Of a DNA stretch of 64,000 nucleotides, positions 1 to 64,000 are shown piece after piece. The number at the start of each line of letters is the position of its first letter. The first letter of the stretch is position 1. A program made the translations under genes and the position numbers. The stretch spans positions 1 to 64,000 of the forward strand of contig JAOZIA010000002.1 of the NCBI GenBank assembly GCA_026014585.1. Direction: 5' to 3'. A model generated the notes under the pieces. The model did no database searches. It was not told the origin of the DNA and saw nothing but the letters and a program-made list of their open reading frames with translations. The stretch is from Candidatus Bathyarchaeota archaeon. GTDB taxonomy: Archaea > Thermoproteota > Bathyarchaeia > Bathyarchaeales > Bathycorpusculaceae.

Positions 1-255
1 TATTTTTTGTGTGCTCCAAGCAGTTCCGTTCCAATGAGCATAAACTAATACGTCTGCAATAGTGTGATCTTGTTTCGGATGTTCACTGTAGCATATGTGA
101 GGATTATCTGCCGAGTCTAAGGCTAAAGAACTAGCCCCAATTGTTCCCTCGGAAGATATCGTTTGTATATCCCATGTTAAACTGCTTGATTGGGCAACAG
201 TATAATTACAAATTAGTAAAAGTAAAAACAATATGAAAGGTGTAACTTTTAACAT
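1..255 (-). CDS. Secreted protein, 3' part cut off by window edge
   Basis: Only the first 85 residues are in the window; the gene runs off the left edge. They start with a clear signal peptide (Lys3, then a Phe/Leu/Ile-rich core at about 6-16, with a possible cleavage site after VAQ near residue 22). The following segment 'SLALDSADNPHICY' is the kind of repeat unit seen in exported archaeal beta-propeller-like proteins. I infer an extracellular, perhaps repeat-built protein; no enzyme motif is visible. It follows the large DUF2341 gene on the same strand, separated by a poly-T tract and a TATA-like box, so it probably has its own promoter. Confidence 0.7.
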   Translation of the reverse strand, partial: MLKVTPFILFLLLLICNYTVAQSSSLTWDIQTISSEGTIGASSLALDSADNPHICYSEHPKQDHTIADVLVYAHWNGTAWSTQKI

Positions 256-302
256 TTTTGTCAATTTAAGTTTCCTTATGATAGTCCAAAAGGGAAACTG
301 GG

Positions 303-312
303 CTTATATATT
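303..312 (-). promoter_or_regulatory. TATA-like box for the minus-strand gene at 1-255
   Basis: On the minus strand this reads AATATATAAG, a good archaeal TATA element, about 50 bases upstream of the ATG at 255. It lies just beyond the T-tract that ends the preceding gene. Confidence 0.45.
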
Positions 313-318
313 TTTTTT

Positions 319-329
319 AAAAAAAAAAA
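319..329 (-). terminator. Poly-T terminator of the DUF2341 gene
   Basis: Eleven consecutive T on the minus strand directly follow the TAA stop (330-332) of the large gene. Archaeal RNA polymerase terminates on such runs without needing a hairpin. Confidence 0.55.
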
Positions 330-3300
330 TTAAAAGGGTGTAAAGATTATTTTGCCGGGGTTGTTACTAGTTTGATCACCCTGATTTGATGTTTGAAAAT
401 GTCTGCTATTGATGTTACGGTACTTGATAATGAAATTGCAGTTCATTTTGACATCTGCCAAGTAATCGTCGTCAGTATTTAAGGATACACCGAAGCCATC
501 AGGTACATAACCATTAACAACTACTAAACCCACCCATGCACCAGTAATTGAACATTGCTTGTTTACTCTTATGCCGACAGCATCTCGACTATTCAATCTA
601 ATTAGTCCAGTGATTAGCGAACCATAAAGCGTATCTTCTATACCACTGTTCTCATCGTTACCACCTAGTTCAATTCCAATAGCACCTGGTCTGTCTATCT
701 TTAGCTTTATGTCAACCGCATCAATGAACGTATAAGCAAAACTTTTACTGTTGTCCGAGCCTTCCTTTTTCGAGTTAAAAACGATCCCTTTTTTAACGTT
801 TATCATAGTTACATTTGTGATGTTTGTTGCTTCACTATAACGTTCGTCATCGCTGCCATTTTTTATCAGAATTCCTACTTCGCAATCTTTGATTGTAACG
901 TTTCTTATTTGGGCACCCCGCGTATTTTCAATGACAATTCCAACTTGATTGGGCATATTATTTCCATCGATTATAAGATTTTCAATTAGCGGACAGTATG
1001 TTTGAGTTGAGGGATTTCCAATATGGATTATGCCTCCATTGGTTTTGTCAGTTTCCCATTTTTGTTCATCCCACTTTGCAGTAGAAACTATGCCATTTCC
1101 TCCACCATTGTAGATAACAAAATCTGATAATCCAGTCACTTCATCTTTTAGCCATATTGTGTTACTAACAGAATTAAAGACAGGACTTATGTTGCCTCCT
1201 ACAGGTGTGATGTTTTCTATGCTTGATGGTCCGTGTCTGGTCCATTGGTCTTCGTGATATGGTTCTAGGCTTGAGTTTGTGCATTTTTTTACTGCTATCC
1301 AGTCTATTTCTAGGTAGCAGTATTCAACGTTCCATTCAGCGACGCCACATGCAAAGTATGGTCTAAACTCTAGGTCTTGTGTAGTGTAGCTGGTGTAGTC
1401 TACGTGGAGGTCTTGTCCTTCTTGGAATTGTCCAGTGTTTTGGTAGTAGTTGATGAAGTAGGTTCTCCATTGGCCTACGGTTAAGGAAGCTCCTACGTTA
1501 GGCAGCAGTAATCCATAACCATGAGTGAATACCCAGCCTAACTCATCAGCGTACGGTCTAATCAATGATCCACCTAAGTTGACTATGCCACTGTTGGATG
1601 AGGCTCTTGCTTTCATCCGTAAACCGCAGTTGGGGTAGGCTTCTTTGCAGGTGATTTCCACCTCTGAAAAACTGTCCGGTGGAGCGGTCAAAACCAGCTT
1701 GCTATACTCTACCGCGTAACTAGCTTGATCCCATATGCCAAAGAAAGGATCAGAGAAAATGTCAACAAACCATTTACTGTCATCAAGCACCGCGCCGTTA
1801 AAGTCATCAAAGAACACAAACGTTTCATACGGGTCACTCTCACTAAGAGCAGTAGGATTGCCATAGTACATGTGCAAGGTACGGTCATAAGCATTTTCAG
1901 CATCACCTAAACTCTCTGCAATCTTAACCCAAACAAGCGCAGTGTCATTTTCTACGGATTCAATCCAATACGATAGTGACGTTAGGCCATCTGAGCTTGT
2001 AAACCGCAAATCACTAAAGTCTTCATTGCCGATTTCATCCAAGTAAACCTCTGACCCAGAATCGTTACCCATGCCATGATGCACAATCACTGCAATTTGA
2101 TAGTCTGTTCCTGCTCCAACTGCACCGTGAATCGTGTGGCTTTTTCGGCTGCTCCATTTATCATTAAACCAGTGGTGCGTCTCAGTTTTCCAACTATCCT
2201 GATGTGTGGGTTCAGTTTCGACGTATCGATGCATGAATACCCAATCAAAATATGTGTCATTGTCGGGGTTTCCTATGGGCGCAAAGGTAATTGTTGAGCC
2301 GTTCTCAGCTGTACTGCAGGTTCTCATTGCACTTAACTGGTCCCATCGGGTAGTATAGATGGAGTTAAACTTTGTAACTTCAACAGTATGCCAATCTGTG
2401 TCTTTAGGGTTGACCATTTCGGGAGAGGTAGTTCCATTATCAGCAGTAACGTAGTCAACCAAGGTCAAGTTCTCGTTTGAGTAGTCACTTGCTTTAAAGA
2501 AGGGTGCATTACTTGCATTTCTGGTATAAATTGCCCATCCACCGCTGGTCAACTGTGACTTAACCTTAAACTTGAACCGGTAATTATCCATGCTCTCTGG
2601 CCTTGCTTTCTGTGCATACTGAGTTTCATTTCCTGCACCCGAAATCTTCAAGTTCCCATCAGCAATGGCAGTTTCACCACTCAAAGTCCAATTATTTGGG
2701 CTAGACGAAAAGTCATCAAAAAAGTCAAATGTTTCAGCGCCATTGCTTTCACTTGTAAGTTCGGGGTCACTGTTACCATAATACAGGAAAACCGTGCAGT
2801 CATCATCCAAAGTCTCATTCAGTTTAACCCAGACTTTAGCTGTATCATTGTCAATTGATTCTATCCAGTAATTCAGGGGTGTCTGGTTTTGTGTTGCCTC
2901 ATTCCAACCAGTGAATCTGATGTCTTTGAAATCATCTTGTGCCATCCCAAACAGGTAAACATCACCCTGATAATCGTAGCCTGCACCGTTATGCAAAGTA
3001 ATAGCAACTGTATAGTTTTCTCCAGCCCCAAAAGCACCACTTATCACGTGTTCTTTTCTGTGTGTCCAGTCATCATATTGGCTACTCCAAGCAATGGACT
3101 GTTCTTCTGGTTGAGTTTGCCCGTCTTCAGCATGGTCAGGTTCATTTTGCATATATTTAGCCATAAACACCCAGTCAATGAGCGTATCGTTGTTGGGTGC
3201 AGCACCATATGGCGTAAATGCAATAACAGAGCCGTTTTCTGCTGTATCACATATTGCTATTGCACTTTGGTCATCCCATCGAGCAGTGTAGCTGGAATCC

Positions 3301-5933
3301 GTTTTGGTTATTTCAACAGTGTGCCAGTCGGTATCTTTCGGTGTCTCCATTTCAGGCAAAGTGGTACAGTTTTCCCCATCTGCTGTAACGTAATCGACAA
3401 GTGTTAGATTAGAGCTGTCATAGTCACTTACTCTGAAATAGGGTGCATTAGGCTGTCCAGACGTAAATAGGGGGTCTTTTCCAGCGGGATATGCTGCCCA
3501 TCCACCATTAGTTAGGTTAGACTTAACTTTAAATTTAAACCTATAGTTATCCATGTTTTCTGGTCTTGTTTTTTGTGCGTATTGGGTTTCGTTTCCTGCA
3601 CCTGAAATTACCAAGTTGCCGTCAGTAATGGCAGTTCCACCACTCAATGTCCAATTATTTGTGCTTGAAAAATCATCGAAGAAAACAAACGTGTCAGTGC
3701 CACTGCTTTCACTTGTTGCTGATGCGTTTCCGTAATATATGAAAATAGTGCGGTCGTACCCGGTCTCTGAATCACCTAGAACGTCATCTATTTTTACCCA
3801 GATTTTTGCTGTGTCGTTTTCTATGGATTCTATCCAATAGGCTAATTGTGAAGTTCCATCTGAACCTGTGAATCGGATATCGCTAAAGTCATTTTTGCAA
3901 ATGTTGCCAAGATACACATGATCTTTTGAGTCATTACCCCAGCTATAATGAATATTTAATGAGACTTGATAGTTTGTTCCAGCGCCAACTACGCCGTATA
4001 TTGTATGATTTTTTCGGTGACTCCAATCCTGACTAAACCAACCAAGCGTAGATTCTGGTTCCCAAATTGAATGCGCTGGTTCCGTTTCAACATATTTGCC
4101 TAGAAACACCCAGTCAATGTATGTATGATTGTTTGGTGCATGTGAATATGGCGAAAAGGCAATTGTTGCGCCCTCTTCTGGTGTAGTGCATGTTCTTGTT
4201 GCGCTAAGTTGATCCCATCTAGCAGTGTAACTGGAACCCGACTTAGTTATTTCTACTATATGCCAGTTGGTATCTTTAGGGTTTTGCATCTCTGGAGAAG
4301 TGCTTCCTTCATCTGTAGTGTCATAACCAACTAATGTTAAGTTAGTGTTGTAGTAGTCGTATACTCTAAAGAATGGCTCATAATAGTAAGGCGGTGACGA
4401 AACTGTTGGTGGATCATGCGTTGCTCTTGGATATGCAGCCCAACCACCATTAGTTAACAAGGACTTCACTTTAAATCTGAACCTATAATCATCCATATTC
4501 AATGGCCTTGTTTTCTGTGCATACTGAAACTCACTCACCCCACCAACAAGAACCAAATTTCCATCATCAATCTGTGTACCACTAAGAGTCCAATTATTTG
4601 GGCTATAATTAAAATCATCAAAAAATGGAAATGTTGCTGTACCATCGCTCATCGTTTCAGCATCAGAATTGCCGTAATATAAGTAAATAATTTGATCTTC
4701 ATCCAAGTTATCGGCTACATTAACCCATACTTTAGCTACGTCGTTGTCGATTGATTCGATCCAGTAACTTAAGCTTGAAATACCATCTGAACCAGTAAAA
4801 CGAATATCCCGAAAATCAGATACACAATTGCTACCTACATAAACATCTGAACCTGAATCATTGCCTTCACCGTAATGAACATTTATTTGTATTGGGTAAT
4901 TAGAACCCGCTCCTTGGCTGCCTAAAATGACGTGCCCTTTTCTATAACTCCAATTTAAGTCATACCAGTTAACCGATACATTTGGAATACCAGTTGTCCA
5001 AGTATTATCATGGTAAGGTCCATTTTCTAAATATTTGCCTAGAAATACCCAGTCAAAGTTAGTGTTGGCTGCTGGTGCACCTCCTAATGGCGTAAAAGCA
5101 ACCCAGTTGCCTGTTTCAGGTGTTGTGCAGTATACCGTTCCCGTTTGGCTATCATCATAGCAATGGCTGTAGTTATTACCGGACTTCCTTACTTCATATG
5201 TATGCCAGTCTGGATCAACAGAATAGTCTGATCTAGGGTCAGTGCATCCACCATCAGGTGCATGGTAATAGGCATGATGATCACGTGCATACCAATAGTC
5301 AAACACCTCAAAGAAGGGAACATAATAGTAAGGTGAGTAAGAAGTGCACGGGGGGTTGTGTGATGCTCTTGGGTACGCGCCCCAGCCACAATTGGTCAAA
5401 AAAGATTGAGCTTTTAACCTAAACCTATAATTGTCTAAATTAGCTGGCCTTTCTTTCATAGCATATTGAAACGTGCCACCACCACTTACGAGCACCAATT
5501 TACCATTTGTAATCTGGGCACCGCTAAGAGTCCAGTTATTTGGACTAGAGGTAAAGTCGTCAAAGAAATCAAAAGTGGAGGCACCATTGCTTTCACTGGT
5601 AGCAGAAGAATTACCGTAGTATAGATAGATGGTGCAGTCATTGTCAAGGTTTTCAGTTATTTTTACCCAAACCTTAGCAACATCGTTTTGTTCATCAATA
5701 GATTCTATCCAATAATTTAAACTGGATTCCGATACACCATTATAAACAGTAAAACGGATATCGCTGAAATCGTTTTTACATATTCCACTTAAGTAGACAT
5801 CTTCTTGATAGTCAGAACCTAAACCATAATGAATATTCATCGCAACTTGATAGTTTGTTCCAGCTCCTGCTACACCTTTTATAACGTGACTTTTTCTACA
5901 ACTCCAATCATCATATTGAGCACACCAAACCAT
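330..5933 (-). CDS. Giant five-repeat DUF2341 protein with C-terminal beta-helix-like region
   Basis: The product is 1867 residues. Five DUF2341 modules repeat about every 310 residues. Each opens with a W..RK.H.I.G..GAG-type motif, then DIRFT, YWIESI, AKVWV and YLYYGN, followed by an FDDF...NNWTLSG segment and a second beta-rich half (YRFK.K..LT.GGWA, DWVF..KY). The last 300 or so residues differ and have the short repeated strands of a right-handed beta-helix (LIENLIIDGNN, AQIRNVTIKDC, ITNVTMINV). DUF2341 proteins are usually extracellular and perhaps sugar-binding, but no signal peptide or membrane anchor is visible. An AAGGAG site lies 12 bases before the ATG. Product function is unknown; a surface adhesin or virus-like fibre are both possible. 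Confidence 0.85.
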   Translation of the reverse strand: MVWCAQYDDWSCRKSHVIKGVAGAGTNYQVAMNIHYGLGSDYQEDVYLSGICKNDFSDIRFTVYNGVSESSLNYWIESIDEQNDVAKVWVKITENLDNDCTIYLYYGNSSATSESNGASTFDFFDDFTSSPNNWTLSGAQITNGKLVLVSGGGTFQYAMKERPANLDNYRFRLKAQSFLTNCGWGAYPRASHNPPCTSYSPYYYVPFFEVFDYWYARDHHAYYHAPDGGCTDPRSDYSVDPDWHTYEVRKSGNNYSHCYDDSQTGTVYCTTPETGNWVAFTPLGGAPAANTNFDWVFLGKYLENGPYHDNTWTTGIPNVSVNWYDLNWSYRKGHVILGSQGAGSNYPIQINVHYGEGNDSGSDVYVGSNCVSDFRDIRFTGSDGISSLSYWIESIDNDVAKVWVNVADNLDEDQIIYLYYGNSDAETMSDGTATFPFFDDFNYSPNNWTLSGTQIDDGNLVLVGGVSEFQYAQKTRPLNMDDYRFRFKVKSLLTNGGWAAYPRATHDPPTVSSPPYYYEPFFRVYDYYNTNLTLVGYDTTDEGSTSPEMQNPKDTNWHIVEITKSGSSYTARWDQLSATRTCTTPEEGATIAFSPYSHAPNNHTYIDWVFLGKYVETEPAHSIWEPESTLGWFSQDWSHRKNHTIYGVVGAGTNYQVSLNIHYSWGNDSKDHVYLGNICKNDFSDIRFTGSDGTSQLAYWIESIENDTAKIWVKIDDVLGDSETGYDRTIFIYYGNASATSESSGTDTFVFFDDFSSTNNWTLSGGTAITDGNLVISGAGNETQYAQKTRPENMDNYRFKFKVKSNLTNGGWAAYPAGKDPLFTSGQPNAPYFRVSDYDSSNLTLVDYVTADGENCTTLPEMETPKDTDWHTVEITKTDSSYTARWDDQSAIAICDTAENGSVIAFTPYGAAPNNDTLIDWVFMAKYMQNEPDHAEDGQTQPEEQSIAWSSQYDDWTHRKEHVISGAFGAGENYTVAITLHNGAGYDYQGDVYLFGMAQDDFKDIRFTGWNEATQNQTPLNYWIESIDNDTAKVWVKLNETLDDDCTVFLYYGNSDPELTSESNGAETFDFFDDFSSSPNNWTLSGETAIADGNLKISGAGNETQYAQKARPESMDNYRFKFKVKSQLTSGGWAIYTRNASNAPFFKASDYSNENLTLVDYVTADNGTTSPEMVNPKDTDWHTVEVTKFNSIYTTRWDQLSAMRTCSTAENGSTITFAPIGNPDNDTYFDWVFMHRYVETEPTHQDSWKTETHHWFNDKWSSRKSHTIHGAVGAGTDYQIAVIVHHGMGNDSGSEVYLDEIGNEDFSDLRFTSSDGLTSLSYWIESVENDTALVWVKIAESLGDAENAYDRTLHMYYGNPTALSESDPYETFVFFDDFNGAVLDDSKWFVDIFSDPFFGIWDQASYAVEYSKLVLTAPPDSFSEVEITCKEAYPNCGLRMKARASSNSGIVNLGGSLIRPYADELGWVFTHGYGLLLPNVGASLTVGQWRTYFINYYQNTGQFQEGQDLHVDYTSYTTQDLEFRPYFACGVAEWNVEYCYLEIDWIAVKKCTNSSLEPYHEDQWTRHGPSSIENITPVGGNISPVFNSVSNTIWLKDEVTGLSDFVIYNGGGNGIVSTAKWDEQKWETDKTNGGIIHIGNPSTQTYCPLIENLIIDGNNMPNQVGIVIENTRGAQIRNVTIKDCEVGILIKNGSDDERYSEATNITNVTMINVKKGIVFNSKKEGSDNSKSFAYTFIDAVDIKLKIDRPGAIGIELGGNDENSGIEDTLYGSLITGLIRLNSRDAVGIRVNKQCSITGAWVGLVVVNGYVPDGFGVSLNTDDDYLADVKMNCNFIIKYRNINSRHFQTSNQGDQTSNNPGKIIFTPF

Positions 5934-6027
5934 TTTAGCATAATCTCCTTTTTTACACGTCTATTGTATGCAATCAAGCTTTAAGGAAGACGAAAACTTA
6001 CAGAATCACCCTTTTAGCTTAATTAAC

Positions 6028-6061
6028 TTCTGAAACACTTCGTTTAGCTTAAAACTCAAAG
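6028..6061. repeat. Copy 1 of a short direct repeat (core CGTTTAGCTTAAAA)
   Basis: The segment contains GAAACA, three variable bases, then CGTTTAGCTTAAAA. A second copy lies at 6393-6425, in the same orientation. Both are in the gene-poor stretch between the DUF2341 gene and the winged-helix regulator. Confidence 0.4.
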
Positions 6062-6161
6062 GTCACTACAAGTCTAAGGTTGTGAAAGGCATATCCAGAG
6101 AATTATTTGATGTTCTGGACGTAAGCAAAAAAATCAACAATAACTTTCACTGAGGGTTATT

Positions 6162-6254
6162 ATGGGTTGTTTAGAAAGACTATATACGCTTATTCAAAGA
6201 CATGTTAGAGAAATCGCTTTAGATAATCCTGACTACACTGAAAAGAAAAAATAA
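6162..6254 (+). CDS. Possible 30-residue peptide
   Basis: An ATG reading frame of 30 codons (starts MGCLERLYTLIQRHV, ends YTEKKK) has a GAGG motif 8 bases before the start. It sits alone in the gap 5934-6463. It has no recognisable domain and may be chance; the ribosome-site-like motif and charged helical composition are the only support. The rest of this gap holds the two short direct repeats and AT-rich promoter-like sequence. Confidence 0.25.
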   Translation: MGCLERLYTLIQRHVREIALDNPDYTEKKK

Positions 6255-6392
6255 AAATAAGTGCAAAGCAAGCCTTCTAAAGAATTATCTATAAATACCA
6301 TTAGCAAAGAAGGAAGATATAATATATGTTAACTTTTATGAGAAATAATTAATCCAGTAGGGACATGTTTTACTTTTACTTACCTCTCCCCT

Positions 6393-6425
6393 ACCGAAAC
6401 AATCCGTTTAGCTTAAAAGCTAATA
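6393..6425. repeat. Copy 2 of the short direct repeat
   Basis: It matches the copy at 6028-6061 (GAAACA, three variable bases, CGTTTAGCTTAAAA). This copy lies 40-70 bases upstream of the winged-helix gene, so it could be an operator of that regulator. Confidence 0.4.
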
Positions 6426-6463
6426 AAACCAAATAAGCCAACCTCATTGGAGAGCAGTTAAAT

Positions 6464-6799
6464 ATGAATTTGGAGAAATTGTTAACTTCTGGTTGTAGGC
6501 AAAGGATTCTTAAAACTTTACAAAAAGAGAAATCACTTAACATTATGGGGCTTGTTACAAAAATTAACAGCACGTACATTGAGGTTAATCGTAATGTGAA
6601 GATTCTTGAGCGGGAAGGTATTGTTTCTGAGCGCCGTTTTGGCAGGGTAAGGATGATTGTCCTAAACCAGGAGGACCAAAAAACCGTTCTTCTGTTGCAA
6701 GCTCTTAAAATATTAAGCAGTCAAGAAAAACCCTTTGGACTTAGAAAGCACAATACTGAAGATCTGCAGAAAAAAAATGCACCAGTTCAAGCAAAATAA
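6464..6799 (+). CDS. Small winged-helix transcriptional regulator
   Basis: The product is 111 residues. The first 80 form a winged-helix DNA-binding domain of the ArsR/MarR type: helix SGCRQRILKTLQKEKSL, recognition region TYIEVNRNVKILEREGIV, then the wing SERRFGRVRMIVLN. The last 25 residues are polar and probably disordered. No metal- or ligand-binding motif is seen. The next gene follows after 13 bases and has its own AAGGAG site overlapping the end of this one, so the two are probably co-transcribed. The direct repeat just upstream is a candidate autoregulatory operator. The target genes are unknown. Confidence 0.75.
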   Translation: MNLEKLLTSGCRQRILKTLQKEKSLNIMGLVTKINSTYIEVNRNVKILEREGIVSERRFGRVRMIVLNQEDQKTVLLLQALKILSSQEKPFGLRKHNTEDLQKKNAPVQAK

Positions 6800-6812
6800 G
6801 GAGTAAAACAGG

Positions 6813-7079
6813 ATGGAAAAGCAGAGCTTTTTTGTCAAGATTATGTTAGTATTGACTGAAAGTTTACATATTATTAACGCTTGTCGTGCGGGTGTTTCGT
6901 CAAAATCCAGCAAGTTTGATGTGCTGTGTGATCAGATTATTGATAGCGCTATTGTAGGGGGCATAACTGGTGTGTCAGCGTATGTTGCTGCTGGAGAAAA
7001 TGCTTCGATAACTGCTACAGTGCTTGCATTTATCTTGACTTTTCTAATCAAAATGAAGGAATATAGAAATATAAAATAG
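6813..7079 (+). CDS. Small membrane protein of unknown function
   Basis: The product is 88 residues. The second half holds one or two hydrophobic helices (about 44-62 and 66-80, AIVGGITGVSAYVAAG and ITATVLAFILTFLI), ending in a short basic tail. The N-terminal half is amphipathic. A strong AAGGAG site lies 9 bases before the ATG, and the gene follows the winged-helix regulator closely. I do not recognise a family. The gap after it (7080 to about 7290) holds only T-rich, terminator-like sequence. Confidence 0.6.
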   Translation: MEKQSFFVKIMLVLTESLHIINACRAGVSSKSSKFDVLCDQIIDSAIVGGITGVSAYVAAGENASITATVLAFILTFLIKMKEYRNIK

Positions 7080-7378
7080 TTTTGACCCATTTTTTACTGT
7101 TTTAAATGTTTCAATAGCATCATTATACATTTGCTGTTTGCCAGTACTTGCCCTTTGCTCAAGTTTTAACTACAAACCTTAGCAACCGCGTTTTTATTTC
7201 GAAACTCTTTTGAAATAGTCATGCTGGACCCACCAAATTATTAAGTTAAACTTGTATTTACAATCAGTAACTAGCAACTAAACTGGGTGGGTATGGTATA
7301 ACTCGAAAACTAAGCAACCGTTTTTCTGTCTGGTTAGCTTTAGCCCTGTTAGCTGGTTGCCTGATTTTTGATGCGTAT

Positions 7379-8404
7379 TTGCTTTATAGTTTTGAGCAGA
7401 TTTTTCCGCAGTATATGGGTGTGGCGTTTTTGTTGGCGCAGGCAGGCTTAATTTTGTTTAGTGCCGTGGGTCTTTTTAGGTCAAAAAAGACTGCTTATTA
7501 TTCCGCCCTTATCGTGGCTGTTGTATCTGTTGCTCTGGGCGGCGCCGCTGGCATAATATACTATACAAGCGGCAGTCTCAGCTTAAACTCAACCATCACC
7601 AGTCTGTCTTCAATGCTGATAGGTGCCCTTTTAGCGGTTTGCATCTTTATAGTTGAACCTCCGAAAAGTAAAATGACGGCCATAACAACCGAAAGCAACA
7701 GCCCATACGCAATTCAAACAATCAATGCCTCAAAAGACTACATCCTAGGCGCAAACACTGTACCAGCAGTCAAAAACATAGACCTAACCATACAAAAAGG
7801 CGAATTCGTCGCGATAATGGGTCCTTCAGGCAGCGGAAAATCAACCCTGCTAAACCTGCTAGGCGCTCTTGACAAGCCCACTTCTGGACAAATACTCATT
7901 GACGGCGTAGATATTTCCGCTCTAAACCAAGATGAACTTGCCAAACTGCGAAACGAAAAATTAGGATTCATTTTCCAAGCATACAACCTAATTGCCCGGT
8001 CAAGTGTAATCCGCAACTTGGAGTTGCCCGCGTTAGTGAAGGGTTACTCAAAAGAGGAACGCGCCAAAAAAATTTCTGCTCTTCTAGAAACGGTTCATTT
8101 AAGCAACAAGATAGCCGTGAAACCAAAAACGCTCAGTGGAGGCGAGCAGCAACGCATTGCCATTTGCCGGGCGCTTATTAATGAACCCGAAATAATCCTT
8201 GCTGATGAACCAACTGGAAACTTGGATTCTAAGACAGGCCACGAAATTATGGCTTTTCTAAGAAACCTGAATTCTGAAAAACAAACCACAATAGTAGTTG
8301 TTACGCATGACCTTGAAGTTGCAAAAAAAACAGATAAAATTATTTATTTCAGAGATGGAAGAATTCTTAAGGAAGAACAAACAGGCGTTGAGGTGTTTGC
8401 ATGA
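7379..8404 (+). CDS. ABC transporter ATPase (MacB/LolD type) with fused N-terminal membrane segments
   Basis: This is the ATPase of an exporter. The C-terminal 230 residues are a complete nucleotide-binding domain: Walker A GPSGSGKST, Q-loop FQAYNLI, signature LSGGEQQR, Walker B ILADEPTGNLDS and the H-loop VVTHD, typical of the LolD/MacB family. About 100 residues of hydrophobic helices precede it, which is unusual since these ATPases are normally soluble. The TTG used here is the first ordinary start in frame, but the frame stays open back to 7271 and encodes another hydrophobic helix (VWLALALLAGCLIF). The true start may therefore be non-standard, near 7298. Its stop overlaps the next ATG (ATGA), so it forms an operon with the two following genes. 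Confidence 0.85.
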   Translation: MLYSFEQIFPQYMGVAFLLAQAGLILFSAVGLFRSKKTAYYSALIVAVVSVALGGAAGIIYYTSGSLSLNSTITSLSSMLIGALLAVCIFIVEPPKSKMTAITTESNSPYAIQTINASKDYILGANTVPAVKNIDLTIQKGEFVAIMGPSGSGKSTLLNLLGALDKPTSGQILIDGVDISALNQDELAKLRNEKLGFIFQAYNLIARSSVIRNLELPALVKGYSKEERAKKISALLETVHLSNKIAVKPKTLSGGEQQRIAICRALINEPEIILADEPTGNLDSKTGHEIMAFLRNLNSEKQTTIVVVTHDLEVAKKTDKIIYFRDGRILKEEQTGVEVFA

Positions 8405-10005
8405 AAATACAATGTAAAAAGTTAGTTATAGTTCTGTCGTTAATGCTTCTTAGTTTCTCTTTAGTAGTTCCTGTGTTTAGTCAAGAGGCGGCTTCCCTGC
8501 AAGTTAATCGGGTAGTGTGGGGTCAAAGTCTTAATGCCCCAATAAATGTTGGTCCAGGATCTGAAGGGGTGCCTCTGATAGTTGAAATACAAAATTTGTA
8601 CCCCGGCAGTTCAATCAATGGTATCTCTGGTGTTTTATCGCTTGAGGGTTCTTATTTCACGGATATTTATGGAAACCCAAACGCTACAGCAGCGGGGGTA
8701 CCTGAAGTAGTAGAACTGCTAACCCCTGCCGATCAGGTTTCTTCTATGGGCTTTTTCACTCTGACGTTCCATTTAAACATCAAAGATGACGCTTTACCAG
8801 GAACCTATCAACTTCCGTTAAATGTTACTTATTCACCTGTTCAACTGCTCAATAACACTCAAAGGCTAACTCAACCCCTAAACGTAACCTGCACAATTTC
8901 AGACACCCCATCGGCCATTGTAGTGTCAGCATCCCCCGCTATATTAAACAGTGGTGATCAAGTAAAATTATCAGGCAGCCTAAATCCCGCAATTGAAGAC
9001 GCCAACATAACTTTGGCTTTCCAAGAACCCAACGGAAACAAATTCAACCAGACCATAACAACAAAACTAGATGGCTTCTTTAATTATTCATACGGTCCCT
9101 TAACTGCTGGTCACTGGACAGTTAACGCCAGCTGGTTAGGTGATACTCAAAACAGTGGCAGTTGGGCGGTAACGTCTTTTGATGTTCAGTCACCTGTTTC
9201 TTTAGAGCTATCAGTTTCTAATGACCGCATAAAAGCAGGTTTTGACAATCAAGTTAACATAACATTAACAAATGATGGCGAGGCAGATTTTTCATCATTA
9301 GACTTAACCTACACGGTACCTCCTCCATTAGTTGCTTCAGGCAAAACCCAATGGTCCTTTAATTCTTTAGGCGTGGGTGATAATTTGACTGTTCCAGTAG
9401 TGTTGTATGCGCCTTATGCATCGATTGGAAACACTTTCAGCAGCGCTTTCACGGTTGTTTGTCGTGACGATTATGGGCAAACGCAAAACTATCAATTCTC
9501 AGTTGGTTTAGTGATAGTTGGAAACGTTGAATTAGGCGTTTACGATAGCGTGGTTAACCCCGCAGTGGGTGTTAACGGGTCAAAGATTGAGATAACCACA
9601 ACGCTTCTTAATCGAGGCAACGTGCCTGCCCTATATGTCAACGCAACTATTTTGACTAATGCTGTTTTAGACTTGACATCGGAAAGTTCAGTATACATTG
9701 GCGATGTAGATGCAAACTCGCAATCACCTTTTACTTTGTCAGCAAATGTGGATAAAGCTACAGCAACTGGTACCTATCCTGTTACTTTGAGAATTGATTA
9801 TAGAAATGACCAAAACGTCGATTACTCATTCAACTACACCTTTAACCTGCAAGTAAAAATGGGCGACCAAACAGTCACCGAAGAAAATGGCGCCCTTGGC
9901 TTACCTGAATTGGGTTTACTAATATCAGTAATTGCAATCGCAGCATGCTTAATGATTGTACTTTATCGAAGCCGACTCAGTAAAGGCAACACTGTCAGGG
10001 CGTAA
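8401..10005 (+). CDS. Secreted, membrane-anchored NEW3/COG1361-type protein of an ABC exporter
   Basis: The product is 534 residues: a signal peptide (about 1-28, ending near VPVFSQ), several beta-sandwich modules, one transmembrane helix near 507-525 and a short basic tail. A segment around 300-400 (SLDLTYTVPP, NLTVPVVLYAP) and another around 410-490 (TLLNRGNVPALYVNAT, TYPVTLRIDYRND) resemble the NEW3/CARDB-like repeats of COG1361 proteins. Genes of this type commonly sit between a MacB-like ATPase and an FtsX permease in archaea, as here. It probably acts outside the cell as the exporter's accessory or substrate-engaging subunit; that role is inferred from context. Confidence 0.75.
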   Translation: MKIQCKKLVIVLSLMLLSFSLVVPVFSQEAASLQVNRVVWGQSLNAPINVGPGSEGVPLIVEIQNLYPGSSINGISGVLSLEGSYFTDIYGNPNATAAGVPEVVELLTPADQVSSMGFFTLTFHLNIKDDALPGTYQLPLNVTYSPVQLLNNTQRLTQPLNVTCTISDTPSAIVVSASPAILNSGDQVKLSGSLNPAIEDANITLAFQEPNGNKFNQTITTKLDGFFNYSYGPLTAGHWTVNASWLGDTQNSGSWAVTSFDVQSPVSLELSVSNDRIKAGFDNQVNITLTNDGEADFSSLDLTYTVPPPLVASGKTQWSFNSLGVGDNLTVPVVLYAPYASIGNTFSSAFTVVCRDDYGQTQNYQFSVGLVIVGNVELGVYDSVVNPAVGVNGSKIEITTTLLNRGNVPALYVNATILTNAVLDLTSESSVYIGDVDANSQSPFTLSANVDKATATGTYPVTLRIDYRNDQNVDYSFNYTFNLQVKMGDQTVTEENGALGLPELGLLISVIAIAACLMIVLYRSRLSKGNTVRA

Positions 10006-10007
10006 AG

Positions 10008-11240
10008 ATGAATCCTTTTCAGATAATACGTCTTTCTTTTGAAGCGTTAAAAGAGCGCCGTGTCCGTACAGGACTAACCATACTAATGGTTATTATGGGT
10101 GCAAGTTTGTTAGTTGCTATAAACGGTACCGGCAACGGTTTTACTAATTTTGTCGATGACCAGTTTAGCTCTCTGGGCGCCAATGTTCTAATTATAACTG
10201 CTAGAAGCGGGAGCATCACAATTGATGATACTCTTGCGGTCAAGATTTCTCAGATAGAGGGTGTTCAAGAAACAATTCCCTATGTTCAACAAGTAACTAC
10301 GCTTCGTTCACAAGGCACTGAACAGACAACAATAGTGCAGGGTATCGAACAAACCAAGCTTCCCCTACTATTCCCAACCTTAAGCTTTGCTTCTGGAACA
10401 TACGTCTCCCAAACAGATAACCTTGGAGTGGTTTTAGGAAATGAATTGTCGCGTCTCCCAGATAAAAGCGGTGTCTTTGCAAGTCAAGGCGGAACCGTTA
10501 CGGTTGTTTATCAAGGATATGAAAACCAAAAACCCGCCGTGATTGAAAAGTCCTTTGTTGTCAGGGGACAACTGAACTATCTTGGCAGTGCTGTTATACC
10601 AGCTGATCAGATGTCATTTGTTTCAACTTCTGCAGCGCAAAAAATGTTTAATCGTGGTGACAGCTATGATGGTCTTTATGTTATTTCTTTAAATCCTGAA
10701 GCGAACTCAGCGGTACTTGACAGCATCCGCGAACAATACGGCAATGACTTGGTTATAATTTCCCCTCAGACAATCTCTGAAACTATTAACAGAATAACCG
10801 ACGGGGTTTATCTTTTCATAAATCTTGTAGCTCTTGTTTCTTTACTGGTTGCGTCTGTGGGAATCATAACAACCCTTCAAACTTCAGTGATGGAACGCAT
10901 TAAAGAGATTGGCTTACTAAAAGCGTTAGGCTACAATAGACAACTGATTCTTAGTTTATTCCTATACGAAGCAACAATAATCGGCATAATTGGTGGCATA
11001 ATAGGAGTGGTTTTTGGAGTTGGCTTATCCTATGGGATGAGCGCTATTTTAGGGCAAAACATCACATTTCAGCCAAATGGCGTTGGACCAGACCTTCAGG
11101 TGCAGATTATTCCCAGTTTTGACATTTGGTACCTTATTTTCACTTGGGGAATCTGTGTATGTTTGAGCATGATTTCTGGATTGTATCCTTCGTGGAGAGC
11201 ATCAAGGTTGGATCCTGTGGTCGCATTAAAAACCGAATAG
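10008..11240 (+). CDS. ABC transporter permease, MacB/FtsX family
   Basis: The product is 410 residues. A first transmembrane helix (about 18-38, RTGLTILMVIMGASLLVAI) is followed by a large external MacB-type periplasmic-core domain. Three helices then make up the FtsX domain: VYLFINLVALVSLLVASVGII, IIGIIGGIIGVVFGVGLSY and a last one near 370-395. The cytoplasmic loop MERIKEIGLLKALGY is the typical FtsX coupling motif, and the end ...PSWRASRLDPVVALKTE is characteristic. It starts two bases after the stop of the secreted protein, completing a three-gene exporter operon. The substrate is unknown. Confidence 0.88.
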   Translation: MNPFQIIRLSFEALKERRVRTGLTILMVIMGASLLVAINGTGNGFTNFVDDQFSSLGANVLIITARSGSITIDDTLAVKISQIEGVQETIPYVQQVTTLRSQGTEQTTIVQGIEQTKLPLLFPTLSFASGTYVSQTDNLGVVLGNELSRLPDKSGVFASQGGTVTVVYQGYENQKPAVIEKSFVVRGQLNYLGSAVIPADQMSFVSTSAAQKMFNRGDSYDGLYVISLNPEANSAVLDSIREQYGNDLVIISPQTISETINRITDGVYLFINLVALVSLLVASVGIITTLQTSVMERIKEIGLLKALGYNRQLILSLFLYEATIIGIIGGIIGVVFGVGLSYGMSAILGQNITFQPNGVGPDLQVQIIPSFDIWYLIFTWGICVCLSMISGLYPSWRASRLDPVVALKTE

Positions 11241-11304
11241 GCTGCTGCTTATCTGAATTCTGAACAACTTGAGAAAACTGTCTTTTAGGTTTTTAGGGCT
11301 CAAA

Positions 11305-11316
11305 TATTATATATAA
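11305..11316 (+). promoter_or_regulatory. Candidate TATA box upstream of the adenylate-forming gene pair
   Basis: An AT-rich TATTATATATAA-like stretch lies about 140 bases before the ATG at 11452. If used, the transcript has a leader of roughly 110 bases. The gap 11241-11451 shows no other gene. Confidence 0.35.
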
Positions 11317-11451
11317 GAATTAATACGGTTAAACTTACGGTACCAAAACATTGACTAATCTTAAGTTGCCCGACCAGCAAATCCATAAAATCACAAACAA
11401 TCCTCCCCTCGCTAACTCAAAGTTTAATCAAAACTGCTCGGCGGTATACTG

Positions 11452-12906
11452 ATGGATATTCTAAGTCTTCCGCTAGACAAATTAGCTGAACTTAGCATGC
11501 AAAATTTACTCCACTACAAAACGTTAGAACGTGCCAGCACATCGAGCTTGTATAATGCAAAATGGGTTGCTGCAGGCATTAATGTAAAAGAAATCACAAC
11601 CTACGAGGACTTCTCTGAACTCCCTTATACAACAAGCAAAGAAGTCCGCAGTGCCCTATACGAGCAGCCGATTGACAAAATTTTGTGCTCAAAACCAGTG
11701 CATTGGTTCTCAACTACGGGCACAACTGGTTTGTCAAAGTGGTTACCGTATGGCCGCAGAGACATCGAAGTTTTTATGCAAATTCGCGATAGGCTCTACA
11801 ATATGCTTCCCACAGAAGGCAACCTTAAATTTGTAACCGTCACCGCTCCGCCGCCGTATCTTGAAGATGGTCTTGCAATCTTTAACTCTATTCGCGGAAT
11901 AGAACACGAACATTCTATACAAAACCTCACCATTTCTCTTACTCAAACAGATGATGATGAAATATTCAATTTCACATTTGACACCAAACCAAACGTTATG
12001 CTTGCCTTTCCAAGTTTAGCGGCACGATTAGCAGAAATTATAGAGGAAACTGCTCCTGAAACAGTAAAACAGCAATTCAGAGAACATAAAACCCCCAAAA
12101 ATCTGCTTTTATATTTGATAACACGTGTTAAAAAGATTCAACCCAAAGACCTCACCACATTTAAATGGGGCATATTTGGCGGCGAACCCCTTGACCCCTA
12201 CCGTGAAGTTCTCAATAGGGTTTATGGTTTAGAACCGTTTGAAATTTACGCCTTTACAGAGTTTATGCCGCCATCTGTTGAATGCCGCATGCATAACGGG
12301 ATGCATATTTGGCTTGACATTTGCCTACCAGAAATAATTCCAGAACCCGAACTAGAAAAAGAACACCAAGACAGCGCATACGTACCAAAAGCGATACCTC
12401 TGTGGAAAGCACAAGCGGGTCAAAGAGGCGAATTTGTTCTTACAACCTTTGGTGAAGCTTTGCCTTTGATTCGTTACCGCTTCGGCGATTTAATTCAGGT
12501 GGTCGGTACTGAACCCTGTGGTTGCGGAATTACTCATCCACGCATCAAAGTTCCCAGACGCGCCGACACCTCTGTTGTCAGTTTGGGTGCAATTCGCTTC
12601 CCCTTCAAGCAGCTAGAAGAGAAGGCGCTATCCAAAACAAACCATGGACAAGCAAAACGCTGGCAGCTACAAATCAGCCGAGAAGGGCACCGCCCAAAGC
12701 TTACAATACGCTTAGAACCTAACATGGAAATTGGCAGTCACGAGGGGTTTGTAGAAGAGATTTCTCAGCGGGTTTTGGAGATAGACGTTATTAAGACTGG
12801 GCTTGAGAACAAGATATTGGCTGAGCCAAAAGTGGCTGTTGAGGCTCTTCTTTGCAGGGGTAAACAGGCAACAGTTGCAGGGAGCATAATTTACGAAGGT
12901 GAATAA
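11452..12906 (+). CDS. PaaK/LuxE-like adenylate-forming enzyme
   Basis: This 484-residue protein should activate a carboxylic acid with ATP to an acyl-adenylate, probably then transferring it to CoA or another acceptor. The phosphate-binding A3 motif FSTTGTTGLSKWLPY lies at about 86-100. Later core motifs are GIFGGEPL, EIYAFTEF and PLIRYRFGDLIQV, in the order found in phenylacetate-CoA ligases. A CGCG.THPRI segment and the C-terminal subdomain follow. The family (PaaK, LuxE, GH3) has mixed substrates, so the acid cannot be named. A shortened paralogue follows after two bases. Confidence 0.75.
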   Translation: MDILSLPLDKLAELSMQNLLHYKTLERASTSSLYNAKWVAAGINVKEITTYEDFSELPYTTSKEVRSALYEQPIDKILCSKPVHWFSTTGTTGLSKWLPYGRRDIEVFMQIRDRLYNMLPTEGNLKFVTVTAPPPYLEDGLAIFNSIRGIEHEHSIQNLTISLTQTDDDEIFNFTFDTKPNVMLAFPSLAARLAEIIEETAPETVKQQFREHKTPKNLLLYLITRVKKIQPKDLTTFKWGIFGGEPLDPYREVLNRVYGLEPFEIYAFTEFMPPSVECRMHNGMHIWLDICLPEIIPEPELEKEHQDSAYVPKAIPLWKAQAGQRGEFVLTTFGEALPLIRYRFGDLIQVVGTEPCGCGITHPRIKVPRRADTSVVSLGAIRFPFKQLEEKALSKTNHGQAKRWQLQISREGHRPKLTIRLEPNMEIGSHEGFVEEISQRVLEIDVIKTGLENKILAEPKVAVEALLCRGKQATVAGSIIYEGE

Positions 12907-12908
12907 AC

Positions 12909-13910
12909 ATGATAATGGTTGAACTTCAAAAATGGCAACAATTCACTTCCCAAGACGAGACGGCACAGGAACTAAAACTAAAAGAAACCCTCACAAGAGC
13001 CTATCAATCAGAAATGTACAAAAAATTATGGAAAAACACGCACTTCAACATAAACCAAATCCAAAACATCAACGACCTAAACCAGCTCCCGTACCTAACC
13101 CGAAAAACCCTGTTTGAAACAACCCGAACACGACCCAACACCATCAGTGTCGCTCCAGTTAGCCAGTGGTTTTTAGGACATGACAAATTCGATGTGCATG
13201 AGTGGTATCCTTACAGTGGAGAGGACTTCATGAATATTGCTCCCCTGCTGTCAAGATTAAGCCAAACTGTAGGGTTACATGCAGGCGACATAGTTTTGAC
13301 GGTTGTTGATACACCCCCACATATCTCATCATTTATGCCATACCTTTGGTCATACGCAGACGCATCCAAAAACTGCGGCTTAGAATTCATAAACGGTTCC
13401 TTGGAGTGGTATGACGCCCTTGGCATGTCATGGATAAACTTTATCCAAAAAAGACAACCCACCACAATTTTTGCCTCAAAAAGAAACGCCGTTGCCCTTG
13501 CAGAGAAACTAAAAACAGTAGGCACCTCAGTCAAATCGGCGCTATCTAAGTTGCGTGTGGTCATCTTCTTTGGTGAAGACACAACAAACCAGTTGGAAGC
13601 CTATTCAAACATGGAAACCTTTGAAGTGTACTCACCTATTGAACACATGGCTTTATGGTCAGAATGCCAAAGCCACAGCGGAGTTCACGTCTGGTTAGAC
13701 ACCTGCATCCCAGAGATACTTCCCGAGGGCAAAACCGAAGCCCAACTATTACGCCAAGCAACAAAAGGCGCAAGAGGCGAGTTAGTGATTACCAACTTCT
13801 CAAAGGCCCTGCCGCTGGTAAGATACAAAACAGGCAGACAAATCTGCGTTGAGAGCGTGGGTCAATGCGCCTGTGGAGCGAATCATCCAAAAGTTAAGTT
13901 CATAAAATAA
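12909..13910 (+). CDS. Shortened, catalytically degenerate PaaK-like paralogue
   Basis: This 333-residue protein aligns with its upstream neighbour along most of its length (EVYSPIEHMALWSECQSHSGVHVWLDTCIPEI, PLVRYKTGRQI, CACGANHPKVK). Two differences matter. The phosphate-binding loop is gone: where the neighbour has a TTGTTGLSK motif, this one reads LGHDKFDVHEWYPYSG (about 89-104). It also stops just after the HPK segment, so the mobile C-terminal subdomain is absent. Sequence past the stop does not resume the homology, so this is not a simple nonsense mutation. I infer a non-catalytic partner or regulator of the upstream enzyme, or an early pseudogene. Confidence 0.7.
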   Translation: MIMVELQKWQQFTSQDETAQELKLKETLTRAYQSEMYKKLWKNTHFNINQIQNINDLNQLPYLTRKTLFETTRTRPNTISVAPVSQWFLGHDKFDVHEWYPYSGEDFMNIAPLLSRLSQTVGLHAGDIVLTVVDTPPHISSFMPYLWSYADASKNCGLEFINGSLEWYDALGMSWINFIQKRQPTTIFASKRNAVALAEKLKTVGTSVKSALSKLRVVIFFGEDTTNQLEAYSNMETFEVYSPIEHMALWSECQSHSGVHVWLDTCIPEILPEGKTEAQLLRQATKGARGELVITNFSKALPLVRYKTGRQICVESVGQCACGANHPKVKFIK

Positions 13911-13931
13911 CGTGTAAGCTCAATTGCGTGT

Positions 13932-14432
13932 TCAAATCTGTTTTCTAAAAACAAGTGCCATTCTTCCTTTAGCATAAATTTTGAAGCCAAATTTCAAATA
14001 AAGCCTCTGCGCAGAAACATTACCGCTCAGCACCTCAACCTCCAACCACTGTAGCTTCATCTGCTTGGCAAACTTTTCTGCCTCCGCAAGAACAAAAAAG
14101 CCGATGCCACGTTTCCTTTTAAGTGGCAAAACCGCCAAGCCCTGTAGTTTTAGCGTGTCTTGATGCACCTTCAAACTGGCAGTTCCCACAACTTCGTTTG
14201 CTTCTTTGATGAAATATTTTACTCCACCAGAATCGTGCACGTTAATCAAAGAGGAGAGCATATATGGAATCACTATCAGAGACGCAAGCCAAGCAGGATT
14301 ACTGGGCAACATTGGTATGGCGTTTCCATCTGCGCCGTTCCAGAAGAAGCGGAACCCCAGAAAACTAAACAAAAGGCGTTCGCTTTTGCCGATTTTTTGC
14401 ATTTTCAAATTGTGTCCATCAGGTTTTGTCAT
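13932..14432 (-). CDS. GNAT-family N-acetyltransferase
   Basis: The product is 166 residues. The acetyl-CoA-binding core is visible in the second half: a beta strand (LKLQGLAVLPLKRKRGIG, the R/Q-x-x-G-x-G/A-type loop), then helix FFVLAEAEKFAKQM, strand QWLEVEVLSGNVSAQRLYLKFGF, the standard GNAT 'N..A..LY.k.GF' signature, and a last strand. The first 60 residues, which include a hydrophobic stretch, are less typical. The gene points against its neighbours and is convergent with the PaaK-like pair. The substrate is unknown. Confidence 0.78.
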   Translation of the reverse strand: MTKPDGHNLKMQKIGKSERLLFSFLGFRFFWNGADGNAIPMLPSNPAWLASLIVIPYMLSSLINVHDSGGVKYFIKEANEVVGTASLKVHQDTLKLQGLAVLPLKRKRGIGFFVLAEAEKFAKQMKLQWLEVEVLSGNVSAQRLYLKFGFKIYAKGRMALVFRKQI

Positions 14433-14592
14433 GTTTTTCTACCGTTTAAGTTCCTGCTTCGTTTGTCAATCACTTTAAGTAATCATGCTTATAGGCGCTT
14501 ATATCAACCGTGCGCTTGCCTTTAGAATACCTTAAAAAGCGGCACCAACTATTGAGGGTTAAATCACCTTCAAGAGCAAATCACTAATTACG

Positions 14593-16449
14593 TTGAGCCA
14601 AACTATGAACCAGAAAGAAAAGCACCTAAAAAACCAAAACCCTGACGAAAAACAACTTTACCAAAGGCTCACAAAACAGATTCAAAAAAGCCAGCATCAA
14701 ACGTCAAGGCGCTTTCTATTCTTGGGGTTCAACGAAAAAATAAAAGGCCTTTTTGAGTCCTACATTTACACTGACCCCTTTAACCTGCACAACTATACGA
14801 AAAGGTCTCCCCGACTAAGGCTCCCTGACAACAACGCGTTTGTCTCGTTTTGGACTTTAGATTTACTCCTTGAAGCATTCAAAGATAACACAGATTACCT
14901 TCAGGATTTCCATCTCGAAGACACCGTGAAAAACCTCATCGACTTTCACGACCACACCCGAGAACCCGATGACCCTTTATTTCTGTTCTGGAAACAACAA
15001 AAAATTGACGGAAAATGGGTTTCAAATGCCGGGAATTTGACGGCTGCTTATCCAATGTGGAAAGCCATTGATAAATCCAAAGAAAAAATAACAAAGCCAT
15101 TCTCAAAATCCTCTACACAACCCGATAATGGGGTGCATCATCCTTCTAATGAACCCAAACGCTCCTCAGCTTTATTTTGTCTACCAGCCGATTTTGATGA
15201 TTCCGCGCTTAACTGGACGCTTGGGTCTTCTCTGTTCCAACTCAGAGGGGCTTTTCCAGAGTTGTGGTCGGCTTGGTCGGCGAATAATTTTGACTTCAAC
15301 AAGCTCGCTTATCATGCAGTGGAGTATGCCTATCGCCCATTCAGTAATGACAAGAATGTTAATGCGATTGACCCCAGGACTTTTTATGCTATCCGTGAAT
15401 TTCTCTGGGAAATTGAGAAAGAAGGCGCTGGTACGTCCGAGTTTATGCTGTTGACTACCTGGGCTGCTACTGCTCAAGGAAACCTCCAGGGTATAGAGCA
15501 CTATTACAAGATGCCCTTTAACGTAAACAACCTCGACGTTAGTGTGTCAGCAAACTTTGTCTATGCTGCAATGAAAAGTGCCCTTGCAGAATCATTTCCC
15601 TGTGAGGCTGAAGAGTTTCCTGCCTTAGTAAAGAACACCGCCAAGTTTCTGGTTTGGGCGCTCAAGTCAGGTGCCATCATGGATAAACCCGACCTTTTAC
15701 TGCTTTACTATCCTTCACCTTTTCTCGCCTTTTTCTTTATTTCCCGCACAGTCTACATACTCCAACAGCCCCATCAGAGAGGTAAGGCTGAATTAGTGCA
15801 GCAAATCAGGGACCTTCTTTTACCAACTGCGCGAACCAAAATCACTGAGTACCTCTTGTCCTCTGTCCAGTGTGAGGGCGAGTATGCGTTTTGGGATGGC
15901 GCATCCTTAGAAACAGACGCCACGTTGAGCAGGCAACATCATAATGACCGCAAGTTCACCACGGCACTATCCATCAACACACTTCTCAACCTGTGGACAA
16001 TCCGCCAAGACACGGGTGTAGATTGGCTTGACCAAACCCCAAAAGAAGTGCCTGCGCTCGTCAAAAAAGGAATCAATTGGCTACGTAATTATGCATTTTC
16101 AAAAAAGTACCCCGACCACAACGCCTTTTTCTCATCCAGCGTAAAACATCCCGATTCACTGCCATTTCTGTTCCCCACCAATATAGCTGAGCAGGTAAAC
16201 GCTCCTGTTTTCCGTAACAAGTCTTCGGAGAAAAAAGCCTCCCATGAGGGACACAGCATTTTTGCCCTGTCAGGTGTGCCTTCACGGGAAAACTACGAGC
16301 AGGCTCTAAAGGAAAAAGGTCTTACAAATGTTGACCCATACCGCTTCAAGAGATGTTATGAGCTGGAGTTTCCCTACTGGTCGGCTCCTTCAGTTGTCTA
16401 TGCGCTGATATGCCTTGCCATCACTAAAGGTTCCACATTAAAATTGTGA
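14593..16449 (+). CDS. 618-residue protein of unknown function, possible helical barrel
   Basis: I do not recognise a family. After a charged N-terminus the protein is mostly alpha-helical, with aromatic-rich segments spaced along it (FVSFWTLDLLLEAF, LLTTWAATAQGN, ALSINTLLNLW, INWLRNY, PYWSAPSVVYALICLAI). Repeated helix pairs of this kind occur in alpha/alpha-toroid enzymes such as terpene cyclases or glycan-processing barrels. No DxDD motif or obvious catalytic motif is seen, so this is a weak structural guess. There is no signal peptide. A TTG opens the frame; an ATG four codons later (14605) is an equal candidate. It lies between two GNAT-type genes on the other strand. Confidence 0.6.
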   Translation: MSQTMNQKEKHLKNQNPDEKQLYQRLTKQIQKSQHQTSRRFLFLGFNEKIKGLFESYIYTDPFNLHNYTKRSPRLRLPDNNAFVSFWTLDLLLEAFKDNTDYLQDFHLEDTVKNLIDFHDHTREPDDPLFLFWKQQKIDGKWVSNAGNLTAAYPMWKAIDKSKEKITKPFSKSSTQPDNGVHHPSNEPKRSSALFCLPADFDDSALNWTLGSSLFQLRGAFPELWSAWSANNFDFNKLAYHAVEYAYRPFSNDKNVNAIDPRTFYAIREFLWEIEKEGAGTSEFMLLTTWAATAQGNLQGIEHYYKMPFNVNNLDVSVSANFVYAAMKSALAESFPCEAEEFPALVKNTAKFLVWALKSGAIMDKPDLLLLYYPSPFLAFFFISRTVYILQQPHQRGKAELVQQIRDLLLPTARTKITEYLLSSVQCEGEYAFWDGASLETDATLSRQHHNDRKFTTALSINTLLNLWTIRQDTGVDWLDQTPKEVPALVKKGINWLRNYAFSKKYPDHNAFFSSSVKHPDSLPFLFPTNIAEQVNAPVFRNKSSEKKASHEGHSIFALSGVPSRENYEQALKEKGLTNVDPYRFKRCYELEFPYWSAPSVVYALICLAITKGSTLKL

Positions 16450-16462
16450 GTGTATAGTAGCG

Positions 16463-17539
16463 TTACAGTGGGCTTTCTGGAAAGGTGCTTCGTTCCTTCC
16501 AGTAAAGCTGAGGAAACTGAGTTTTAGGGTCCATATGTCCAGAAGCGGTTGGATGCATTGCAGCACCCATGGTTATCATGTAGATAGGTTTTCGCGTGTT
16601 CTTATCTAAAAGGCGATCTTTGGTCTGATTTAAAACCAGTCCGTAGCTGACTCTTTCAAAATTATGCTCAGCAGCATACTGCACTGAAGCCAAAATGATG
16701 TTCTCGTAAGCGTGGTAAGTGTCTGCTAAAAAGCCGCCTTCGGTTAATTCAAGATAGTTTTTGTGTTTTATGAAAATCTGTACGCCAACAACCTGTCCGT
16801 TTAGTTTGGCGTAAATCTGTAAGGTTGAAGGGTAATTCTCAATAAAATTCCTAACATGCTCGCCGTAAGCCTCCACGTTAATAGAGGCTCCAGGATGAGG
16901 GTTTTTTAGGTATGAAGATTTGCAACATTTCACAAAAGCAGCGGACAACTCATCTTTAACAGTGCCTTCGTGAACACATATTTCGCCGCCCTTGTTACGG
17001 AACCTGTTAATCTGTCGTGAAAGGTGGCTGTGATTTTCAAGCAGTGTTTTTGCGGCATCAGAATTATGAGCAGCAATAGAACCCGTTTCCATTACTTTGT
17101 TGGCAACCTGATAACTTATCCCATCCAGGGCACGCTTAAAATCACAAATCAAATTGTCGTCAATAAAACCTATGTACAAACCCATCTGCCTTAACTCTAA
17201 CAGCTTTCTAAACAGGGCATTTAAAACATCAGATTTACAGGCGTTTTCCGCGAAGAAGAATGTGTTGTTTGTTCCAATATGATTGCCTTGACCAAAGCAA
17301 TGTTTCATAAAAACGGTAGGGGTTAAGAGCACGGTTGTGATGCCTAATAATTCTCTGTTTTTTGACCAGACCTTTAATACGCGGGTACGATTCGGGATGT
17401 TAGTGATTATATCCAAAAAATCAGAAGATAACCCTTGCAACTCCAAATAGGGTGCAAACACCGCTTTCTCTTCTACAGACAACGGGGTAGGTTCACACAA
17501 TTCTACACTTAGAATAGATTTTGATTTAGCTGTGTTCAC
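16463..17539 (-). CDS. FemAB-like GNAT-fold acyltransferase
   Basis: The product is 358 residues, large enough for the tandem GNAT fold of FemA/B and BioF2-like 'GNAT_like' proteins. The C-terminal half shows the typical order: TLQIYAKLNGQVVGVQIFIKHKNYLELTEGGF, an AYENIILASVQYAAEHNFERVSYG segment and a closing KTRKP-like region. In bacteria such proteins transfer amino acids or acyl groups to cell-wall or surface polymers. An archaeal version may modify a glycolipid or surface glycan; this is inference from family and the surrounding envelope-type genes. The stretch 17540-17701 after it holds no supported gene. Confidence 0.6.
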   Translation of the reverse strand: MNTAKSKSILSVELCEPTPLSVEEKAVFAPYLELQGLSSDFLDIITNIPNRTRVLKVWSKNRELLGITTVLLTPTVFMKHCFGQGNHIGTNNTFFFAENACKSDVLNALFRKLLELRQMGLYIGFIDDNLICDFKRALDGISYQVANKVMETGSIAAHNSDAAKTLLENHSHLSRQINRFRNKGGEICVHEGTVKDELSAAFVKCCKSSYLKNPHPGASINVEAYGEHVRNFIENYPSTLQIYAKLNGQVVGVQIFIKHKNYLELTEGGFLADTYHAYENIILASVQYAAEHNFERVSYGLVLNQTKDRLLDKNTRKPIYMITMGAAMHPTASGHMDPKTQFPQLYWKERSTFPESPL

Positions 17540-17701
17540 AGTTATTCTCCTGTTTCCAACGAGTGCTCAAGTTGCTGTTTTTTCAATGAAAGCGGGTTCA
17601 TCAGTGGTTTCAATTTAGGGCTTCCCACGGAATAGTTATTACATGTGTTGAAAAGTTTTTCTACCCCAAAAGAAAAATCCAAGCCAAAATGGCAAAACCT
17701 G

Positions 17702-18121
17702 TTATGTTTCTTCTTCAAGCCCAATTTTACTCAACGGGTGCCTACTTACCAAAACCAAAAACACCAACAACGCCACAGCCCCAGCCAACGGGTAATCACC
17801 TACACCAACAGTTAAGCCAATGGCGGCTGTAGCCCACAGGCTCGCCGCGGTGGTTATGCCTTGCACTTTATCTTTTTCTGCCCAGATGGCACCTGCTCCG
17901 ATGAAGCCGATTCCTGCTACGATGCCTGCGGCGATTCGGGCTGGATCCATGCTGAAACTGATGGAGGTCATGGTGAATAGGCAGGAGCCTAAGCTAACGA
18001 GCATGTGGGTGCGTAGTCCAGCGTGTTTGTGGCTTATTTGCCTCTCCAAACCCACCAGTCCACCCAGAGCCAAAGCTATAAGCAAACTGAGCAGTGTGTA
18101 AAAATCAAGAATTGATTGCAT
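17702..18121 (-). CDS. MgtC/SapB family membrane protein
   Basis: The product is 139 residues with four hydrophobic helices. Helix 1 (LLSLLIALALGGLVGLERQ) with the following HKHAGLRTHMLVSLGSCLF and later AAGIVAGIGFIGAGAIW...GITTAASLWATAAIGL segments are the MgtC signature. A longer frame reaches 18283, but its extra 54 residues lack hydrophobic or family sequence and would overlap the divergent methyltransferase gene. The ATG at 18121 gives the normal family N-terminus. Proteins of this family are linked to magnesium stress or membrane-potential control, mostly from bacterial work. Confidence 0.85.
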   Translation of the reverse strand: MQSILDFYTLLSLLIALALGGLVGLERQISHKHAGLRTHMLVSLGSCLFTMTSISFSMDPARIAAGIVAGIGFIGAGAIWAEKDKVQGITTAASLWATAAIGLTVGVGDYPLAGAVALLVFLVLVSRHPLSKIGLEEET

Positions 18122-18226
18122 AATTAGATTAGAGGTATTTTTGATATTAAACTTACTTATTGCCAAAAAAGTGGGGTAGAGTTGAAAAACATAAATGTTT
18201 TTTTGAAATATTGGTTGTGATGACTT

Positions 18227-18907
18227 ATGGTTGTGCTTGACGAAATCGAGCAAATAAGAGCAAATCTTCTCAAGTATACCCAAAAAGCCTTCCTTAAACT
18301 GCCTAAAGTGGATAAGCCTCGGATACTTGACATTGGATGTGGCTCAGGTCTCCCCACGCTTGAATTGGCAAGGCTCAGCGGTGGTGAAGTGGTTGGCATT
18401 GATGTTGATTCTTCTTGTATAGATGCATTTAACAAGAAAATAGTCCAGAAGAAACTGTCAAGTCGCGTTAAAGCTATCTGCGTATCTGTGGTTGAGTCGG
18501 GGTTACCGTCTGAAAGTTTTGATGTTGTCTGGTCAGAGGGCGTGATTTCAACATTTGATTTTGAATCAGAACTCAAAAATTGGCGCAGCCTACTCAAGCC
18601 CAACGGTTACCTAGTCATTCATTATCAAATATCATCCGCTAAAGATTCAATCCCAAAAATACCCCAAATAGGATACCGACTTGTTGAAACGGTCTTATTA
18701 CCCCCCGATGCTTGGTGGACCGACTTCTACAAACCCTTAGAAAAGCAAATGGGCACCTTACGCCGTAAATATGCAAACAATTCAGCCGCATTAAAGTTGC
18801 TTGAGCAGTTAGAAGAGGAAATGGGCAAAGTAAAGGTGAACCCTGCTGCTTTTAACTCCGCGTTTTATATCCTAAAAAAATCCCTTAAAGGGCAGTCAAT
18901 CTCGTAG
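18227..18907 (+). CDS. SAM-dependent class I methyltransferase
   Basis: The product is 226 residues. The Rossmann-like SAM fold is clear: motif I ILDIGCGSGLPTLELA (about 33-48), the acidic end of strand 2 (VVGIDVD), and motif IV SFDVVWSEGVI (about 100-110), followed by LLKPNGYLVIHYQ. The remaining C-terminal part is helical and charged. The sequence is closest to the broad UbiE-like/Methyltransf_25 group, which does not reveal the substrate. It is divergent from MgtC and 53 bases upstream of the flavodoxin gene, so it could be the first gene of that operon. Confidence 0.8.
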   Translation: MVVLDEIEQIRANLLKYTQKAFLKLPKVDKPRILDIGCGSGLPTLELARLSGGEVVGIDVDSSCIDAFNKKIVQKKLSSRVKAICVSVVESGLPSESFDVVWSEGVISTFDFESELKNWRSLLKPNGYLVIHYQISSAKDSIPKIPQIGYRLVETVLLPPDAWWTDFYKPLEKQMGTLRRKYANNSAALKLLEQLEEEMGKVKVNPAAFNSAFYILKKSLKGQSIS

Positions 18908-18960
18908 ATGATTCCTTTTAAACATCCTGTTTTATTTTATAACAAGCGAGGTGAATCAAC

Positions 18961-19527
18961 TTGAGTTTAAAAACTTTAATTGTCTACGGGACACGGTACG
19001 GTTCAACAGCAGAAGTTGCAGAAAGAATCACACAAACCCTAAAAGAAGAAAATATTGACGTAATAGCAGTTGATGCTCAGAAGGAAAAAATCCAAGACAT
19101 CACCCAGTACGAGCTGATTGTTGTTGGTAGCGGTATGGCGTTGGGTAATTGGGTTGGTGCTGTTGAGGATTTTGTTAAGAAATTCCAGAAAACTTTAGAA
19201 AACAAGAAAGTAGCTTTATTTATTTGCACACTAAAACCAATTGAAGAGAAATTAGGGAAAGTTGATCTTGTTGTCCGAACCCAGAAAATTGGGTTAGATG
19301 ACAAAATCTTAAAGTATCATCTAAAGCCGATAATGACTGGGTATTTTGGTGGAGTCCTAAACTTTAACAAGATGAGCTTTTTTACACGTAAATCTATGGA
19401 GTTAGGTTACAAGTCACAGCTTCAAAAGTACAACTTCAAAGAAATCGAATCCGGTGTTTATGACTTGCGTGATTGGATCCAGATACACAACTGGGCAGTA
19501 GAGCTTGCCAAAAAAGCCAAACAATAA
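18961..19527 (+). CDS. Flavodoxin-domain protein (HemG-like)
   Basis: The product is 188 residues and starts at TTG, with GAGGTG shortly upstream. The FMN phosphate-binding loop is YGTRYGSTAEVAERI near residue 8, where flavodoxins have the T/S-rich loop. The fold continues with LIVVGSGMALGNWVG, AVEDFVKKFQ and KKVALFICTL. The longer C-terminus resembles the flavodoxin-domain proteins related to protoporphyrinogen oxidase HemG. It should carry electrons through FMN. It heads a tightly packed operon with a pyruvyl transferase, an acid-activating/reducing fusion and a GMC oxidoreductase, so it may supply electrons to one of these. That link is inference. Confidence 0.75.
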   Translation: MSLKTLIVYGTRYGSTAEVAERITQTLKEENIDVIAVDAQKEKIQDITQYELIVVGSGMALGNWVGAVEDFVKKFQKTLENKKVALFICTLKPIEEKLGKVDLVVRTQKIGLDDKILKYHLKPIMTGYFGGVLNFNKMSFFTRKSMELGYKSQLQKYNFKEIESGVYDLRDWIQIHNWAVELAKKAKQ

Positions 19528-19550
19528 AGTTCAAGGGAGGCGGTTAGAGG

Positions 19551-20777
19551 GTGAAGCCGAAAATTTTGCTAGTTGGCTACAACGGGGCAAACAACACGGG
19601 AGCGGAAGCTAAACTTCTGGTTTGCATTGATGAAATCCGCTCAATCATGGGTCCCGACGCCGTTATCACCGTGCCCTCTCTAAATGAGACAAACCTGCGA
19701 CGCTACCTCAAAGAAGCACCCAACCTGAAAATCAAAACCGTAAACCCCGCCATATTCTTCTATGACGTTTGGAGATACGTTAGGCAGAATGATTTGATAG
19801 TGCTTGTCGAAGGCAGCTGCTATATGGACACGTGGAGTTCAGCGCTTCTTTGGGGCTATTTGCTTGCCACAAGATATGCACATTCCATGAAAAAACCCTG
19901 CCTCGCCTACTCCATAGACGCTGGGGAAGCTTCACGTTTTAATCGCTGGTTAATCCGCCGTGAAGCAAGCAAAACCGACCTTATCTTGGCAAGAACACAG
20001 CAGGCAGCAGAGCGGCTTCGGAACTGGCAGGTAACCGCGCCCATTGAAGTAACAGCTGATAATGCGTTTGCCTTTAATCCTAAGCCTCAAGACCAAAACC
20101 TGCTCAAACAAACATGGCCTGAGGCATCTCGTGTGGTTGGCATAGCGGCTGAAGACATTTACTTGTGGCCTGCCCAGATACGTCCTTTTGGTCCACGTGC
20201 GTCCTGTTATCGATGGCCCTACTATTACCAGCACTCAAAAGCCTGTCAAGAAAAAAGTGGGTTACTAATTGATGTTTTGGCAGTGCAAGCAGATGAAATC
20301 ATAGAAAAATATGACAAAGACATCGCGTTGCTGAGCATGGAAGGCTTAGACACCGCATTTACAAAGCGGATCCAGCAGCACATGAAACATGCGGACAGAA
20401 CTAAAGTTTTCAGTTCTATTAACTTTAATGCCTCACAAATGACCAGTGTTCTTCGGAGCTTAGAGATGCTCATTACGTCTCGTTACCACGCGGGTGTGCT
20501 ATCATTACCCAGTTTGGTTCCTCAAACCGCTATTGGTCATGACTTGCGAATCAAGGACTTGTATGCGGACTTGGAAATTTCGGAGTTGTTTGTTGACCAT
20601 GAAGACCCCAACCGTTACAAGAAACTAAGTGATAATGTTGAAACCCTCTTTAGGGAATATGAAACTATAAAGGCTAAACTCAAAAAGGGCTATGCTGACT
20701 ATGAGGCACGTGAAAAACGAAACCCTCAACTGTTAAAAGCCTACATAGAATCAAACTATCCCAAGTGGTTAAATTGA
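19551..20777 (+). CDS. Polysaccharide pyruvyl transferase family protein
   Basis: The product is 408 residues, starting at GTG with GGGAGG 9 bases upstream. The N-terminus ILLVGYNGANNTGAEAKLL matches the conserved 'G..g..N.GDea' start of the CsaB/WcaK family (PF04230). Near the C-terminus, LEMLITSRYHAGVLSL is the family's 'ch.....HA.i.a.' motif. These proteins transfer pyruvyl from phosphoenolpyruvate onto a sugar; some members have other roles. The end of the gene overlaps the start of the reductase-ligase fusion. The acceptor is unknown. Confidence 0.75.
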   Translation: MKPKILLVGYNGANNTGAEAKLLVCIDEIRSIMGPDAVITVPSLNETNLRRYLKEAPNLKIKTVNPAIFFYDVWRYVRQNDLIVLVEGSCYMDTWSSALLWGYLLATRYAHSMKKPCLAYSIDAGEASRFNRWLIRREASKTDLILARTQQAAERLRNWQVTAPIEVTADNAFAFNPKPQDQNLLKQTWPEASRVVGIAAEDIYLWPAQIRPFGPRASCYRWPYYYQHSKACQEKSGLLIDVLAVQADEIIEKYDKDIALLSMEGLDTAFTKRIQQHMKHADRTKVFSSINFNASQMTSVLRSLEMLITSRYHAGVLSLPSLVPQTAIGHDLRIKDLYADLEISELFVDHEDPNRYKKLSDNVETLFREYETIKAKLKKGYADYEAREKRNPQLLKAYIESNYPKWLN

Positions 20778-23569
20778 GAACAATTCTGCTGACTGGGGCT
20801 AACGGGTTCATCGCGACCCAAATAGCCAAAAACCTCATCCAAAAAGAGGATACAGAAATCGTCGCGCTTGTCCGAGCCCGCAGCATGCAGGATGCCAAAG
20901 CTAAACTGATGCGGGAATGGTGGGATTACCCCGAACTGGTCAACTCGCTTGGAACCCGAATCCACGCGGTAAACGGTGATGTTTCTAAACTCCACCTCGG
21001 CTTAACCCCAAAAGAGTACACTAATGTTGCTCAAAAAACCACCCACATTATCCATACGGTGGCTGATTGGCGGATTCTTCCATTAGATGTGCTCAGGATA
21101 ACCAACGTGCAAGGAACAGCCAACGTCATCGCTTTTGCCCGTGAAGCAAAAAAGCATCATTTAGAGCGACTGTCGCATGTTTCCACGGCGTACGTGGCGG
21201 GCGGTGCAACGGGAACCATAACTGAAGACCAGTTAACCGACGAGTTTGGGTTTTACTCAACTTATGAACACACCAAATACGAAGGCGAAAAACTCATACA
21301 GAACGCCAAAGCTGAGTTGCCCATATCGGTTTTTCGTCCATCCATGGTAGTCGGCGACTCAGAAACGGGCGTTATCAAAACCTTCAACACCCTCTACTTC
21401 CCCATGAAGCTCTACCTAATGGGCAAACTGCACGTTTTACCCGTCAGCAAAAACCTAAAACTAAACATTGTCCCCGTGGATTACGTCGCCAAAGCTGTTG
21501 TGCAGTTAACTTTTGAGGCAAAAGCCCAAGGAAAAACCTTCCATCTAACAGTGCCCAATGAGAGGCTTCCGCGGCTTGGTGAGCTTATGGAGTTCGCACA
21601 GAAATGGGCACAAACCAACCTTTACTGGAAGCTACCCCGCGCCGTCTGCATACCCATGTCCACCTCCGCCATGAAAGCCCTGCTTAAAATCCAACGCGCC
21701 TTCACTGGGAATCAACGAACGGTGGATACGCTTCTTTCGTTAGCGCCATATTTTAGGGAAAACCGTGTCTTCAACCGTGACAACACCGACCGCCTAATAG
21801 GACAATACGATTTTAACTGGCGCAAAGTCATGCCGCGGTTGCTTGAGTTTGCGGTTTACAACAGTTTCTTCCACCGGTCCGACCGCACCGTGCACGAGCA
21901 GGTGCTCTACAGGTTGGAGAGCAAAAGCCACCCCATCACCTATTATGACCTAACCGAGGGCAAAACTGTTAAGAAAACCGCACAGGAAATGCGAAACGAA
22001 ATTTTGGCAGCAACCAGCGCGCTTAAAGCCATGGACATCGGGGTAGGTGACCACGTGGCGTTAACTGGCTTAAACAGCACCAAATACTTCGCAGTAGACA
22101 TCGCCATTGGACTCGCAGGCGCAATCAGTGTACCTCTATACTACACCGCGCCCCCAGCAGATATCAATGAGGTTCTCAAAGCCAGTGGCGCCAAACTCTT
22201 CTTTGTAGGCATGCCCAGCCTCTTGGCGCGTGTTAAAGAACTTGAATCAGACATACCCATTGTTTCTATCTGCCGCAACCCAATCCCCGCAAACATGCAA
22301 AGACCCGTGGTTTCTTGGGAAGACTTCCTTACCAAAGGAAAAGGCGCAGAAAAAGTGGCTGTGCGGGCTCCCATCGGATTTGGTGACATTGCAACGTTGC
22401 GTTACTCGTCGGGTACAACGGGTAAGCCTAAAGGTGCAGTTTATAGACATGATAACTTGCGGTACATGGCTGAATCGCTGGTGTCCATTACGTCTTGGAA
22501 AGCCCGTATTCGAAAAAATGTTTACATGTCATTTCTGCCGATGGGACACGTGGTTGAAGGAATCCTTGCAACTTACTCACCATACTACGCACCAGCCTCC
22601 ACAGATATCTACTTCCTAGAAGATTTCCGCAGACTCCAACAAGAACTGCCCCATGTCCGACCAACAATTTTCTTTGCGGTTCCACGTATTTACGAGAAAA
22701 TCTGGGAAGCTCTAGAAAAAAACAGGCTCGGAAGATTCTACCTTAACACTAAAAACAGCCTACTCAAAAATTTACTGCGACGGACTCTGCGGAACATGCT
22801 TCTCAGCCGTGCTGGCTTAAACAAGTGTGAGCAGTTAATTGTTGGTTCGGCAAGCTCCAGTGACAGCCTTCTAAGAGACTACCGTGAAATAGGAATTGAA
22901 ATCCATGACGCTTACGGTTTAACGGAAGCGCCGCTGGTAACCATGAACCGATACGGCAAAAACAGGCTTGGCACTGTGGGTGAACCCATGCCCTTTACGC
23001 AGGTAAGAATTGCTAAGGATGGGGAGATTATGGTTAAAGGTCCACAGGTGACTGTGGGTTACTTTGACCGCTCCATTGGGTCACCCTTAAATGATGGCTG
23101 GCTTATGACTGGTGACATCGGCAAACTAACCAAAGAGGGCAGCCTCATCATTTTTGGACGTAAAAAAGAAGTCATCAAAACCTCCTACGGCAAATGTATT
23201 TACTCTGACAAAATCGAAGGCATGATACGGGGATTGCCAGATGTCAATGAGGCTTTACTGGTAGGCGAATCTAAACCGTTTTGCACTGCAATTGTGTGGG
23301 TGGAAAAAAAACACTACAACCCAGCCGTCCTCGCCGCCATTGATAATGCAGTGGAAGAAATGAACAAGGGTCTCTCTCACCCTGAAAAAGTTAAGCGTTG
23401 GGCAATTCTTCCAAACAATTTAGGCATCGAAAGCGGCGAGTTAACCCCTAACTTGAAGCCTAAACGAGCCATAATCGCCCAGAAAAACGCCCAAATCATC
23501 AAAGCCCTATACAGCAACGAACCCGTTGAAGGTGAGGTACATGTGGGCGGTGTGGAGAAGGCTGATTAG
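20765..23569 (+). CDS. Fusion of a thioester-reductase-type SDR and an acyl-CoA-ligase-type enzyme
   Basis: The product is 934 residues and has two enzymes in one chain. Residues about 4-350 are an extended short-chain dehydrogenase like the reductase of carboxylic acid reductases and fatty acyl-CoA reductases: NAD(P) loop TGANGFIATQ, ISTAYV-like HVSTAYVAGG and the catalytic YEHTK (167-171). Residues about 380-934 are an adenylate-forming ligase: SSGTTGKPKGAVYRH, DAYGLTEAPL, MTGDIGKL and GRKKEVIKTSYGK. Classical carboxylic acid reductase has the reverse order with a carrier domain between; no carrier domain is seen here. I infer activation of a (long-chain) acid and reduction to aldehyde or alcohol. 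Start is GTG 20765 or TTG 20774 in the same frame; the latter overlaps the upstream stop by TTGA. Confidence 0.82.
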   Translation: MVKLRTILLTGANGFIATQIAKNLIQKEDTEIVALVRARSMQDAKAKLMREWWDYPELVNSLGTRIHAVNGDVSKLHLGLTPKEYTNVAQKTTHIIHTVADWRILPLDVLRITNVQGTANVIAFAREAKKHHLERLSHVSTAYVAGGATGTITEDQLTDEFGFYSTYEHTKYEGEKLIQNAKAELPISVFRPSMVVGDSETGVIKTFNTLYFPMKLYLMGKLHVLPVSKNLKLNIVPVDYVAKAVVQLTFEAKAQGKTFHLTVPNERLPRLGELMEFAQKWAQTNLYWKLPRAVCIPMSTSAMKALLKIQRAFTGNQRTVDTLLSLAPYFRENRVFNRDNTDRLIGQYDFNWRKVMPRLLEFAVYNSFFHRSDRTVHEQVLYRLESKSHPITYYDLTEGKTVKKTAQEMRNEILAATSALKAMDIGVGDHVALTGLNSTKYFAVDIAIGLAGAISVPLYYTAPPADINEVLKASGAKLFFVGMPSLLARVKELESDIPIVSICRNPIPANMQRPVVSWEDFLTKGKGAEKVAVRAPIGFGDIATLRYSSGTTGKPKGAVYRHDNLRYMAESLVSITSWKARIRKNVYMSFLPMGHVVEGILATYSPYYAPASTDIYFLEDFRRLQQELPHVRPTIFFAVPRIYEKIWEALEKNRLGRFYLNTKNSLLKNLLRRTLRNMLLSRAGLNKCEQLIVGSASSSDSLLRDYREIGIEIHDAYGLTEAPLVTMNRYGKNRLGTVGEPMPFTQVRIAKDGEIMVKGPQVTVGYFDRSIGSPLNDGWLMTGDIGKLTKEGSLIIFGRKKEVIKTSYGKCIYSDKIEGMIRGLPDVNEALLVGESKPFCTAIVWVEKKHYNPAVLAAIDNAVEEMNKGLSHPEKVKRWAILPNNLGIESGELTPNLKPKRAIIAQKNAQIIKALYSNEPVEGEVHVGGVEKAD

Positions 23570-23570
23570 C

Positions 23571-24179
23571 ATGGGGCTGCGGCTTAGGTTTTTGGAGTGG
23601 TGGACACCTGGCTTTCTCATCAAAAGAGAACTTCAAAGCATCAATAAGCAAATCACAGAGGCACTCAAAGCCTTAATTCCTGCGGATGTGTTCCAAAAGG
23701 TTGACTTTCCCCAAATGCCCCAAGAGAGCATCCACGAGCAGAGAGCTGCGATGGCTCAAACCCACACCAAACTAGTCAAGATGCTAGAACAGGCACTTGG
23801 ACATGAACAAGCCATCCAGCAGGGCAGAGAAGCACTCTTTTTGGTTGGGCAACGTATAGGCAGAAAAACCCGTGCTCAGCTGGGCGTGGGCGATAACCCT
23901 GCGGATTTGGAGCGCGCCGCCAAGATTCTCTACCGCGTGTTAGGCATATCGTTTCATCTACAATGGCTTAACAGTTCATCTGCAGTGGCAATTATTGACC
24001 GCTGTGCACTTTCAAAGGAATATTCCGAGTTTACCTGTGAAATCCTGTGCGCTACCGATGAAGGCGTTATAAGCGGGCTACAACCCAATGTGACTATGAA
24101 GTTTGTGAAGTACATGACGGGCGGCTGCCAGAACTGCAGGGCAACACTGCAATTTACCCCAAAGGAGGCAACGGTGTGA
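23571..24179 (+). CDS. Protein of unknown function in the reductase operon (possible ATC-hydrolase-like fold)
   Basis: The product is 202 residues. I chose the ATG at 23571, one base after the preceding stop and behind GGAGAAGG; a longer frame back to 23526 would only overlap the upstream gene. It is largely helical up to about 120, then holds WLNSSSAVAIIDRCALSKEY and a final beta-rich part with Cys residues (FTCEILCATDEGV, MTGGCQNCRATLQF). The arrangement recalls L-2-amino-thiazoline-4-carboxylate hydrolase-like domains, with low confidence. Its stop overlaps the start of the GMC oxidoreductase (GTGA), so it probably works in the same pathway. Confidence 0.6.
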   Translation: MGLRLRFLEWWTPGFLIKRELQSINKQITEALKALIPADVFQKVDFPQMPQESIHEQRAAMAQTHTKLVKMLEQALGHEQAIQQGREALFLVGQRIGRKTRAQLGVGDNPADLERAAKILYRVLGISFHLQWLNSSSAVAIIDRCALSKEYSEFTCEILCATDEGVISGLQPNVTMKFVKYMTGGCQNCRATLQFTPKEATV

Positions 24180-25471
24180 GGGCAGTTGTGGTTGGGTCTG
24201 GCGCGGGAGGCGCAACAACCGCTTGTGAGCTTGCAAAAAATGGCTTTGAAGTCACTCTTCTGGAAGCGGGTAAGCCGTTTAGTCCCTTGTCGCATAAGGT
24301 TTCATGGTTTAGCCCTCTGCGTGGCTCATTTCTGATTAAAGACGAAAAAGCGATTAAACGTGTATTTTCGCATTACGGGGTTACCCGTTCAGATGAAGAC
24401 ATGGTTATTTTTCGAGGCTTAACTGAGGGAGGCTGCACCAGCATATCCTGCGGTTGCATGATTAAGGCAACAAACGGCTTAAATGAAATCGGGCTGGACT
24501 TATCAGCCGAGTTTGCGGAAATTGAGCAAGCCCTCAAAATCACAACCACACCTAAAGAGAAATGGCGTCCCCTAACACAACTCATGTACGAAAAAGCACA
24601 ACAACTTGGCTTATCACCGCAACCCACACCCAAGGTTGTAGATTTTTCTAAGTGTGTTGGATGTGGTTACTGTGAATTGGGCTGTGATACAGGCGCTAAA
24701 TGGGACAGCCGACGCCTCTACCAAGAACAACTCGGCAAAGGTATCACTTTGAAAACCGATGTCAAGGTGGAAAAAGTGCTCTTAGAAGGCAACCGTGCAA
24801 CGGGCGTTTTAACTTCTAAGGGACAGCAAATCAGCGCGGACGTGGTGGTGCTCTCGGCAGGCGGCATTGGTACAGCACAGATTTTGAAGGCGTCGGGGTT
24901 GCCTGCGCGCGACAATCTCTGGGTGGATGTGGTTTTGACGGTGGGTGGCGTGCTGAAGGGGTCAAGGATGCTAGAGGAGGCACCTATGGCATGGTACATC
25001 AAAGAAGAAAATTACATTCTCTCGCCCTACTTTGATTTGCTCTCGTACTGGTTCTATAAACCATGGAAAAACGTTGGCGCTGAGGATAGGGTGGGTATGA
25101 TGATTAAGTTGGCGGATTCCGCGCAGGGCACGGTAAACGCTGATGGCACAGTAACCAAATCATTAACCCCCAAAGACAAACAAAACCTATCCAAAGCCAA
25201 AGCGCAAGCCAAACAGATAATGCAAGCAGCAGGTGTGTCTGGTCCGTTTGTTGACGGCATGATTCATGGCGGGCATCTGGGCGGAACAGTTCCTCTTACA
25301 AAAACGGATGTTGCCTCTATGCATCCATCTTGGCTGCCAAGGAATCTTTGGGTTGCTGACCTCTCACTGTTGCCGCAGTCGCAGGGGTTGCCAGCAATGT
25401 TAACTACCATGGCGCTATCCCTTAAAGTGGCAAGAAAAATCCTCCAAGAAAAAGGCGAAAACAAGAATTGA
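24176..25471 (+). CDS. GMC-family FAD oxidoreductase with a four-cysteine segment
   Basis: The product is 431 residues. It opens with the FAD dinucleotide loop VVGSGAGGATTACELAKNG, then GGCTSISCGC. Near residues 159-172 is KCVGCGYCELGC, with four Cys spaced like an iron-sulfur ligand set; related long-chain alcohol oxidases have a similar segment. The middle has the FAD-family motif TGVL...ADVVVLSAGGIGTAQIL, and the end has a GMC-type C-terminus (LWVADLSLLPQSQGLPAMLT). GMC enzymes oxidise alcohols or the reverse. With the reductase-ligase fusion next door, an acid-aldehyde-alcohol interconversion on a lipid or isoprenoid chain is a reasonable inference. Translation is coupled to both neighbours (GTGA and TTGA). 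Confidence 0.78.
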   Translation: MRAVVVGSGAGGATTACELAKNGFEVTLLEAGKPFSPLSHKVSWFSPLRGSFLIKDEKAIKRVFSHYGVTRSDEDMVIFRGLTEGGCTSISCGCMIKATNGLNEIGLDLSAEFAEIEQALKITTTPKEKWRPLTQLMYEKAQQLGLSPQPTPKVVDFSKCVGCGYCELGCDTGAKWDSRRLYQEQLGKGITLKTDVKVEKVLLEGNRATGVLTSKGQQISADVVVLSAGGIGTAQILKASGLPARDNLWVDVVLTVGGVLKGSRMLEEAPMAWYIKEENYILSPYFDLLSYWFYKPWKNVGAEDRVGMMIKLADSAQGTVNADGTVTKSLTPKDKQNLSKAKAQAKQIMQAAGVSGPFVDGMIHGGHLGGTVPLTKTDVASMHPSWLPRNLWVADLSLLPQSQGLPAMLTTMALSLKVARKILQEKGENKN

Positions 25472-25950
25472 CTGAAAGTAACAGGAAATACTACACCACA
25501 AGCGGACTGCTGCTGGGAAACCTAATCGTTATTGTCTGGGTTGGTTTGGCGGCTCTGGCTTGTGCACTGTTTAACCTTTGGGCAGCACTTCTTTACTTCG
25601 CAGCAGTTGCTTTTCTTATCTTTTATGTGATGGGCAAAAAAGGCTGCGTAACCTGCTACTACTGCAAAAACTGTACCATCGGCATGGGCAAACTCCCCTA
25701 CCTCTTCTTTAGAAAAGGCGGCACAGCAAACGTTAACAAACGAGCACTACATGTCTTTGCGATTAACTACTGGTTGCTTAGTGCATTGCCCACCGCGTTA
25801 ATTGCATATTCCTTATACCAAGAGTTCACGGTTTTGAAGGCTACTTTGCTAGTCGGAGTTTTAGTTTTCTCTGTCTACACGGGTGCGCTTCGGTGGCGAA
25901 CTCTTGCTGGCAAAAACACGCTAACCTTACAAAAGAATTTAATGGCTTGA
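25468..25950 (+). CDS. Four-helix membrane protein with a CxxCxxCxxC motif
   Basis: The product is 160 residues, starting at TTG overlapping the preceding stop. Four hydrophobic helices (about 14-34, 36-54, 93-115 and 118-138) flank a loop GCVTCYYCKNCTIG with Cys at 60, 63, 66 and 69. Four Cys spaced by two residues can hold a [4Fe-4S] cluster or zinc; a cluster would suit electron transfer between the membrane and the GMC oxidoreductase encoded just upstream. I do not recognise the family, so this is inference. It is the last gene of the operon, and its 3' end overlaps repeat-element copy A on the other strand. Confidence 0.68.
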   Translation: MTESNRKYYTTSGLLLGNLIVIVWVGLAALACALFNLWAALLYFAAVAFLIFYVMGKKGCVTCYYCKNCTIGMGKLPYLFFRKGGTANVNKRALHVFAINYWLLSALPTALIAYSLYQEFTVLKATLLVGVLVFSVYTGALRWRTLAGKNTLTLQKNLMA

Positions 25951-26014
25951 AAAGGCGCCATTAGGGACACTCCCTCTATCGTTTCTGCAATGAATTACTA
26001 ATAGGAACCAAATA
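25940..26014 (-). repeat. Two-hairpin repeat element, copy A
   Basis: On the minus strand this lies directly after the atpI stop (26021). Hairpin 1 is at 25998-26014 (TATTTGG...CCTATTAG type). A core containing TTGCAGAAACGATAGAGG follows, then hairpin 2: TAATGGC pairs perfectly with GCCATTA around a loop GCCTTTTCAA. The core is identical to copy C (53228-53298) over 27 bases. The 5' end of hairpin 2 overlaps the last codons of the plus-strand membrane gene. It is a possible structured 3' element of the atpI mRNA. Confidence 0.7.
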
Positions 26015-26020
26015 TGTTGG

Positions 26021-28036
26021 TTAAACTGTTTTGGCATTTGACGGGGTATTTTCGGCTTTTTTCTTGAAGGTCACCGTTGTGTAGGTGAAGTTTTGTTTAA
26101 ACGGCTGGAAAGGTGTTCCTGTACCTTGATAGAATTTGCTGAACCACTCGTAGAAGTGCAGTCTCATAGTGTGGATGAAGACGATTAAGCCTTCCAGCGC
26201 AAGCACGAAAATGTTTCCAAAAACCACGATGACTCCGCTTAGGATTAGCGTGAGTGGGTTTGCAGTTCCTACTAAGCCTGAGATTGAGTAAACTACCAGC
26301 AGTAGTGCCCAGTGCGCCATAAGTAACGCCAAAATACGTGAGTACGAAATCGTGTTGCTAAGTAGCCTTGTGACTAGGTCTCCTCCTTCAAAGAGTCGTT
26401 CACCAAGCGAATTGTGTTCTTCTTCGCCGTCGTGTTCTTGAGTGATTTTTGGTTTGTGCACCTTGGCGACGATGGGTTTGCCTATAACCAGAATTATAAA
26501 GGGTATAATCACCGCTAAAACTGGACCTTGGAACCATTTCCCAAAATCTAACTGGCAGGTCGCGATTAGGTAGACTGAGCCGATGTAGAAGGCGATTTTT
26601 GGCACTGAATCCAACAGGGCATCTACTATTTTGTGTTTAAAGAGGTAATTTGCCATCTCCAGCACAAAACCACTCTCAATCTGTATAACTCCCACTATCA
26701 TACTGAAAATCAGAAACGTCAGCACATCATGAAACGGGCTCATCCATAACGGGTGAATTGCTATGCCAAAGAACTCGTCAAACAGGGCACCCGCTACAAT
26801 TGCGCCTATACCACATGCTGCCAAAATCCAGCCTACATTGCGGATGGACTGATTGTTTTTCATCAAAAACCCGACTGCTGCGCCTCCCACCAGGAGCACT
26901 AAGCCGTGGCCAATGTCACCAAACATTAACCCGAAGATAAGCGGGAATGTGATGGCAAGGATTGGTGTGGGGTCAAATTCGCTGTACGTAGGCACGCCGT
27001 AGAGTTTGGTGATTTCTTCAAAGGGACGTACAAAACGGTTATGGTTGAATTTTGTGGGATGGTCCTCAAATTTTGCGTTGGTGTTCTCGAGAACTAAGGC
27101 TTTCTCGCCCAAGGTATCTTTAACCTTCTCGCCAAGCGCTTCAAACTTTTTTTCGGGAACGTACCCATTCACGGTTGCTAAGCGTTCTGACTGCAGAAAC
27201 TTTTCTTCAGCTTTAAGCAGTTCCAAAATGTTCTGTATGGTTTCTCTCCAAACCGTGATGTTTGCCCTGTTTTCTTTTCCAAGTTTTTTGATTTCAGCTT
27301 TAAAGGTTTTTTCTTTTTTAGCATTCTCATCTAACTGCTGATTAACCTGTTTTAAGGCTTCATCCACGTTAGATGGCAGGTCTTGTGGGATTTGGATGGA
27401 TTCTGCATGATGCATTTTTAGGATTTTTTCTACTTCTGCCCTAAACTTGCTGGGCATGGCTATACATGCATAATCTGCTTCCTTGTTTAAGGAGCATCGG
27501 TTAAAATACGCTGGGAGGCTTGAAAGTGCCGTTTCCAGTTTATCCACGTTTCTGATTGGAACCTTTGCGATTTCAATATGGATTAGTTTGAGGTTTTCTA
27601 TGGCTTCAAGATCAGCACCCATATTCTTCATTATTGTAAGTCTGCCTTTAACTTGAGTGCGTTCAGAATTTTCCTGTTCAAGATTGGTCAATGCAGTGGT
27701 GTGCTCGTCGAATTGGTTTTTTAATTTTTGTACCTCTTGACTCGTTGACACCAGTAGTGACTGCCAATTTTCCGCGGTGATTTGTGTCGCCTGCGGCTCT
27801 ATGGTTTTGAAGGTGTCAAGGAGACGGGGTTTTTCTGTTTCTACATGTTTTGTGATTTCTTCCACTGTTGCAAGAGATTGTTCAGCTTGTTGGATGTTTT
27901 GTTTGTACTGAACGGAGGTTTCTCCTGTTTGTTCAATGTGGAACTCTCCAAATCCGCTTAGCGCTTCAAGTAATTGCTCAACGTCTTCTTTGACGCAGAT
28001 AATCGATGTAGCAGCTACTCTCTCTGAGCGAATCAT
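26021..28036 (-). CDS. atpI: A-type ATP synthase subunit I (a subunit)
   Basis: The product is 671 residues, the usual size for the archaeal I / V-type a subunit. The first 350 residues are soluble and helical (peripheral-stalk contact, with long coiled-coil stretches such as LEQENSERTQVKGRL). From about 360 it has seven or eight membrane helices (FPLIFGLMFGDIGHGLVLLVGGAAVGFLM, VLTFLIFSMIVGVIQIESGFVLEM, SRILALLMAHWALLLVVYSI), with the typical FGDIGHG and 'SY.RiLAL.lA' segments. The subunit forms the proton or sodium half-channels against the K ring. It is transcribed away from the rest of the operon, which starts 58 bases from its ATG. Confidence 0.95.
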   Translation of the reverse strand: MIRSERVAATSIICVKEDVEQLLEALSGFGEFHIEQTGETSVQYKQNIQQAEQSLATVEEITKHVETEKPRLLDTFKTIEPQATQITAENWQSLLVSTSQEVQKLKNQFDEHTTALTNLEQENSERTQVKGRLTIMKNMGADLEAIENLKLIHIEIAKVPIRNVDKLETALSSLPAYFNRCSLNKEADYACIAMPSKFRAEVEKILKMHHAESIQIPQDLPSNVDEALKQVNQQLDENAKKEKTFKAEIKKLGKENRANITVWRETIQNILELLKAEEKFLQSERLATVNGYVPEKKFEALGEKVKDTLGEKALVLENTNAKFEDHPTKFNHNRFVRPFEEITKLYGVPTYSEFDPTPILAITFPLIFGLMFGDIGHGLVLLVGGAAVGFLMKNNQSIRNVGWILAACGIGAIVAGALFDEFFGIAIHPLWMSPFHDVLTFLIFSMIVGVIQIESGFVLEMANYLFKHKIVDALLDSVPKIAFYIGSVYLIATCQLDFGKWFQGPVLAVIIPFIILVIGKPIVAKVHKPKITQEHDGEEEHNSLGERLFEGGDLVTRLLSNTISYSRILALLMAHWALLLVVYSISGLVGTANPLTLILSGVIVVFGNIFVLALEGLIVFIHTMRLHFYEWFSKFYQGTGTPFQPFKQNFTYTTVTFKKKAENTPSNAKTV

Positions 28037-28093
28037 GATTATTCTAACAAAATGTAAATTAACCCAAACTTAAACTTTCATCTCGGTGAGCGC

Positions 28094-28402
28094 ATGAAAT
28101 GCATCGCAATCGGCGATAATCAGATGATAACCGGTTTCAGGCTAGTGGGGGTACTAGGCAAGGAAGCAAATTCACCAAAACAAACATTAGATGCGCTCAA
28201 AGAAGCGTTAACCCGCAGGGACTTAGCGATAATTATTCTCAGCCAAGACTTCTCTAGCGAGCCCCAAATTCAGCAAGAAATCAGCAAAATACGCAAAGAG
28301 AGACCCGTGCCGTTAATTGTAGAGTTTCCTTCAGGTAAAGGCGGGGGCGGTGAAACTTCGATTTCTCAGTTGGTAAGTAAATCTTTAGGAGTTAGAATGT
28401 AA
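28094..28402 (+). CDS. atpF: A-type ATP synthase subunit F
   Basis: The product is 102 residues with the Rossmann-like fold of archaeal subunit F: AIGDNQMITGFRLVGV at the start, LAIIILSQ in the middle and VPLIVEFPSG near the end. Subunit F sits in the central stalk and regulates rotation. It is the first gene of the plus-strand block and diverges from atpI. The E gene starts two bases after its stop. Confidence 0.93.
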   Translation: MKCIAIGDNQMITGFRLVGVLGKEANSPKQTLDALKEALTRRDLAIIILSQDFSSEPQIQQEISKIRKERPVPLIVEFPSGKGGGGETSISQLVSKSLGVRM

Positions 28403-28404
28403 CC

Positions 28405-29040
28405 TTGAGCGTTAAAAATGGCATCTCAGCTATTGCAACCCAGATACTGGGTGATGTGCAAAAGGAATCAGAAGCCGTAATAGCAGCGGCTGAAACCCAA
28501 GCAAAAGAAACCCTAAAACAGGCAAAAGCAGAAGCCGAAAAAGCCTACGCTAAAACCATAGCGCAGGCAAACATTAAGGCAGATGCGGAACAACGTAGAA
28601 TTGCTTCCCTTACCGAGGTAGAAATGCGTAACCGATTGCTGACGGCAAAAGAAGAAATGGTCAATGAAGCATTTCAGAAAGCTCTTGGTAGTTTAACGGA
28701 TTTTGTTAAAACCAAAAAATATCAAACTTACCTATTAAAGCAGATAGAGGAGTCTTCACAGAAAATCGGCTCAAAAAACTTGATTGTTCAAGTTAGCGCT
28801 CAAGATAAAGAATGGTTAGTACAGGAAAAACTTGAGCACTTGTCCAAAAAACTTAACCTTAACCTCCAATTATCTAAAGAGTCAATTGGCTGCTTAGGTG
28901 GCTGCATTATTCAAGCGGAGGATGGCAAAATAGTGTGGGATAACACTTTGGACCACAGGCTTGAAGAACTCAAACCTGTATTACGCGTTGAAGTTGCAAA
29001 GATTCTTTTCGCAAAGGAGGACCCAAAACTTGCCAGTTAA
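28405..29040 (+). CDS. atpE: A-type ATP synthase subunit E
   Basis: The product is 211 residues, starting at TTG. A long N-terminal helix (about 15-110, rich in Ala, Glu, Lys and Gln: AETQAKETLKQAKAEAEKAYAKT) forms the peripheral stalk with subunit H. The C-terminal globular part has SIGCLGGCIIQAEDGKIVWDNTLDHRLEE, the family's 'GG.i....dG.i..dnT...R' motif. It overlaps the first codons of atpA, whose ribosome site AAAGGAGG lies inside its last codons. Confidence 0.93.
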   Translation: MSVKNGISAIATQILGDVQKESEAVIAAAETQAKETLKQAKAEAEKAYAKTIAQANIKADAEQRRIASLTEVEMRNRLLTAKEEMVNEAFQKALGSLTDFVKTKKYQTYLLKQIEESSQKIGSKNLIVQVSAQDKEWLVQEKLEHLSKKLNLNLQLSKESIGCLGGCIIQAEDGKIVWDNTLDHRLEELKPVLRVEVAKILFAKEDPKLAS

Positions 29041-30802
29041 AGGCAAAATCATCCGCGTTGTAGGACCAGTTGTTGAAGCTAACGGCATGAAAGATGCTGT
29101 CATGTACGAACTGGTCGAAGTCGGCAGTCAAGGTTTAATCGGCGAGATTATCCGCCTCGAAGGCGACAACGCAACCATTCAAGTTTACCAAAACACGGCA
29201 ATGCTCAAGCTCGACGAGCCAGTGGTTGGTACAGGAAACCCTCTCTCTGTTGAGCTTGCCCCTGGATTAGTAAGTCAAGTTTTTGATGGCATTCAACGTC
29301 CGCTTGAGGTGATGCGAGACCAGGGTGGCGCGTTTATTCAGCAATCTCAAAAAGTTTCACCTCTTTCCAGAGACAAACGATGGTTCTTTGAACCCGCAGT
29401 TAAAGTCGGCGATAGAGTCAGCGCTGGTGATGTAATAGGTGTGGTAGAAGAAACCGACCTGATTGAGCACCGTATTCTTGTGCCATTTGGTGTGCAGGGA
29501 AAAATCGCACACATTGAACCCAAAGGCAACTACACAATCGAGGAGCCGCTTGTTGTGGTTGAGTCGCCTGAGGGCAAAAAAACCGAGATAGCTATGCTTC
29601 AACGGTGGCCAGTGCGCAAACCCCGACCCTTCTCCAAGCGTCTTCCCTCAACTGTACCCTTAATCACTGGTCAACGCGTAATTGATACGCTATTTCCGAT
29701 AGTGCGGGGCGGTAGCGCAGCAATTCCGGGTGGTTTTGGAACAGGAAAAACCATCACTCAACAGCAACTTGCCAAATGGTCTGATGCAAACCTGATTATT
29801 TACGTGGGTTGCGGGGAACGCGGCAACGAAATGGTTGATGTGCTCACCAGCTTTCCCGAACTCACTGACCCCTCCACTGGGCACCCCTTAATGGAACGCA
29901 CTATCCTCATCGCCAACACAAGTAACATGCCCGTCTCAGCAAGAGAAGCCAGCATCTACACTGGCATTACCCTCGCAGAGTATTATCGTGACATGGGTTA
30001 CTCCGTAGCGTTAATGGCGGACTCAACCAGTCGCTGGGCAGAAGCTTTGCGTGAAGTTTCAGGGCGACTTGAAGAAATGCCTGCTGAGGAAGGTTTCCCA
30101 AGCTATCTGCCGTCTCGTCTTGCAGAATTTTATGAGCGTACAGGCGCGGTGCAGACTTTGGGTTCGGATAAGCGTGAGGGTTCTATTTGTGCTATCGGAG
30201 CGGTTTCTCCTCCAGGCGGAGACTTCTCTGAACCAGTTACGCAGCATACTAAGCGTTTTACAAGGGTTTTCTGGGCGCTTGATCCCGCCTTAGCTGATGC
30301 AAGACATTACCCTGCGATTAATTGGATGCAAAGCTACAGCGGCTACATTGACCAACTGGAGGGGTGGTGGAGCCTAAACATTGACCGGGAGTGGCACCGT
30401 TACCGCAGTGAAGCCATGAGGATTCTACAAGCAGAGGACGAGTTGCAAAACATCGTTAAACTGGTAGGTCCAGAAGCTCTCCCCGACAGGCAACGTCTAA
30501 TTCTAGAAACCGCCCGCATCATCCGCATCGCGTTCCTGCAGCAAAACGCGCTTGACCCCATCGATACCTACTGCAGCCCAAAAAAACAGTTCAAAATGCT
30601 CAAAATCATCGTTAACTTCCACATGCTCTCAGAAAAAGTCATTGCCAAAGGTGCACCGATTTTCAAAATCACCAAGCTGCCTGTTTTGCAAGAAATTATG
30701 CGCATTAAAACTAACGTGCCAAACGAAAAAGTCAGCGTTTTGGATGATTTAGAATCGCTTATGCGTCACCGTTTTGAAGAACTGGAGGCATCATTGAGAT
30801 GA
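29030..30802 (+). CDS. atpA: A-type ATP synthase catalytic subunit A
   Basis: The product is 590 residues. I used the TTG at 29030 ([15 protein letters not shown]), which follows AAAGGAGG by 9 bases and gives the family N-terminus; a longer frame to 28961 adds unrelated residues overlapping atpE. Walker A is GGFGTGKT at 234-241. The A-specific insertion with ...RKPRPF is intact, as are GERGNEM and SRWAEALRE. It hydrolyses or makes ATP at the A/B interfaces. It overlaps atpB by four bases (ATGA). Confidence 0.96.
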
Positions 30803-32214
30803 GTATAGGTTTAGAATACAAGGGTGTAGCATCAATTTCTGGTCCAATTCTCGTAGTTGAAAACGTTAAGGGCGTTGGCTTTGAAGAGTTGGTTTCCGTA
30901 AAAACCCAAACAGGCGAAACCCGCATAGGCAGAGTAATCCAAGTCACCAAAAAAGCCGTAACCGTTCAGGTTTTTGAGGGCACCACTGGGCTTTCTCCTT
31001 CCGAAACCCGCACACGCTTCCTCGGACGCCCCCTTGAGGTTCCAGTCTCCACCGAAATGCTTGGACGCGTCATGAACAGTTTTGGCGAACCCATCGATGG
31101 GCACCCAAGATTTTTCACCGAAGAAAAACGCGACGTAAACGGCTTCCCACTAAACCCAACAGCCCGCGAGTACCCAAGAGACTTCATTCAAACAGGCATC
31201 TCCGCCATCGACTGCCTCAGCAGCCTTGTACGCGGACAAAAACTGCCCGTTTTCAGCGGTCCGGGTCTTTCCCACAACTTTTTAGCTTCCCAAATTGTCC
31301 GTCAAGCCCAAATCCGAGGCGGCGGCAGCGAAGATTTCTCTATTGTTTTCATCGCGCTGGGTTTGGAACATGATGACGCAGCATTTTTCCGCGAAAGCTT
31401 TGAAGCAACAGGCGCAATCAAGAATGTGGCGATGTTTCTGAACTTGGCTGATGACCCCCCAGTTGAACGTATCATCACTCCAAGAGCAGGCTTAACCTTA
31501 GCCGAATACTTAGCTTATGAAAAAGACACGCATGTTCTGGTAATTATCACTGACATGACCAACTACTGTGAAGCCCTCAGGGAAGTTAGTGCGTCTATGG
31601 AAGAAGTGCCCAGCCGAAAAGGCTACCCAGGCTACATGTACAGCGACCTAGCCAGCATCTATGAGCGCGCAGGCAGAATCGTGGGCAAAAAAGGCAGCAT
31701 CACCCAAATGCCCATCTTAACCATGCCAAACGATGACATCACCCACCCTATTCCCGACTTAACCGGCTACATCACCGAAGGACAAATCGTGTTGTCCCGC
31801 TCTCTGGAAAAACAGGGCATTTACCCGCCAATTAACATCTCAACAAGCCTTTCAAGGTTGATGAAGGATGGCATTGGCAAAGGACGAACCCGCGAAGACC
31901 ATCACGACGTAGCAAGCCAACTATACGCAGCATACGCCCAATACAACTCCGTCAAATCTCTTGCAACTATCATCGGCGAGGAAGGCTTAGTCAGCCGCGA
32001 CAAGGATTACCTTCATTTTGGTGACCGCTTCGAGAAAGCCTTGATTAATCAGGGCAGAAATGAAAACCGTAGTATCGAGCAAACCTTACAAATTGCGTGG
32101 GATACGCTGTCACTGTTGCATGAGGAAGAATTAACCAGCATACACAAAGAATATGTTGAAAAATATTTTCCCAAGCGTGAAGGACAAGTAGGAGAACCCT
32201 CCGTTGTCACTTGA
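30799..32214 (+). CDS. atpB: A-type ATP synthase regulatory subunit B
   Basis: The product is 471 residues, normal for subunit B. As in the family, the Walker A loop is absent ([15 protein letters not shown] at the matching position) and the nucleotide site is non-catalytic. Conserved segments include [47 protein letters not shown] and [21 protein letters not shown]. Its stop overlaps the start of atpD by 11 bases. Confidence 0.96.
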
Positions 32215-32836
32215 GAACATCAGCCCAACAAGAATTAACCTGATTCAAACCAAAAAAACCCTCAAACTAGCGGAGTCTGGCAAAGAAATATTAGAGCGGA
32301 AAAAAGATGTTCTATTGCGGGAGTTACGTAACAGCATTTATGAGGCGCAACGGGCAAGAGAAGAACTATCTGAAGCTACTGCTAAAGCTCTTGAGCGTTT
32401 AAGGCAGGCATACCTTGCAAAGGGTTCTGATACTATCGCAAATGCGGCTGTGGCTACCAGTTTAGAAGCTGATTTTCTGATTGATTTCCGTAGTGTCATG
32501 GGCGTCACTGTTCCTATCGTTGAGTTCCAAGAAGGAAAAGACGTTAAACCCGATTACGGCTTTGCCAACACCACCTCAGATTTAGACTCTGCGTTTAAGC
32601 AATTTTATCATATTCTCGACTTAGTCGCTAAGCTGGCTCAGGCAGAAGGCACCGCTTTTCAGCTTGCAGATGACGTGGGCAAAACCCAGAGACGAGTAAA
32701 CGCGTTAACCTACGTTCTTATTCCAAAGTACCAAAATACCGTCAAAGAGATTGCGCTTGTGCTGGAAGAAAAAGACCGCGAAGAATTTGTACGTACAAAA
32801 CGAATTAAAAGCATGATAAAGGAGCAAACAAAATGA
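32204..32836 (+). CDS. atpD: A-type ATP synthase subunit D
   Basis: The product is 210 residues, starting at TTG. It has the long N- and C-terminal helices of the central-stalk D subunit: [32 protein letters not shown] at the N-terminus and [43 protein letters not shown] at the C-terminus, the most conserved part. Its stop overlaps the ATG of the UspA gene. Confidence 0.95.
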
Positions 32837-33273
32837 TAACCCCATTTCATGAAATAAAAAAAATCCTGATTCCCACTGACGGCTCAGACTATAGTATGCG
32901 CGCTGCAGAATACGGAATAAGCATAGCCAAAGTATTTGGTGCCCAAGTAACTGCATTGTTTGTTATTGATACATTGGTGTTAGACCAGATTTCAAAAGTA
33001 ACCACTCGTGAAAACGCTGAAGCAGACCTAAAACAGGACGGTGAAAGATACACCAACTACGTTTTGGATTTGGCAGAAAAAGAAAACATCAAAGCCGATT
33101 CCATGATTGCAAAAGGCAACCCTGTTGAGCAAATTGTGAATTTTGCTAAAAACTCTGCTGATTTGATAGTGATGGGCACGTATGGTCGTAGAGGTGCAGA
33201 GCGTATTCTGATTGGCAGCGTTGCCGAACGCGTAATTGAGCATGCCTCTTGTCCAGTGCTGGTTATAAAATAG
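32833..33273 (+). CDS. UspA-family universal stress protein inside the ATP synthase operon
   Basis: The product is 146 residues. It starts KKILIPTDGSDYSMRAAEYGISIAKVFGAQVTALFV and ends with the ATP-binding GTYGRRGAERILIGSVAERVIEHASCPVLVIK, matching the G-2x-G-9x-G(S/T) nucleotide motif of ATP-binding Usp proteins. The start overlaps atpD (ATGA), so it is translated with the ATP synthase. A nucleotide-sensing protein here may link energy state to the enzyme, but that role is inference. Confidence 0.88.
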   Translation: MITPFHEIKKILIPTDGSDYSMRAAEYGISIAKVFGAQVTALFVIDTLVLDQISKVTTRENAEADLKQDGERYTNYVLDLAEKENIKADSMIAKGNPVEQIVNFAKNSADLIVMGTYGRRGAERILIGSVAERVIEHASCPVLVIK

Positions 33274-33276
33274 TTG

Positions 33277-33432
33277 GTGAAGCAATTGATAAGTGATAAA
33301 CTATTAGTTGACTATCAAAGCTTCAATCAAAACATCGAATTTTTATCTCAACAAGCAATGCAGGATATTCGTGAAAAAATCAAAAAAATAAAAAAAGACG
33401 CTCAAGCCCTTGGCGAAACTATCGGGGGCTAA
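33277..33432 (+). CDS. 51-residue helical protein between uspA and atpK
   Basis: A GTG-started frame of 51 codons begins three bases after the uspA stop and ends at TAA 33430-33432. The product is polar and predicted helical (YQSFNQNIEFLSQQAM, then IREKIKKIKKDAQALGETIGG), with a basic second half that could be a short coiled coil. Its position, tight spacing and direction fit a translated gene of the ATP synthase operon, but I recognise no family. An 82-base gap with a TATA-like AT-rich stretch follows before atpK. Confidence 0.45.
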   Translation: MKQLISDKLLVDYQSFNQNIEFLSQQAMQDIREKIKKIKKDAQALGETIGG

Positions 33433-33508
33433 ATTATACATTTTTAAGATATTTCAAAGAAAAAAGTTAATATTAGTAAACTGTTGTGTTTTGTTTACTG
33501 AGGTTTGA

Positions 33509-33859
<351 letters not shown>

Positions 33860-33959
33860 AACCCAAAAAATAAACCCTACTGTCCCTTTGGAACTCTGCA
33901 GTTTTTTGTCCTGCACGAAACCATTTTTCTTCTCTAACCAACCATCACATATTTGCCGT

Positions 33960-34036
33960 CTATTTGGAGCCTAATAGTCAACTCATGCAGAAAACATATA
34001 GAGGGGGGTACTAATGGCGACTTTTCAAGCTATTAG
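33960..34036 (+). repeat. Two-hairpin repeat element, copy B
   Basis: It lies about 100 bases after the atpK stop, on the same strand. Hairpin 1 (33960-33977) pairs CTATT with AATAG and GG with CC. The core reads CATGCAGAAAACATATAGAGG. In hairpin 2 CTAATGGC (34011-34018) pairs with GCTATTAG (34029-34036), with one G-U pair where copy A has G-C. It may act as the 3' end structure of the ATP synthase transcript. Confidence 0.7.
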
Positions 34037-34101
34037 TATGTTGGAAACGCATAGGCTAAGAGAGCACAAATAAGCCAAACAGCCAGCGCTTCCCGAACCC
34101 G

Positions 34102-35160
34102 CTAAGCAATCAGGTTCAAGTGATGCAAAATGTCCTCTGGATTTTGCTCGCCCTCTATGCCCAAACTAATTATGGAGAGATTGTGAGCTTCCACTTGTTT
34201 TTGCACCATAAAAGATAGAGGCACACCAATGTTGAATAGTTTCCCAATCCGTCTGCCTTTTGCATCCTCCAGAATTGCTGACTTGAAGTTGCGCTCAGCA
34301 TTAGAAACCGCCTCTTCAGGAGTAGCGGCTTTAGAGAAGAATTTTTTGTACTCAGTTTTCTGCATAAGACTAAGAGCTGAATCAAAATCCTCTGCTGATA
34401 TGATGTCTTCAAGGACATCTTTGGAGAGGTTAAAAGTTTTGTTTGGAACCGCCAACCTTAACCAGTTACTACCATACCCCAAATATTTGCCACGTAACAG
34501 CGAAAGTAACACGTAACCGTCATACTCCATGATTGCATAGACTTTAGCGTAAGACTGCTCCTTTTTAGGAAGAGCACAATACGCTTCAAAAAACCGCTCA
34601 TAAAACTCTTTATCCAAATGCACATCAAAACCAACTGTGGAACCAGTCTCTTCAAAAAACTCCAGCCCAAAACGCAAAGCAGAATAAAACGGCGAACCCT
34701 TCAAGGACACCACAAGCGATTGCAAATCAGATGATTTAGCTGCATCCTCTATTAAGGCATGGTTTTTGAAGTAATGCTCTACGGAAACGTAAATTTTTGA
34801 AGCTCTCTCTTCAGGGTTTTGTTTTGCTGCAGTAGCTTTTATTAGGGCTTTAATGTTTTCAACTTCAACTTTGAGAAGGTACATTGAAAGGTAGTTTGCT
34901 GCTTGTTTGGGGCATTTTTTGATGATTTTTATTTCAGTGTCAAGCAGGGTTTCATTAAAAGCTCGCTCAAGTTTTCTACTGGTAAGAGGCAGGGAAAGTT
35001 TGCTGATTTTTTCCTGATAAATCGTGTCATGCAACTGCGTCGCAAACTCGGATAAGCTCATGTTTTCTGCTAAAGCTTTTATTTTTGATTCGGAAAGAAT
35101 CCTGCTACGCTCGGCTCCAATCAGTGCGAGAACGCTTGCGTAACGGCTGGTTTGGGTCAA
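34102..35160 (-). CDS. atpC: A-type ATP synthase subunit C
   Basis: The product is 352 residues, helical throughout, as in the funnel-shaped archaeal C (V-type d) subunit that joins the central stalk to the K ring. Recognisable parts are RYASVLALIGAERSRILSE at the start, ANYLSMYLLKVEVENIKALIKA and a C-terminal GVPLSFMVQKQVEAHNLSIISLGIE. It lies on the minus strand facing atpK and starts inside the last codons of atpH (4-base overlap), so H and C form a separate transcript from the rest. Confidence 0.88.
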   Translation of the reverse strand: MTQTSRYASVLALIGAERSRILSESKIKALAENMSLSEFATQLHDTIYQEKISKLSLPLTSRKLERAFNETLLDTEIKIIKKCPKQAANYLSMYLLKVEVENIKALIKATAAKQNPEERASKIYVSVEHYFKNHALIEDAAKSSDLQSLVVSLKGSPFYSALRFGLEFFEETGSTVGFDVHLDKEFYERFFEAYCALPKKEQSYAKVYAIMEYDGYVLLSLLRGKYLGYGSNWLRLAVPNKTFNLSKDVLEDIISAEDFDSALSLMQKTEYKKFFSKAATPEEAVSNAERNFKSAILEDAKGRRIGKLFNIGVPLSFMVQKQVEAHNLSIISLGIEGEQNPEDILHHLNLIA

Positions 35161-35477
35161 ACTTTGTTTTCTCCAAGAACACCATTAACGATTACAGTAA
35201 CTGCTTTTGAAAGCTTTTTTTCGGCTTGAGCCTGAAGTTTTTCAGCTTCGGTTTGGTTGAGCTTTAGGAGTTCTTCACGGTTTTTGTTGGCTTCCTTTAC
35301 CGCGTTGTTGTAGAGGTTTTGGGCTTCCTCTTGGGCGTATGTGTCACTGTTTGCAACAAGTTTTTCGGCTTCCTTTTGTGCAACGGCAACTATTTCTTGG
35401 GATTTAGTTTGGGCGTCAAGCTTGATTTGTCCTGCTTGTGCCTCGATTTTTTTTAGTTCATCCCAAACTTTTTCCAT
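35157..35477 (-). CDS. atpH: A-type ATP synthase subunit H
   Basis: The product is 106 residues, almost entirely one long helix rich in Ala, Glu, Gln and Lys (MEKVWDELKKIEAQAGQIKLDAQTK and onward), as expected for the H subunit that pairs with E in the peripheral stalk. The C-terminus (LQAQAEKKLSKAVTVIVNGVLGE) fits the family. It is first of a two-gene minus-strand unit with atpC; the intergenic stretch before it is AT-rich. Confidence 0.82.
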   Translation of the reverse strand: MEKVWDELKKIEAQAGQIKLDAQTKSQEIVAVAQKEAEKLVANSDTYAQEEAQNLYNNAVKEANKNREELLKLNQTEAEKLQAQAEKKLSKAVTVIVNGVLGENKV

Positions 35478-35611
35478 ATTTTCACAACTGTGATAATAAT
35501 GCTACAACATTCTGGTTCTAAAGGTTTTCACTTCACCATCTGTTTTTTGACTTTGAATCTTTTGAAAAATACATTAAGACTTTAACTGTATATTCTAAAC
35601 CATCAATAAAC

Positions 35612-35626
35612 AGTAATACTTTTATT
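35612..35626 (+). promoter_or_regulatory. Candidate TATA region for the 80-residue gene
   Basis: A CTTTTATTAATAA-like stretch lies about 70-80 bases before the ATG at 35696, preceded by purine-poor AT-rich sequence. The spacing would leave a leader of about 50 bases. Confidence 0.3.
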
Positions 35627-35695
35627 AATAATCGTGTTACTTAAATATTAGAGTCACCACACATACACAACATAAAACACATAGAAAGTGCGAAA

Positions 35696-35938
35696 ATGGA
35701 CACAAACAACCAACAACAAACACAAAACAACCTCTTCAAAGAAAGACAAGTCGCACGCATCTTTGAAGAAATCGACGACGAACTAAAACTCTTAACCGCA
35801 AGCGCAAAATTCAACTTCGCAACCTGCAAAACCGACCAAAACACCCTCAACCTAACACTTGCCTACATCGAAGACACAAAAAAACTAATCAGCATCCTAA
35901 AAAACCGAGTTACTCTGCTAACCCAAATAACAAGTTAA
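35696..35938 (+). CDS. Small soluble protein of unknown function
   Basis: The product is 80 residues: an N-terminal Asn/Gln-rich tail (MDTNNQQQTQNN), then two or three amphipathic helices (QVARIFEEIDDELKLLTASAKFN, TLNLTLAYIEDTKKLISILKNRVTLL). Composition suggests a helical hairpin or dimer. No family is recognised. It ends by overlapping the end of larB on the other strand (convergent, 4 bases). Confidence 0.55.
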   Translation: MDTNNQQQTQNNLFKERQVARIFEEIDDELKLLTASAKFNFATCKTDQNTLNLTLAYIEDTKKLISILKNRVTLLTQITS

Positions 35939-36720
35939 CCCTTTCTAAATTTTGCAGCTCGATTAGCAATCAAACCAGCCATCGCACCCGCAGCTACACC
36001 GCCATCAACATTAACAACTGCCAAACCTAGTGAGCAGGACTGAAGCATTGCCATAAGCGCACTAAGACCCTTCTCACCAAACCCGTAACTATTAGATGTG
36101 GGAACCGCAACCACTGGAACATCAAATAGACCTGCCACAACTGTCGCTAACGCGCCCTCTCGCCCCGCAACAACCACAACCACATCAACATCCGCCTGAA
36201 TCAGCTCTTTTACTGGTTCAATTAACCTGTGAATCCCAGCTACACCCACATCATAGGTGAAAAAAACTGTGCAACCCATTTCTTCACAGATTATGCGTGC
36301 TTCCTCAGCTACAGCAACATCGGAGGTTCCAGCCGTTAAAAGACCAACACGCCCGCCGCTTGCAGTTTGGGTAAAATCTTGTTTTTTAAGCACTATCATT
36401 TTGGCTTTATCATTAACCGTTACCAGCGCATCGGCGCCAAATCGTTCTTTGACTGCCTCCACATGTGCTCCGTTGCATCTGCTGATTATGACTCTGCCTG
36501 TCTTATCTATCATTTTAGCTGATATTTCAGCTACGTCACATGGGGATTTGCCTTCAGCTAAAATAATTTCAGGAACACCTTTTCTGATTTCCCGATTGCC
36601 GTCAAGTTTGGCTAAACAGCCGACTTCGTCAATGGAGAGCAATTTTAGAGCTTTTTCTGCATCTTCAAGAGAAAGCTCGCCAGCAGCAACTTTACATAGA
36701 ACGTCTTTGATGGAAAACAT
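35935..36720 (-). CDS. larB: LarB, nickel-pincer cofactor biosynthesis (PurE-like carboxylase/hydrolase)
   Basis: LarB carboxylates and hydrolyses nicotinate adenine dinucleotide to start the nickel-pincer nucleotide cofactor. The product is 261 residues. The C-terminal two thirds show the PurE-like core: LLTAGTSDVAVAEEARIICEEMG, YDVGVAGIHRLI, VVVVVAGREGALATVVAGLFDVPVVAVPTSNSYGFGEKGLSALMAMLQSCSLGLAVVNVDGGVAAG. This last region is the clearest LarB signature. It is divergent from larC-larE, with 66 bases between starts that must hold both promoters. Confidence 0.92.
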   Translation of the reverse strand: MFSIKDVLCKVAAGELSLEDAEKALKLLSIDEVGCLAKLDGNREIRKGVPEIILAEGKSPCDVAEISAKMIDKTGRVIISRCNGAHVEAVKERFGADALVTVNDKAKMIVLKKQDFTQTASGGRVGLLTAGTSDVAVAEEARIICEEMGCTVFFTYDVGVAGIHRLIEPVKELIQADVDVVVVVAGREGALATVVAGLFDVPVVAVPTSNSYGFGEKGLSALMAMLQSCSLGLAVVNVDGGVAAGAMAGLIANRAAKFRKG

Positions 36721-36786
36721 AAACAGTTAATACTTAAAATGCCTTAACCATATATTTGTTATGGCTTGCCTGAATAAGCGGTTTTT

Positions 36787-38037
36787 GTGATGAAAATGAT
36801 TGAAAACAATAAAATTCTGCTAATTGATTGCCAAGCCTCAGGCGTTGCAGGAGACATGATTCTTGGAGCTCTAATAGACCTTGGAGCAAACATAGACAAA
36901 GTTGTTTACTCCATAAAATCTCTGGAAAAACCCGAGTATGGTTACAGCAATATCCAAATAAAAACAGGCAAGGTAATGCGCGGCGAATTCCAAGCCACCC
37001 AAATCGACACCACCTCAGAAACCGCCAACAAACGCCACGGCAACCAACTCATTGACATAGTAGAAAAAACCGCAAGCACCCTTAACTTGACAGATAAAGC
37101 CAGACAGTTTGCATCCAAAACCATCCGAACACTTGGTGGGGTAGAGGCAAACCTGCATAAAACCTCCTTTGCAGACGCACACCTACATGAGGTAGCTTTG
37201 GTTGATACTGCCGCGGAAATTCTTGGTGTGGCTGTTGCTGCAGATGATTTGGGCTTGTTTGATGCAAAAATTTATGCTACACCCTTGGCGGTTGGTGGAG
37301 GAATCATAAAGTTTTCTCATGGTATCGTTTCGGTTCCTGCTCCTGCAACTTTGGCTATCTTGCAGTCGAAGAATTTTCCGTTTCATGGTGGACCAATTGA
37401 GGCTGAGCTTGCAACTCCGACGGGTGTAGCTATTTTGGTTAATTTAGTGGATGAAGTTACCCCCTTTTATCCTTCGCTTGTTCCGTTACGTGTTGGTTAT
37501 GGTACGGGAACCAAGGAGTTTGAGCAGATGCCCACAGTGTTGAGGTTTATACTGGGTAATCCAGTAGCGAAGGAAATTTTTGAGGACGAAATCGCTGTTT
37601 TAGAAACAAACATTGATGATGCCACAGGAGAAATCATCGGGTACACCATTGACAAGCTGCTCAGCGAAGGAGCCAAAGACGTTAGCGTGATTCCAATGTT
37701 CACTAAAAAGAACAGGCCAGGACACATAATCAAAGTTATTGCCGAGCAAAAAGACGCACAGCGCCTCTCACAAGTTTTGATTAATGAAACAGGCACTTTG
37801 GGGGTAAGAGTGCATTTTTGTCAAAGACACATCATAGCTCGCGAGGTATGCAGTGTAGATTTGCTTTTGATGGGCAACTTGGAAACTGTGAGGGTGAAGA
37901 TTTCTAAAGACCAAAAGGGCAGAATCATCCGCATCAAACCCGAATATGAAGACCTAAAGAAACTGGCAGAAAAAACCAGAACACCCCTAAGAGAACTCAT
38001 GGAACTCGCAACAGAAAACGCAAAGAAAAACCTGTAA
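36787..38037 (+). CDS. larC: LarC, nickel insertion protein of nickel-pincer cofactor synthesis
   Basis: The product is 416 residues (GTG; an ATG in frame lies one codon later). LarC inserts Ni into the pincer nucleotide using CTP. The N-terminal half has LIDCQASGVAGDMILGALIDLGA and SFADAHLHEVALVDTAAEILGVAVAADDLGL. The rest contains TPLAVGGG, AELATPTGVAILVNL, LETNIDDATGEIIGY and the C-terminal MFTKKNRPGHIIKV. In some bacteria the two halves are joined only by programmed frameshifting (larC1/larC2); here they are one continuous frame. Confidence 0.94.
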   Translation: MMKMIENNKILLIDCQASGVAGDMILGALIDLGANIDKVVYSIKSLEKPEYGYSNIQIKTGKVMRGEFQATQIDTTSETANKRHGNQLIDIVEKTASTLNLTDKARQFASKTIRTLGGVEANLHKTSFADAHLHEVALVDTAAEILGVAVAADDLGLFDAKIYATPLAVGGGIIKFSHGIVSVPAPATLAILQSKNFPFHGGPIEAELATPTGVAILVNLVDEVTPFYPSLVPLRVGYGTGTKEFEQMPTVLRFILGNPVAKEIFEDEIAVLETNIDDATGEIIGYTIDKLLSEGAKDVSVIPMFTKKNRPGHIIKVIAEQKDAQRLSQVLINETGTLGVRVHFCQRHIIAREVCSVDLLLMGNLETVRVKISKDQKGRIIRIKPEYEDLKKLAEKTRTPLRELMELATENAKKNL

Positions 38038-38052
38038 ACCAAGGAATAATCC

Positions 38053-38880
38053 ATGAACAAACTGGAAAAGAAAATCGCTAACATTGAAGAGTACATCAAA
38101 AAAACTGGCAAAGGCGGAGCAGTTGTGGCTTTTTCAGGCGGAGTGGACAGCTCAACGCTGGCGGCTGTGTGCCATAAAGTTTTAGGCAAAAAAGCTGTGG
38201 CTGCTACTGCGCAGTCACCGACGTATACTACAGAAGAGCTAAAAGAGGCAAAAGATGCAGCAAGAGAAATCGGCATCAAATTGATAGTTGTTAAAACCAA
38301 TGAGTTGGATGACGAAAATTTTGTTGAAAACTCTGAGAACCGCTGTTATTACTGCAAGAAAGCATTATTGGCTGAACTGAAAAAAGTTGCTGAAAAATTG
38401 GGTTTTGAAGTAGTTTTTGAAGGCACAAACATCAGCGACTTGAAAGGGCATAGACCAGGATTCCAGGCAGTAAAAGAAACAAGCTATGCTTATTCACCAT
38501 GGGTTGAGATAGGCTTTTCCAAAGAGGAAATAAGGCAGATTGCCACAAAGTTGGAACTGAAGGTTCAGGATAAGCCATCTAATGCGTGTTTAGCTTCAAG
38601 GATTCCGTTCAACGAAAAAATTACTGCTGAGAGGCTGGAGAGAATCCGAAAAGCAGAACAGGTAATAAAAAAAATTGCAGGTGTGAGGCAGCTTCGTGTC
38701 CGTGACCATAATGGGTTGGCTAGGATAGAAGTTGAGAAAACTGAGCAGAAACTGCTTTTTGAAAACAAAATTTTGGATAAGATCACAACACAGCTTAAGG
38801 TGTTGGGTTTTAGGTATGTAACAGTTGACGCTGAAGGATACAGAACTGGAAGTATGCTTTCCAGCAAAAACAGTGCATAA
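38053..38880 (+). CDS. larE: LarE, sulfur transferase of nickel-pincer cofactor synthesis
   Basis: The product is 275 residues. The ATP-pyrophosphatase loop SGGVDSS is at 28-34. LarE adds sulfur to the cofactor precursor. The family's cysteine in PSNACLASR is at about 179. There is also a RCYYCKK pair (Cys 98 and 101). LarE proteins with three cysteines can carry a [4Fe-4S] cluster and turn over repeatedly instead of sacrificing their own Cys; this protein fits that pattern, though the type is inferred. It follows larC by 15 bases. No larA or other pincer-dependent enzyme is in the window. Confidence 0.92.
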   Translation: MNKLEKKIANIEEYIKKTGKGGAVVAFSGGVDSSTLAAVCHKVLGKKAVAATAQSPTYTTEELKEAKDAAREIGIKLIVVKTNELDDENFVENSENRCYYCKKALLAELKKVAEKLGFEVVFEGTNISDLKGHRPGFQAVKETSYAYSPWVEIGFSKEEIRQIATKLELKVQDKPSNACLASRIPFNEKITAERLERIRKAEQVIKKIAGVRQLRVRDHNGLARIEVEKTEQKLLFENKILDKITTQLKVLGFRYVTVDAEGYRTGSMLSSKNSA

Positions 38881-38995
38881 ACGTGAAACAAATAAAAACT
38901 GCAGGAAACATGCGATTAATTATTTTAAAAAATAATAATAAAGAGATAAATAACCAAAAAATTAAACATTAAACAACAACCCTAAGCGATGCCAC

Positions 38996-39817
38996 ATGCA
39001 AAAAAAAGCCAGACTAAACCTTGTTCAAACAGCTACAATTGCAATGTTTGCCATTGGTTTAGCGTTAGTTATTCTCTCGGCATTTTATGCGTCATCGTTT
39101 CTGGTGATTTGTGGTGTGACGCTTGTTTTCTGGAGTCTTATTTTATTTTACATTAAACCCACCAAACATGTACCTATCACAATGCTCAACGCGCTGGCAA
39201 ATACAAGTTCAAGTAATCTGGAACGGGTTCTTGTCGAATTGAACTTAACCGAAAAGGGGTACTATATGCCCCCTGAAAGCTTAAGTGATTTACAATCAAG
39301 CACAGTTTTTATTCCTAAAGGGAAAACCCAAATTCCAAAATCGGAAGAAATAAACGATAAACTCATAACTGACCGCAAAAACGGAATCTACGTAACCCCA
39401 CCTGGCTTAGCTTTAACGCAGATGATGGAAAAAGAGACAGGTATACCTTTTGCTAAAACTCACATGGGCTATGTAGAGAGAACCTTTCCCAAGCTTATGG
39501 TTGAAACTATGCAGCTTGCACGGGAAGCAGAAATAAAAATGGAAGGCAACCGAGTAACAGTTGACCTTAAAGGCAGCATGCTAAATGATATCTGCCGGGA
39601 AACCCAAAAACTTCCCAGAACTCACGAGTTAATCGGTTGCCTACAAAGCAGTGCTATAGCATGTATTCTCTCGAAAGCTTCAGGAAAAGCTGTTGTTGTC
39701 AAAAGTGAAATTCAAGATTTTGAGGCTAAAACAACAAAGATAGAATTAACAATGATTGAGTTAAGCCAGCCTGAAATAAGGTTCAAAATTTTTGATGTAC
39801 CCCAAAACCAGCTGTAA
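38996..39817 (+). CDS. Membrane protein of unknown function
   Basis: The product is 273 residues. Two hydrophobic helices near the N-terminus (about 12-30 and 34-52, IAMFAIGLALVILSAFYA and FLVICGVTLVFWSLILFYI) hold a hairpin in the membrane. The remaining 220 residues are soluble, on the cytoplasmic side if the N-terminal Lys/Arg stay inside. They include PPGLALTQMMEKETGIPF and RVTVDLKGSMLNDICRETQ. I recognise no family. It is convergent with the large membrane protein at 39823, six bases away, so it may belong with the filament-like module. Confidence 0.6.
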   Translation: MQKKARLNLVQTATIAMFAIGLALVILSAFYASSFLVICGVTLVFWSLILFYIKPTKHVPITMLNALANTSSSNLERVLVELNLTEKGYYMPPESLSDLQSSTVFIPKGKTQIPKSEEINDKLITDRKNGIYVTPPGLALTQMMEKETGIPFAKTHMGYVERTFPKLMVETMQLAREAEIKMEGNRVTVDLKGSMLNDICRETQKLPRTHELIGCLQSSAIACILSKASGKAVVVKSEIQDFEAKTTKIELTMIELSQPEIRFKIFDVPQNQL

Positions 39818-39822
39818 AGGTT

Positions 39823-42237
39823 TTAGTTGTTAAAGGGAGTATTTGGGGTTTCTGGGGGTCTTTTGGTGAGCACTGTTTTTTCTTTATCCAAATGGTATTC
39901 GGGGTAATTTTTTATGTAGAACACGTATAGGTATTCAGCGGCGAATTTTGGGGCAAAGGGCAAGTCAGATGGGGGAACAGTGGTTTTGTGTTTTAGTTGT
40001 TCCAGAATTACCCGTTCAGCCATGGGGTAGTTGAGCAGGAACTCTTTGCGGATTCGGTAAGCTTTCAAAGTGTCTTCTATTTCGGTTAAGTAACTATAGT
40101 ATTTGGGAAGCTCATCCATAACCTCATTAACGCCGCAGTTCGGATTGAACAAAACCCGCAGTGCATTTGACATACGCTCGTGTAAGTTAGCGTTTTTCTC
40201 CCATTGATAGGCAGATGTAGGTAACAACGCCTCGATTTCTTGCTGTTCAGTTGTCAGTTTCTGGTCAAAAACCTTGAAGAGGTCACGGGATATTTCTTGG
40301 AAATTATCCATTAACTCTTTTAGCCTAAGCAAACTTAGGATGTTTAAGGGTCTTTGTTCTGCCTGTGTTTTTATCATGTCAGCCTTTTTGGCGTAACCTA
40401 AAACGTTGGACAAATCATTGCCAAGCAATGGCGCTAAGCTTGCGCTTCGGTTTCCTAATGCAATTATGGGGTCTAAAGATCTCTCCAAATTTTCGATAGA
40501 TTGGGAAATTTCATCTTTGTATTGTCTTCGCCAATTGTTGAGGGCACCATACATTGCATCTATGCCAAGCCAGGGTTCTTTGGTTTCAAGTTTTTTGGTT
40601 GCATAAAGTGTTGCAGGGCACTCTTTAGGAAGTGTGGGATCGTAGAGGTTTCGTACAACATTGTATATTGGGTCAACTGTTTTTATTAGTTCAGAGGTTA
40701 GAGCGCGCCCATTTTCTAGAGTTTCTTTTATGCTTTGTACTTTAGCATCCACAGGTAACTCAGCGTAGAAGGCATGTGGCGTTTTAACTTTGAATTCTAA
40801 GCCGATGTCTTTGAGTTTTGTCATCCAAGCAGTATATTGAGTGTTTGCCAAGGCTTGATACTCTATTAAGGAAATGTGCAGTTCGTTTTCCACATCATCA
40901 ATAACTGGGTTAACATTATAGGTTAGGTCATCATAAACCCCATCTAAATCGGTAGCCCTATAGAAATTACCCTGCGTTTTACCATTAACCTCGTCAATTT
41001 TATCACGCAATACAGTAGCTTTGGCTTCTGCGGGTCCAATAGCAACTGGAAGATTACTTCTGACATCAACAATTTGAGATTCAATGTAACCATGCTTGTC
41101 AGAAAGTTGTGCTGTTCGCTCTTTAATCATGTCAAGGGTAGCTAATTTTTTAGGTGAAAACGTCAGAAAAGACACGGGAACAGTCAACAGAAGCGTTGCT
41201 ATTGCAGCCAAAATAAACGTTGACGGCGCATCTACAGCAGTGTATGCTAAAGAAGTCTGCAGGACATTTAAGAAGATAAAGAATAATGCAGCAATAATTG
41301 AAGCCATCAAAGGCATAAAAAGCCTGTCTGCATAGACCAGGTTAGTTCTTTCCATCAAAATACCTGATAAATAGATTAAGGCAATTGCCACACCGACAAT
41401 GATTATTATAAAAAGTATGATACCGGGAAAAGAATCAAGATACTGCCTGAAAGCTGCAGATAAAGGTCTCTCAACTGAGACGGGATTGTTTGTTAATTGG
41501 TCCATAATTGTGGTTGCAACTTTTGAAGTGTCATACAACCTGAACTGATCCATAGCTTGCTGTGAGCTGGAAAGAACTGAGGTTAAAGGCACAAATACTG
41601 TTGGGGCAGAACCAGACACCGTCCACCAGTCGCTCTGGGTGATGGTAAGGATATGTGTATAGTACTGCACGATTTGAAGTGGGACGGTAATTATAACGTA
41701 GTAACCTAAGGTTAAGAGTGATTTACGTTTAAAAAAGACGACAGAGGCTAAAATTAAGGGTATTGCCAAAAAGTAAAATCCTGAGAAAAACAACACCATC
41801 GAAGCTATAATTCCTAAATCTAAAGCGATAACAGTTTTTTGTTTATCGACAAACAGGGGAAAAATAATAAACAAAGCAATCCAGATAGCCACGAAAGCAA
41901 CACGCGTAATTGTGCCGCCCAATGATGCGATAAAATCAACTGTAGCTAAGTGATAAATTAAACCAAACCCGATAAGCAGACCGCCAACAGTCATGCCCAA
42001 TCGGGGATTATTATAAACACCAAAAGCAATTAAACCAGCCAAAACCAACGGCAAAGGCTGAGGAAACATTTGCAAAAAAGACATAGCCAAAGCCATGCTT
42101 ACAAGCGTTAAAACGAGCGTGAATAATTTCAGAGGCATTGGCTCGATTTCTTGGTTTTTAGGTTGCTTTTTTTTGCGGAGTCCAATCTTGAAACGTGACT
42201 TTTTTTCTTTCTTAGTCTGGCTTAGCCCCTGTTCCAA
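39823..42237 (-). CDS. Polytopic membrane protein with a long helical C-terminal domain
   Basis: The product is 804 residues. After a very basic start (KKEKKSRFKIGLRKKKQP) there are about ten hydrophobic helices between residues 35 and 365. The last 440 residues are soluble, helical and charged (LDMIKERTAQLSDKHG, IENLERSLDPIIALGN, LKELMDNFQEISRDLFKVFDQKL), suggesting a cytoplasmic scaffold or filament-binding domain. No transporter motif is visible. It is divergent from the degenerate FtsZ-like gene (55 bases between starts), so the two may be co-regulated. I infer a membrane anchor for the filament module; function is otherwise unknown. Confidence 0.68.
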   Translation of the reverse strand: MEQGLSQTKKEKKSRFKIGLRKKKQPKNQEIEPMPLKLFTLVLTLVSMALAMSFLQMFPQPLPLVLAGLIAFGVYNNPRLGMTVGGLLIGFGLIYHLATVDFIASLGGTITRVAFVAIWIALFIIFPLFVDKQKTVIALDLGIIASMVLFFSGFYFLAIPLILASVVFFKRKSLLTLGYYVIITVPLQIVQYYTHILTITQSDWWTVSGSAPTVFVPLTSVLSSSQQAMDQFRLYDTSKVATTIMDQLTNNPVSVERPLSAAFRQYLDSFPGIILFIIIIVGVAIALIYLSGILMERTNLVYADRLFMPLMASIIAALFFIFLNVLQTSLAYTAVDAPSTFILAAIATLLLTVPVSFLTFSPKKLATLDMIKERTAQLSDKHGYIESQIVDVRSNLPVAIGPAEAKATVLRDKIDEVNGKTQGNFYRATDLDGVYDDLTYNVNPVIDDVENELHISLIEYQALANTQYTAWMTKLKDIGLEFKVKTPHAFYAELPVDAKVQSIKETLENGRALTSELIKTVDPIYNVVRNLYDPTLPKECPATLYATKKLETKEPWLGIDAMYGALNNWRRQYKDEISQSIENLERSLDPIIALGNRSASLAPLLGNDLSNVLGYAKKADMIKTQAEQRPLNILSLLRLKELMDNFQEISRDLFKVFDQKLTTEQQEIEALLPTSAYQWEKNANLHERMSNALRVLFNPNCGVNEVMDELPKYYSYLTEIEDTLKAYRIRKEFLLNYPMAERVILEQLKHKTTVPPSDLPFAPKFAAEYLYVFYIKNYPEYHLDKEKTVLTKRPPETPNTPFNN

Positions 42238-42292
42238 TTCTTTTACCTAAAACCTTATTTTGTTAATACACTCTTAAGCTTATCGAGAAAAA

Positions 42293-43966
42293 ATGTCAAA
42301 AAAGGCAGAAACAGTCTCAGATGGCATTGAAGACCTCAGCCAAATTGCCAGAAGCCAGTTAAGTTCGCCAAGGAAAGCTATTGTCAGCATTAGTGAATAC
42401 CCTGGCAAGATTATTCTTAACGCCCCGTTCATCAGTAAAAATAACGTTTTACCCCTATTCATCAGCAAATCAAGCAAAGACATTGTTAAATGGAACCCAG
42501 CCGCAAAAGATTTCATCAGCAACACCATCAGTTTAAACAAGGCAGATACACACTTCTGGTTTAACGTTGCAAAGTCAGGCAACAGAATTGCGTCACGCCT
42601 AAAGCAGCAACAGATAGAGAAACTAAAAACAGCCATTATAGTTTCTTCTACATGGGATGGCATGGGAAGTGCGCTTTTGCCGATGTTAGTTTTACAGTTA
42701 AAAGAATTGAATGTAAACTCGGTTGCGATAGCGTTGTTGCCATCTCAGGTTCAGCCTATGGATAGCCAATTTAACATGGTAGCATCCATTGGAACATGTG
42801 CCTCCAAAGATTTGACAACAGTTATACTTGTTAACCGAGATAACCTTGAAAGCTACATTGGAGTAGACAGAAGCGGCAGCGTCATAACAGGCAACAGCGT
42901 CACCAATTACTTTATGGAACTGCTGCTATCTAAAGACAAAGTTGCGCAAGAAGTAAGCGAATTAGCCAAACTGTTTGACTCCAAAATGTTCACTGTTCTG
43001 CTGTCTACGGGGGCAAGCCTGCAGATTTATGGTTCAATAGAAAACATGATTAGCACTACCCTGTTAAAACCTCTTTTAACTTATGATTTGGCGGATTCAA
43101 AAATAATCTATGCAATTGTACGCATACCTTTAGGCCTTAAAGAAAAAGTTACGCAGGGAAAAGTTGAGTTAGCAATAGCGAACTGCTTCAAAAACTTAGC
43201 TAACATACAAACAATTATGGTAACTGAACCAGTCTATGTTGAAGAAGAAAATGACCGAATAGACATTGCACTTTTAGTAGGCGGCTTTGACCTTGTAAAA
43301 ATGTTTGCGCCCATAGAAGAAACAGTCCAATCGATGAAAGACAAAGCGGTTAAAGAACAATTCATAACTGATAATCAATGGTTAGGCATGACTTACAAAA
43401 TTACAGGCAAAGACCCGCCACCGCCAGAAATTCCCCTGCCACCAGAGCCAGAAACAGAAATCGTGGAAGAGGATCCAACTATAATTATGCCCCTTGAAGA
43501 AGCTGAGCAAGCAACTATCATTAAAAATATTGAAAGCACACCTGAAATAGAGACAGTATCAGAACCAGTAATTGAAGCTACAGAGCCAGAGGAGAAAACA
43601 GAAGAAGAACCTAAAAGAAACAGAACAAAACAAGAAAAACCGACAGGAAGAACCAGAAAAACAAGAGCAAAAAAACCCGTTGAAGAAAACACAAAGGAAA
43701 CTGTTGTTGAAGAAAAACAGGAACCAGAAGCCACAGAAGCAATCATTACGGAGACACCTGAGGCAGAAACAACAACCGCGGAACTTGTCCCTGAAGCAGA
43801 ACCCAAAACTGAGCAGGAACCAGAATGGATAGAGGAACAAACACAAGTTGAAAACGTAGCTTCAACAGAACCAGAAAAAACTGAAACAGAAAAGAAAAAT
43901 CAGGTAGAACAAGAAACGCAAAATGTTGAAAATTTAGGAAATGAGGAGCCAAAAACTCCTCAGTAG
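42293..43966 (+). CDS. Divergent FtsZ/tubulin-superfamily protein with a degenerate GTP site and acidic tail
   Basis: The product is 557 residues. Residues 1-375 follow an FtsZ-like pattern. Where FtsZ has the GGGTGSG loop, this one reads VSSTWDGMGSALLPMLVLQLKELNVNSVAIALLP (about 118-150). The C-terminal FtsZ domain is visible in LLKPLLTYDLADSKIIYAIVRIP and IDIALLVGGFD (about 324-333, like VTVIATGFD). The phosphate loop is clearly altered, so GTP hydrolysis is doubtful. Residues about 375-557 are a Glu/Pro/Lys/Thr-rich tail, likely disordered, reminiscent of tubulin tails. It is convergent with the tubulin-like GTPase, 13 bases apart. The superfamily call is by pattern, not search. Confidence 0.6.
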   Translation: MSKKAETVSDGIEDLSQIARSQLSSPRKAIVSISEYPGKIILNAPFISKNNVLPLFISKSSKDIVKWNPAAKDFISNTISLNKADTHFWFNVAKSGNRIASRLKQQQIEKLKTAIIVSSTWDGMGSALLPMLVLQLKELNVNSVAIALLPSQVQPMDSQFNMVASIGTCASKDLTTVILVNRDNLESYIGVDRSGSVITGNSVTNYFMELLLSKDKVAQEVSELAKLFDSKMFTVLLSTGASLQIYGSIENMISTTLLKPLLTYDLADSKIIYAIVRIPLGLKEKVTQGKVELAIANCFKNLANIQTIMVTEPVYVEEENDRIDIALLVGGFDLVKMFAPIEETVQSMKDKAVKEQFITDNQWLGMTYKITGKDPPPPEIPLPPEPETEIVEEDPTIIMPLEEAEQATIIKNIESTPEIETVSEPVIEATEPEEKTEEEPKRNRTKQEKPTGRTRKTRAKKPVEENTKETVVEEKQEPEATEAIITETPEAETTTAELVPEAEPKTEQEPEWIEEQTQVENVASTEPEKTETEKKNQVEQETQNVENLGNEEPKTPQ

Positions 43967-43979
43967 TTAATTATTTTTT

Positions 43980-46637
43980 TTATTTGCCGTTTTCATTGTT
44001 TATGTCTTTGATTACTTGTGCTGCGCTGATTCCGTGTTCAAGCAGGTACGAGCGAGATAGGTGTCGTTCGAAGTCGCTTGATTTCTGGTATAGCAGTTGC
44101 ATTTCGTCGTATGCTTCAAGGTCTTCTGGTCGTCCTCTTGCGCCAACCACTAGAATTCTGGTTGTCCATGCATCTCTTGAATCGACAACACGCACAGTGA
44201 TGGTTCTTGAAACTTCACTGGTTACGTAGCCTGCAAGTGAAGCGTACACTTCCTGTGACATGTCATCAGTCCACATTCGAGGTGGCGCAGTGATTGTTAC
44301 CCAGATGTAGTCGGTTTTGTAGATTGGCTTGAAACCCATGACACTTGGGGTCTTAAAGACGCGTACGACGCTTTTGAGGTAGTCTTTGTAGTGGTCCATG
44401 TCAAGGATGTCTTTGAATATGACTTCGGGTGTGAGGGTTTCTTCTTGTTCTTTGAGTATTTTAAAGACTATTCTCATCTGCTCGGTTTCTGTTAGTTCAG
44501 AGCATTTTTCAAAGTACTTCTTTGGCTTGACGATTTCAGCCATTTTTTCTTGATAATCCTTGTTGATTTCAACGATTTTGGCTAGACGCTTGCGGTAATC
44601 TGCAACCAACTCGAAACGTTTGGAGAGCATGTCATAGAACATTAAAGTGTCATCGACTTTCTGTAGGTCCTCCAGAACGATTGCTTCTTCCTCGTCCATG
44701 CGTTTTAGTTGGCGGTCAATGTTTATCAGTTGTTCGCGGGCGTAACGTTTGTTGCTAAATGTTTTTCTTTGTTCACGTTCAAATTTGATGCGGTCAAATT
44801 CTTTGCGGCGTTTGCCTTCTTGGACGCGGATAACCTCGTTTTCCTGGTCACTTCTGCGTTCCATACGTCTGGAAATAATTCCGCTAACGTATGCTAAGTG
44901 CTCGTCAATCATTTTGATTTCGTCTTGAGGTGTACGAAGCATTAACTGGATGAGCAGGTAAATTGTTGCAAGTTCAGATTTGATGTCTCGGATTTCGGCT
45001 AGTTGGAATTCCGCTTCTGGGAGAACTTCGTAGAATCGTTCAAGTGATTCTGCAAGGTAGCGTGTTTCATCGTAGAATTTGAGGATGTCTAAGGATTTTT
45101 CGGAGAGTTCAACTATGTTGATAAAGTCTTCGAGGATGATTTTTTGGCGTAGCGTGAATACTTGTGAGCTTGGGATTAACTGGCGTAGTCTGTCGCATAT
45201 GTCTGCTTTCTTGTCAGAGAATTCAAGGTGGGTCTTTGTCAGGTTTGTTACAAGAGATTCTAAGTTGTCAACTTTTCTTGAGCCTTCCTTATGAAGCGTC
45301 AAGTCAATGATGGCTTCTTCAACTGGACCAATCTTGCCCATCATCTTTATTGTTGACAAATACCTTGACAGGTCACTCATCCAAGATTTAGCTTGCAACT
45401 CTATGCCTTTAACGTGCAGTTCTAAGTCGTCTTCTAAGCGTGGATTACTAAATACCAGTGAACGCAACTTGTCCTCGAACTGTTCCTCAGCAAACGTGCC
45501 TGTTTGGATGAGGTAGTTCATGTAAAGCTGCCGGATTAAGCCATAGTTTACTTGTAGAATGTTAAAGATTTCATCCATTACGTCAAGTTTTTCGAGGCGG
45601 TGGTCATGCATAAGCATTAGGCTTTCAAAGTTTAGTTTGAAGGCTGAAATGTAATTGTCTACTGGATAGATAACTTTGTAGAGACCAATTGTGTGAGCAT
45701 AATTGTTGGTTAAGCCTACTTCTGTTCCGATGCCGCCCATGAGGTCTGCCAAGTCAAAATCCATAAGCACATAGAGCATATCAACGACCATCTCGTCAAG
45801 CTCATGCCTTGCAGTTACGATGTCGCCAACTTTAGAGAATGCAGGCAACAACGGCAGGTAAATTAGAGCGTTTAATGGGTTACGGTAAAAGTCACCGTAC
45901 TCTTTGCAGACAAACTCGTTATAATCCTTGTTAAGAATCAAAGCTTGCTCGCTCATCGCTGTGAAAGCGGAACAACCTTTTGCTGGTGGGTCATCGCCTC
46001 CACATGGAGTGATAACAAAAGCGATTATTGGGACGCCTGAGCCGAGGACTTTTCGCAGGTGCCTTGCGAAGTCAAAGAATAAGCCGCTGCCGGTTCCTCC
46101 TCCTAAACCGTAAACCAGAATGATTGTGGGCGTCATGATTGATGAGAGGGCTTGTTCTTTGAAGACGTTTATGCTGCTTTTGATTATGCCAAGCTGGTAA
46201 TAGTTAAGGGCGTAAATGGCTTTTGCAAGCGCTCGTCGTCTGCCAGCGCCACCGGCCATTGGAGGAATAGCCATTGTTGAATTGAGCCAGGGGATGAACT
46301 CTTGGATTTTGGCTCCTTCGCCGACAAGGTATTCGTTGTATTTTATGTTGATGAAATCAAACATGGCTTCGGCGGTTGGGAACTTTACTGATTGCGCCAC
46401 AAGACGTAGGCGTTCTTTGGGGATGCCTGATTTTACCATCTGTTTCATTAAGGATTCATAGTTTTCTTGAAGACTTCTAATTTCAGGGTCAGCAATGTCG
46501 ATGGCTAATAGGGAAATTCTGGTAATGTCATGTTTTAGTAAGTCCATTGTTTTTTGGTTGTTCATGAAAGCTTCGACAATGTTGGTTCCTGCTGAACCAA
46601 GCCCAACGACTTGAACACTATTTTGGTATATTCTCAA
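43980..46637 (-). CDS. Large tubulin/FtsZ-superfamily GTPase (Tubulin_2-like) with coiled coil
   Basis: The product is 885 residues. The N-terminal GTPase has the FtsZ nucleotide loop VGLGSAGTNIVEAF (12-19), the tubulin signature GLGGGTGSG (177-185) and a T7-like DFDLADLM (293-300) keeping both catalytic-loop acids, so it should bind and hydrolyse GTP. About 550 further residues are mostly helical and very charged, with a coiled-coil stretch near 590-680, then a beta-containing end (VGARGRPEDLEAYDEM). Pfam's Tubulin_2 group and the FtsZ-like families proposed for membrane remodelling have this size and build. It is co-transcribed with an upstream single-pass membrane protein (4-base overlap). 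Confidence 0.8.
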   Translation of the reverse strand: MRIYQNSVQVVGLGSAGTNIVEAFMNNQKTMDLLKHDITRISLLAIDIADPEIRSLQENYESLMKQMVKSGIPKERLRLVAQSVKFPTAEAMFDFINIKYNEYLVGEGAKIQEFIPWLNSTMAIPPMAGGAGRRRALAKAIYALNYYQLGIIKSSINVFKEQALSSIMTPTIILVYGLGGGTGSGLFFDFARHLRKVLGSGVPIIAFVITPCGGDDPPAKGCSAFTAMSEQALILNKDYNEFVCKEYGDFYRNPLNALIYLPLLPAFSKVGDIVTARHELDEMVVDMLYVLMDFDLADLMGGIGTEVGLTNNYAHTIGLYKVIYPVDNYISAFKLNFESLMLMHDHRLEKLDVMDEIFNILQVNYGLIRQLYMNYLIQTGTFAEEQFEDKLRSLVFSNPRLEDDLELHVKGIELQAKSWMSDLSRYLSTIKMMGKIGPVEEAIIDLTLHKEGSRKVDNLESLVTNLTKTHLEFSDKKADICDRLRQLIPSSQVFTLRQKIILEDFINIVELSEKSLDILKFYDETRYLAESLERFYEVLPEAEFQLAEIRDIKSELATIYLLIQLMLRTPQDEIKMIDEHLAYVSGIISRRMERRSDQENEVIRVQEGKRRKEFDRIKFEREQRKTFSNKRYAREQLINIDRQLKRMDEEEAIVLEDLQKVDDTLMFYDMLSKRFELVADYRKRLAKIVEINKDYQEKMAEIVKPKKYFEKCSELTETEQMRIVFKILKEQEETLTPEVIFKDILDMDHYKDYLKSVVRVFKTPSVMGFKPIYKTDYIWVTITAPPRMWTDDMSQEVYASLAGYVTSEVSRTITVRVVDSRDAWTTRILVVGARGRPEDLEAYDEMQLLYQKSSDFERHLSRSYLLEHGISAAQVIKDINNENGK

Positions 46638-47680
46638 TATCTATATCCTCCGCCGTATCCTCTTGAATCATCATAACCTTCATCATATCCTTGGTCCTCA
46701 TCGGCACCTACGGAATCTTCTAAACGTTGCTTGATGTTTGCCAAGTTTGCAGCTAAGTTTCGGTCTATTCTTTGTGCACGCATACTTAGCCCTTCTAAAT
46801 CCTTGATTTGATCTTCAACCATCATTTTGATGTAGCTGGCTTTGCCTCTGTTTCGGAAGAACAAGAAAGCAAAAAGAACCGCAATGACTGCGAACACTGC
46901 AACTAATGGAAGGAATAACATTTGCATAAGCTGTGTTGGTGGAGCAGAAATGTTTAGGCTTTTTAGCATTGCTATCGCGGTATCAGCTAACCCGGCGTTA
47001 GCTGCTTCCTGAGATTGCTGAATCACACTATTGTACATTGCTAAGAAAGATGCGTCGACACCTTGGCTTTGCAGTGAACTATAGGTGGATTGTGCCTGAC
47101 CTAGCAGGTTGTTGTATTGGTCGATTTTTGCATCAGTTATTTTTGGTTGAACAGCATCAAGAGTTGCGCCGTTGGGGTCTTTTAATGCGATAACGGTTAT
47201 TGGAACTGCTTTGTGAAGGGTTACATCACCATAGGTTTGAGCAACTTTCCCAGATGCTTTTCCTATACAATTCAACGTTAAGGTTCCTGCAGTTTCAGGG
47301 AAAGAGAAAGATTGCGAACTTGGGTTATAACCTGAACCTAAGGGGTAACCGTTGGTTTGTTCCCAAAGATGATCAAGTGAAGATTTAGTTAATTCTGTGC
47401 TTAAAGTTAAGCTTGTTGAAGGGTTATTAACAGAAATTTTTATGGTTACAGCAACTTTTATTGTGGCACCATCAATAATTGAGCCAGTACCACTTATTGT
47501 ATTAGCTTGAAAGTCTCTGTCAATAATGACTTGACCAGTGTTGTAATCAGAAATTGTGTATTTGGTTATCCAGCTTCCTTGACCAACCGCTGCTGAAGCT
47601 GGGGTAAATGCAGCGATATAACTCAGTGAGCTTATAATTAATAAGACAGTTATACTTAACGCGATTAGCTTGTTCCTCAT
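46634..47680 (-). CDS. Exported single-pass membrane protein upstream of the tubulin-like gene
   Basis: The product is 348 residues, taking the ATG at 47680 (MRNKLIALSITVLLIISS), behind CGAGGGAAG. A frame 27 codons longer would bury the signal peptide. A signal peptide (to about residue 30) is followed by a beta-rich external domain, a helical pair (VQPKITDAKIDQYNNLLGQAQSTYSSLQ) and one membrane helix (about 259-280, LFLPLVAVFAVIAVLFAFLFF). A cytoplasmic segment then contains a helix (MRAQRIDRNLAANLANIKQRLED) and a Gly/Tyr/Asp-rich tail. Its stop overlaps the tubulin-like start, so I infer a membrane receptor or anchor for that filament. Confidence 0.75.
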   Translation of the reverse strand: MRNKLIALSITVLLIISSLSYIAAFTPASAAVGQGSWITKYTISDYNTGQVIIDRDFQANTISGTGSIIDGATIKVAVTIKISVNNPSTSLTLSTELTKSSLDHLWEQTNGYPLGSGYNPSSQSFSFPETAGTLTLNCIGKASGKVAQTYGDVTLHKAVPITVIALKDPNGATLDAVQPKITDAKIDQYNNLLGQAQSTYSSLQSQGVDASFLAMYNSVIQQSQEAANAGLADTAIAMLKSLNISAPPTQLMQMLFLPLVAVFAVIAVLFAFLFFRNRGKASYIKMMVEDQIKDLEGLSMRAQRIDRNLAANLANIKQRLEDSVGADEDQGYDEGYDDSRGYGGGYRY

Positions 47681-47892
47681 TTTAGGCTTCCCTCGGTTTT
47701 TTTTTATTGTACGATGAATATAACGTTTGTGTTTTTCACTCTTAAATAGGCTTCCAACCATGTAAATTTAGATACAGTTCTAACAGATTAATGTATACTA
47801 ACAAGCCATTTCTCAGGCCTTAAAACTATGAACAACTTAAGACAAAGCAACGGTTATTTTTAGAATTTAACGGTAATGTTATTAGGAGTTTT

Positions 47893-48858
47893 ATGCTAGT
47901 AACCACACGCGCGCGAGCTGAAATAATTATGAAAATTGTTAATGTCCGTTTACCAGACAAACTACTCTCAGAAGTGGACACGCTATCTGAAAAACACAGT
48001 TTAAGCCGCTCAGAAATCATGCGCCAAGCATTAACCGTCTACCTACACCTGATGGAAAACGCGGGCACCATGCTACGACCCCTAAGCTTCCAAATCAAAC
48101 CCGCCCAAATAGTCTACACTCGAAGAGGTGACGTATCAATCATGAAAGTCCCCACGGGGCACGCAGTTGTTGTGGGCTCCACCTCGTCTGGCGCGGTTGA
48201 ACCAAAAATGATGGATAAAGTCAAGGTTGACGGCAAAGTCTTAGGCAAATTTTTGGCTAGAGTCGCATTGATGGATGTTACTGCAACGGGAGCCTTCCCC
48301 CTTTTGCTTTCAGTCACTTTGGGTGTTGAGCAGGAACCGACTGGAAACGAAATTTTAGAGGGCATACGCAGAGAGACACGGGTTCTGGGTTTGGAGCCTA
48401 ATCAGGTTTTGCTGGAAAACACAGAGGACAATTTTGAAACCGTGCAGACGGGTGCGGGCTTAACGGTGATTGGGTTTGCAAACGAAAACGAGCTACGACT
48501 GGGAAAAACTGTGCCAGGTGACTTGGTTGTTGCGGTTGGTAAGCCTAAAGTTGGTGATGAGGTGATTCCTGCGGAGGTTCACGGTGAGATTGCTGATTTG
48601 AAAAATGTGGTTTCGCTATCGCAAAGGAAATATGTACATGACATTGTAGCGGTTGGTAGTCTTGGGATTGCTAATGAAGCAAAGATGATGGCGTTTGCTG
48701 TTGGTAAACAGTTAAAGTTTAGTGAGGTTCAAGGGGTGGATTTGGAGAAAACTGCGGGCCCAGCCACTGTGGTTTTGGTTACGGTTAATCCTGAAAAACT
48801 TGAAGATCTCAAAGCATTAATCCCTAAACCAATCAACGTTATTGGAAAAATAATTTAA
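47893..48858 (+). CDS. Ribbon-helix-helix domain fused to an AIR-synthase-like domain
   Basis: The product is 321 residues. AGGAG lies just before the ATG at 47893; a second ATG (47929) gives a 12-residue shorter product. Residues about 13-55 are a ribbon-helix-helix DNA-binding domain (MKIVNVRLPDKLLSEVDTLSEKHSLSRSEIMRQAL). The C-terminal 230 residues resemble PurM/ThiL-type enzymes: VLGKFLARVALMDVTATGAFPLLLSVTLGV, then QTGAGLTVIGFA and GDLVVAVGKPKVGDE. This suggests a regulator sensing a nucleotide or phosphorylated metabolite, or an enzyme that also binds DNA. The ligand and target are unknown; the ClC gene is convergent with it. Confidence 0.72.
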   Translation: MLVTTRARAEIIMKIVNVRLPDKLLSEVDTLSEKHSLSRSEIMRQALTVYLHLMENAGTMLRPLSFQIKPAQIVYTRRGDVSIMKVPTGHAVVVGSTSSGAVEPKMMDKVKVDGKVLGKFLARVALMDVTATGAFPLLLSVTLGVEQEPTGNEILEGIRRETRVLGLEPNQVLLENTEDNFETVQTGAGLTVIGFANENELRLGKTVPGDLVVAVGKPKVGDEVIPAEVHGEIADLKNVVSLSQRKYVHDIVAVGSLGIANEAKMMAFAVGKQLKFSEVQGVDLEKTAGPATVVLVTVNPEKLEDLKALIPKPINVIGKII

Positions 48859-50534
48859 GAGCCAGACAGTAACTCCACGATTTTTTTGACCACATCAATA
48901 CCTGAAACCACACCAATCAAAGAACCATCATCATTCTCCACGAAAAGATGGTCTTGCTGAGTTTCCAACATTAACCGGGCGGTTTCTTCAAGACTGGTTT
49001 GTTCTCTAACAAGCACGGGGCTATGCAGAATGGTTTTGGATAGATTAAGGGAATGCCGTGAAACATCAATAAAGCCTATGTCCTCCAAGTTGAGCACTCC
49101 AATTACATGTCCTAAATTGTCCACTACTGGAAGAACACGTAGTTTTGTGTCTTCAAAAATAATCAGCGCATCCTTCACAGTGCTACCATGATGAAGGTAA
49201 ACAGGTGTTCGGGTCATGGTATCCTTCAGGGTTGTTTTCTTTAGTTTTTCAGGCACCACTTTTTGGGCTCTAAGGAAGAAACGCTCCAAAGCTAACTCTT
49301 CAGCTTTTAGCCGTGTTCTAGGCTGAAGAGGATAGAACGAGTGTTTTCCTGATACTACATAACTTACCACGTTAGCAAGCAAAGCGGGTATAGCGAAAAG
49401 TCCACCTAACGTTTCCACCACGAAAGCAACAGGGGTTAGCAGGACTTTATGTGTTGCTCCAACCAGCGCGGCCATGCCCACTGCTACGAACATTACAGCA
49501 TAGTTTACGTTGAAAAGTTGAGCAAAAATGTAGCCTATGCCTGAGCCTATAACAATTGTTGGGAAGAATAATCCACCGCTTCCACCAAAATTGAGAGTGA
49601 AGGATGTCGCGAAAGTTTTCAGCAAAACAATTAAGACCACAGCAAGAAGGCTAAGGCTTGTTCCCTGAATGATTGCACTTGTAAAGTTTAAGCCAACTCC
49701 GATGGTGTATAGTGACAAGATGCCTGAAATACTCAAAAAAGAGGCTGCAATGCAAATTAGACCCGCGTTACCGACTTTTTTTCTTATTTTAAAGCTTACC
49801 TCGCCCATCCAAGCAAACGTTTTGGTGAAGAACACAGCATATAAACCGCAAATTATGCCCAGTAATAAAGAGAGCAGAATTGCGTCATAAGTTATCTCCG
49901 TGGTTAATACTGGACCAAAAATTGGTTCACTGCCCAATACAGCTATTGAGAACAGGTACGCTGGAACAGAGGCCACAACAGCTTCAATGAAAGTTTCCCT
50001 GTCCAAATCGTTTTTGTAGGGAATTTCTAAAGCAAACAAAATACCCGTCAAGGGAGTGCGGAAAGTTGCAGCCAATCCAGCCGCGGCACCCGCAATAAAG
50101 AGGCGTCTTCGCAAATCAGAGTGAATTTTAAATCGTCTTGCGATCGCAGAGGCAACCCCGCCGCCCACCAGCAAACTGGGACCTTCAGGACCTGCACTTC
50201 CACCTAAGCCAATAGTTAGCATTCCAGCGGTGGGTTTTACTAAGGAATCCTCAAGGTTGATTTCGCCGTTTGTTAAATGGTAGGCTTCAAGCACGGTGTG
50301 GGTGCCTGAACCAGTGTTTTTGTTTTTTGCGAAGCGTTTAACCAGAAAATATGGTAAGCCTATTGCCAGAAATGACAGGGGAACAATTAGGAATACTGAG
50401 ATGGTTAAGGCTTGTTCGGTTAGGCTCCATAGTTGCTGATAGAGAAGGTAAAAGCTAGTTGAAACAGAGGCAGCTATTAAACCAACTCCGACAACCAGCA
50501 AGTAATACTCTAAGCCTTCACTAATTCTACTCAT
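48855..50534 (-). CDS. ClC-family chloride channel/transporter with CBS domains
   Basis: The product is 559 residues. ClC motifs are present: GSAGPEGPSLL (about 110-120, keeping the gating Glu) and GGSGGLFFPTIVIGSGIG. The N-terminal 420 residues are multi-helix membrane sequence. Two CBS domains follow (about 440-500 and 505-559: MTRTPVYLHHGSTVKDAL, VLPVVDNLGHVIGVLNLEDI, DHLFVENDDGSLIGVVSGIDV). I used the ATG at 50534 (MSRIS), because the TATA-like ACTTTATATGG at 50561-50571 would put the transcript start after the upstream ATG at 50564. Confidence 0.88.
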   Translation of the reverse strand: MSRISEGLEYYLLVVGVGLIAASVSTSFYLLYQQLWSLTEQALTISVFLIVPLSFLAIGLPYFLVKRFAKNKNTGSGTHTVLEAYHLTNGEINLEDSLVKPTAGMLTIGLGGSAGPEGPSLLVGGGVASAIARRFKIHSDLRRRLFIAGAAAGLAATFRTPLTGILFALEIPYKNDLDRETFIEAVVASVPAYLFSIAVLGSEPIFGPVLTTEITYDAILLSLLLGIICGLYAVFFTKTFAWMGEVSFKIRKKVGNAGLICIAASFLSISGILSLYTIGVGLNFTSAIIQGTSLSLLAVVLIVLLKTFATSFTLNFGGSGGLFFPTIVIGSGIGYIFAQLFNVNYAVMFVAVGMAALVGATHKVLLTPVAFVVETLGGLFAIPALLANVVSYVVSGKHSFYPLQPRTRLKAEELALERFFLRAQKVVPEKLKKTTLKDTMTRTPVYLHHGSTVKDALIIFEDTKLRVLPVVDNLGHVIGVLNLEDIGFIDVSRHSLNLSKTILHSPVLVREQTSLEETARLMLETQQDHLFVENDDGSLIGVVSGIDVVKKIVELLSGS

Positions 50535-50560
50535 TTTCAGGCTCGACACAGCAAGATATA

Positions 50561-50571
50561 CCATATAAAGT
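50561..50571 (-). promoter_or_regulatory. TATA-like box of the ClC gene
   Basis: It reads ACTTTATATGG on the minus strand. The expected transcription start, about 25 bases downstream, falls close to the ATG at 50534, giving a nearly leaderless message. Confidence 0.45.
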
Positions 50572-50681
50572 TTAACACATTATATCAGGTTTTTTTACCC
50601 AAAACAACCCAAAACAAGCCACATCAAGATACAAAAACTCAAAAAAGGTTCCGCGCGCTACTTACGCCTCAAAAAACCGAG

Positions 50682-51161
50682 TTACCCACGTGTTTTCAGC
50701 AGGTGCCCTTCCCGGTCAATTTCGCCACCGCAAATCCGTGTGGTTGAAATTGGAACATGATTTTCCGCTGGAACCATGCCTACAGTTACTATTTCGAGAG
50801 GGGATAGGTTGGTGTTTTTGCGTTTTTGATTGATTTTTTCTGCTATCGGATAGGTTTCTTTGCTTACCACTATTGCGTCAATGCTGTTGTCAGTTGCTGC
50901 TGAACCGAAAGGGTCGTTTAATGCTTCAACATCAGCTCTATCTGCTAACCCTTGTGCTTGAAGGTAAGCCATTAACTCGTTTAATCGTTTATTGTAAGGG
51001 CTAGTTTGGTGGGTTTTGTGCAGTTTAGAAACAAACGTGTCAGAGGTTAAACCGATAACCACATGCCCGCCAACTTCGAAAGCACGAGTAAGTAGGGCTT
51101 TGTGTCCCCTATGTAGTTCATCAAAGGTTCCGCCGACTGCAACTCTTTTGAACTGCATCAT
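50682..51161 (-). CDS. coaD: Archaeal phosphopantetheine adenylyltransferase
   Basis: This catalyses the fourth CoA step, joining phosphopantetheine and ATP. The product is 159 residues of the nucleotidyltransferase superfamily: VAVGGTFDELHRGHKAL with the HxGH motif at 17-20, and ISTTRI (139-144), the family's second ATP motif. The archaeal type is only distantly related to bacterial CoaD. It overlaps the pantoate kinase gene by four bases and ends the CoA operon. Two starts lie one codon apart. Confidence 0.9.
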   Translation of the reverse strand: MMQFKRVAVGGTFDELHRGHKALLTRAFEVGGHVVIGLTSDTFVSKLHKTHQTSPYNKRLNELMAYLQAQGLADRADVEALNDPFGSAATDNSIDAIVVSKETYPIAEKINQKRKNTNLSPLEIVTVGMVPAENHVPISTTRICGGEIDREGHLLKTRG

Positions 51162-52093
51162 TTTATCAGTCTTACACCTAAAGCGTCAAGCTTTGAAACT
51201 ATAACGTTCTCTTTAGGCAAAACCTGCATAAAAGCTTGCGCCACAAAACCCGCCTTTTCCTCAGCAACCAAACAATGTACAGCCTCCCCAATCATGTTCT
51301 GCGCACAGCCAACCCCGCCAGCATCCAATCCCAAAGCAGCCAAGCGCCGAACATTTTCCGTTGCAAACCCCGACTTCTCCGAGAACTCCCAGCAACAAGA
51401 AAGAAAATTTTCTAAGCAGGGAACCTTTTGAATATTTTTGAGGGTATTTTTGCCTACGCGGTTTATTTTTTGCTTGCGTTGTGGATTGGAAAAGATTTCG
51501 TTCTTGGAGATTTTAGTGTTAAAAAAGCCAGCAACAAGCACGTATTTTGGGCTTATGGGGATTTGGTCTGTTTGACAGATTCCCGGTGCACCCGGCTTTG
51601 TGACCAGAATGCATTTTCCGCCAAACGTCAAAGAACTCACCGTGCCCAGTCCAGTTTTGCATTCAATATCGACGACATGTGCGATTTTGCCGATTTGATT
51701 AACCGTTAAAGGTAAACCCAAAGCATCTGAAAGCGCCAATCCGGTAGTTAATGCGCCCGCAGCGCTGGTGCCAAAGCCCATACCAATAGGCAACTCAACT
51801 TGATGCTCAATCGTCACCTCGTATTTCTCAGAGATTTTAGATAACAGCTTCTCTGCAACTTTGTGAGTGGCGCAGGCTTGGGCTACGGGTTTTTGGTTTA
51901 TGAAAACGTTGACGCTACTTTTTTGTGTTTTTTCTATGGTTAGGGTGGTGGTTGTTCCTTTCGCTAAACCAAAGCCGCCGCCCCATGCACCCATTTTTTC
52001 TGGGTTAGTTAGGGGTTTGCCGTTTTGAGAATCGTTGATTTGAAAAAAGCTGGAGATTGCTCCAGGAGCGAAGGCTTTAGCTGTTTTAGTCAA
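51158..52093 (-). CDS. Pantoate kinase (archaeal CoA pathway, GHMP kinase)
   Basis: Archaea make phosphopantothenate by pantoate kinase plus phosphopantothenate synthetase instead of the bacterial route. The product is 311 residues. The GHMP phosphate loop LPIGMGFGTSAAGALTTGLALSDALG is at about 101-126, and the start FAPGAISSFFQI and GTVSSLTFGGKCILVTKPG are typical of the archaeal group (COG1829). It lies between an ECF S component and PPAT, overlapping both. The partner synthetase is not in the window. Confidence 0.9.
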   Translation of the reverse strand: MTKTAKAFAPGAISSFFQINDSQNGKPLTNPEKMGAWGGGFGLAKGTTTTLTIEKTQKSSVNVFINQKPVAQACATHKVAEKLLSKISEKYEVTIEHQVELPIGMGFGTSAAGALTTGLALSDALGLPLTVNQIGKIAHVVDIECKTGLGTVSSLTFGGKCILVTKPGAPGICQTDQIPISPKYVLVAGFFNTKISKNEIFSNPQRKQKINRVGKNTLKNIQKVPCLENFLSCCWEFSEKSGFATENVRRLAALGLDAGGVGCAQNMIGEAVHCLVAEEKAGFVAQAFMQVLPKENVIVSKLDALGVRLIK

Positions 52094-52841
52094 TGGTTCC
52101 GCCTATTCTTACTGTTTTATTTCTGGATTGGAGAGAGGGAAATGCTTTGTGAACAGCTTTTATTATTGGTGGCCCCAAAAGCAGAATGAATGGAATTTCA
52201 GTGGCAAGCGTCCAAACAAAAATGGGCAGAATCAAAGAAGCAGCTAGCGGTGCTCCGAAGAACGAGATGAAATATGGACTAATGGCCCACACAGTAACAG
52301 AAAGCAGAAGACCTCCTGCAATTTGTCCAACCACTGCGCCTATGGCGTAACTTCGCCATTCCTTCCAACGGAAAGCAGCAACAGCAATAGCGGCAAGGCT
52401 CAAAACTATTGTTAAAACAAAAGTCAGCAAGAACGTTTCTGCTGATAAGCCAGTGTATGAAACAAAGTCTGGCAGAAAAACTATTGAAGGAACAAGCAGA
52501 CCAACAGCCGCTATCGTTACACCTGCAAGGGCTTGCTTTAGGCTGATGTTTCGACAGGATATGTAACCAATTAGAAAGAACAGTATGAAGTTTGCGGGAA
52601 CCCCGGCTATGAGGCTTAAAGCGGCATTTCCATGGACAAACATGTCTCTTACGAAGATGCCAATTGCACCGCTAAATCCGCCCACCCATGGACCAAACAG
52701 TGCGGCAAAAACTGCAGGTATTACTACAGCAGGCAAAAATCCTATGCCCAGAAAATTGAAGTTTGCGGTTAAAATTCCAAATACGGCATAAAGGGCTGAA
52801 CAAATACCAATCACTGCAACATCTAAGGTTCTTAGTTTCAT
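52086..52841 (-). CDS. ECF-transporter S component, probably for a CoA precursor
   Basis: The product is 251 residues with six hydrophobic helices (AVIGICSALYAVFGIL, FLPAVVIPAVFAALFGPWVGGFSGAIGIFVRDM, FILFFLIGYISC and others), typical of S components of the QueT/BioY-like class. I chose the ATG at 52841 because GGAG lies 9 bases before it; an in-frame ATG at 52856 sits at the ribosome site itself. Being first in an operon with pantoate kinase and PPAT, it probably takes up pantoate, pantothenate or a related precursor; the ECF energising module is elsewhere. The operon's regulatory region has two palindromes. Confidence 0.8.
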   Translation of the reverse strand: MKLRTLDVAVIGICSALYAVFGILTANFNFLGIGFLPAVVIPAVFAALFGPWVGGFSGAIGIFVRDMFVHGNAALSLIAGVPANFILFFLIGYISCRNISLKQALAGVTIAAVGLLVPSIVFLPDFVSYTGLSAETFLLTFVLTIVLSLAAIAVAAFRWKEWRSYAIGAVVGQIAGGLLLSVTVWAISPYFISFFGAPLAASLILPIFVWTLATEIPFILLLGPPIIKAVHKAFPSLQSRNKTVRIGGTID

Positions 52842-52861
52842 TATTTTTTGCTCCATTTAAA

Positions 52862-52871
52862 GGGGTTAACC
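52862..52871. promoter_or_regulatory. 10-base palindrome near the CoA operon transcript start
   Basis: GGGTTAACCC is a perfect palindrome 21-30 bases before the ATG at 52841. It lies about where transcription from the TATA-like box at 52889-52898 should start, a typical place for a repressor site. This function is inferred. Confidence 0.4.
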
Positions 52872-52888
52872 CTCTCCAAACAAGGGCA

Positions 52889-52898
52889 CCATAAATAA
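52889..52898 (-). promoter_or_regulatory. TATA-like box of the CoA operon
   Basis: On the minus strand it reads TTTTATTTAT, an archaeal TATA-like element about 50 bases before the S-component ATG. Confidence 0.4.
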
Positions 52899-52913
52899 AA
52901 CTTCTCTATGAAT

Positions 52914-52931
52914 AGTTTAAACATGTTTAAA
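52914..52931. promoter_or_regulatory. Perfect 18-base palindrome upstream of the CoA operon
   Basis: GTTTAAACATGTTTAAAC reads the same on both strands and contains two GTTTAAAC half-palindromes. It lies 16-33 bases upstream of the TATA-like box, a usual position for an activator or upstream repressor site. The rest of the gap 52842-53382 holds repeat copy C and the ugd promoter region. Confidence 0.55.
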
Positions 52932-53227
52932 CAGTAAAAACTTGCCTTTTAAGAGAATAATGGCTTTCACACCTATAGTTCCCCTCTATAATAGAAACCA
53001 CAATTGGGTAAACCTTATAACTCTAAAAAGTTGAAGCTGCAACATGGGCAAAGTAAATAAAAAATACAGTCTGCTACCGTTGCCATATTAATTGTTTTAA
53101 GTTTAGTAACCGCCCAACTTATTTTTGTCCAATCCTGTTGCTGTTAATTTTCAAAAAATCGAAAAAAACAAATGTTGAATAGTTTTTCTGGGAAGGCGTA
53201 CGTTCATTTTACATTCCTATTAGCAGC

Positions 53228-53298
53228 CTATTAGGCTCCAAATAGTAATTCATTGCAGAAACGATAGAGGAGGGTCTATTGGCACCTTTTTCAACCAA
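53228..53298 (+). repeat. Two-hairpin repeat element, copy C
   Basis: Hairpin 1 (53228-53245) is the exact reverse complement of hairpin 1 of copy B, i.e. the hairpin is flipped. The core is identical to copy A over 27 bases, including TTGCAGAAACGATAGAGG. Hairpin 2 is short here (TTGG with CCAA around CACCTTTTTCAA). It lies in the divergent gap between the CoA operon and ugd, 85 bases before the ugd start. Confidence 0.7.
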
Positions 53299-53334
53299 AA
53301 CAGATACCTTTTGGTGAGCAACTGAACCTTTAAA

Positions 53335-53346
53335 CCCTTATATAGG
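53335..53346 (+). promoter_or_regulatory. Candidate TATA box of the ugd/rml operon
   Basis: CCCTTATATAGG lies about 40 bases before the TTG start at 53383, a usual archaeal promoter distance. It is downstream of repeat copy C, so that copy would not be in this transcript. Confidence 0.45.
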
Positions 53347-53382
53347 TGAGAAAAAATCGTTGTATCAGTCACAATATAGGAT

Positions 53383-54750
53383 TTGTATGCTTTGAAGTTT
53401 CCAAAAATTTCAGTTATAGGCGTTGGTTATGTTGGTTTGTGCACTGCGGTTGGGTTTGCCAGCAGAGGCTTTAACGTCACTGCATCAGATGCAATTGCTG
53501 AAAAAGCAGAAAAAATCAGCCATGGAATTGCGCCGTTTCATGAGCCCGGACTAGATGAGCTTTTAAATAAATCAATTAAAGAAGGCACTCTTAAAGCCTT
53601 ATCAAACCAGACCAAGCAGGCGATTTTTGATTCAGACCTCACATTCATTGCCGTGGGCACCCCAAGCCTCTCAGATGGCAGCATCGACCTAAAATACATC
53701 GAGATGGCTGCGCGGGAAATCGGAGAAGCCCTAAAACAAAAAACAGGCTACCACGTGGTTATCGTCAAAAGCACAGTGGTTCCAGGCACCACTCAGGGCA
53801 TAGTACTAAGTACGCTTGAGGCGGTTTCGGGCAAAAAAGTGGGTGTTGATTTTGGTTTATGTATGAATCCTGAGTTTTTGAGGTAGGGCAACGTGTTTGA
53901 AGACCTCTTCCATCCCGACCGCATCGTAATTGGCTCACATAATCAGAAAGCAGGCGACCAAGTAGCCACCCTGTACGAAGCATTCTACGGCAAAGACCTA
54001 CCCACAGTAATCCGAACCAGCCTCGCAACCGCTGAACTCATCAAATACGCCAGCAACAGCTTCCTAGCCACAAAAATCAGCTTCATCAACACCATGGCAA
54101 ATCTGTGCGAAAAAATCCCAGGCGCAGACGTAAAAGTCGTAGCAGCAGCCATGGGCATGGACAAACGCATCGGCGGACTGTTTTTGAATGCGGGCTTAGG
54201 CTATGGCGGCTCATGTTTCCCCAAAGACATCAAAGCCTTAATCGCCGCAGCAAAATCGCTCGGTTACCCCTTAGATCTTTTGGAAGAAGTGGAAAATGTC
54301 AACCACACTCAACCACTTAAAGCCGTGACGCTCTGCAAAGAACTGCTAAATGCGCCACTGAAGGGCAAAACGGTATCTCTATTGGGGTTGTCATTTAAAG
54401 CAGACACAGACGATATGAGGGAAGCCCGAGTAATTCCAATAGTTGAGCAACTTCTAACAGAAGGCGCAGATGTAAAAGCATATGACCCCGTGGCGATGGG
54501 TGTTGCCCAAGGAATTTTTGGCGACAAAATCACATATGCCAAATCTGCTAGGGATTGTCTCTGCGGCGCAGACTGTGCGGTGTTGGTTACGGAGTGGGAA
54601 GAGTTCAAGCAACTCGAACCTGAAGACTTCATTGTTAACATGAAAACGCCAGTTCTGGTTGACGGCAGACGAATCTATGACGCAAAGGTGTTTGGCGAAA
54701 AAATGCGGTTTCGAGCCATAGGTCTTGGCTATCCTAAAGAGGGCAAATAG
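53383..54750 (+). pseudogene. UDP-glucose/GDP-mannose-type sugar dehydrogenase interrupted by one in-frame TAG
   Basis: The enzyme oxidises a nucleotide sugar to its uronate with NAD. The reading frame, ignoring one stop, gives 455 residues and a complete family profile: VIGVGYVGLCTAVGFASRGF, IVKSTVVPGTT, MNPEFLR, FHPDRIVIGSHN, ELIKYASNSFLATKISFINTMANLCE, the catalytic-Cys region GLGYGGSCFPKDIKAL and SLLGLSFKADTDDMREA. The TAG (53884-53886) falls in MNPEFLR-stop-GNVFED, where the family has Glu; GAG to TAG is a single change. Nothing else is broken. It may be a recent pseudogene, a sequence error, or read through. Confidence 0.85.
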
Positions 54751-54806
54751 CGAAAGACCTTTAACAGCAATTCGCCCTTAACAGAAGGTATCAGAGGTTA
54801 GATTGC

Positions 54807-55865
54807 ATGAAGGCGCTTGTACTCAGCGGCGGAAAAGGAACTAGGCTTCGACCTTTAACGTTTACCTGTGCAAAACAGCTTATACCAGTAGCAAACAAAC
54901 CCATCCTCGGCTATGTTCTAGACCAAGTAGCATCAACCAGCATCAAAAAAGTTGGAATAATCACCGCACATGAAACAGGGCAATACGTCGAGGATTATGT
55001 GAAAGATGGTGCTACATGGAACCTAAATGTAAGATATATTCCTCAATAACCCCTTGGGTTGGCGCATGCGGTTAAGACGGCTGAGAAATTTTTAGGCGAT
55101 GACTCATTTATCATGTGCCTTGGTGATAACGTCACGGGACAGGGCTTAAGCGGATTCACCAAGAAGTTTAAGCAGGAAAAACTTGATGCACTCATTATTT
55201 TAAAACCAGTTGAGAATCCATCCAGTTTTGGCATCGCAATTTTAGACAAGGAAGGCAACATCCTAAAGCTCGTGGAGAAACCAAAAACCTACATGGGCAA
55301 CCTCGCAATCATCGGGACTTACTTCTTCTCAAGCAAAGTGCATGATGCAATTGAAAAGATTAAGCCTTCATGGCGCGGTGAGTTGGAAATTACTGACGCT
55401 ATCCAAGAAATGATAAACATGGGACTAAAAGTTAAAGCGGAAATACTTAATTCGTGGTGGCTGGACACAGGCAAAAAAGATGACATCCTCTCGGCTAATG
55501 CAAAGATCCTTGACGAGTTTGTCCAAACTGACGTGAAAGGCGAGTTGTCCTGTAGCACAGTTGATGGCAGAGTGAAAGTGGAAGAAACCGCAAAGATAAC
55601 CAACAGCACCATACGAGGACCATGTGTGATTGGCAAAAACGTGGTTGTAGAGAACAGTTTTATTGGTCCTTACACGAGCGTGGGCGATTGTTCGGTAATT
55701 AGTAATTCTAACGTGCAGTATTGTGTGATTCAGGATTATGTCACCATTAAGGATGTAGAACGTTTAGAGGATAGTTTGATTGGAAAAAACGCGAAGGTCA
55801 CACGGAACCAGCGGAACAGAACCATTCGTTTGCATGTGGGAGATTATTCTGAAGTGGAAGTGTAA
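54807..55865 (+). pseudogene. rmlA: Glucose-1-phosphate thymidylyltransferase (RmlA-type) interrupted by one in-frame TAA
   Basis: This would make dTDP-glucose, the first step to dTDP-rhamnose. Ignoring one stop the frame gives 352 residues, the long archaeal type with a C-terminal left-handed beta-helix (IRGPCVIGKNVVVENSFIGPYTSVGDC). Visible motifs: LVLSGGKGTRLRPLTFTCAKQLIPVANKPI, LGDNVTGQG and VEKPKTYMGN. The TAA (55047-55049) lies in RYIPQ-stop-PLGLAHAV, where relatives have Glu before PLGLAHA; GAA to TAA is one change. The downstream part could start at TTG 55059 but would lack the nucleotide-binding loop. Confidence 0.85.
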
Positions 55866-55944
55866 ATAACTAAATAAAAACCGTTATAAAGCGTACAAAG
55901 GAACTATGTTATTAACAAATCACGTCACTAAGGAAAGAACAGCC

Positions 55945-56448
55945 ATGCTTAAAGGGTTAATAATTAAGCCGATAAAACGTTTCCCAGACGAAAGAGACAT
56001 CTTTTCAGAGGTAATGCGAACAGACTGGAAAGACCTTTTTGGCGAAGACAAAATCGCCCAAGCTAACTGCTCAATCACTTACCCAAGCATTATCAGGGCA
56101 TGGCACAGGCACCTGCGGGGGCAAGTGGATTACTTTCTGGTTTTAAAGGGACAAATCAAAATCGGTGTTTACGATGATGAAAGCGGCGAACTAGACGAAG
56201 TCATCTCCAGCGATGCGGCCATGCAGATTGTCCGTGTTCCAGGGCAGTACTGGCATGGTTTCAAAGCTGTGGGTGTTGAGCCCGCGATGCTGCTTTATTT
56301 TACAACTAACCTGTATAATCCACAAGACCCAGATGAGGAACGCAGAGCATGGAATGACCCCACATTGATTCCTAAATCTGTTAATGGTAATGAGAAGGAT
56401 TGTCGGGTTGGTAAAGTTTGGGATTGGAATCTCTCACCAAACAAGTAG
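55945..56448 (+). CDS. rmlC: RmlC-like dTDP-4-dehydrorhamnose 3,5-epimerase
   Basis: The product is 167 residues with a cupin fold: start KGLIIKPIKRFPDERDIF, then SIIRAWHRHLRGQVDYFLVLKGQIKIGVYDDESG (the catalytic-His region) and VPGQYWHGFKAVG. I used the ATG at 55945, which gives the family N-terminus; an ATG at 55906 adds 13 residues without similarity. It epimerises the keto sugar before the final reduction. Confidence 0.85.
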   Translation: MLKGLIIKPIKRFPDERDIFSEVMRTDWKDLFGEDKIAQANCSITYPSIIRAWHRHLRGQVDYFLVLKGQIKIGVYDDESGELDEVISSDAAMQIVRVPGQYWHGFKAVGVEPAMLLYFTTNLYNPQDPDEERRAWNDPTLIPKSVNGNEKDCRVGKVWDWNLSPNK

Positions 56449-56458
56449 GTGAAATGTT

Positions 56459-57466
56459 ATGAAGGTTTTAGTGACTGGCGGTTTAGGGTTTATCGGAAGC
56501 AACTTTTGCAAGTACCTACTTGCAAACTATCCAGATTGGGAACTGATTAACGTTGACAAAATCGGGATTGGCGCTAACCCAGCCAACCTAAAAGACATAG
56601 AGAACAATAAACAGTACACTTTCATAAAAGGCGATATCTGCAACCCCCAACTCATGAACAGGCTAATCCATCAAGTAGACATGATAGTGAACATCGCCGC
56701 GGAAACACACGTTGACAGAAGCATCGCTGACCCCTACATATTCCTGCAAAACAACACCATCGGCACATACACCATCCTCGAATCCATCAGAAGACACAAC
56801 CATAAAGCAAGGTTTCTGCAGGTTTCAACAGACGAGGTTTACGGAGAAGCCATTGAAGGCTCATTTACCGAGAACACGCCGCCAAGACCAGGCAACCCAT
56901 ACTCAGCTTCAAAAGCCGCCGCGGACATGTTCGTGCTCTCATACCACAAAACCTTCGGCTTAAACGTGGTTATTACCCGCTGCACCAACAATTTTGGTCC
57001 ATACCAGCTACCTGAAAAACTTATTCCCAAAACCGTTATCCGCACCCTGCGTGATTTGCCGATTCCCATTTACGGCACTGGACAAAACGTTCGCGACTGG
57101 ATACACGTTGAGGATCACTGCTCAGCTGTTGCAACAGTTCTGGAGAAGGGCAAAGCAGGCGAAATCTACAACGTATCCGCAGGCAACGAAGTAACAAACA
57201 TTACCATAGCTAAAAAAATCATCAGCCAACTCAACAAGCCTGAAAGCTTAATCACGTTTGTAGAAGACCGCCCTGGACATGACACACGCTACAGCTTAGA
57301 CTCATCCAAACTAAGGCAAGAGCTTGGGTGGGTGCCAAAGCACAAGTTTGAAGAATCTTTGGAGTCAACCATCACATGGTACCTAAATAATGAGCACTGG
57401 TGGAGTCCGTTTGCAACTGACGTAATCTTGCATCCCACGCCCTGGAAGATTGGTGGACTTCATTGA
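56459..57466 (+). CDS. rmlB: dTDP-glucose 4,6-dehydratase
   Basis: The product is 335 residues. The NAD loop TGGLGFIGSNF is at 6-16, the TDE catalytic triplet at about 124-126 (QVSTDEVYG) and YSASK at 148-152. The substrate region CTNNFGPYQLPEKLIP is typical of RmlB. It converts dTDP-glucose to the 4-keto-6-deoxy sugar. Its stop overlaps the TTG of rmlD. Confidence 0.94.
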   Translation: MKVLVTGGLGFIGSNFCKYLLANYPDWELINVDKIGIGANPANLKDIENNKQYTFIKGDICNPQLMNRLIHQVDMIVNIAAETHVDRSIADPYIFLQNNTIGTYTILESIRRHNHKARFLQVSTDEVYGEAIEGSFTENTPPRPGNPYSASKAAADMFVLSYHKTFGLNVVITRCTNNFGPYQLPEKLIPKTVIRTLRDLPIPIYGTGQNVRDWIHVEDHCSAVATVLEKGKAGEIYNVSAGNEVTNITIAKKIISQLNKPESLITFVEDRPGHDTRYSLDSSKLRQELGWVPKHKFEESLESTITWYLNNEHWWSPFATDVILHPTPWKIGGLH

Positions 57467-58356
57467 AACTGCTAATTACGGGCGCAAGCGGACTGTATGG
57501 GTCCAAGCTTGCCAAGATGGCACTTGAGCGGGGTTTTGATGTTTACGCCTCAGACATTCAAGAACTCAGCGTTTACGGCAAATACGTGAAAATGGATGTT
57601 GCTGACAGGGCAATGGTGAAAGAGGTTTTTGAGAAAGTTAAACCTGACGCTGTGGTTCATGCTGCAACATTAACTGACGTGGACAAGTGTGAGCAGAATC
57701 AGAGTCTTGCATGGAAAATCAACGTTGAAGGAACCGAAAATATCGTGCAGTCCGTGCAGGATGTAGGCTCGTATCTAGTTTATATTTCGACAGATTACGT
57801 TTTCAGCGGCAAAAAAGGCAACTACACCGAAACCGACACGCCAGACCCCATCAACTATTACGGCTTAACCAAACTCAAAGCAGAACAAGTAGTCAAAGAC
57901 TTACTGCCAAACTACTTTATTGCGCGTCCCAGCGTCATTTACGGAGCCACCCCAGCAGCGGGAAAAATCAATTTTGCACTCTGGGTTATCGAACAGCTTC
58001 GAAGGTGTGAAAAAATCCGCATAGTCACCGACCAATGGAACACACCAACACTTAACACTAACTTGGCAGAGATGACTCTTGAAGCGGTTGAGCGAAAACT
58101 CACAGGCACATTCCATTTGTGTGGTGCTTCACGGATTAGCCGCTATGAGTTTGCCCAAAAAATCGCCGACGCTTTCGGGTTGAGTATTAACTATATTGAA
58201 CCAGTTGAAGCATCCATTTTCACTTGGCCAGCAAAACGTCCCGTAGATTCATCACTTAGCACCGTGAAAGCCCAGTGTACACTAAAATGTAAGCCGATGG
58301 AGATTTACGGGGCAGTGCAGCAGTTGAAAAGAGAGATTGTAGACCAAAAAACCTGA
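57463..58356 (+). CDS. rmlD: dTDP-4-dehydrorhamnose reductase
   Basis: The product is 297 residues, starting at TTG in a TTGA overlap. The NADP loop ITGASGLYGSKLA, VVHAATLTDVDKCE, YISTDYVFSGKKGNY and the catalytic YYGLTKLKAEQ show the RmlD family. It makes dTDP-rhamnose, or a related deoxysugar, for glycans. It closes the rml operon; the RNase P gene follows after 13 bases. Confidence 0.9.
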   Translation: MKLLITGASGLYGSKLAKMALERGFDVYASDIQELSVYGKYVKMDVADRAMVKEVFEKVKPDAVVHAATLTDVDKCEQNQSLAWKINVEGTENIVQSVQDVGSYLVYISTDYVFSGKKGNYTETDTPDPINYYGLTKLKAEQVVKDLLPNYFIARPSVIYGATPAAGKINFALWVIEQLRRCEKIRIVTDQWNTPTLNTNLAEMTLEAVERKLTGTFHLCGASRISRYEFAQKIADAFGLSINYIEPVEASIFTWPAKRPVDSSLSTVKAQCTLKCKPMEIYGAVQQLKREIVDQKT

Positions 58357-58369
58357 TTTTATGTGACTT

Positions 58370-58702
58370 GTGTTGAAAAAAGAAACAAAATCCTCATCGA
58401 TTAAGCAGATTGCAAGGCAACGCATAGACACACTATTTAGCTTAGCTGAGGCACAAGTGAAAACTAACCCCGCGCTTTGCAGGCGCTACATTGAGTTGGC
58501 TCGAAGGATTGCGATGTCCGCAAGAGTATCTTTGCCCAAAGAGTACAGGCGTAGATTGTGCAAAAAATGTAATAGTCTGCTGGTGCATGGTTACAATTGC
58601 AGAGTGAGAATTCAACAAAAACGAGAACCTCACGTTGTAGTTACATGTTTAAACTGCGGATGTCAAAGCCGCTACATGCTAAACAAGAAGGAAAAAAAAT
58701 AA
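58370..58702 (+). CDS. rnp4: RNase P protein component 4 (Rpr2/Rpp21 family)
   Basis: The product is 110 residues, starting at GTG. It has an N-terminal helical region (QIARQRIDTLFSLAEAQVKTNPALCRRYIELARRIAMSARVSLPKEYRRRLCKKC) and a zinc-binding set of four Cys (CKKC and CLNC). Archaeal RNase P uses it with Rnp1 to process tRNA 5' ends. Its stop overlaps the following ATG by one base. Confidence 0.9.
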   Translation: MLKKETKSSSIKQIARQRIDTLFSLAEAQVKTNPALCRRYIELARRIAMSARVSLPKEYRRRLCKKCNSLLVHGYNCRVRIQQKREPHVVVTCLNCGCQSRYMLNKKEKK

Positions 58703-59007
58703 TGAACGAAATAACAACACGAATGAAACGCCATGTGCGGCACGTCCTTAAAGACGAAAACCCAACAGTTTGGGTTGGAAAAGAAGGCTTGACCACGCAG
58801 TTGGTAGCTGAAATCGAAAAACAATTACAAAAAAACAAAATGGTAAAAATCCGCATACTTCCCGCTGCCTTAGTAGGCGATAACACTGCAGAAAAAATTG
58901 CAACAGCCGCAGCAGAGCAAACTGAGGCGGCGCTGGTTGAGGTTAGAGGGCACGTTTTCATACTGTTCCGCAAACGCAGAAAGCCAGAGACCACAAAACC
59001 TGCCTAA
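58702..59007 (+). CDS. YhbY/CRM-domain RNA-binding protein
   Basis: The product is 101 residues. The CRM fold is visible: TVWVGKEGLTTQLVAEIEKQLQKNKMVKIRIL, the conserved GK.G.t....i...l...elvKi pattern, then VEVRGHVFILFRKRR. These proteins bind pre-ribosomal or intron RNA. A longer frame from 58597 adds unrelated residues inside the RNase P gene and was not used. TAATG overlap with rnp4 indicates translational coupling. Confidence 0.87.
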   Translation: MNEITTRMKRHVRHVLKDENPTVWVGKEGLTTQLVAEIEKQLQKNKMVKIRILPAALVGDNTAEKIATAAAEQTEAALVEVRGHVFILFRKRRKPETTKPA

Positions 59008-59113
59008 ACATGGCAGTTCACTGAACCTAACCACCCGTTTGGGTTTTATTTTTTTTAAGCCAAAGATTGTTACATCTGTGAGACAACAAATCTTGATATT
59101 CTTTTTTGCCTGA

Positions 59114-59127
59114 TTTTTATATATAGA
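59114..59127 (+). promoter_or_regulatory. TATA-like box of the zinc-ribbon gene
   Basis: TTTTATATATAGAG lies so close to the ATG at 59138 that the transcript would start at or very near the start codon (leaderless type). Confidence 0.4.
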
Positions 59128-59137
59128 GTGCGCTAAG

Positions 59138-59263
59138 ATGGTTAATTGCCCCAAATGTGGAAAAAAAATTGCTAAACCCGCAAGAAAAATAGAAAACTCG
59201 TATTTCTATTTGGCTATGTATGTCTGCGATAATTGCGGTTACGATTTTAAGAACATAAAGTAG
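59138..59263 (+). CDS. 41-residue zinc-ribbon protein
   Basis: The 41-residue product has two CxxC pairs (CPKCGKK near the N-terminus and CDNCGYDF near the C-terminus), so it should bind one zinc in a ribbon fold. Spacing of about 25 residues between the pairs is usual for such domains. Small archaeal zinc ribbons of this kind often bind RNA or ribosomes, but nothing here shows the partner. The gene ends before a candidate structured RNA. Confidence 0.65.
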   Translation: MVNCPKCGKKIAKPARKIENSYFYLAMYVCDNCGYDFKNIK

Positions 59264-59337
59264 CTTCTGTGAGCAATAACACTTAGTTAAGCCTGTTAGC
59301 GGTTTTCTGTTTGTTGTATCATCATGCAACCACATTA

Positions 59338-59348
59338 TTTTATATTTT
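59338..59348 (+). promoter_or_regulatory. TATA-like box upstream of the structured RNA
   Basis: TTTTATATTTT lies about 25 bases before the proposed RNA start near 59365-59370. Confidence 0.4.
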
Positions 59349-59364
59349 TAGATGGGCATGAGTA

Positions 59365-59512
59365 TTTCAGAGCCAAAGTGAAAGAGGAAGTAGCCAGCCA
59401 CAGTTAAGTAAGTCTGGCAGCCAATAAAGGATAAGGATGTTCCCCTCAGCGTTCTAACCCTTATCTGGAAGAGGCACAGGGCTTGACTTACTTAACACTT
59501 CTTTTTCTTCTC
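59365..59512 (+). ncRNA. Candidate structured RNA, about 140 bases
   Basis: A perfect 12-base stem (GTTAAGTAAGTC at 59403-59414 with its complement at 59485-59496) encloses an inner 7-base stem (GATAAGG at 59430-59436 with CCTTATC at 59459-59465). The inner loop (59437-59458) is C-rich. A TATA-like box sits upstream and a T-rich tract (CTTCTTTTTCTTC) follows the outer stem, as at an archaeal terminator. No open frame of note crosses it. It does not match tRNA, 5S, SRP or RNase P RNA, and the distances do not fit an H/ACA guide. The family is unknown; it could also be the leader of the next gene. The remaining gap has nothing else supported. Confidence 0.5.
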
Positions 59513-59611
59513 CCTAAACAAAAACACAACAGTGAAAAAATTGCCAAGACTTTTAATTAATTGAGGCAAAATCTAAAAATACAAAATAACCAATTATGCT
59601 GTTGAAGAAAA

Positions 59612-59815
59612 ATGAGACCAATAACAACCCGTGGACAACGCAGAATCGGCAAAACCATACATAAACTGGAAAACAGCGTGGAACTCAGCAGCAAAGAAGG
59701 CAAAGCCAAAGTTGCCGAAATAAAATACAGGCAGAAAGCCCAAACAACACAGGGGTTTAACACGGACTCTCCAGTGCAGAACCTGCGTGACCCAGAAAAC
59801 TGGAAGAAAAAATAG
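59612..59815 (+). CDS. Small basic protein of unknown function
   Basis: The product is 67 residues, Lys/Arg/Gln/Thr-rich (MRPITTRGQRRIGKTIHKLENSVELSSKEG), with no hydrophobic core; probably disordered or RNA-binding. It may be a real gene, since it sits between the structured RNA and the next gene on the same strand, but there is only a weak ribosome-site-like motif. Confidence 0.4.
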   Translation: MRPITTRGQRRIGKTIHKLENSVELSSKEGKAKVAEIKYRQKAQTTQGFNTDSPVQNLRDPENWKKK

Positions 59816-59853
59816 TCCGCATCTTTTTTAAGGGGTTTTTCTTTGTTTATTTT

Positions 59854-60222
59854 GTGAATTTTATGTCTACTTCTTTTGATGCCACGTCAGATTGGAATTT
59901 TAGAGTTTTTGACCAAAGAGTAGTCACCGTAAAAAGTAAAAACGAGAAAATCCGCAAAGCCGCCGTGATGGACTCCTTATTGGGGCTCATGTTTTCTGTT
60001 GAGGTCCCAGAGGAGATTTCCATGCAGGATTTAACAATTGACAAGGAGGTCTTGGTTAATCTTAAAGTTTACACGTCAAAGAGCACTGCAGGTGTGGATG
60101 AGGCGTTTTTGGGTTTCTTTGAGGCTTTAGATGTTAACCAGAACATGGGGGACTTCATTGGAGCATATTGGGTTTATCCAACCAAAATCCGCTTTAAACT
60201 TGTCGAGTTAGAAGAAACCTAA
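59854..60222 (+). CDS. Protein of unknown function, 122 residues
   Basis: The product is 122 residues, soluble, alternating beta and helix (WNFRVFDQRVVTVKSKNEKIRKAAVMDSLLGLMF, VLVNLKVYTS, WVYPTKIRFKLVELEET). A GTG opens the frame; an ATG three codons later (59863) is equally possible. No motif is recognised. It is convergent with ftsY, 22 bases away. Confidence 0.55.
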   Translation: MNFMSTSFDATSDWNFRVFDQRVVTVKSKNEKIRKAAVMDSLLGLMFSVEVPEEISMQDLTIDKEVLVNLKVYTSKSTAGVDEAFLGFFEALDVNQNMGDFIGAYWVYPTKIRFKLVELEET

Positions 60223-60244
60223 CAGAAAAGCCCACCCGTAAGAA

Positions 60245-61153
60245 TCAAGCACGTAGAACCATGTTAACGAATTTTTCAGGATTAAACAGCTCTAAATCCT
60301 TGTAGGTTTGACCTACCCCAATAAACAAGATAGGCTTAGTCGTAACATAAGTTACACTGAGCGCGGAACCCCCTTTCACGTCCGCATCAACTTTAGTGAG
60401 AATTGTTGCATCAATGCCCACGGCACTGTTGAACTCTTCCGCCTGCATAACCGCATCGTTGCCAATCAGTGAGTCCACAGTGAAAACAGTCAAGTCAGGC
60501 TTAACCACACGTTTCACCTTAATCAACTCATTCATTAAGTTCTGGTTAGTTTACATTCTACCCGCAGTGTCAATCAAAACCACGTTTACACCGTGCGCTT
60601 TTGCGTGGCTGATTGTGTCAAAAGCAACTGCGGCTGGGTCAGCGCCATACGTATGCTTAATTACACGCAGACCCAAGCGTTTAGCGTGCTCTTCAAGCTG
60701 CTCAATTGAGCCTGCACGGTAAGTGTCAGCACCTGCCAAAACCACCGAGATTCCCTTGTCTTTGAGGAACTGGGCAACTTTGGCGATTGTGGTGGTTTTT
60801 CCTGTGCCGTTAATGCCGACAAACAGGATAGAAAATGGCTCTTTTTTCTTGCGTTTCTCCTCAATTAGGTTTAGGAAATTTATTTGGTTTTTTGTAAGCA
60901 TAACATCCAAGAGAACTTGCCTAAGGTTATCTTCGACGATTTTTTTGCGGTCTTCCATGCGTTTAACTTGGTAGCCGGTTAAGCGTTTTTCAAGTTCATC
61001 GCAGATTTTGTCTGCAACGGGGAAGGCCACATCGTTTTCGGCAAGGCTCATTTTAAAATCTGAAAGAATTGGGTTAATGTTTTCAGCTTTAAGTTCGGTT
61101 GTTGTTACTTTTGAGACTAGGCCTTTGAAACCGGACTTAAGCTTCTCAAACAT
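60245..61153 (-). pseudogene. ftsY: SRP receptor FtsY, interrupted by one in-frame TAA
   Basis: FtsY is the membrane receptor of the signal recognition particle. The start ATG 61153 (MFEKLKSGFKGL) is behind GAGAAGGGA, four bases after the prefoldin stop. The NG domain is complete: FVGINGTGKTTTIAKVA (Walker A), GADTYRAGSIEQLE, LIDTAGRM, then after the stop [42 protein letters not shown] and [17 protein letters not shown]. The TAA (60551-60553) follows DTAGRM where nearly all relatives have Gln (GRMQTN); CAA to TAA is one change. With a stop here the receptor would be non-functional. FtsY is normally essential, so a sequence error or recoding is more likely than true loss. Confidence 0.9.
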
Positions 61154-61157
61154 TGTT

Positions 61158-61604
61158 TTACTGTTTCCCTTCTCGTACGTTGGCAAGTATTGTTTGAGCG
61201 CGGTTTCGGCTTGAACCTAAACGTTCCGCAACCTGCTGGAACTGCTGTTGTCCAGCTTGCAGAGTTTTTTCAAGCTCTTCAGTGCGCTCTTTTATTGTTG
61301 CTTTTGCTTCAGCTAAGGTTTTTTCAACCGAGACGCCTGCGCCAAGAGAGATTATTACTTTGTCAGAGTCGGCGAGCTTAAATTTCATGTATGCGCTTCC
61401 GCCGATTGGAATAAGAAGTTCAGAGTTTTCTTTTTCCTTCTCTATGCCTTCTAAGGTTTCGTTGGCATAGGTTAAGTCGTTTATGGCAGCATTAATCATG
61501 CTGATGCGTTGCTGAAGGGTTTCAGCGGTTTGTTCAAGGTAGCGCATTTCCATGCTGAGCTTGCGAAGTTCTTCTTCATCGTGGCTGTGGTCGTGAACTG
61601 CCAA
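61158..61604 (-). CDS. pfdA: Prefoldin alpha subunit
   Basis: The product is 148 residues: two long helices (about 8-50 and 95-140) joined by a beta-hairpin region (SELLIPIGGSAYMKFKLADSDKVIISLGAGVSVEKTL), the prefoldin/GimC alpha arrangement. It binds unfolded proteins together with the beta subunit. It lies three bases after the LX gene and just before ftsY, the usual archaeal order. Confidence 0.92.
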   Translation of the reverse strand: MAVHDHSHDEEELRKLSMEMRYLEQTAETLQQRISMINAAINDLTYANETLEGIEKEKENSELLIPIGGSAYMKFKLADSDKVIISLGAGVSVEKTLAEAKATIKERTEELEKTLQAGQQQFQQVAERLGSSRNRAQTILANVREGKQ

Positions 61605-61607
61605 AGC

Positions 61608-61835
61608 TTATGCCTCAGAGAGCATTTTTTTAAGAATTGGGTTTTCAATGTTTTCTTCAGAGACTTCTTCGGCTGAAGTGATTTTTATGTGGTACCTTCT
61701 GACACGGTGCTTGCTGCCGATTTCAGCATAAACTTTCTCTACGGCATGCTCTTTTTTCTCAGCCATCACTTCTTTAGCGAATGGAGTGTTAAGCTCAGGC
61801 TTGCTGATTTGGCCCGTTACTTTGAAAACTTTCAT
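61608..61835 (-). CDS. rpl18a: Ribosomal protein L18a/LX
   Basis: The product is 75 residues, the short archaeal form: MKVFKVTGQISKPELNTPFAKEVMAEKKEHAVEKVYAEIGSKHRVRRYHIKI. It is the archaeal LX protein (also called L20e/L18Ae) of the large subunit. The last 20 residues are acidic. The 122-base gap to aIF6 holds nothing else supported. Confidence 0.93.
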   Translation of the reverse strand: MKVFKVTGQISKPELNTPFAKEVMAEKKEHAVEKVYAEIGSKHRVRRYHIKITSAEEVSEENIENPILKKMLSEA

Positions 61836-61957
61836 TTAACTCATCTTCCTGCACAACATCTTTGCATTCCCAATTATAAACATATTCACCAAAAAAGTGG
61901 GACTACAGCATTTTGGGGTTCATTTTGCGCGCACTTCAAAAATGGAAAAAGCAGGAA

Positions 61958-62626
61958 TTATAAAGTGTCCAAAGCGTGTTCAATAATGAACATTTCAGGA
62001 CCAGTTGTCATGGAGCCAGCAACCGCAGCACCACTATTACCAATCAATCCCGTTCCAACATAAGGAACACCACAATTAACCGTGCCCACATCCACTGGAA
62101 CTTTAAAAACGCTTTCCAGCGTTTTCTTTTCTTCCTCTTTTAGCATCGGATGAGCCAGCACACCCTTGTTAGTTGCGCAAGCCAATGAGCCCACGTAGGG
62201 TAACCCAGCGATTTCAGTCTGAACAACTTCCACACCTAACGTGTCAGAAATTTTCTGTATTTCAGTAGGTTTTAGGCGGGGATCCGCTACTGCGCCTTTA
62301 TCGTTAGTAAGAACAAGGTTGCCGTACGCGGTTTTTTTGGTTGCCATAACGGTGATGTTGCCGCTGTAGCCTTCTTTGATGTGTTCGAGTTCTTCTTCGC
62401 GTATGCTGTTTGGGAGTAGCATGCCGTTGTTGTTTGCGCATGCTAAAGCGCCGATGAGGACGCTTCCGCTGATGGAGGTGTGGATAAGTTTGACTTTGAG
62501 CCAGTCTGCAAATTCTTGGGCTTTCTTTTTAGGAACCATAATAGGTATGGCAACTACGTTTTCAGTTGCCAAAGAGTACACGCCGATGCTGGGGCTTCCA
62601 ACGATGCTGGACAAGTAAACAGTCAC
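61958..62626 (-). CDS. eif6: Translation initiation factor aIF6
   Basis: The product is 222 residues with five pseudo-repeats of the pentein-like fold: SSIVGSPSIGVYSLATENVVAIP, GSVLIGALACANNNGMLLPN, NIVLTNDKGAV-like GNLVLTNDKGAVADPRL, YVGSLACATNKGVLAHP and YVGTGLIGNSGAAVAG. It keeps the large subunit free until late assembly. I used GTG 62626, behind GGTGA; a TTG 6 bases earlier is possible. Confidence 0.9.
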   Translation of the reverse strand: MTVYLSSIVGSPSIGVYSLATENVVAIPIMVPKKKAQEFADWLKVKLIHTSISGSVLIGALACANNNGMLLPNSIREEELEHIKEGYSGNITVMATKKTAYGNLVLTNDKGAVADPRLKPTEIQKISDTLGVEVVQTEIAGLPYVGSLACATNKGVLAHPMLKEEEKKTLESVFKVPVDVGTVNCGVPYVGTGLIGNSGAAVAGSMTTGPEMFIIEHALDTL

Positions 62627-62683
62627 GAACAATTCACCAGTATAAAATCAGTTAAACAAAGAATTATTTAAAGAAATAAGAAA

Positions 62684-63166
62684 TTACTGGTTTTCAGCGA
62701 GGAAAACCGTAACGTTGCCGTCTTTGTCTTTGGCTGCGCGCACACGGATTCGGCGGGGGGGCTTTTCGATGCCTTTGCTCCAGATTTTCTCGTTAACTTC
62801 TGGGGCTACAATCAACTGTGGCAAATCTTCTGCGTCTTCGTCCTCGTCAACGCGAACGTCAAGTTTCATGTGTTTAACCATGAAAATTTTGAGCAGTTGC
62901 ATGGCGCGTGGTGAACGTTTCTTTGGTGGGCGAATGTTTGCTTTTTGCAGTGGAACAGTGTATATGCGTTCCTCAACAAATTCGTCCTCTTCTTTCTTCT
63001 TTTTCTTTGGCTTTACTTCCTCAGCAGCTTCTTGCTCTGAGGGTTTTGCTTCAGTTGGCTCTTGTATTGCTGTTTCTTCTATGGCTTCTTCCTCGTTTAG
63101 TTCTGCCTCTAATTCTTCATCAGTAATTTCTTCTGTTTCTAATTGTTGTTTGTTTTCTTTTGCCAT
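62684..63166 (-). CDS. rpl31e: Ribosomal protein L31e with a long acidic N-terminal extension
   Basis: The product is 160 residues. The L31e core is at about 66-160: EERIYTVPLQKANIRPPKKRSPRAMQLLKIFMVKHMK, VNEKIWSKGIEKPPRRIRVRAAKDKDGNVTVFL. The first 62 residues are unusual for the family, very acidic (TEEITDEELEAELNEEEAIEE) and followed by KPKKKKK; similar acidic or Lys-rich tails occur on archaeal ribosomal proteins but not commonly on L31e, which is normally about 90 residues. Confidence 0.9.
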   Translation of the reverse strand: MAKENKQQLETEEITDEELEAELNEEEAIEETAIQEPTEAKPSEQEAAEEVKPKKKKKEEDEFVEERIYTVPLQKANIRPPKKRSPRAMQLLKIFMVKHMKLDVRVDEDEDAEDLPQLIVAPEVNEKIWSKGIEKPPRRIRVRAAKDKDGNVTVFLAENQ

Positions 63167-63176
63167 TATCTTACAC

Positions 63177-63335
63177 CTAAGGCTTTATTTTGCTCATACG
63201 CCAGTTGCGTCTGCTTTTAGGATTAACTCTAACTGTACCGTCAGTTCTGGCCATAACCCAAGTTGGAACAGACACTGATGATTTGCCAGCTTTAGCTAGC
63301 CTGCGTTTTTTTGCGGTTGGTTTTACACGTGCCAT
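63177..63335 (-). CDS. rpl39e: Ribosomal protein L39e
   Basis: The 52-residue product has the typical L39e composition: basic and Trp-containing (ARVKPTAKKRRLAKAGKSS, VPTWVMARTDGTVRVNPKSR, RNWRMSKIKP). L39e lines the ribosomal exit tunnel. It lies 10 bases from the L31e start and two bases from the PDCD5-like gene, the standard archaeal order. Confidence 0.92.
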   Translation of the reverse strand: MARVKPTAKKRRLAKAGKSSVSVPTWVMARTDGTVRVNPKSRRNWRMSKIKP

Positions 63336-63337
63336 TT

Positions 63338-63667
63338 TCATATCCTCGTAATTTTTATGTCTCGCTTCCGAGATTGAAGCTGAACTAGGATTTGCTTAAG
63401 CTGCGCGTCAGAGAGCGGTATAGGCATTTTGCCTGTCTGTGCCATCTGAATTAACTGCAACTCGAGCTGCTCAATAAACTCGGCTTTAACCATTTTCAGG
63501 TTATTTAGTCTTTCCCGCGCTTCAGGGCTCAATATTTGCCTGAGAAGAGCCTGTTTTTGAGCTTCAATTTGTTGTTCGGCTTGAGCTTGTTTATCTTCAG
63601 CACTTACTTTTTGCTGCATCGACAAAAGTTTTCTTTTGCGAATTGCTTCAAGCTCTGCATCCGACAT
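63338..63667 (-). CDS. PDCD5-related DNA-binding protein
   Basis: The product is 109 residues: an acidic-to-basic start (MSDAELEAIRKRKLLSMQQKV), then AEQQIEAQKQALLRQILSPEARERLNNLKMVKAEFIEQLELQLIQMAQTG, the helical core of the PDCD5/TFAR19 family, and KQILVQLQSRKRDIKITR. Archaeal members bind DNA; the human relative is linked to apoptosis. It is encoded between S19e and L39e as in many archaea. Confidence 0.9.
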   Translation of the reverse strand: MSDAELEAIRKRKLLSMQQKVSAEDKQAQAEQQIEAQKQALLRQILSPEARERLNNLKMVKAEFIEQLELQLIQMAQTGKMPIPLSDAQLKQILVQLQSRKRDIKITRI

Positions 63668-63672
63668 CTCAT

Positions 63673-64000
63673 TTATTCGCCTTGATACTTCTTCAGTTCA
63701 GGGACAACTTTAACCAGTTCTTTCTGCAAATCACCAGCAACTTCTTGCATCAACTTGCGACCCTTCGGAGTAACTACACGTCCTTTAGGTCTCACAACTT
63801 GGACTAAACCTGCTGATTCAAGTTGCTGAAGAACTTTACGAATAGCGCTTCCGCCAGCTTTGGTAACTTTGTCTGTTTTGCTACCGCGGTTTTTTCTTCC
63901 GCCATAGTCAGCGCGAAGAGCTTCTAGCCCGATTGGACCGTGAACGTAAACTTTACGCAGAACAGATGCGGCGCGTATGTACCACCAGTTTGCATTCTGG
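63673..64000 (-). CDS. rps19e: Ribosomal protein S19e, 5' part cut off by window edge
   Basis: The last 108 residues are present: WWYIRAASVLRKVYVHGPIGLEALRADYGGRKNRG, GSAIRKVLQQLESAGLVQ, and VVTPKGRKLMQEVAG with KYQGE at the end, all matching the S19e winged-helix fold. The N-terminus is off the right edge. It heads the minus-strand cluster as far as can be seen here. Confidence 0.93.
   Translation of the reverse strand, partial: QNANWWYIRAASVLRKVYVHGPIGLEALRADYGGRKNRGSKTDKVTKAGGSAIRKVLQQLESAGLVQVVRPKGRVVTPKGRKLMQEVAGDLQKELVKVVPELKKYQGE

Follow-up and report, generated by a model that had tools for sequence, protein, structure and literature searches.

Does a tubulin-like GTPase that is encoded together with a degenerate member of its own superfamily and two membrane proteins belong to a single cellular machine, and what might such a machine do? 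The question is raised by a locus in the window (the whole stretch of DNA that was analysed, 64,000 nucleotides), which comes from a bathyarchaeal genome of 2.3 Mb with a completeness of 95.6%. An earlier sequence-only reading had proposed that an active and an inactive tubulin-like protein form a membrane-linked filament. The four open reading frames on which this proposal was built were all found as described, with their loop motifs and the 13-base gap between the two tubulin-like genes.

Gene layout of the locus

Gene A (46634..47761, minus strand) specifies a signal peptide, a single transmembrane helix and a short cytosolic tail; the ATG at 47680 is a plausible start, and the end of the gene overlaps the start of gene B by 4 bases. 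Gene B (43980..46637, minus strand) encodes the predicted active GTPase of the Tubulin_2/FtsZl1 family, 885 aa in length. Gene E (42293..43966, plus strand), for the predicted inactive tubulin/CetZ-like partner of 557 aa, is convergent with B across the 13-base gap (43967-43979). Gene C (39823..42237, minus strand), for a polytopic membrane protein, is divergent from E, with the two starts 55 bases apart. A possible regulator with ribbon-helix-helix and AIR-synthase-like regions (47893..48858, plus strand; Pfam RHH_1 28.4 bits, AIRS 26.8 bits) is divergent from gene A; only in six close relatives does it lie near the module. The other neighbours are metabolic or housekeeping genes (A-type ATPase subunits, larB/larC/larE-like genes, a ClC channel, a cytidylyltransferase and a GHMP kinase). 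We considered a 273-aa NfeD-like gene (38996-39817) as a further member and rejected it, since no homologue turned up in related loci. Sequences from outside the window were taken from assemblies, mostly metagenome bins, and their taxon names follow the submitters' titles; the loci of the close relatives of the window genome carry the labels Bathyarchaeota and Bathycorpusculum.

Gene B encodes a Tubulin_2-type GTPase with an invariant T7 loop

Single-protein sequence searches of the PDB gave no match, and only profiles returned any. B matched the Pfam family Tubulin_2 (PF13809) with 53.4 bits (cut-off 27) and the family Tubulin with 35.9 bits (cut-off 33), while its score against the canonical FtsZ equivalog TIGR00065, 15.8 bits, was below the cut-off of 295. 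Its orthologues span positions 2-350 of the 356 positions of PF13809, and one of them reaches 71 bits (positions 3-351). Within the class sample (121 genomes) every Tubulin_2 match above 40 bits was a gene B. Judged by these profiles, B is a GTPase of the Tubulin_2/FtsZl1 type.

All three loops around the nucleotide are present. The T1 loop GLGSAGTN (residues 12-19; 46581..46604, minus strand) is conserved as GLG[SG][AT]G in every homologue that includes the region, and the T4 loop GLGGGTGSG (residues 177-185; 46083..46109, minus strand) is kept, with minor variants, in 46 of 46 homologues. The T7 catalytic loop DFDLADLM (residues 293-300; 45738..45761, minus strand) has its two aspartates, Asp295 and Asp298, in all 46. 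In FtsZ and tubulin, T7 acts only across the interface between two subunits. Because T7 of B is absolutely conserved, and because the nucleotide loops are kept along with it, B most likely forms filaments by self-assembly, as FtsZ and tubulin do.

The AlphaFold2 model of B (pLDDT 85.8, pTM 0.76) resembled TubZ, CetZ and FtsZ in Foldseek searches with E-values of about 1e-5 and TM-scores of about 0.4-0.5 by target length, a moderate likeness. Together with the predicted secondary structure, the model gives an N-terminal FtsZ-like domain, a coiled coil and an extra C-terminal domain: T7 is followed by a strand (314-323), a helical and coiled-coil region (about 326-762) and a beta-alpha-beta-beta unit (778-835). 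Residues 778-835 may correspond to the tubulin/FtsZ intermediate domain, split by the helical insert, as the secondary structure, the order of the elements and a weak profile match of the C-terminal part of B to protein E (E-value 0.15) suggest.

Protein E has a predicted tubulin-type fold and a degenerate active site

The sequence-only reading had described the 557-residue protein as FtsZ-like in its C-terminal part. A tubulin-type fold was indeed predicted for it, but it runs throughout residues 25-375 or so, after which an acidic tail of 182 residues follows. Without this tail, the AlphaFold2 model (pLDDT 88.6, pTM 0.87) matched CetZ, tubulin, TubZ and FtsZ with Foldseek E-values from 1e-15 to 1e-13, the best PDB match being CetZ (3zid, 1e-15). 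A profile built from E and searched against PDB sequences likewise placed CetZ2 first (4b45, E-value 2e-8) and returned other CetZ proteins and Asgard and gamma tubulins. The window protein itself scored 20.6 bits against the Pfam tubulin family PF00091 (cut-off 33), and one orthologue (L119) scored 33.2 bits. PF00091 matched 22 of the 42 members of the E family with E-values of 0.01 or better (best 1e-10), and Tubulin_2 matched four of the 42. Because of this difference, B and E seem to descend from separate branches of the superfamily, not from a recent duplication; compared profile against profile, the two aligned only around T4 (E-value 6e-6). In quick tree searches, B and E gave trees with matching major clades and with longer branches for E than for B. 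The recognition of E in the most distant lineages relied on position together with weak scores (15-90 bits).

The active-site loops of E are eroded to different degrees. In the window protein, T4 reads TWDGMGSA (about residues 120-127; 42650..42673, plus strand). The T4 form GGGTGSG or GGGMGSG is kept in six of the 42 homologues, five from Chloroflexota and one from a thaumarchaeal metagenome-assembled genome (L123), and is degenerate elsewhere. The second aspartate of T7, at the position of Asp212 in FtsZ, is lost in 40 of 42. These substitutions indicate that E cannot complete a hydrolysis site and that in archaea it usually does not bind nucleotide, so that the pairing of an active with an inactive protein, proposed from the window alone, extends to the homologues. 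Since an intact T4 is the superfamily state, the loop comparison implies that nucleotide binding in E is secondarily lost; on the E tree, a quick tree with some long branches, at least three losses of T4 are needed if loss is irreversible. The window protein still has the second T7 aspartate, and we considered whether its DLAD motif might donate a catalytic aspartate in trans; the idea was dropped, as the residue is an exception shared by 2 of 42 homologues.

The ends of E are variable. Most orthologues are 320-490 aa long and have no acidic tail; judged from these sequences, the 182-residue tail rich in Glu and Asp is lineage-specific, confined to the close relatives of the window genome, and the earlier suggestion that it serves E as a general binding device is not sustained. 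In Thaumarchaeota and Chloroflexota the N-terminus of E carries a Cys-rich, zinc-ribbon-like segment, which is missing in Bathyarchaeia.

Membrane proteins A and C and a fifth gene, D

In its 375-aa reading, A consists of a signal peptide, an extracytoplasmic beta-rich and helical region, a transmembrane segment at residues 282-300 and a conserved cytosolic tail (DQIKDLEGLSMRAQRIDRNLAANLANIKQRL). Its homologues were found directly upstream of B in nearly every locus with enough flanking sequence, and the signal peptide, transmembrane segment and conserved cytosolic helix recur in all lineages. Protein C is polytopic, as had been noted; averaged hydropathy gives about nine hydrophobic segments (residues 38-358) in place of the ten helices counted earlier, and the C-terminal part, about 430 aa, is a helical domain. 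Its homologues belong to the module from Bathyarchaeia to Chloroflexota. Searches of A and C against Pfam and of C against the PDB gave only weak, scattered helical or low-complexity matches, and no family was found for C. The description of the two as dedicated membrane proteins is supported; every A and C gene in the 121 genomes sits in a genome that carries B.

The set of four recurs as a unit but is not the complete module, as many carriers have a fifth gene, D, which adjoins C or E in many loci and was assigned in the most distant lineages by position and size alone. It encodes a soluble protein of about 240-330 aa with a beta-rich start, then helical, whose only match was a weak one to the bacterial PH family bPH_3 (E-value 0.04). 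The window genome gave no D gene, and within its family D was detected in no more than 3 of 41 genomes.

The genes of the module occur together

The sample of the class comprised 121 genomes, among which B was found in 21, E in 19, A in 19 and C in 18. No E, C or A occurred outside the carriers of B, and the clusters were contiguous except at contig breaks. The co-occurrence of the four genes in relatives, a key expectation of the sequence-only reading, is thus borne out and greatly exceeds chance, with Fisher P-values between 1e-18 and 3e-20, as calculated for genomes that are not independent owing to kinship. Single members were missing mostly at contig ends; E and C of one genome (G059) had diverged too far for the initial search and were recovered by broader profiles, and another genome (G004) carries B but none of A, C and E. 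Within the genus of the window genome the genes occur either all together or not at all: five genomes (G000 among them) carry the set and four have none of the genes.

A scan of 85,000 species genomes, which partly overlaps the class sample, yielded at least 49 loci. The lineages among the matches listed, which give at least this range, were Bathyarchaeota, Thaumarchaeota/Nitrososphaerales, Pyrodictiaceae/Desulfurococcales and Chloroflexota/Dehalococcoidia, and profile searches place the module in Nitrososphaeria, Pyrodictiaceae, other Thermoproteota and Chloroflexota. With a profile for each of the four families, the same set was recovered in nearly all loci with enough flanking sequence. Bathyarchaeia show the gene order A-B-(E reversed)-C(-D); marine Thaumarchaeota and Chloroflexota have A-B-C-D-E, and Nitrososphaerales and others have A-B-C-E. 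The module is sparse, with B in 22 of 398 genomes of a phylum-wide sample. Because the cluster is kept despite rearrangement and across domains, these comparisons provide strong evidence that the genes of the module function jointly.

Possible functions of the module

In the reading that we favour, whose chances we judge to be about even, A, B, C and E constitute one membrane-attached tubulin-type GTPase machine in which E caps, nucleates or regulates a filament of B. B would bind and hydrolyse GTP and self-assemble into a filament from which its coiled-coil region extends outward. A, with its cytosolic juxtamembrane helix, and C, with its helical domain, would tether the filament to the membrane and link it to the cell exterior. 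E, bound to the end or the side of the filament, would serve as its cap, nucleator or regulator and as its link to the membrane complex, and the product of gene D, where present, could serve as a PH-like adaptor. The process served would most likely be local membrane shaping or the organisation of a surface complex.

Two other arrangements of the same parts were weighed. B and E could form an obligate alternating heteropolymer like that of alpha/beta-tubulin, with E supplying structural subunits; the whole tubulin fold predicted for E, its strict co-occurrence with B and the Chloroflexota E proteins, whose nucleotide loops without T7 reproduce an asymmetry like that of alpha- and beta-tubulin, are in line with such a polymer. 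We nevertheless consider it unlikely: archaeal E proteins mostly have neither nucleotide loops nor T7, so that B-E interfaces could not hydrolyse GTP, B keeps everything that is needed for B-B contacts, and the longer branches of E and the origin of the two proteins from different superfamily branches also count against strict alternation. The large extracytoplasmic domain of A and the polytopic nature of C would suit a complex that spans the envelope and serves transport, secretion or signalling, with the tubulin-like GTPase acting as a switch and forming no filament. A switch role for FtsZl1 was suggested by a reviewer of PMC2875224, and a reviewer's comment there also noted transport genes near some FtsZl1 genes. 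However, the module genes gave no match to a transporter, channel or secretion family, and an invariant T7, active only across a subunit interface, favours assembly; a filament-free switch seems to us improbable to much the same degree as the heteropolymer.

The distribution of the module bears on two broader proposals. The module might be suspected to be a division system that takes the place of FtsZ or supplements it, as the window genome has no other match to the tubulin superfamily and a clear FtsZ is absent from 13 of the 21 carriers. Yet the window genome has three ESCRT-III-like genes, the carriers divide into ten with ESCRT-III only, six with FtsZ only, two with both and three in which neither was detected, and four sampled genomes of the same genus do without the module; we regard this proposal as very improbable, and a replacement of FtsZ was rejected on the distribution. 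Because the distribution of the module within one genus is patchy and its carriers use ESCRT-III, FtsZ or both, it is probably not the core division ring, and its patchiness also disfavours an essential role. The same patchiness, together with the variable neighbours and the presence in archaea and Chloroflexota alike, would be expected of a mobile, viral or defence element, but 2.9 million viral contigs contained no confirmed relative, PADLOC gave no match and the ten window neighbours scanned included no Pfam mobile-element family, which leaves this explanation hardly credible.

Comparison with known systems

A literature search, with subscription journals mostly outside it, brought up neither a description of the B-E pair or of the module nor an experimentally known function of Tubulin_2/FtsZl1 proteins. 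The latter were treated only as divergent outgroups in PMC9871819, and PMC9723716 reports unassigned FtsZ-like proteins in Bathyarchaeia and two FtsZl1 proteins of Sulfolobales. By profile, B belongs to the family described as FtsZl1 (Makarova and Koonin 2010, PMC2875224), with the same N-terminal FtsZ-like domain, long coiled coil and C-terminal domain. The FtsZl1 operons of that study encode vWA proteins, a P-loop GTPase, kinases and OmpA proteins, none of which was found among the module genes and their ten neighbours; the module has instead an inactive tubulin-like partner and two membrane proteins. In PMC2875224, T6-H7 of FtsZl1 was not identified, there was no alignment beyond H5, and the T7 element and filament formation were left open, whereas T7 is plain and invariant in B. 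With this invariant T7 and a fixed set of partners in the branch of B, the question of FtsZl1 filaments becomes testable with defined components. The disrupted Sulfolobus protein SSO1376 mentioned in PMC2875224 may belong to the same branch as B, and one genome of our survey (G409) has a similarly broken B.

CetZ is the closest known relative of E by both structure and profile, but E has no catalytic T7 and, in most archaea, no nucleotide loops, and it was found only alongside B. It thus represents a tubulin-fold protein at successive stages toward a nucleotide-free state, with intact and degenerate versions within one module, and this series provides a natural comparison for the roles of dead subunits in cytoskeletal polymers. 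We tentatively suggest, with somewhat less than even confidence, that several lineages of Thermoproteota and Chloroflexota possess an undescribed membrane-anchored cytoskeletal system assembled from two branches of the tubulin superfamily, a filament of a Tubulin_2 GTPase and a CetZ-like dead subunit acting as cap or nucleator, in which catalysis was lost first and nucleotide binding repeatedly later.

ARC3 of chloroplast division offers a likeness by description, from general knowledge: it is FtsZ-like, has no GTPase function and regulates an active FtsZ. It differs from E in its further domains and in its role, which lies in plastid division. Alpha/beta-tubulin, BtubA/B and FtsZ1/FtsZ2 resemble B and E in being two proteins of one superfamily, which in the case of B and E presumably work together. 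However, those are pairs of paralogues in which both members bind GTP, whereas B and E combine a Tubulin_2 GTPase with a predicted inactive CetZ/tubulin-like protein.

Genes flanking the module

Divergent from gene A, which encodes a protein with a signal peptide and one transmembrane helix, lies a gene (window 47893-48858) for a ribbon-helix-helix (RHH) and AIR-synthase-like protein, and a gene of this kind is also close to the module in six close relatives (loci L095, L096, L097, L100, L104 and L116). Because this protein matches the aCcr1 cell-cycle regulator family weakly (26.9 bits, cut-off 60), we suggest from sequence that it may regulate the module. On the other side, convergent with the polytopic membrane protein gene C, is a gene for a 273-aa membrane protein (window 38996-39817) with a weak match to the NfeD membrane domain, of which no homologue was found in the related loci searched. 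In genome G099, an ESCRT-III (Snf7) match (contig C76, 12955-13254) shares its contig with the module at a distance of ~6 kb, a closeness that may be coincidental.

Variant forms of gene B

In locus L109, gene A ends with TAG and the GTPase gene B starts directly after it in the same frame (8983-8988), so that, TAG aside, the two form one open frame of ~1220 codons; the A-B frame of genome G104 is similar. If TAG is read as pyrrolysine in these archaea, an A-B fusion would be possible. An extended, 960-aa gene B (L166, genome G004, 6408-9287) is solitary, with genes A, C and E (the inactive tubulin/CetZ-like partner) absent nearby, and neither FtsZ nor ESCRT-III was detected in that genome. 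Finally, in a single-contig Thermoproteota genome (L162, G409, 6514-9167) the module is present and gene B is split between two reading frames, which recalls SSO1376, a Sulfolobus protein reported in 2010 as disrupted.
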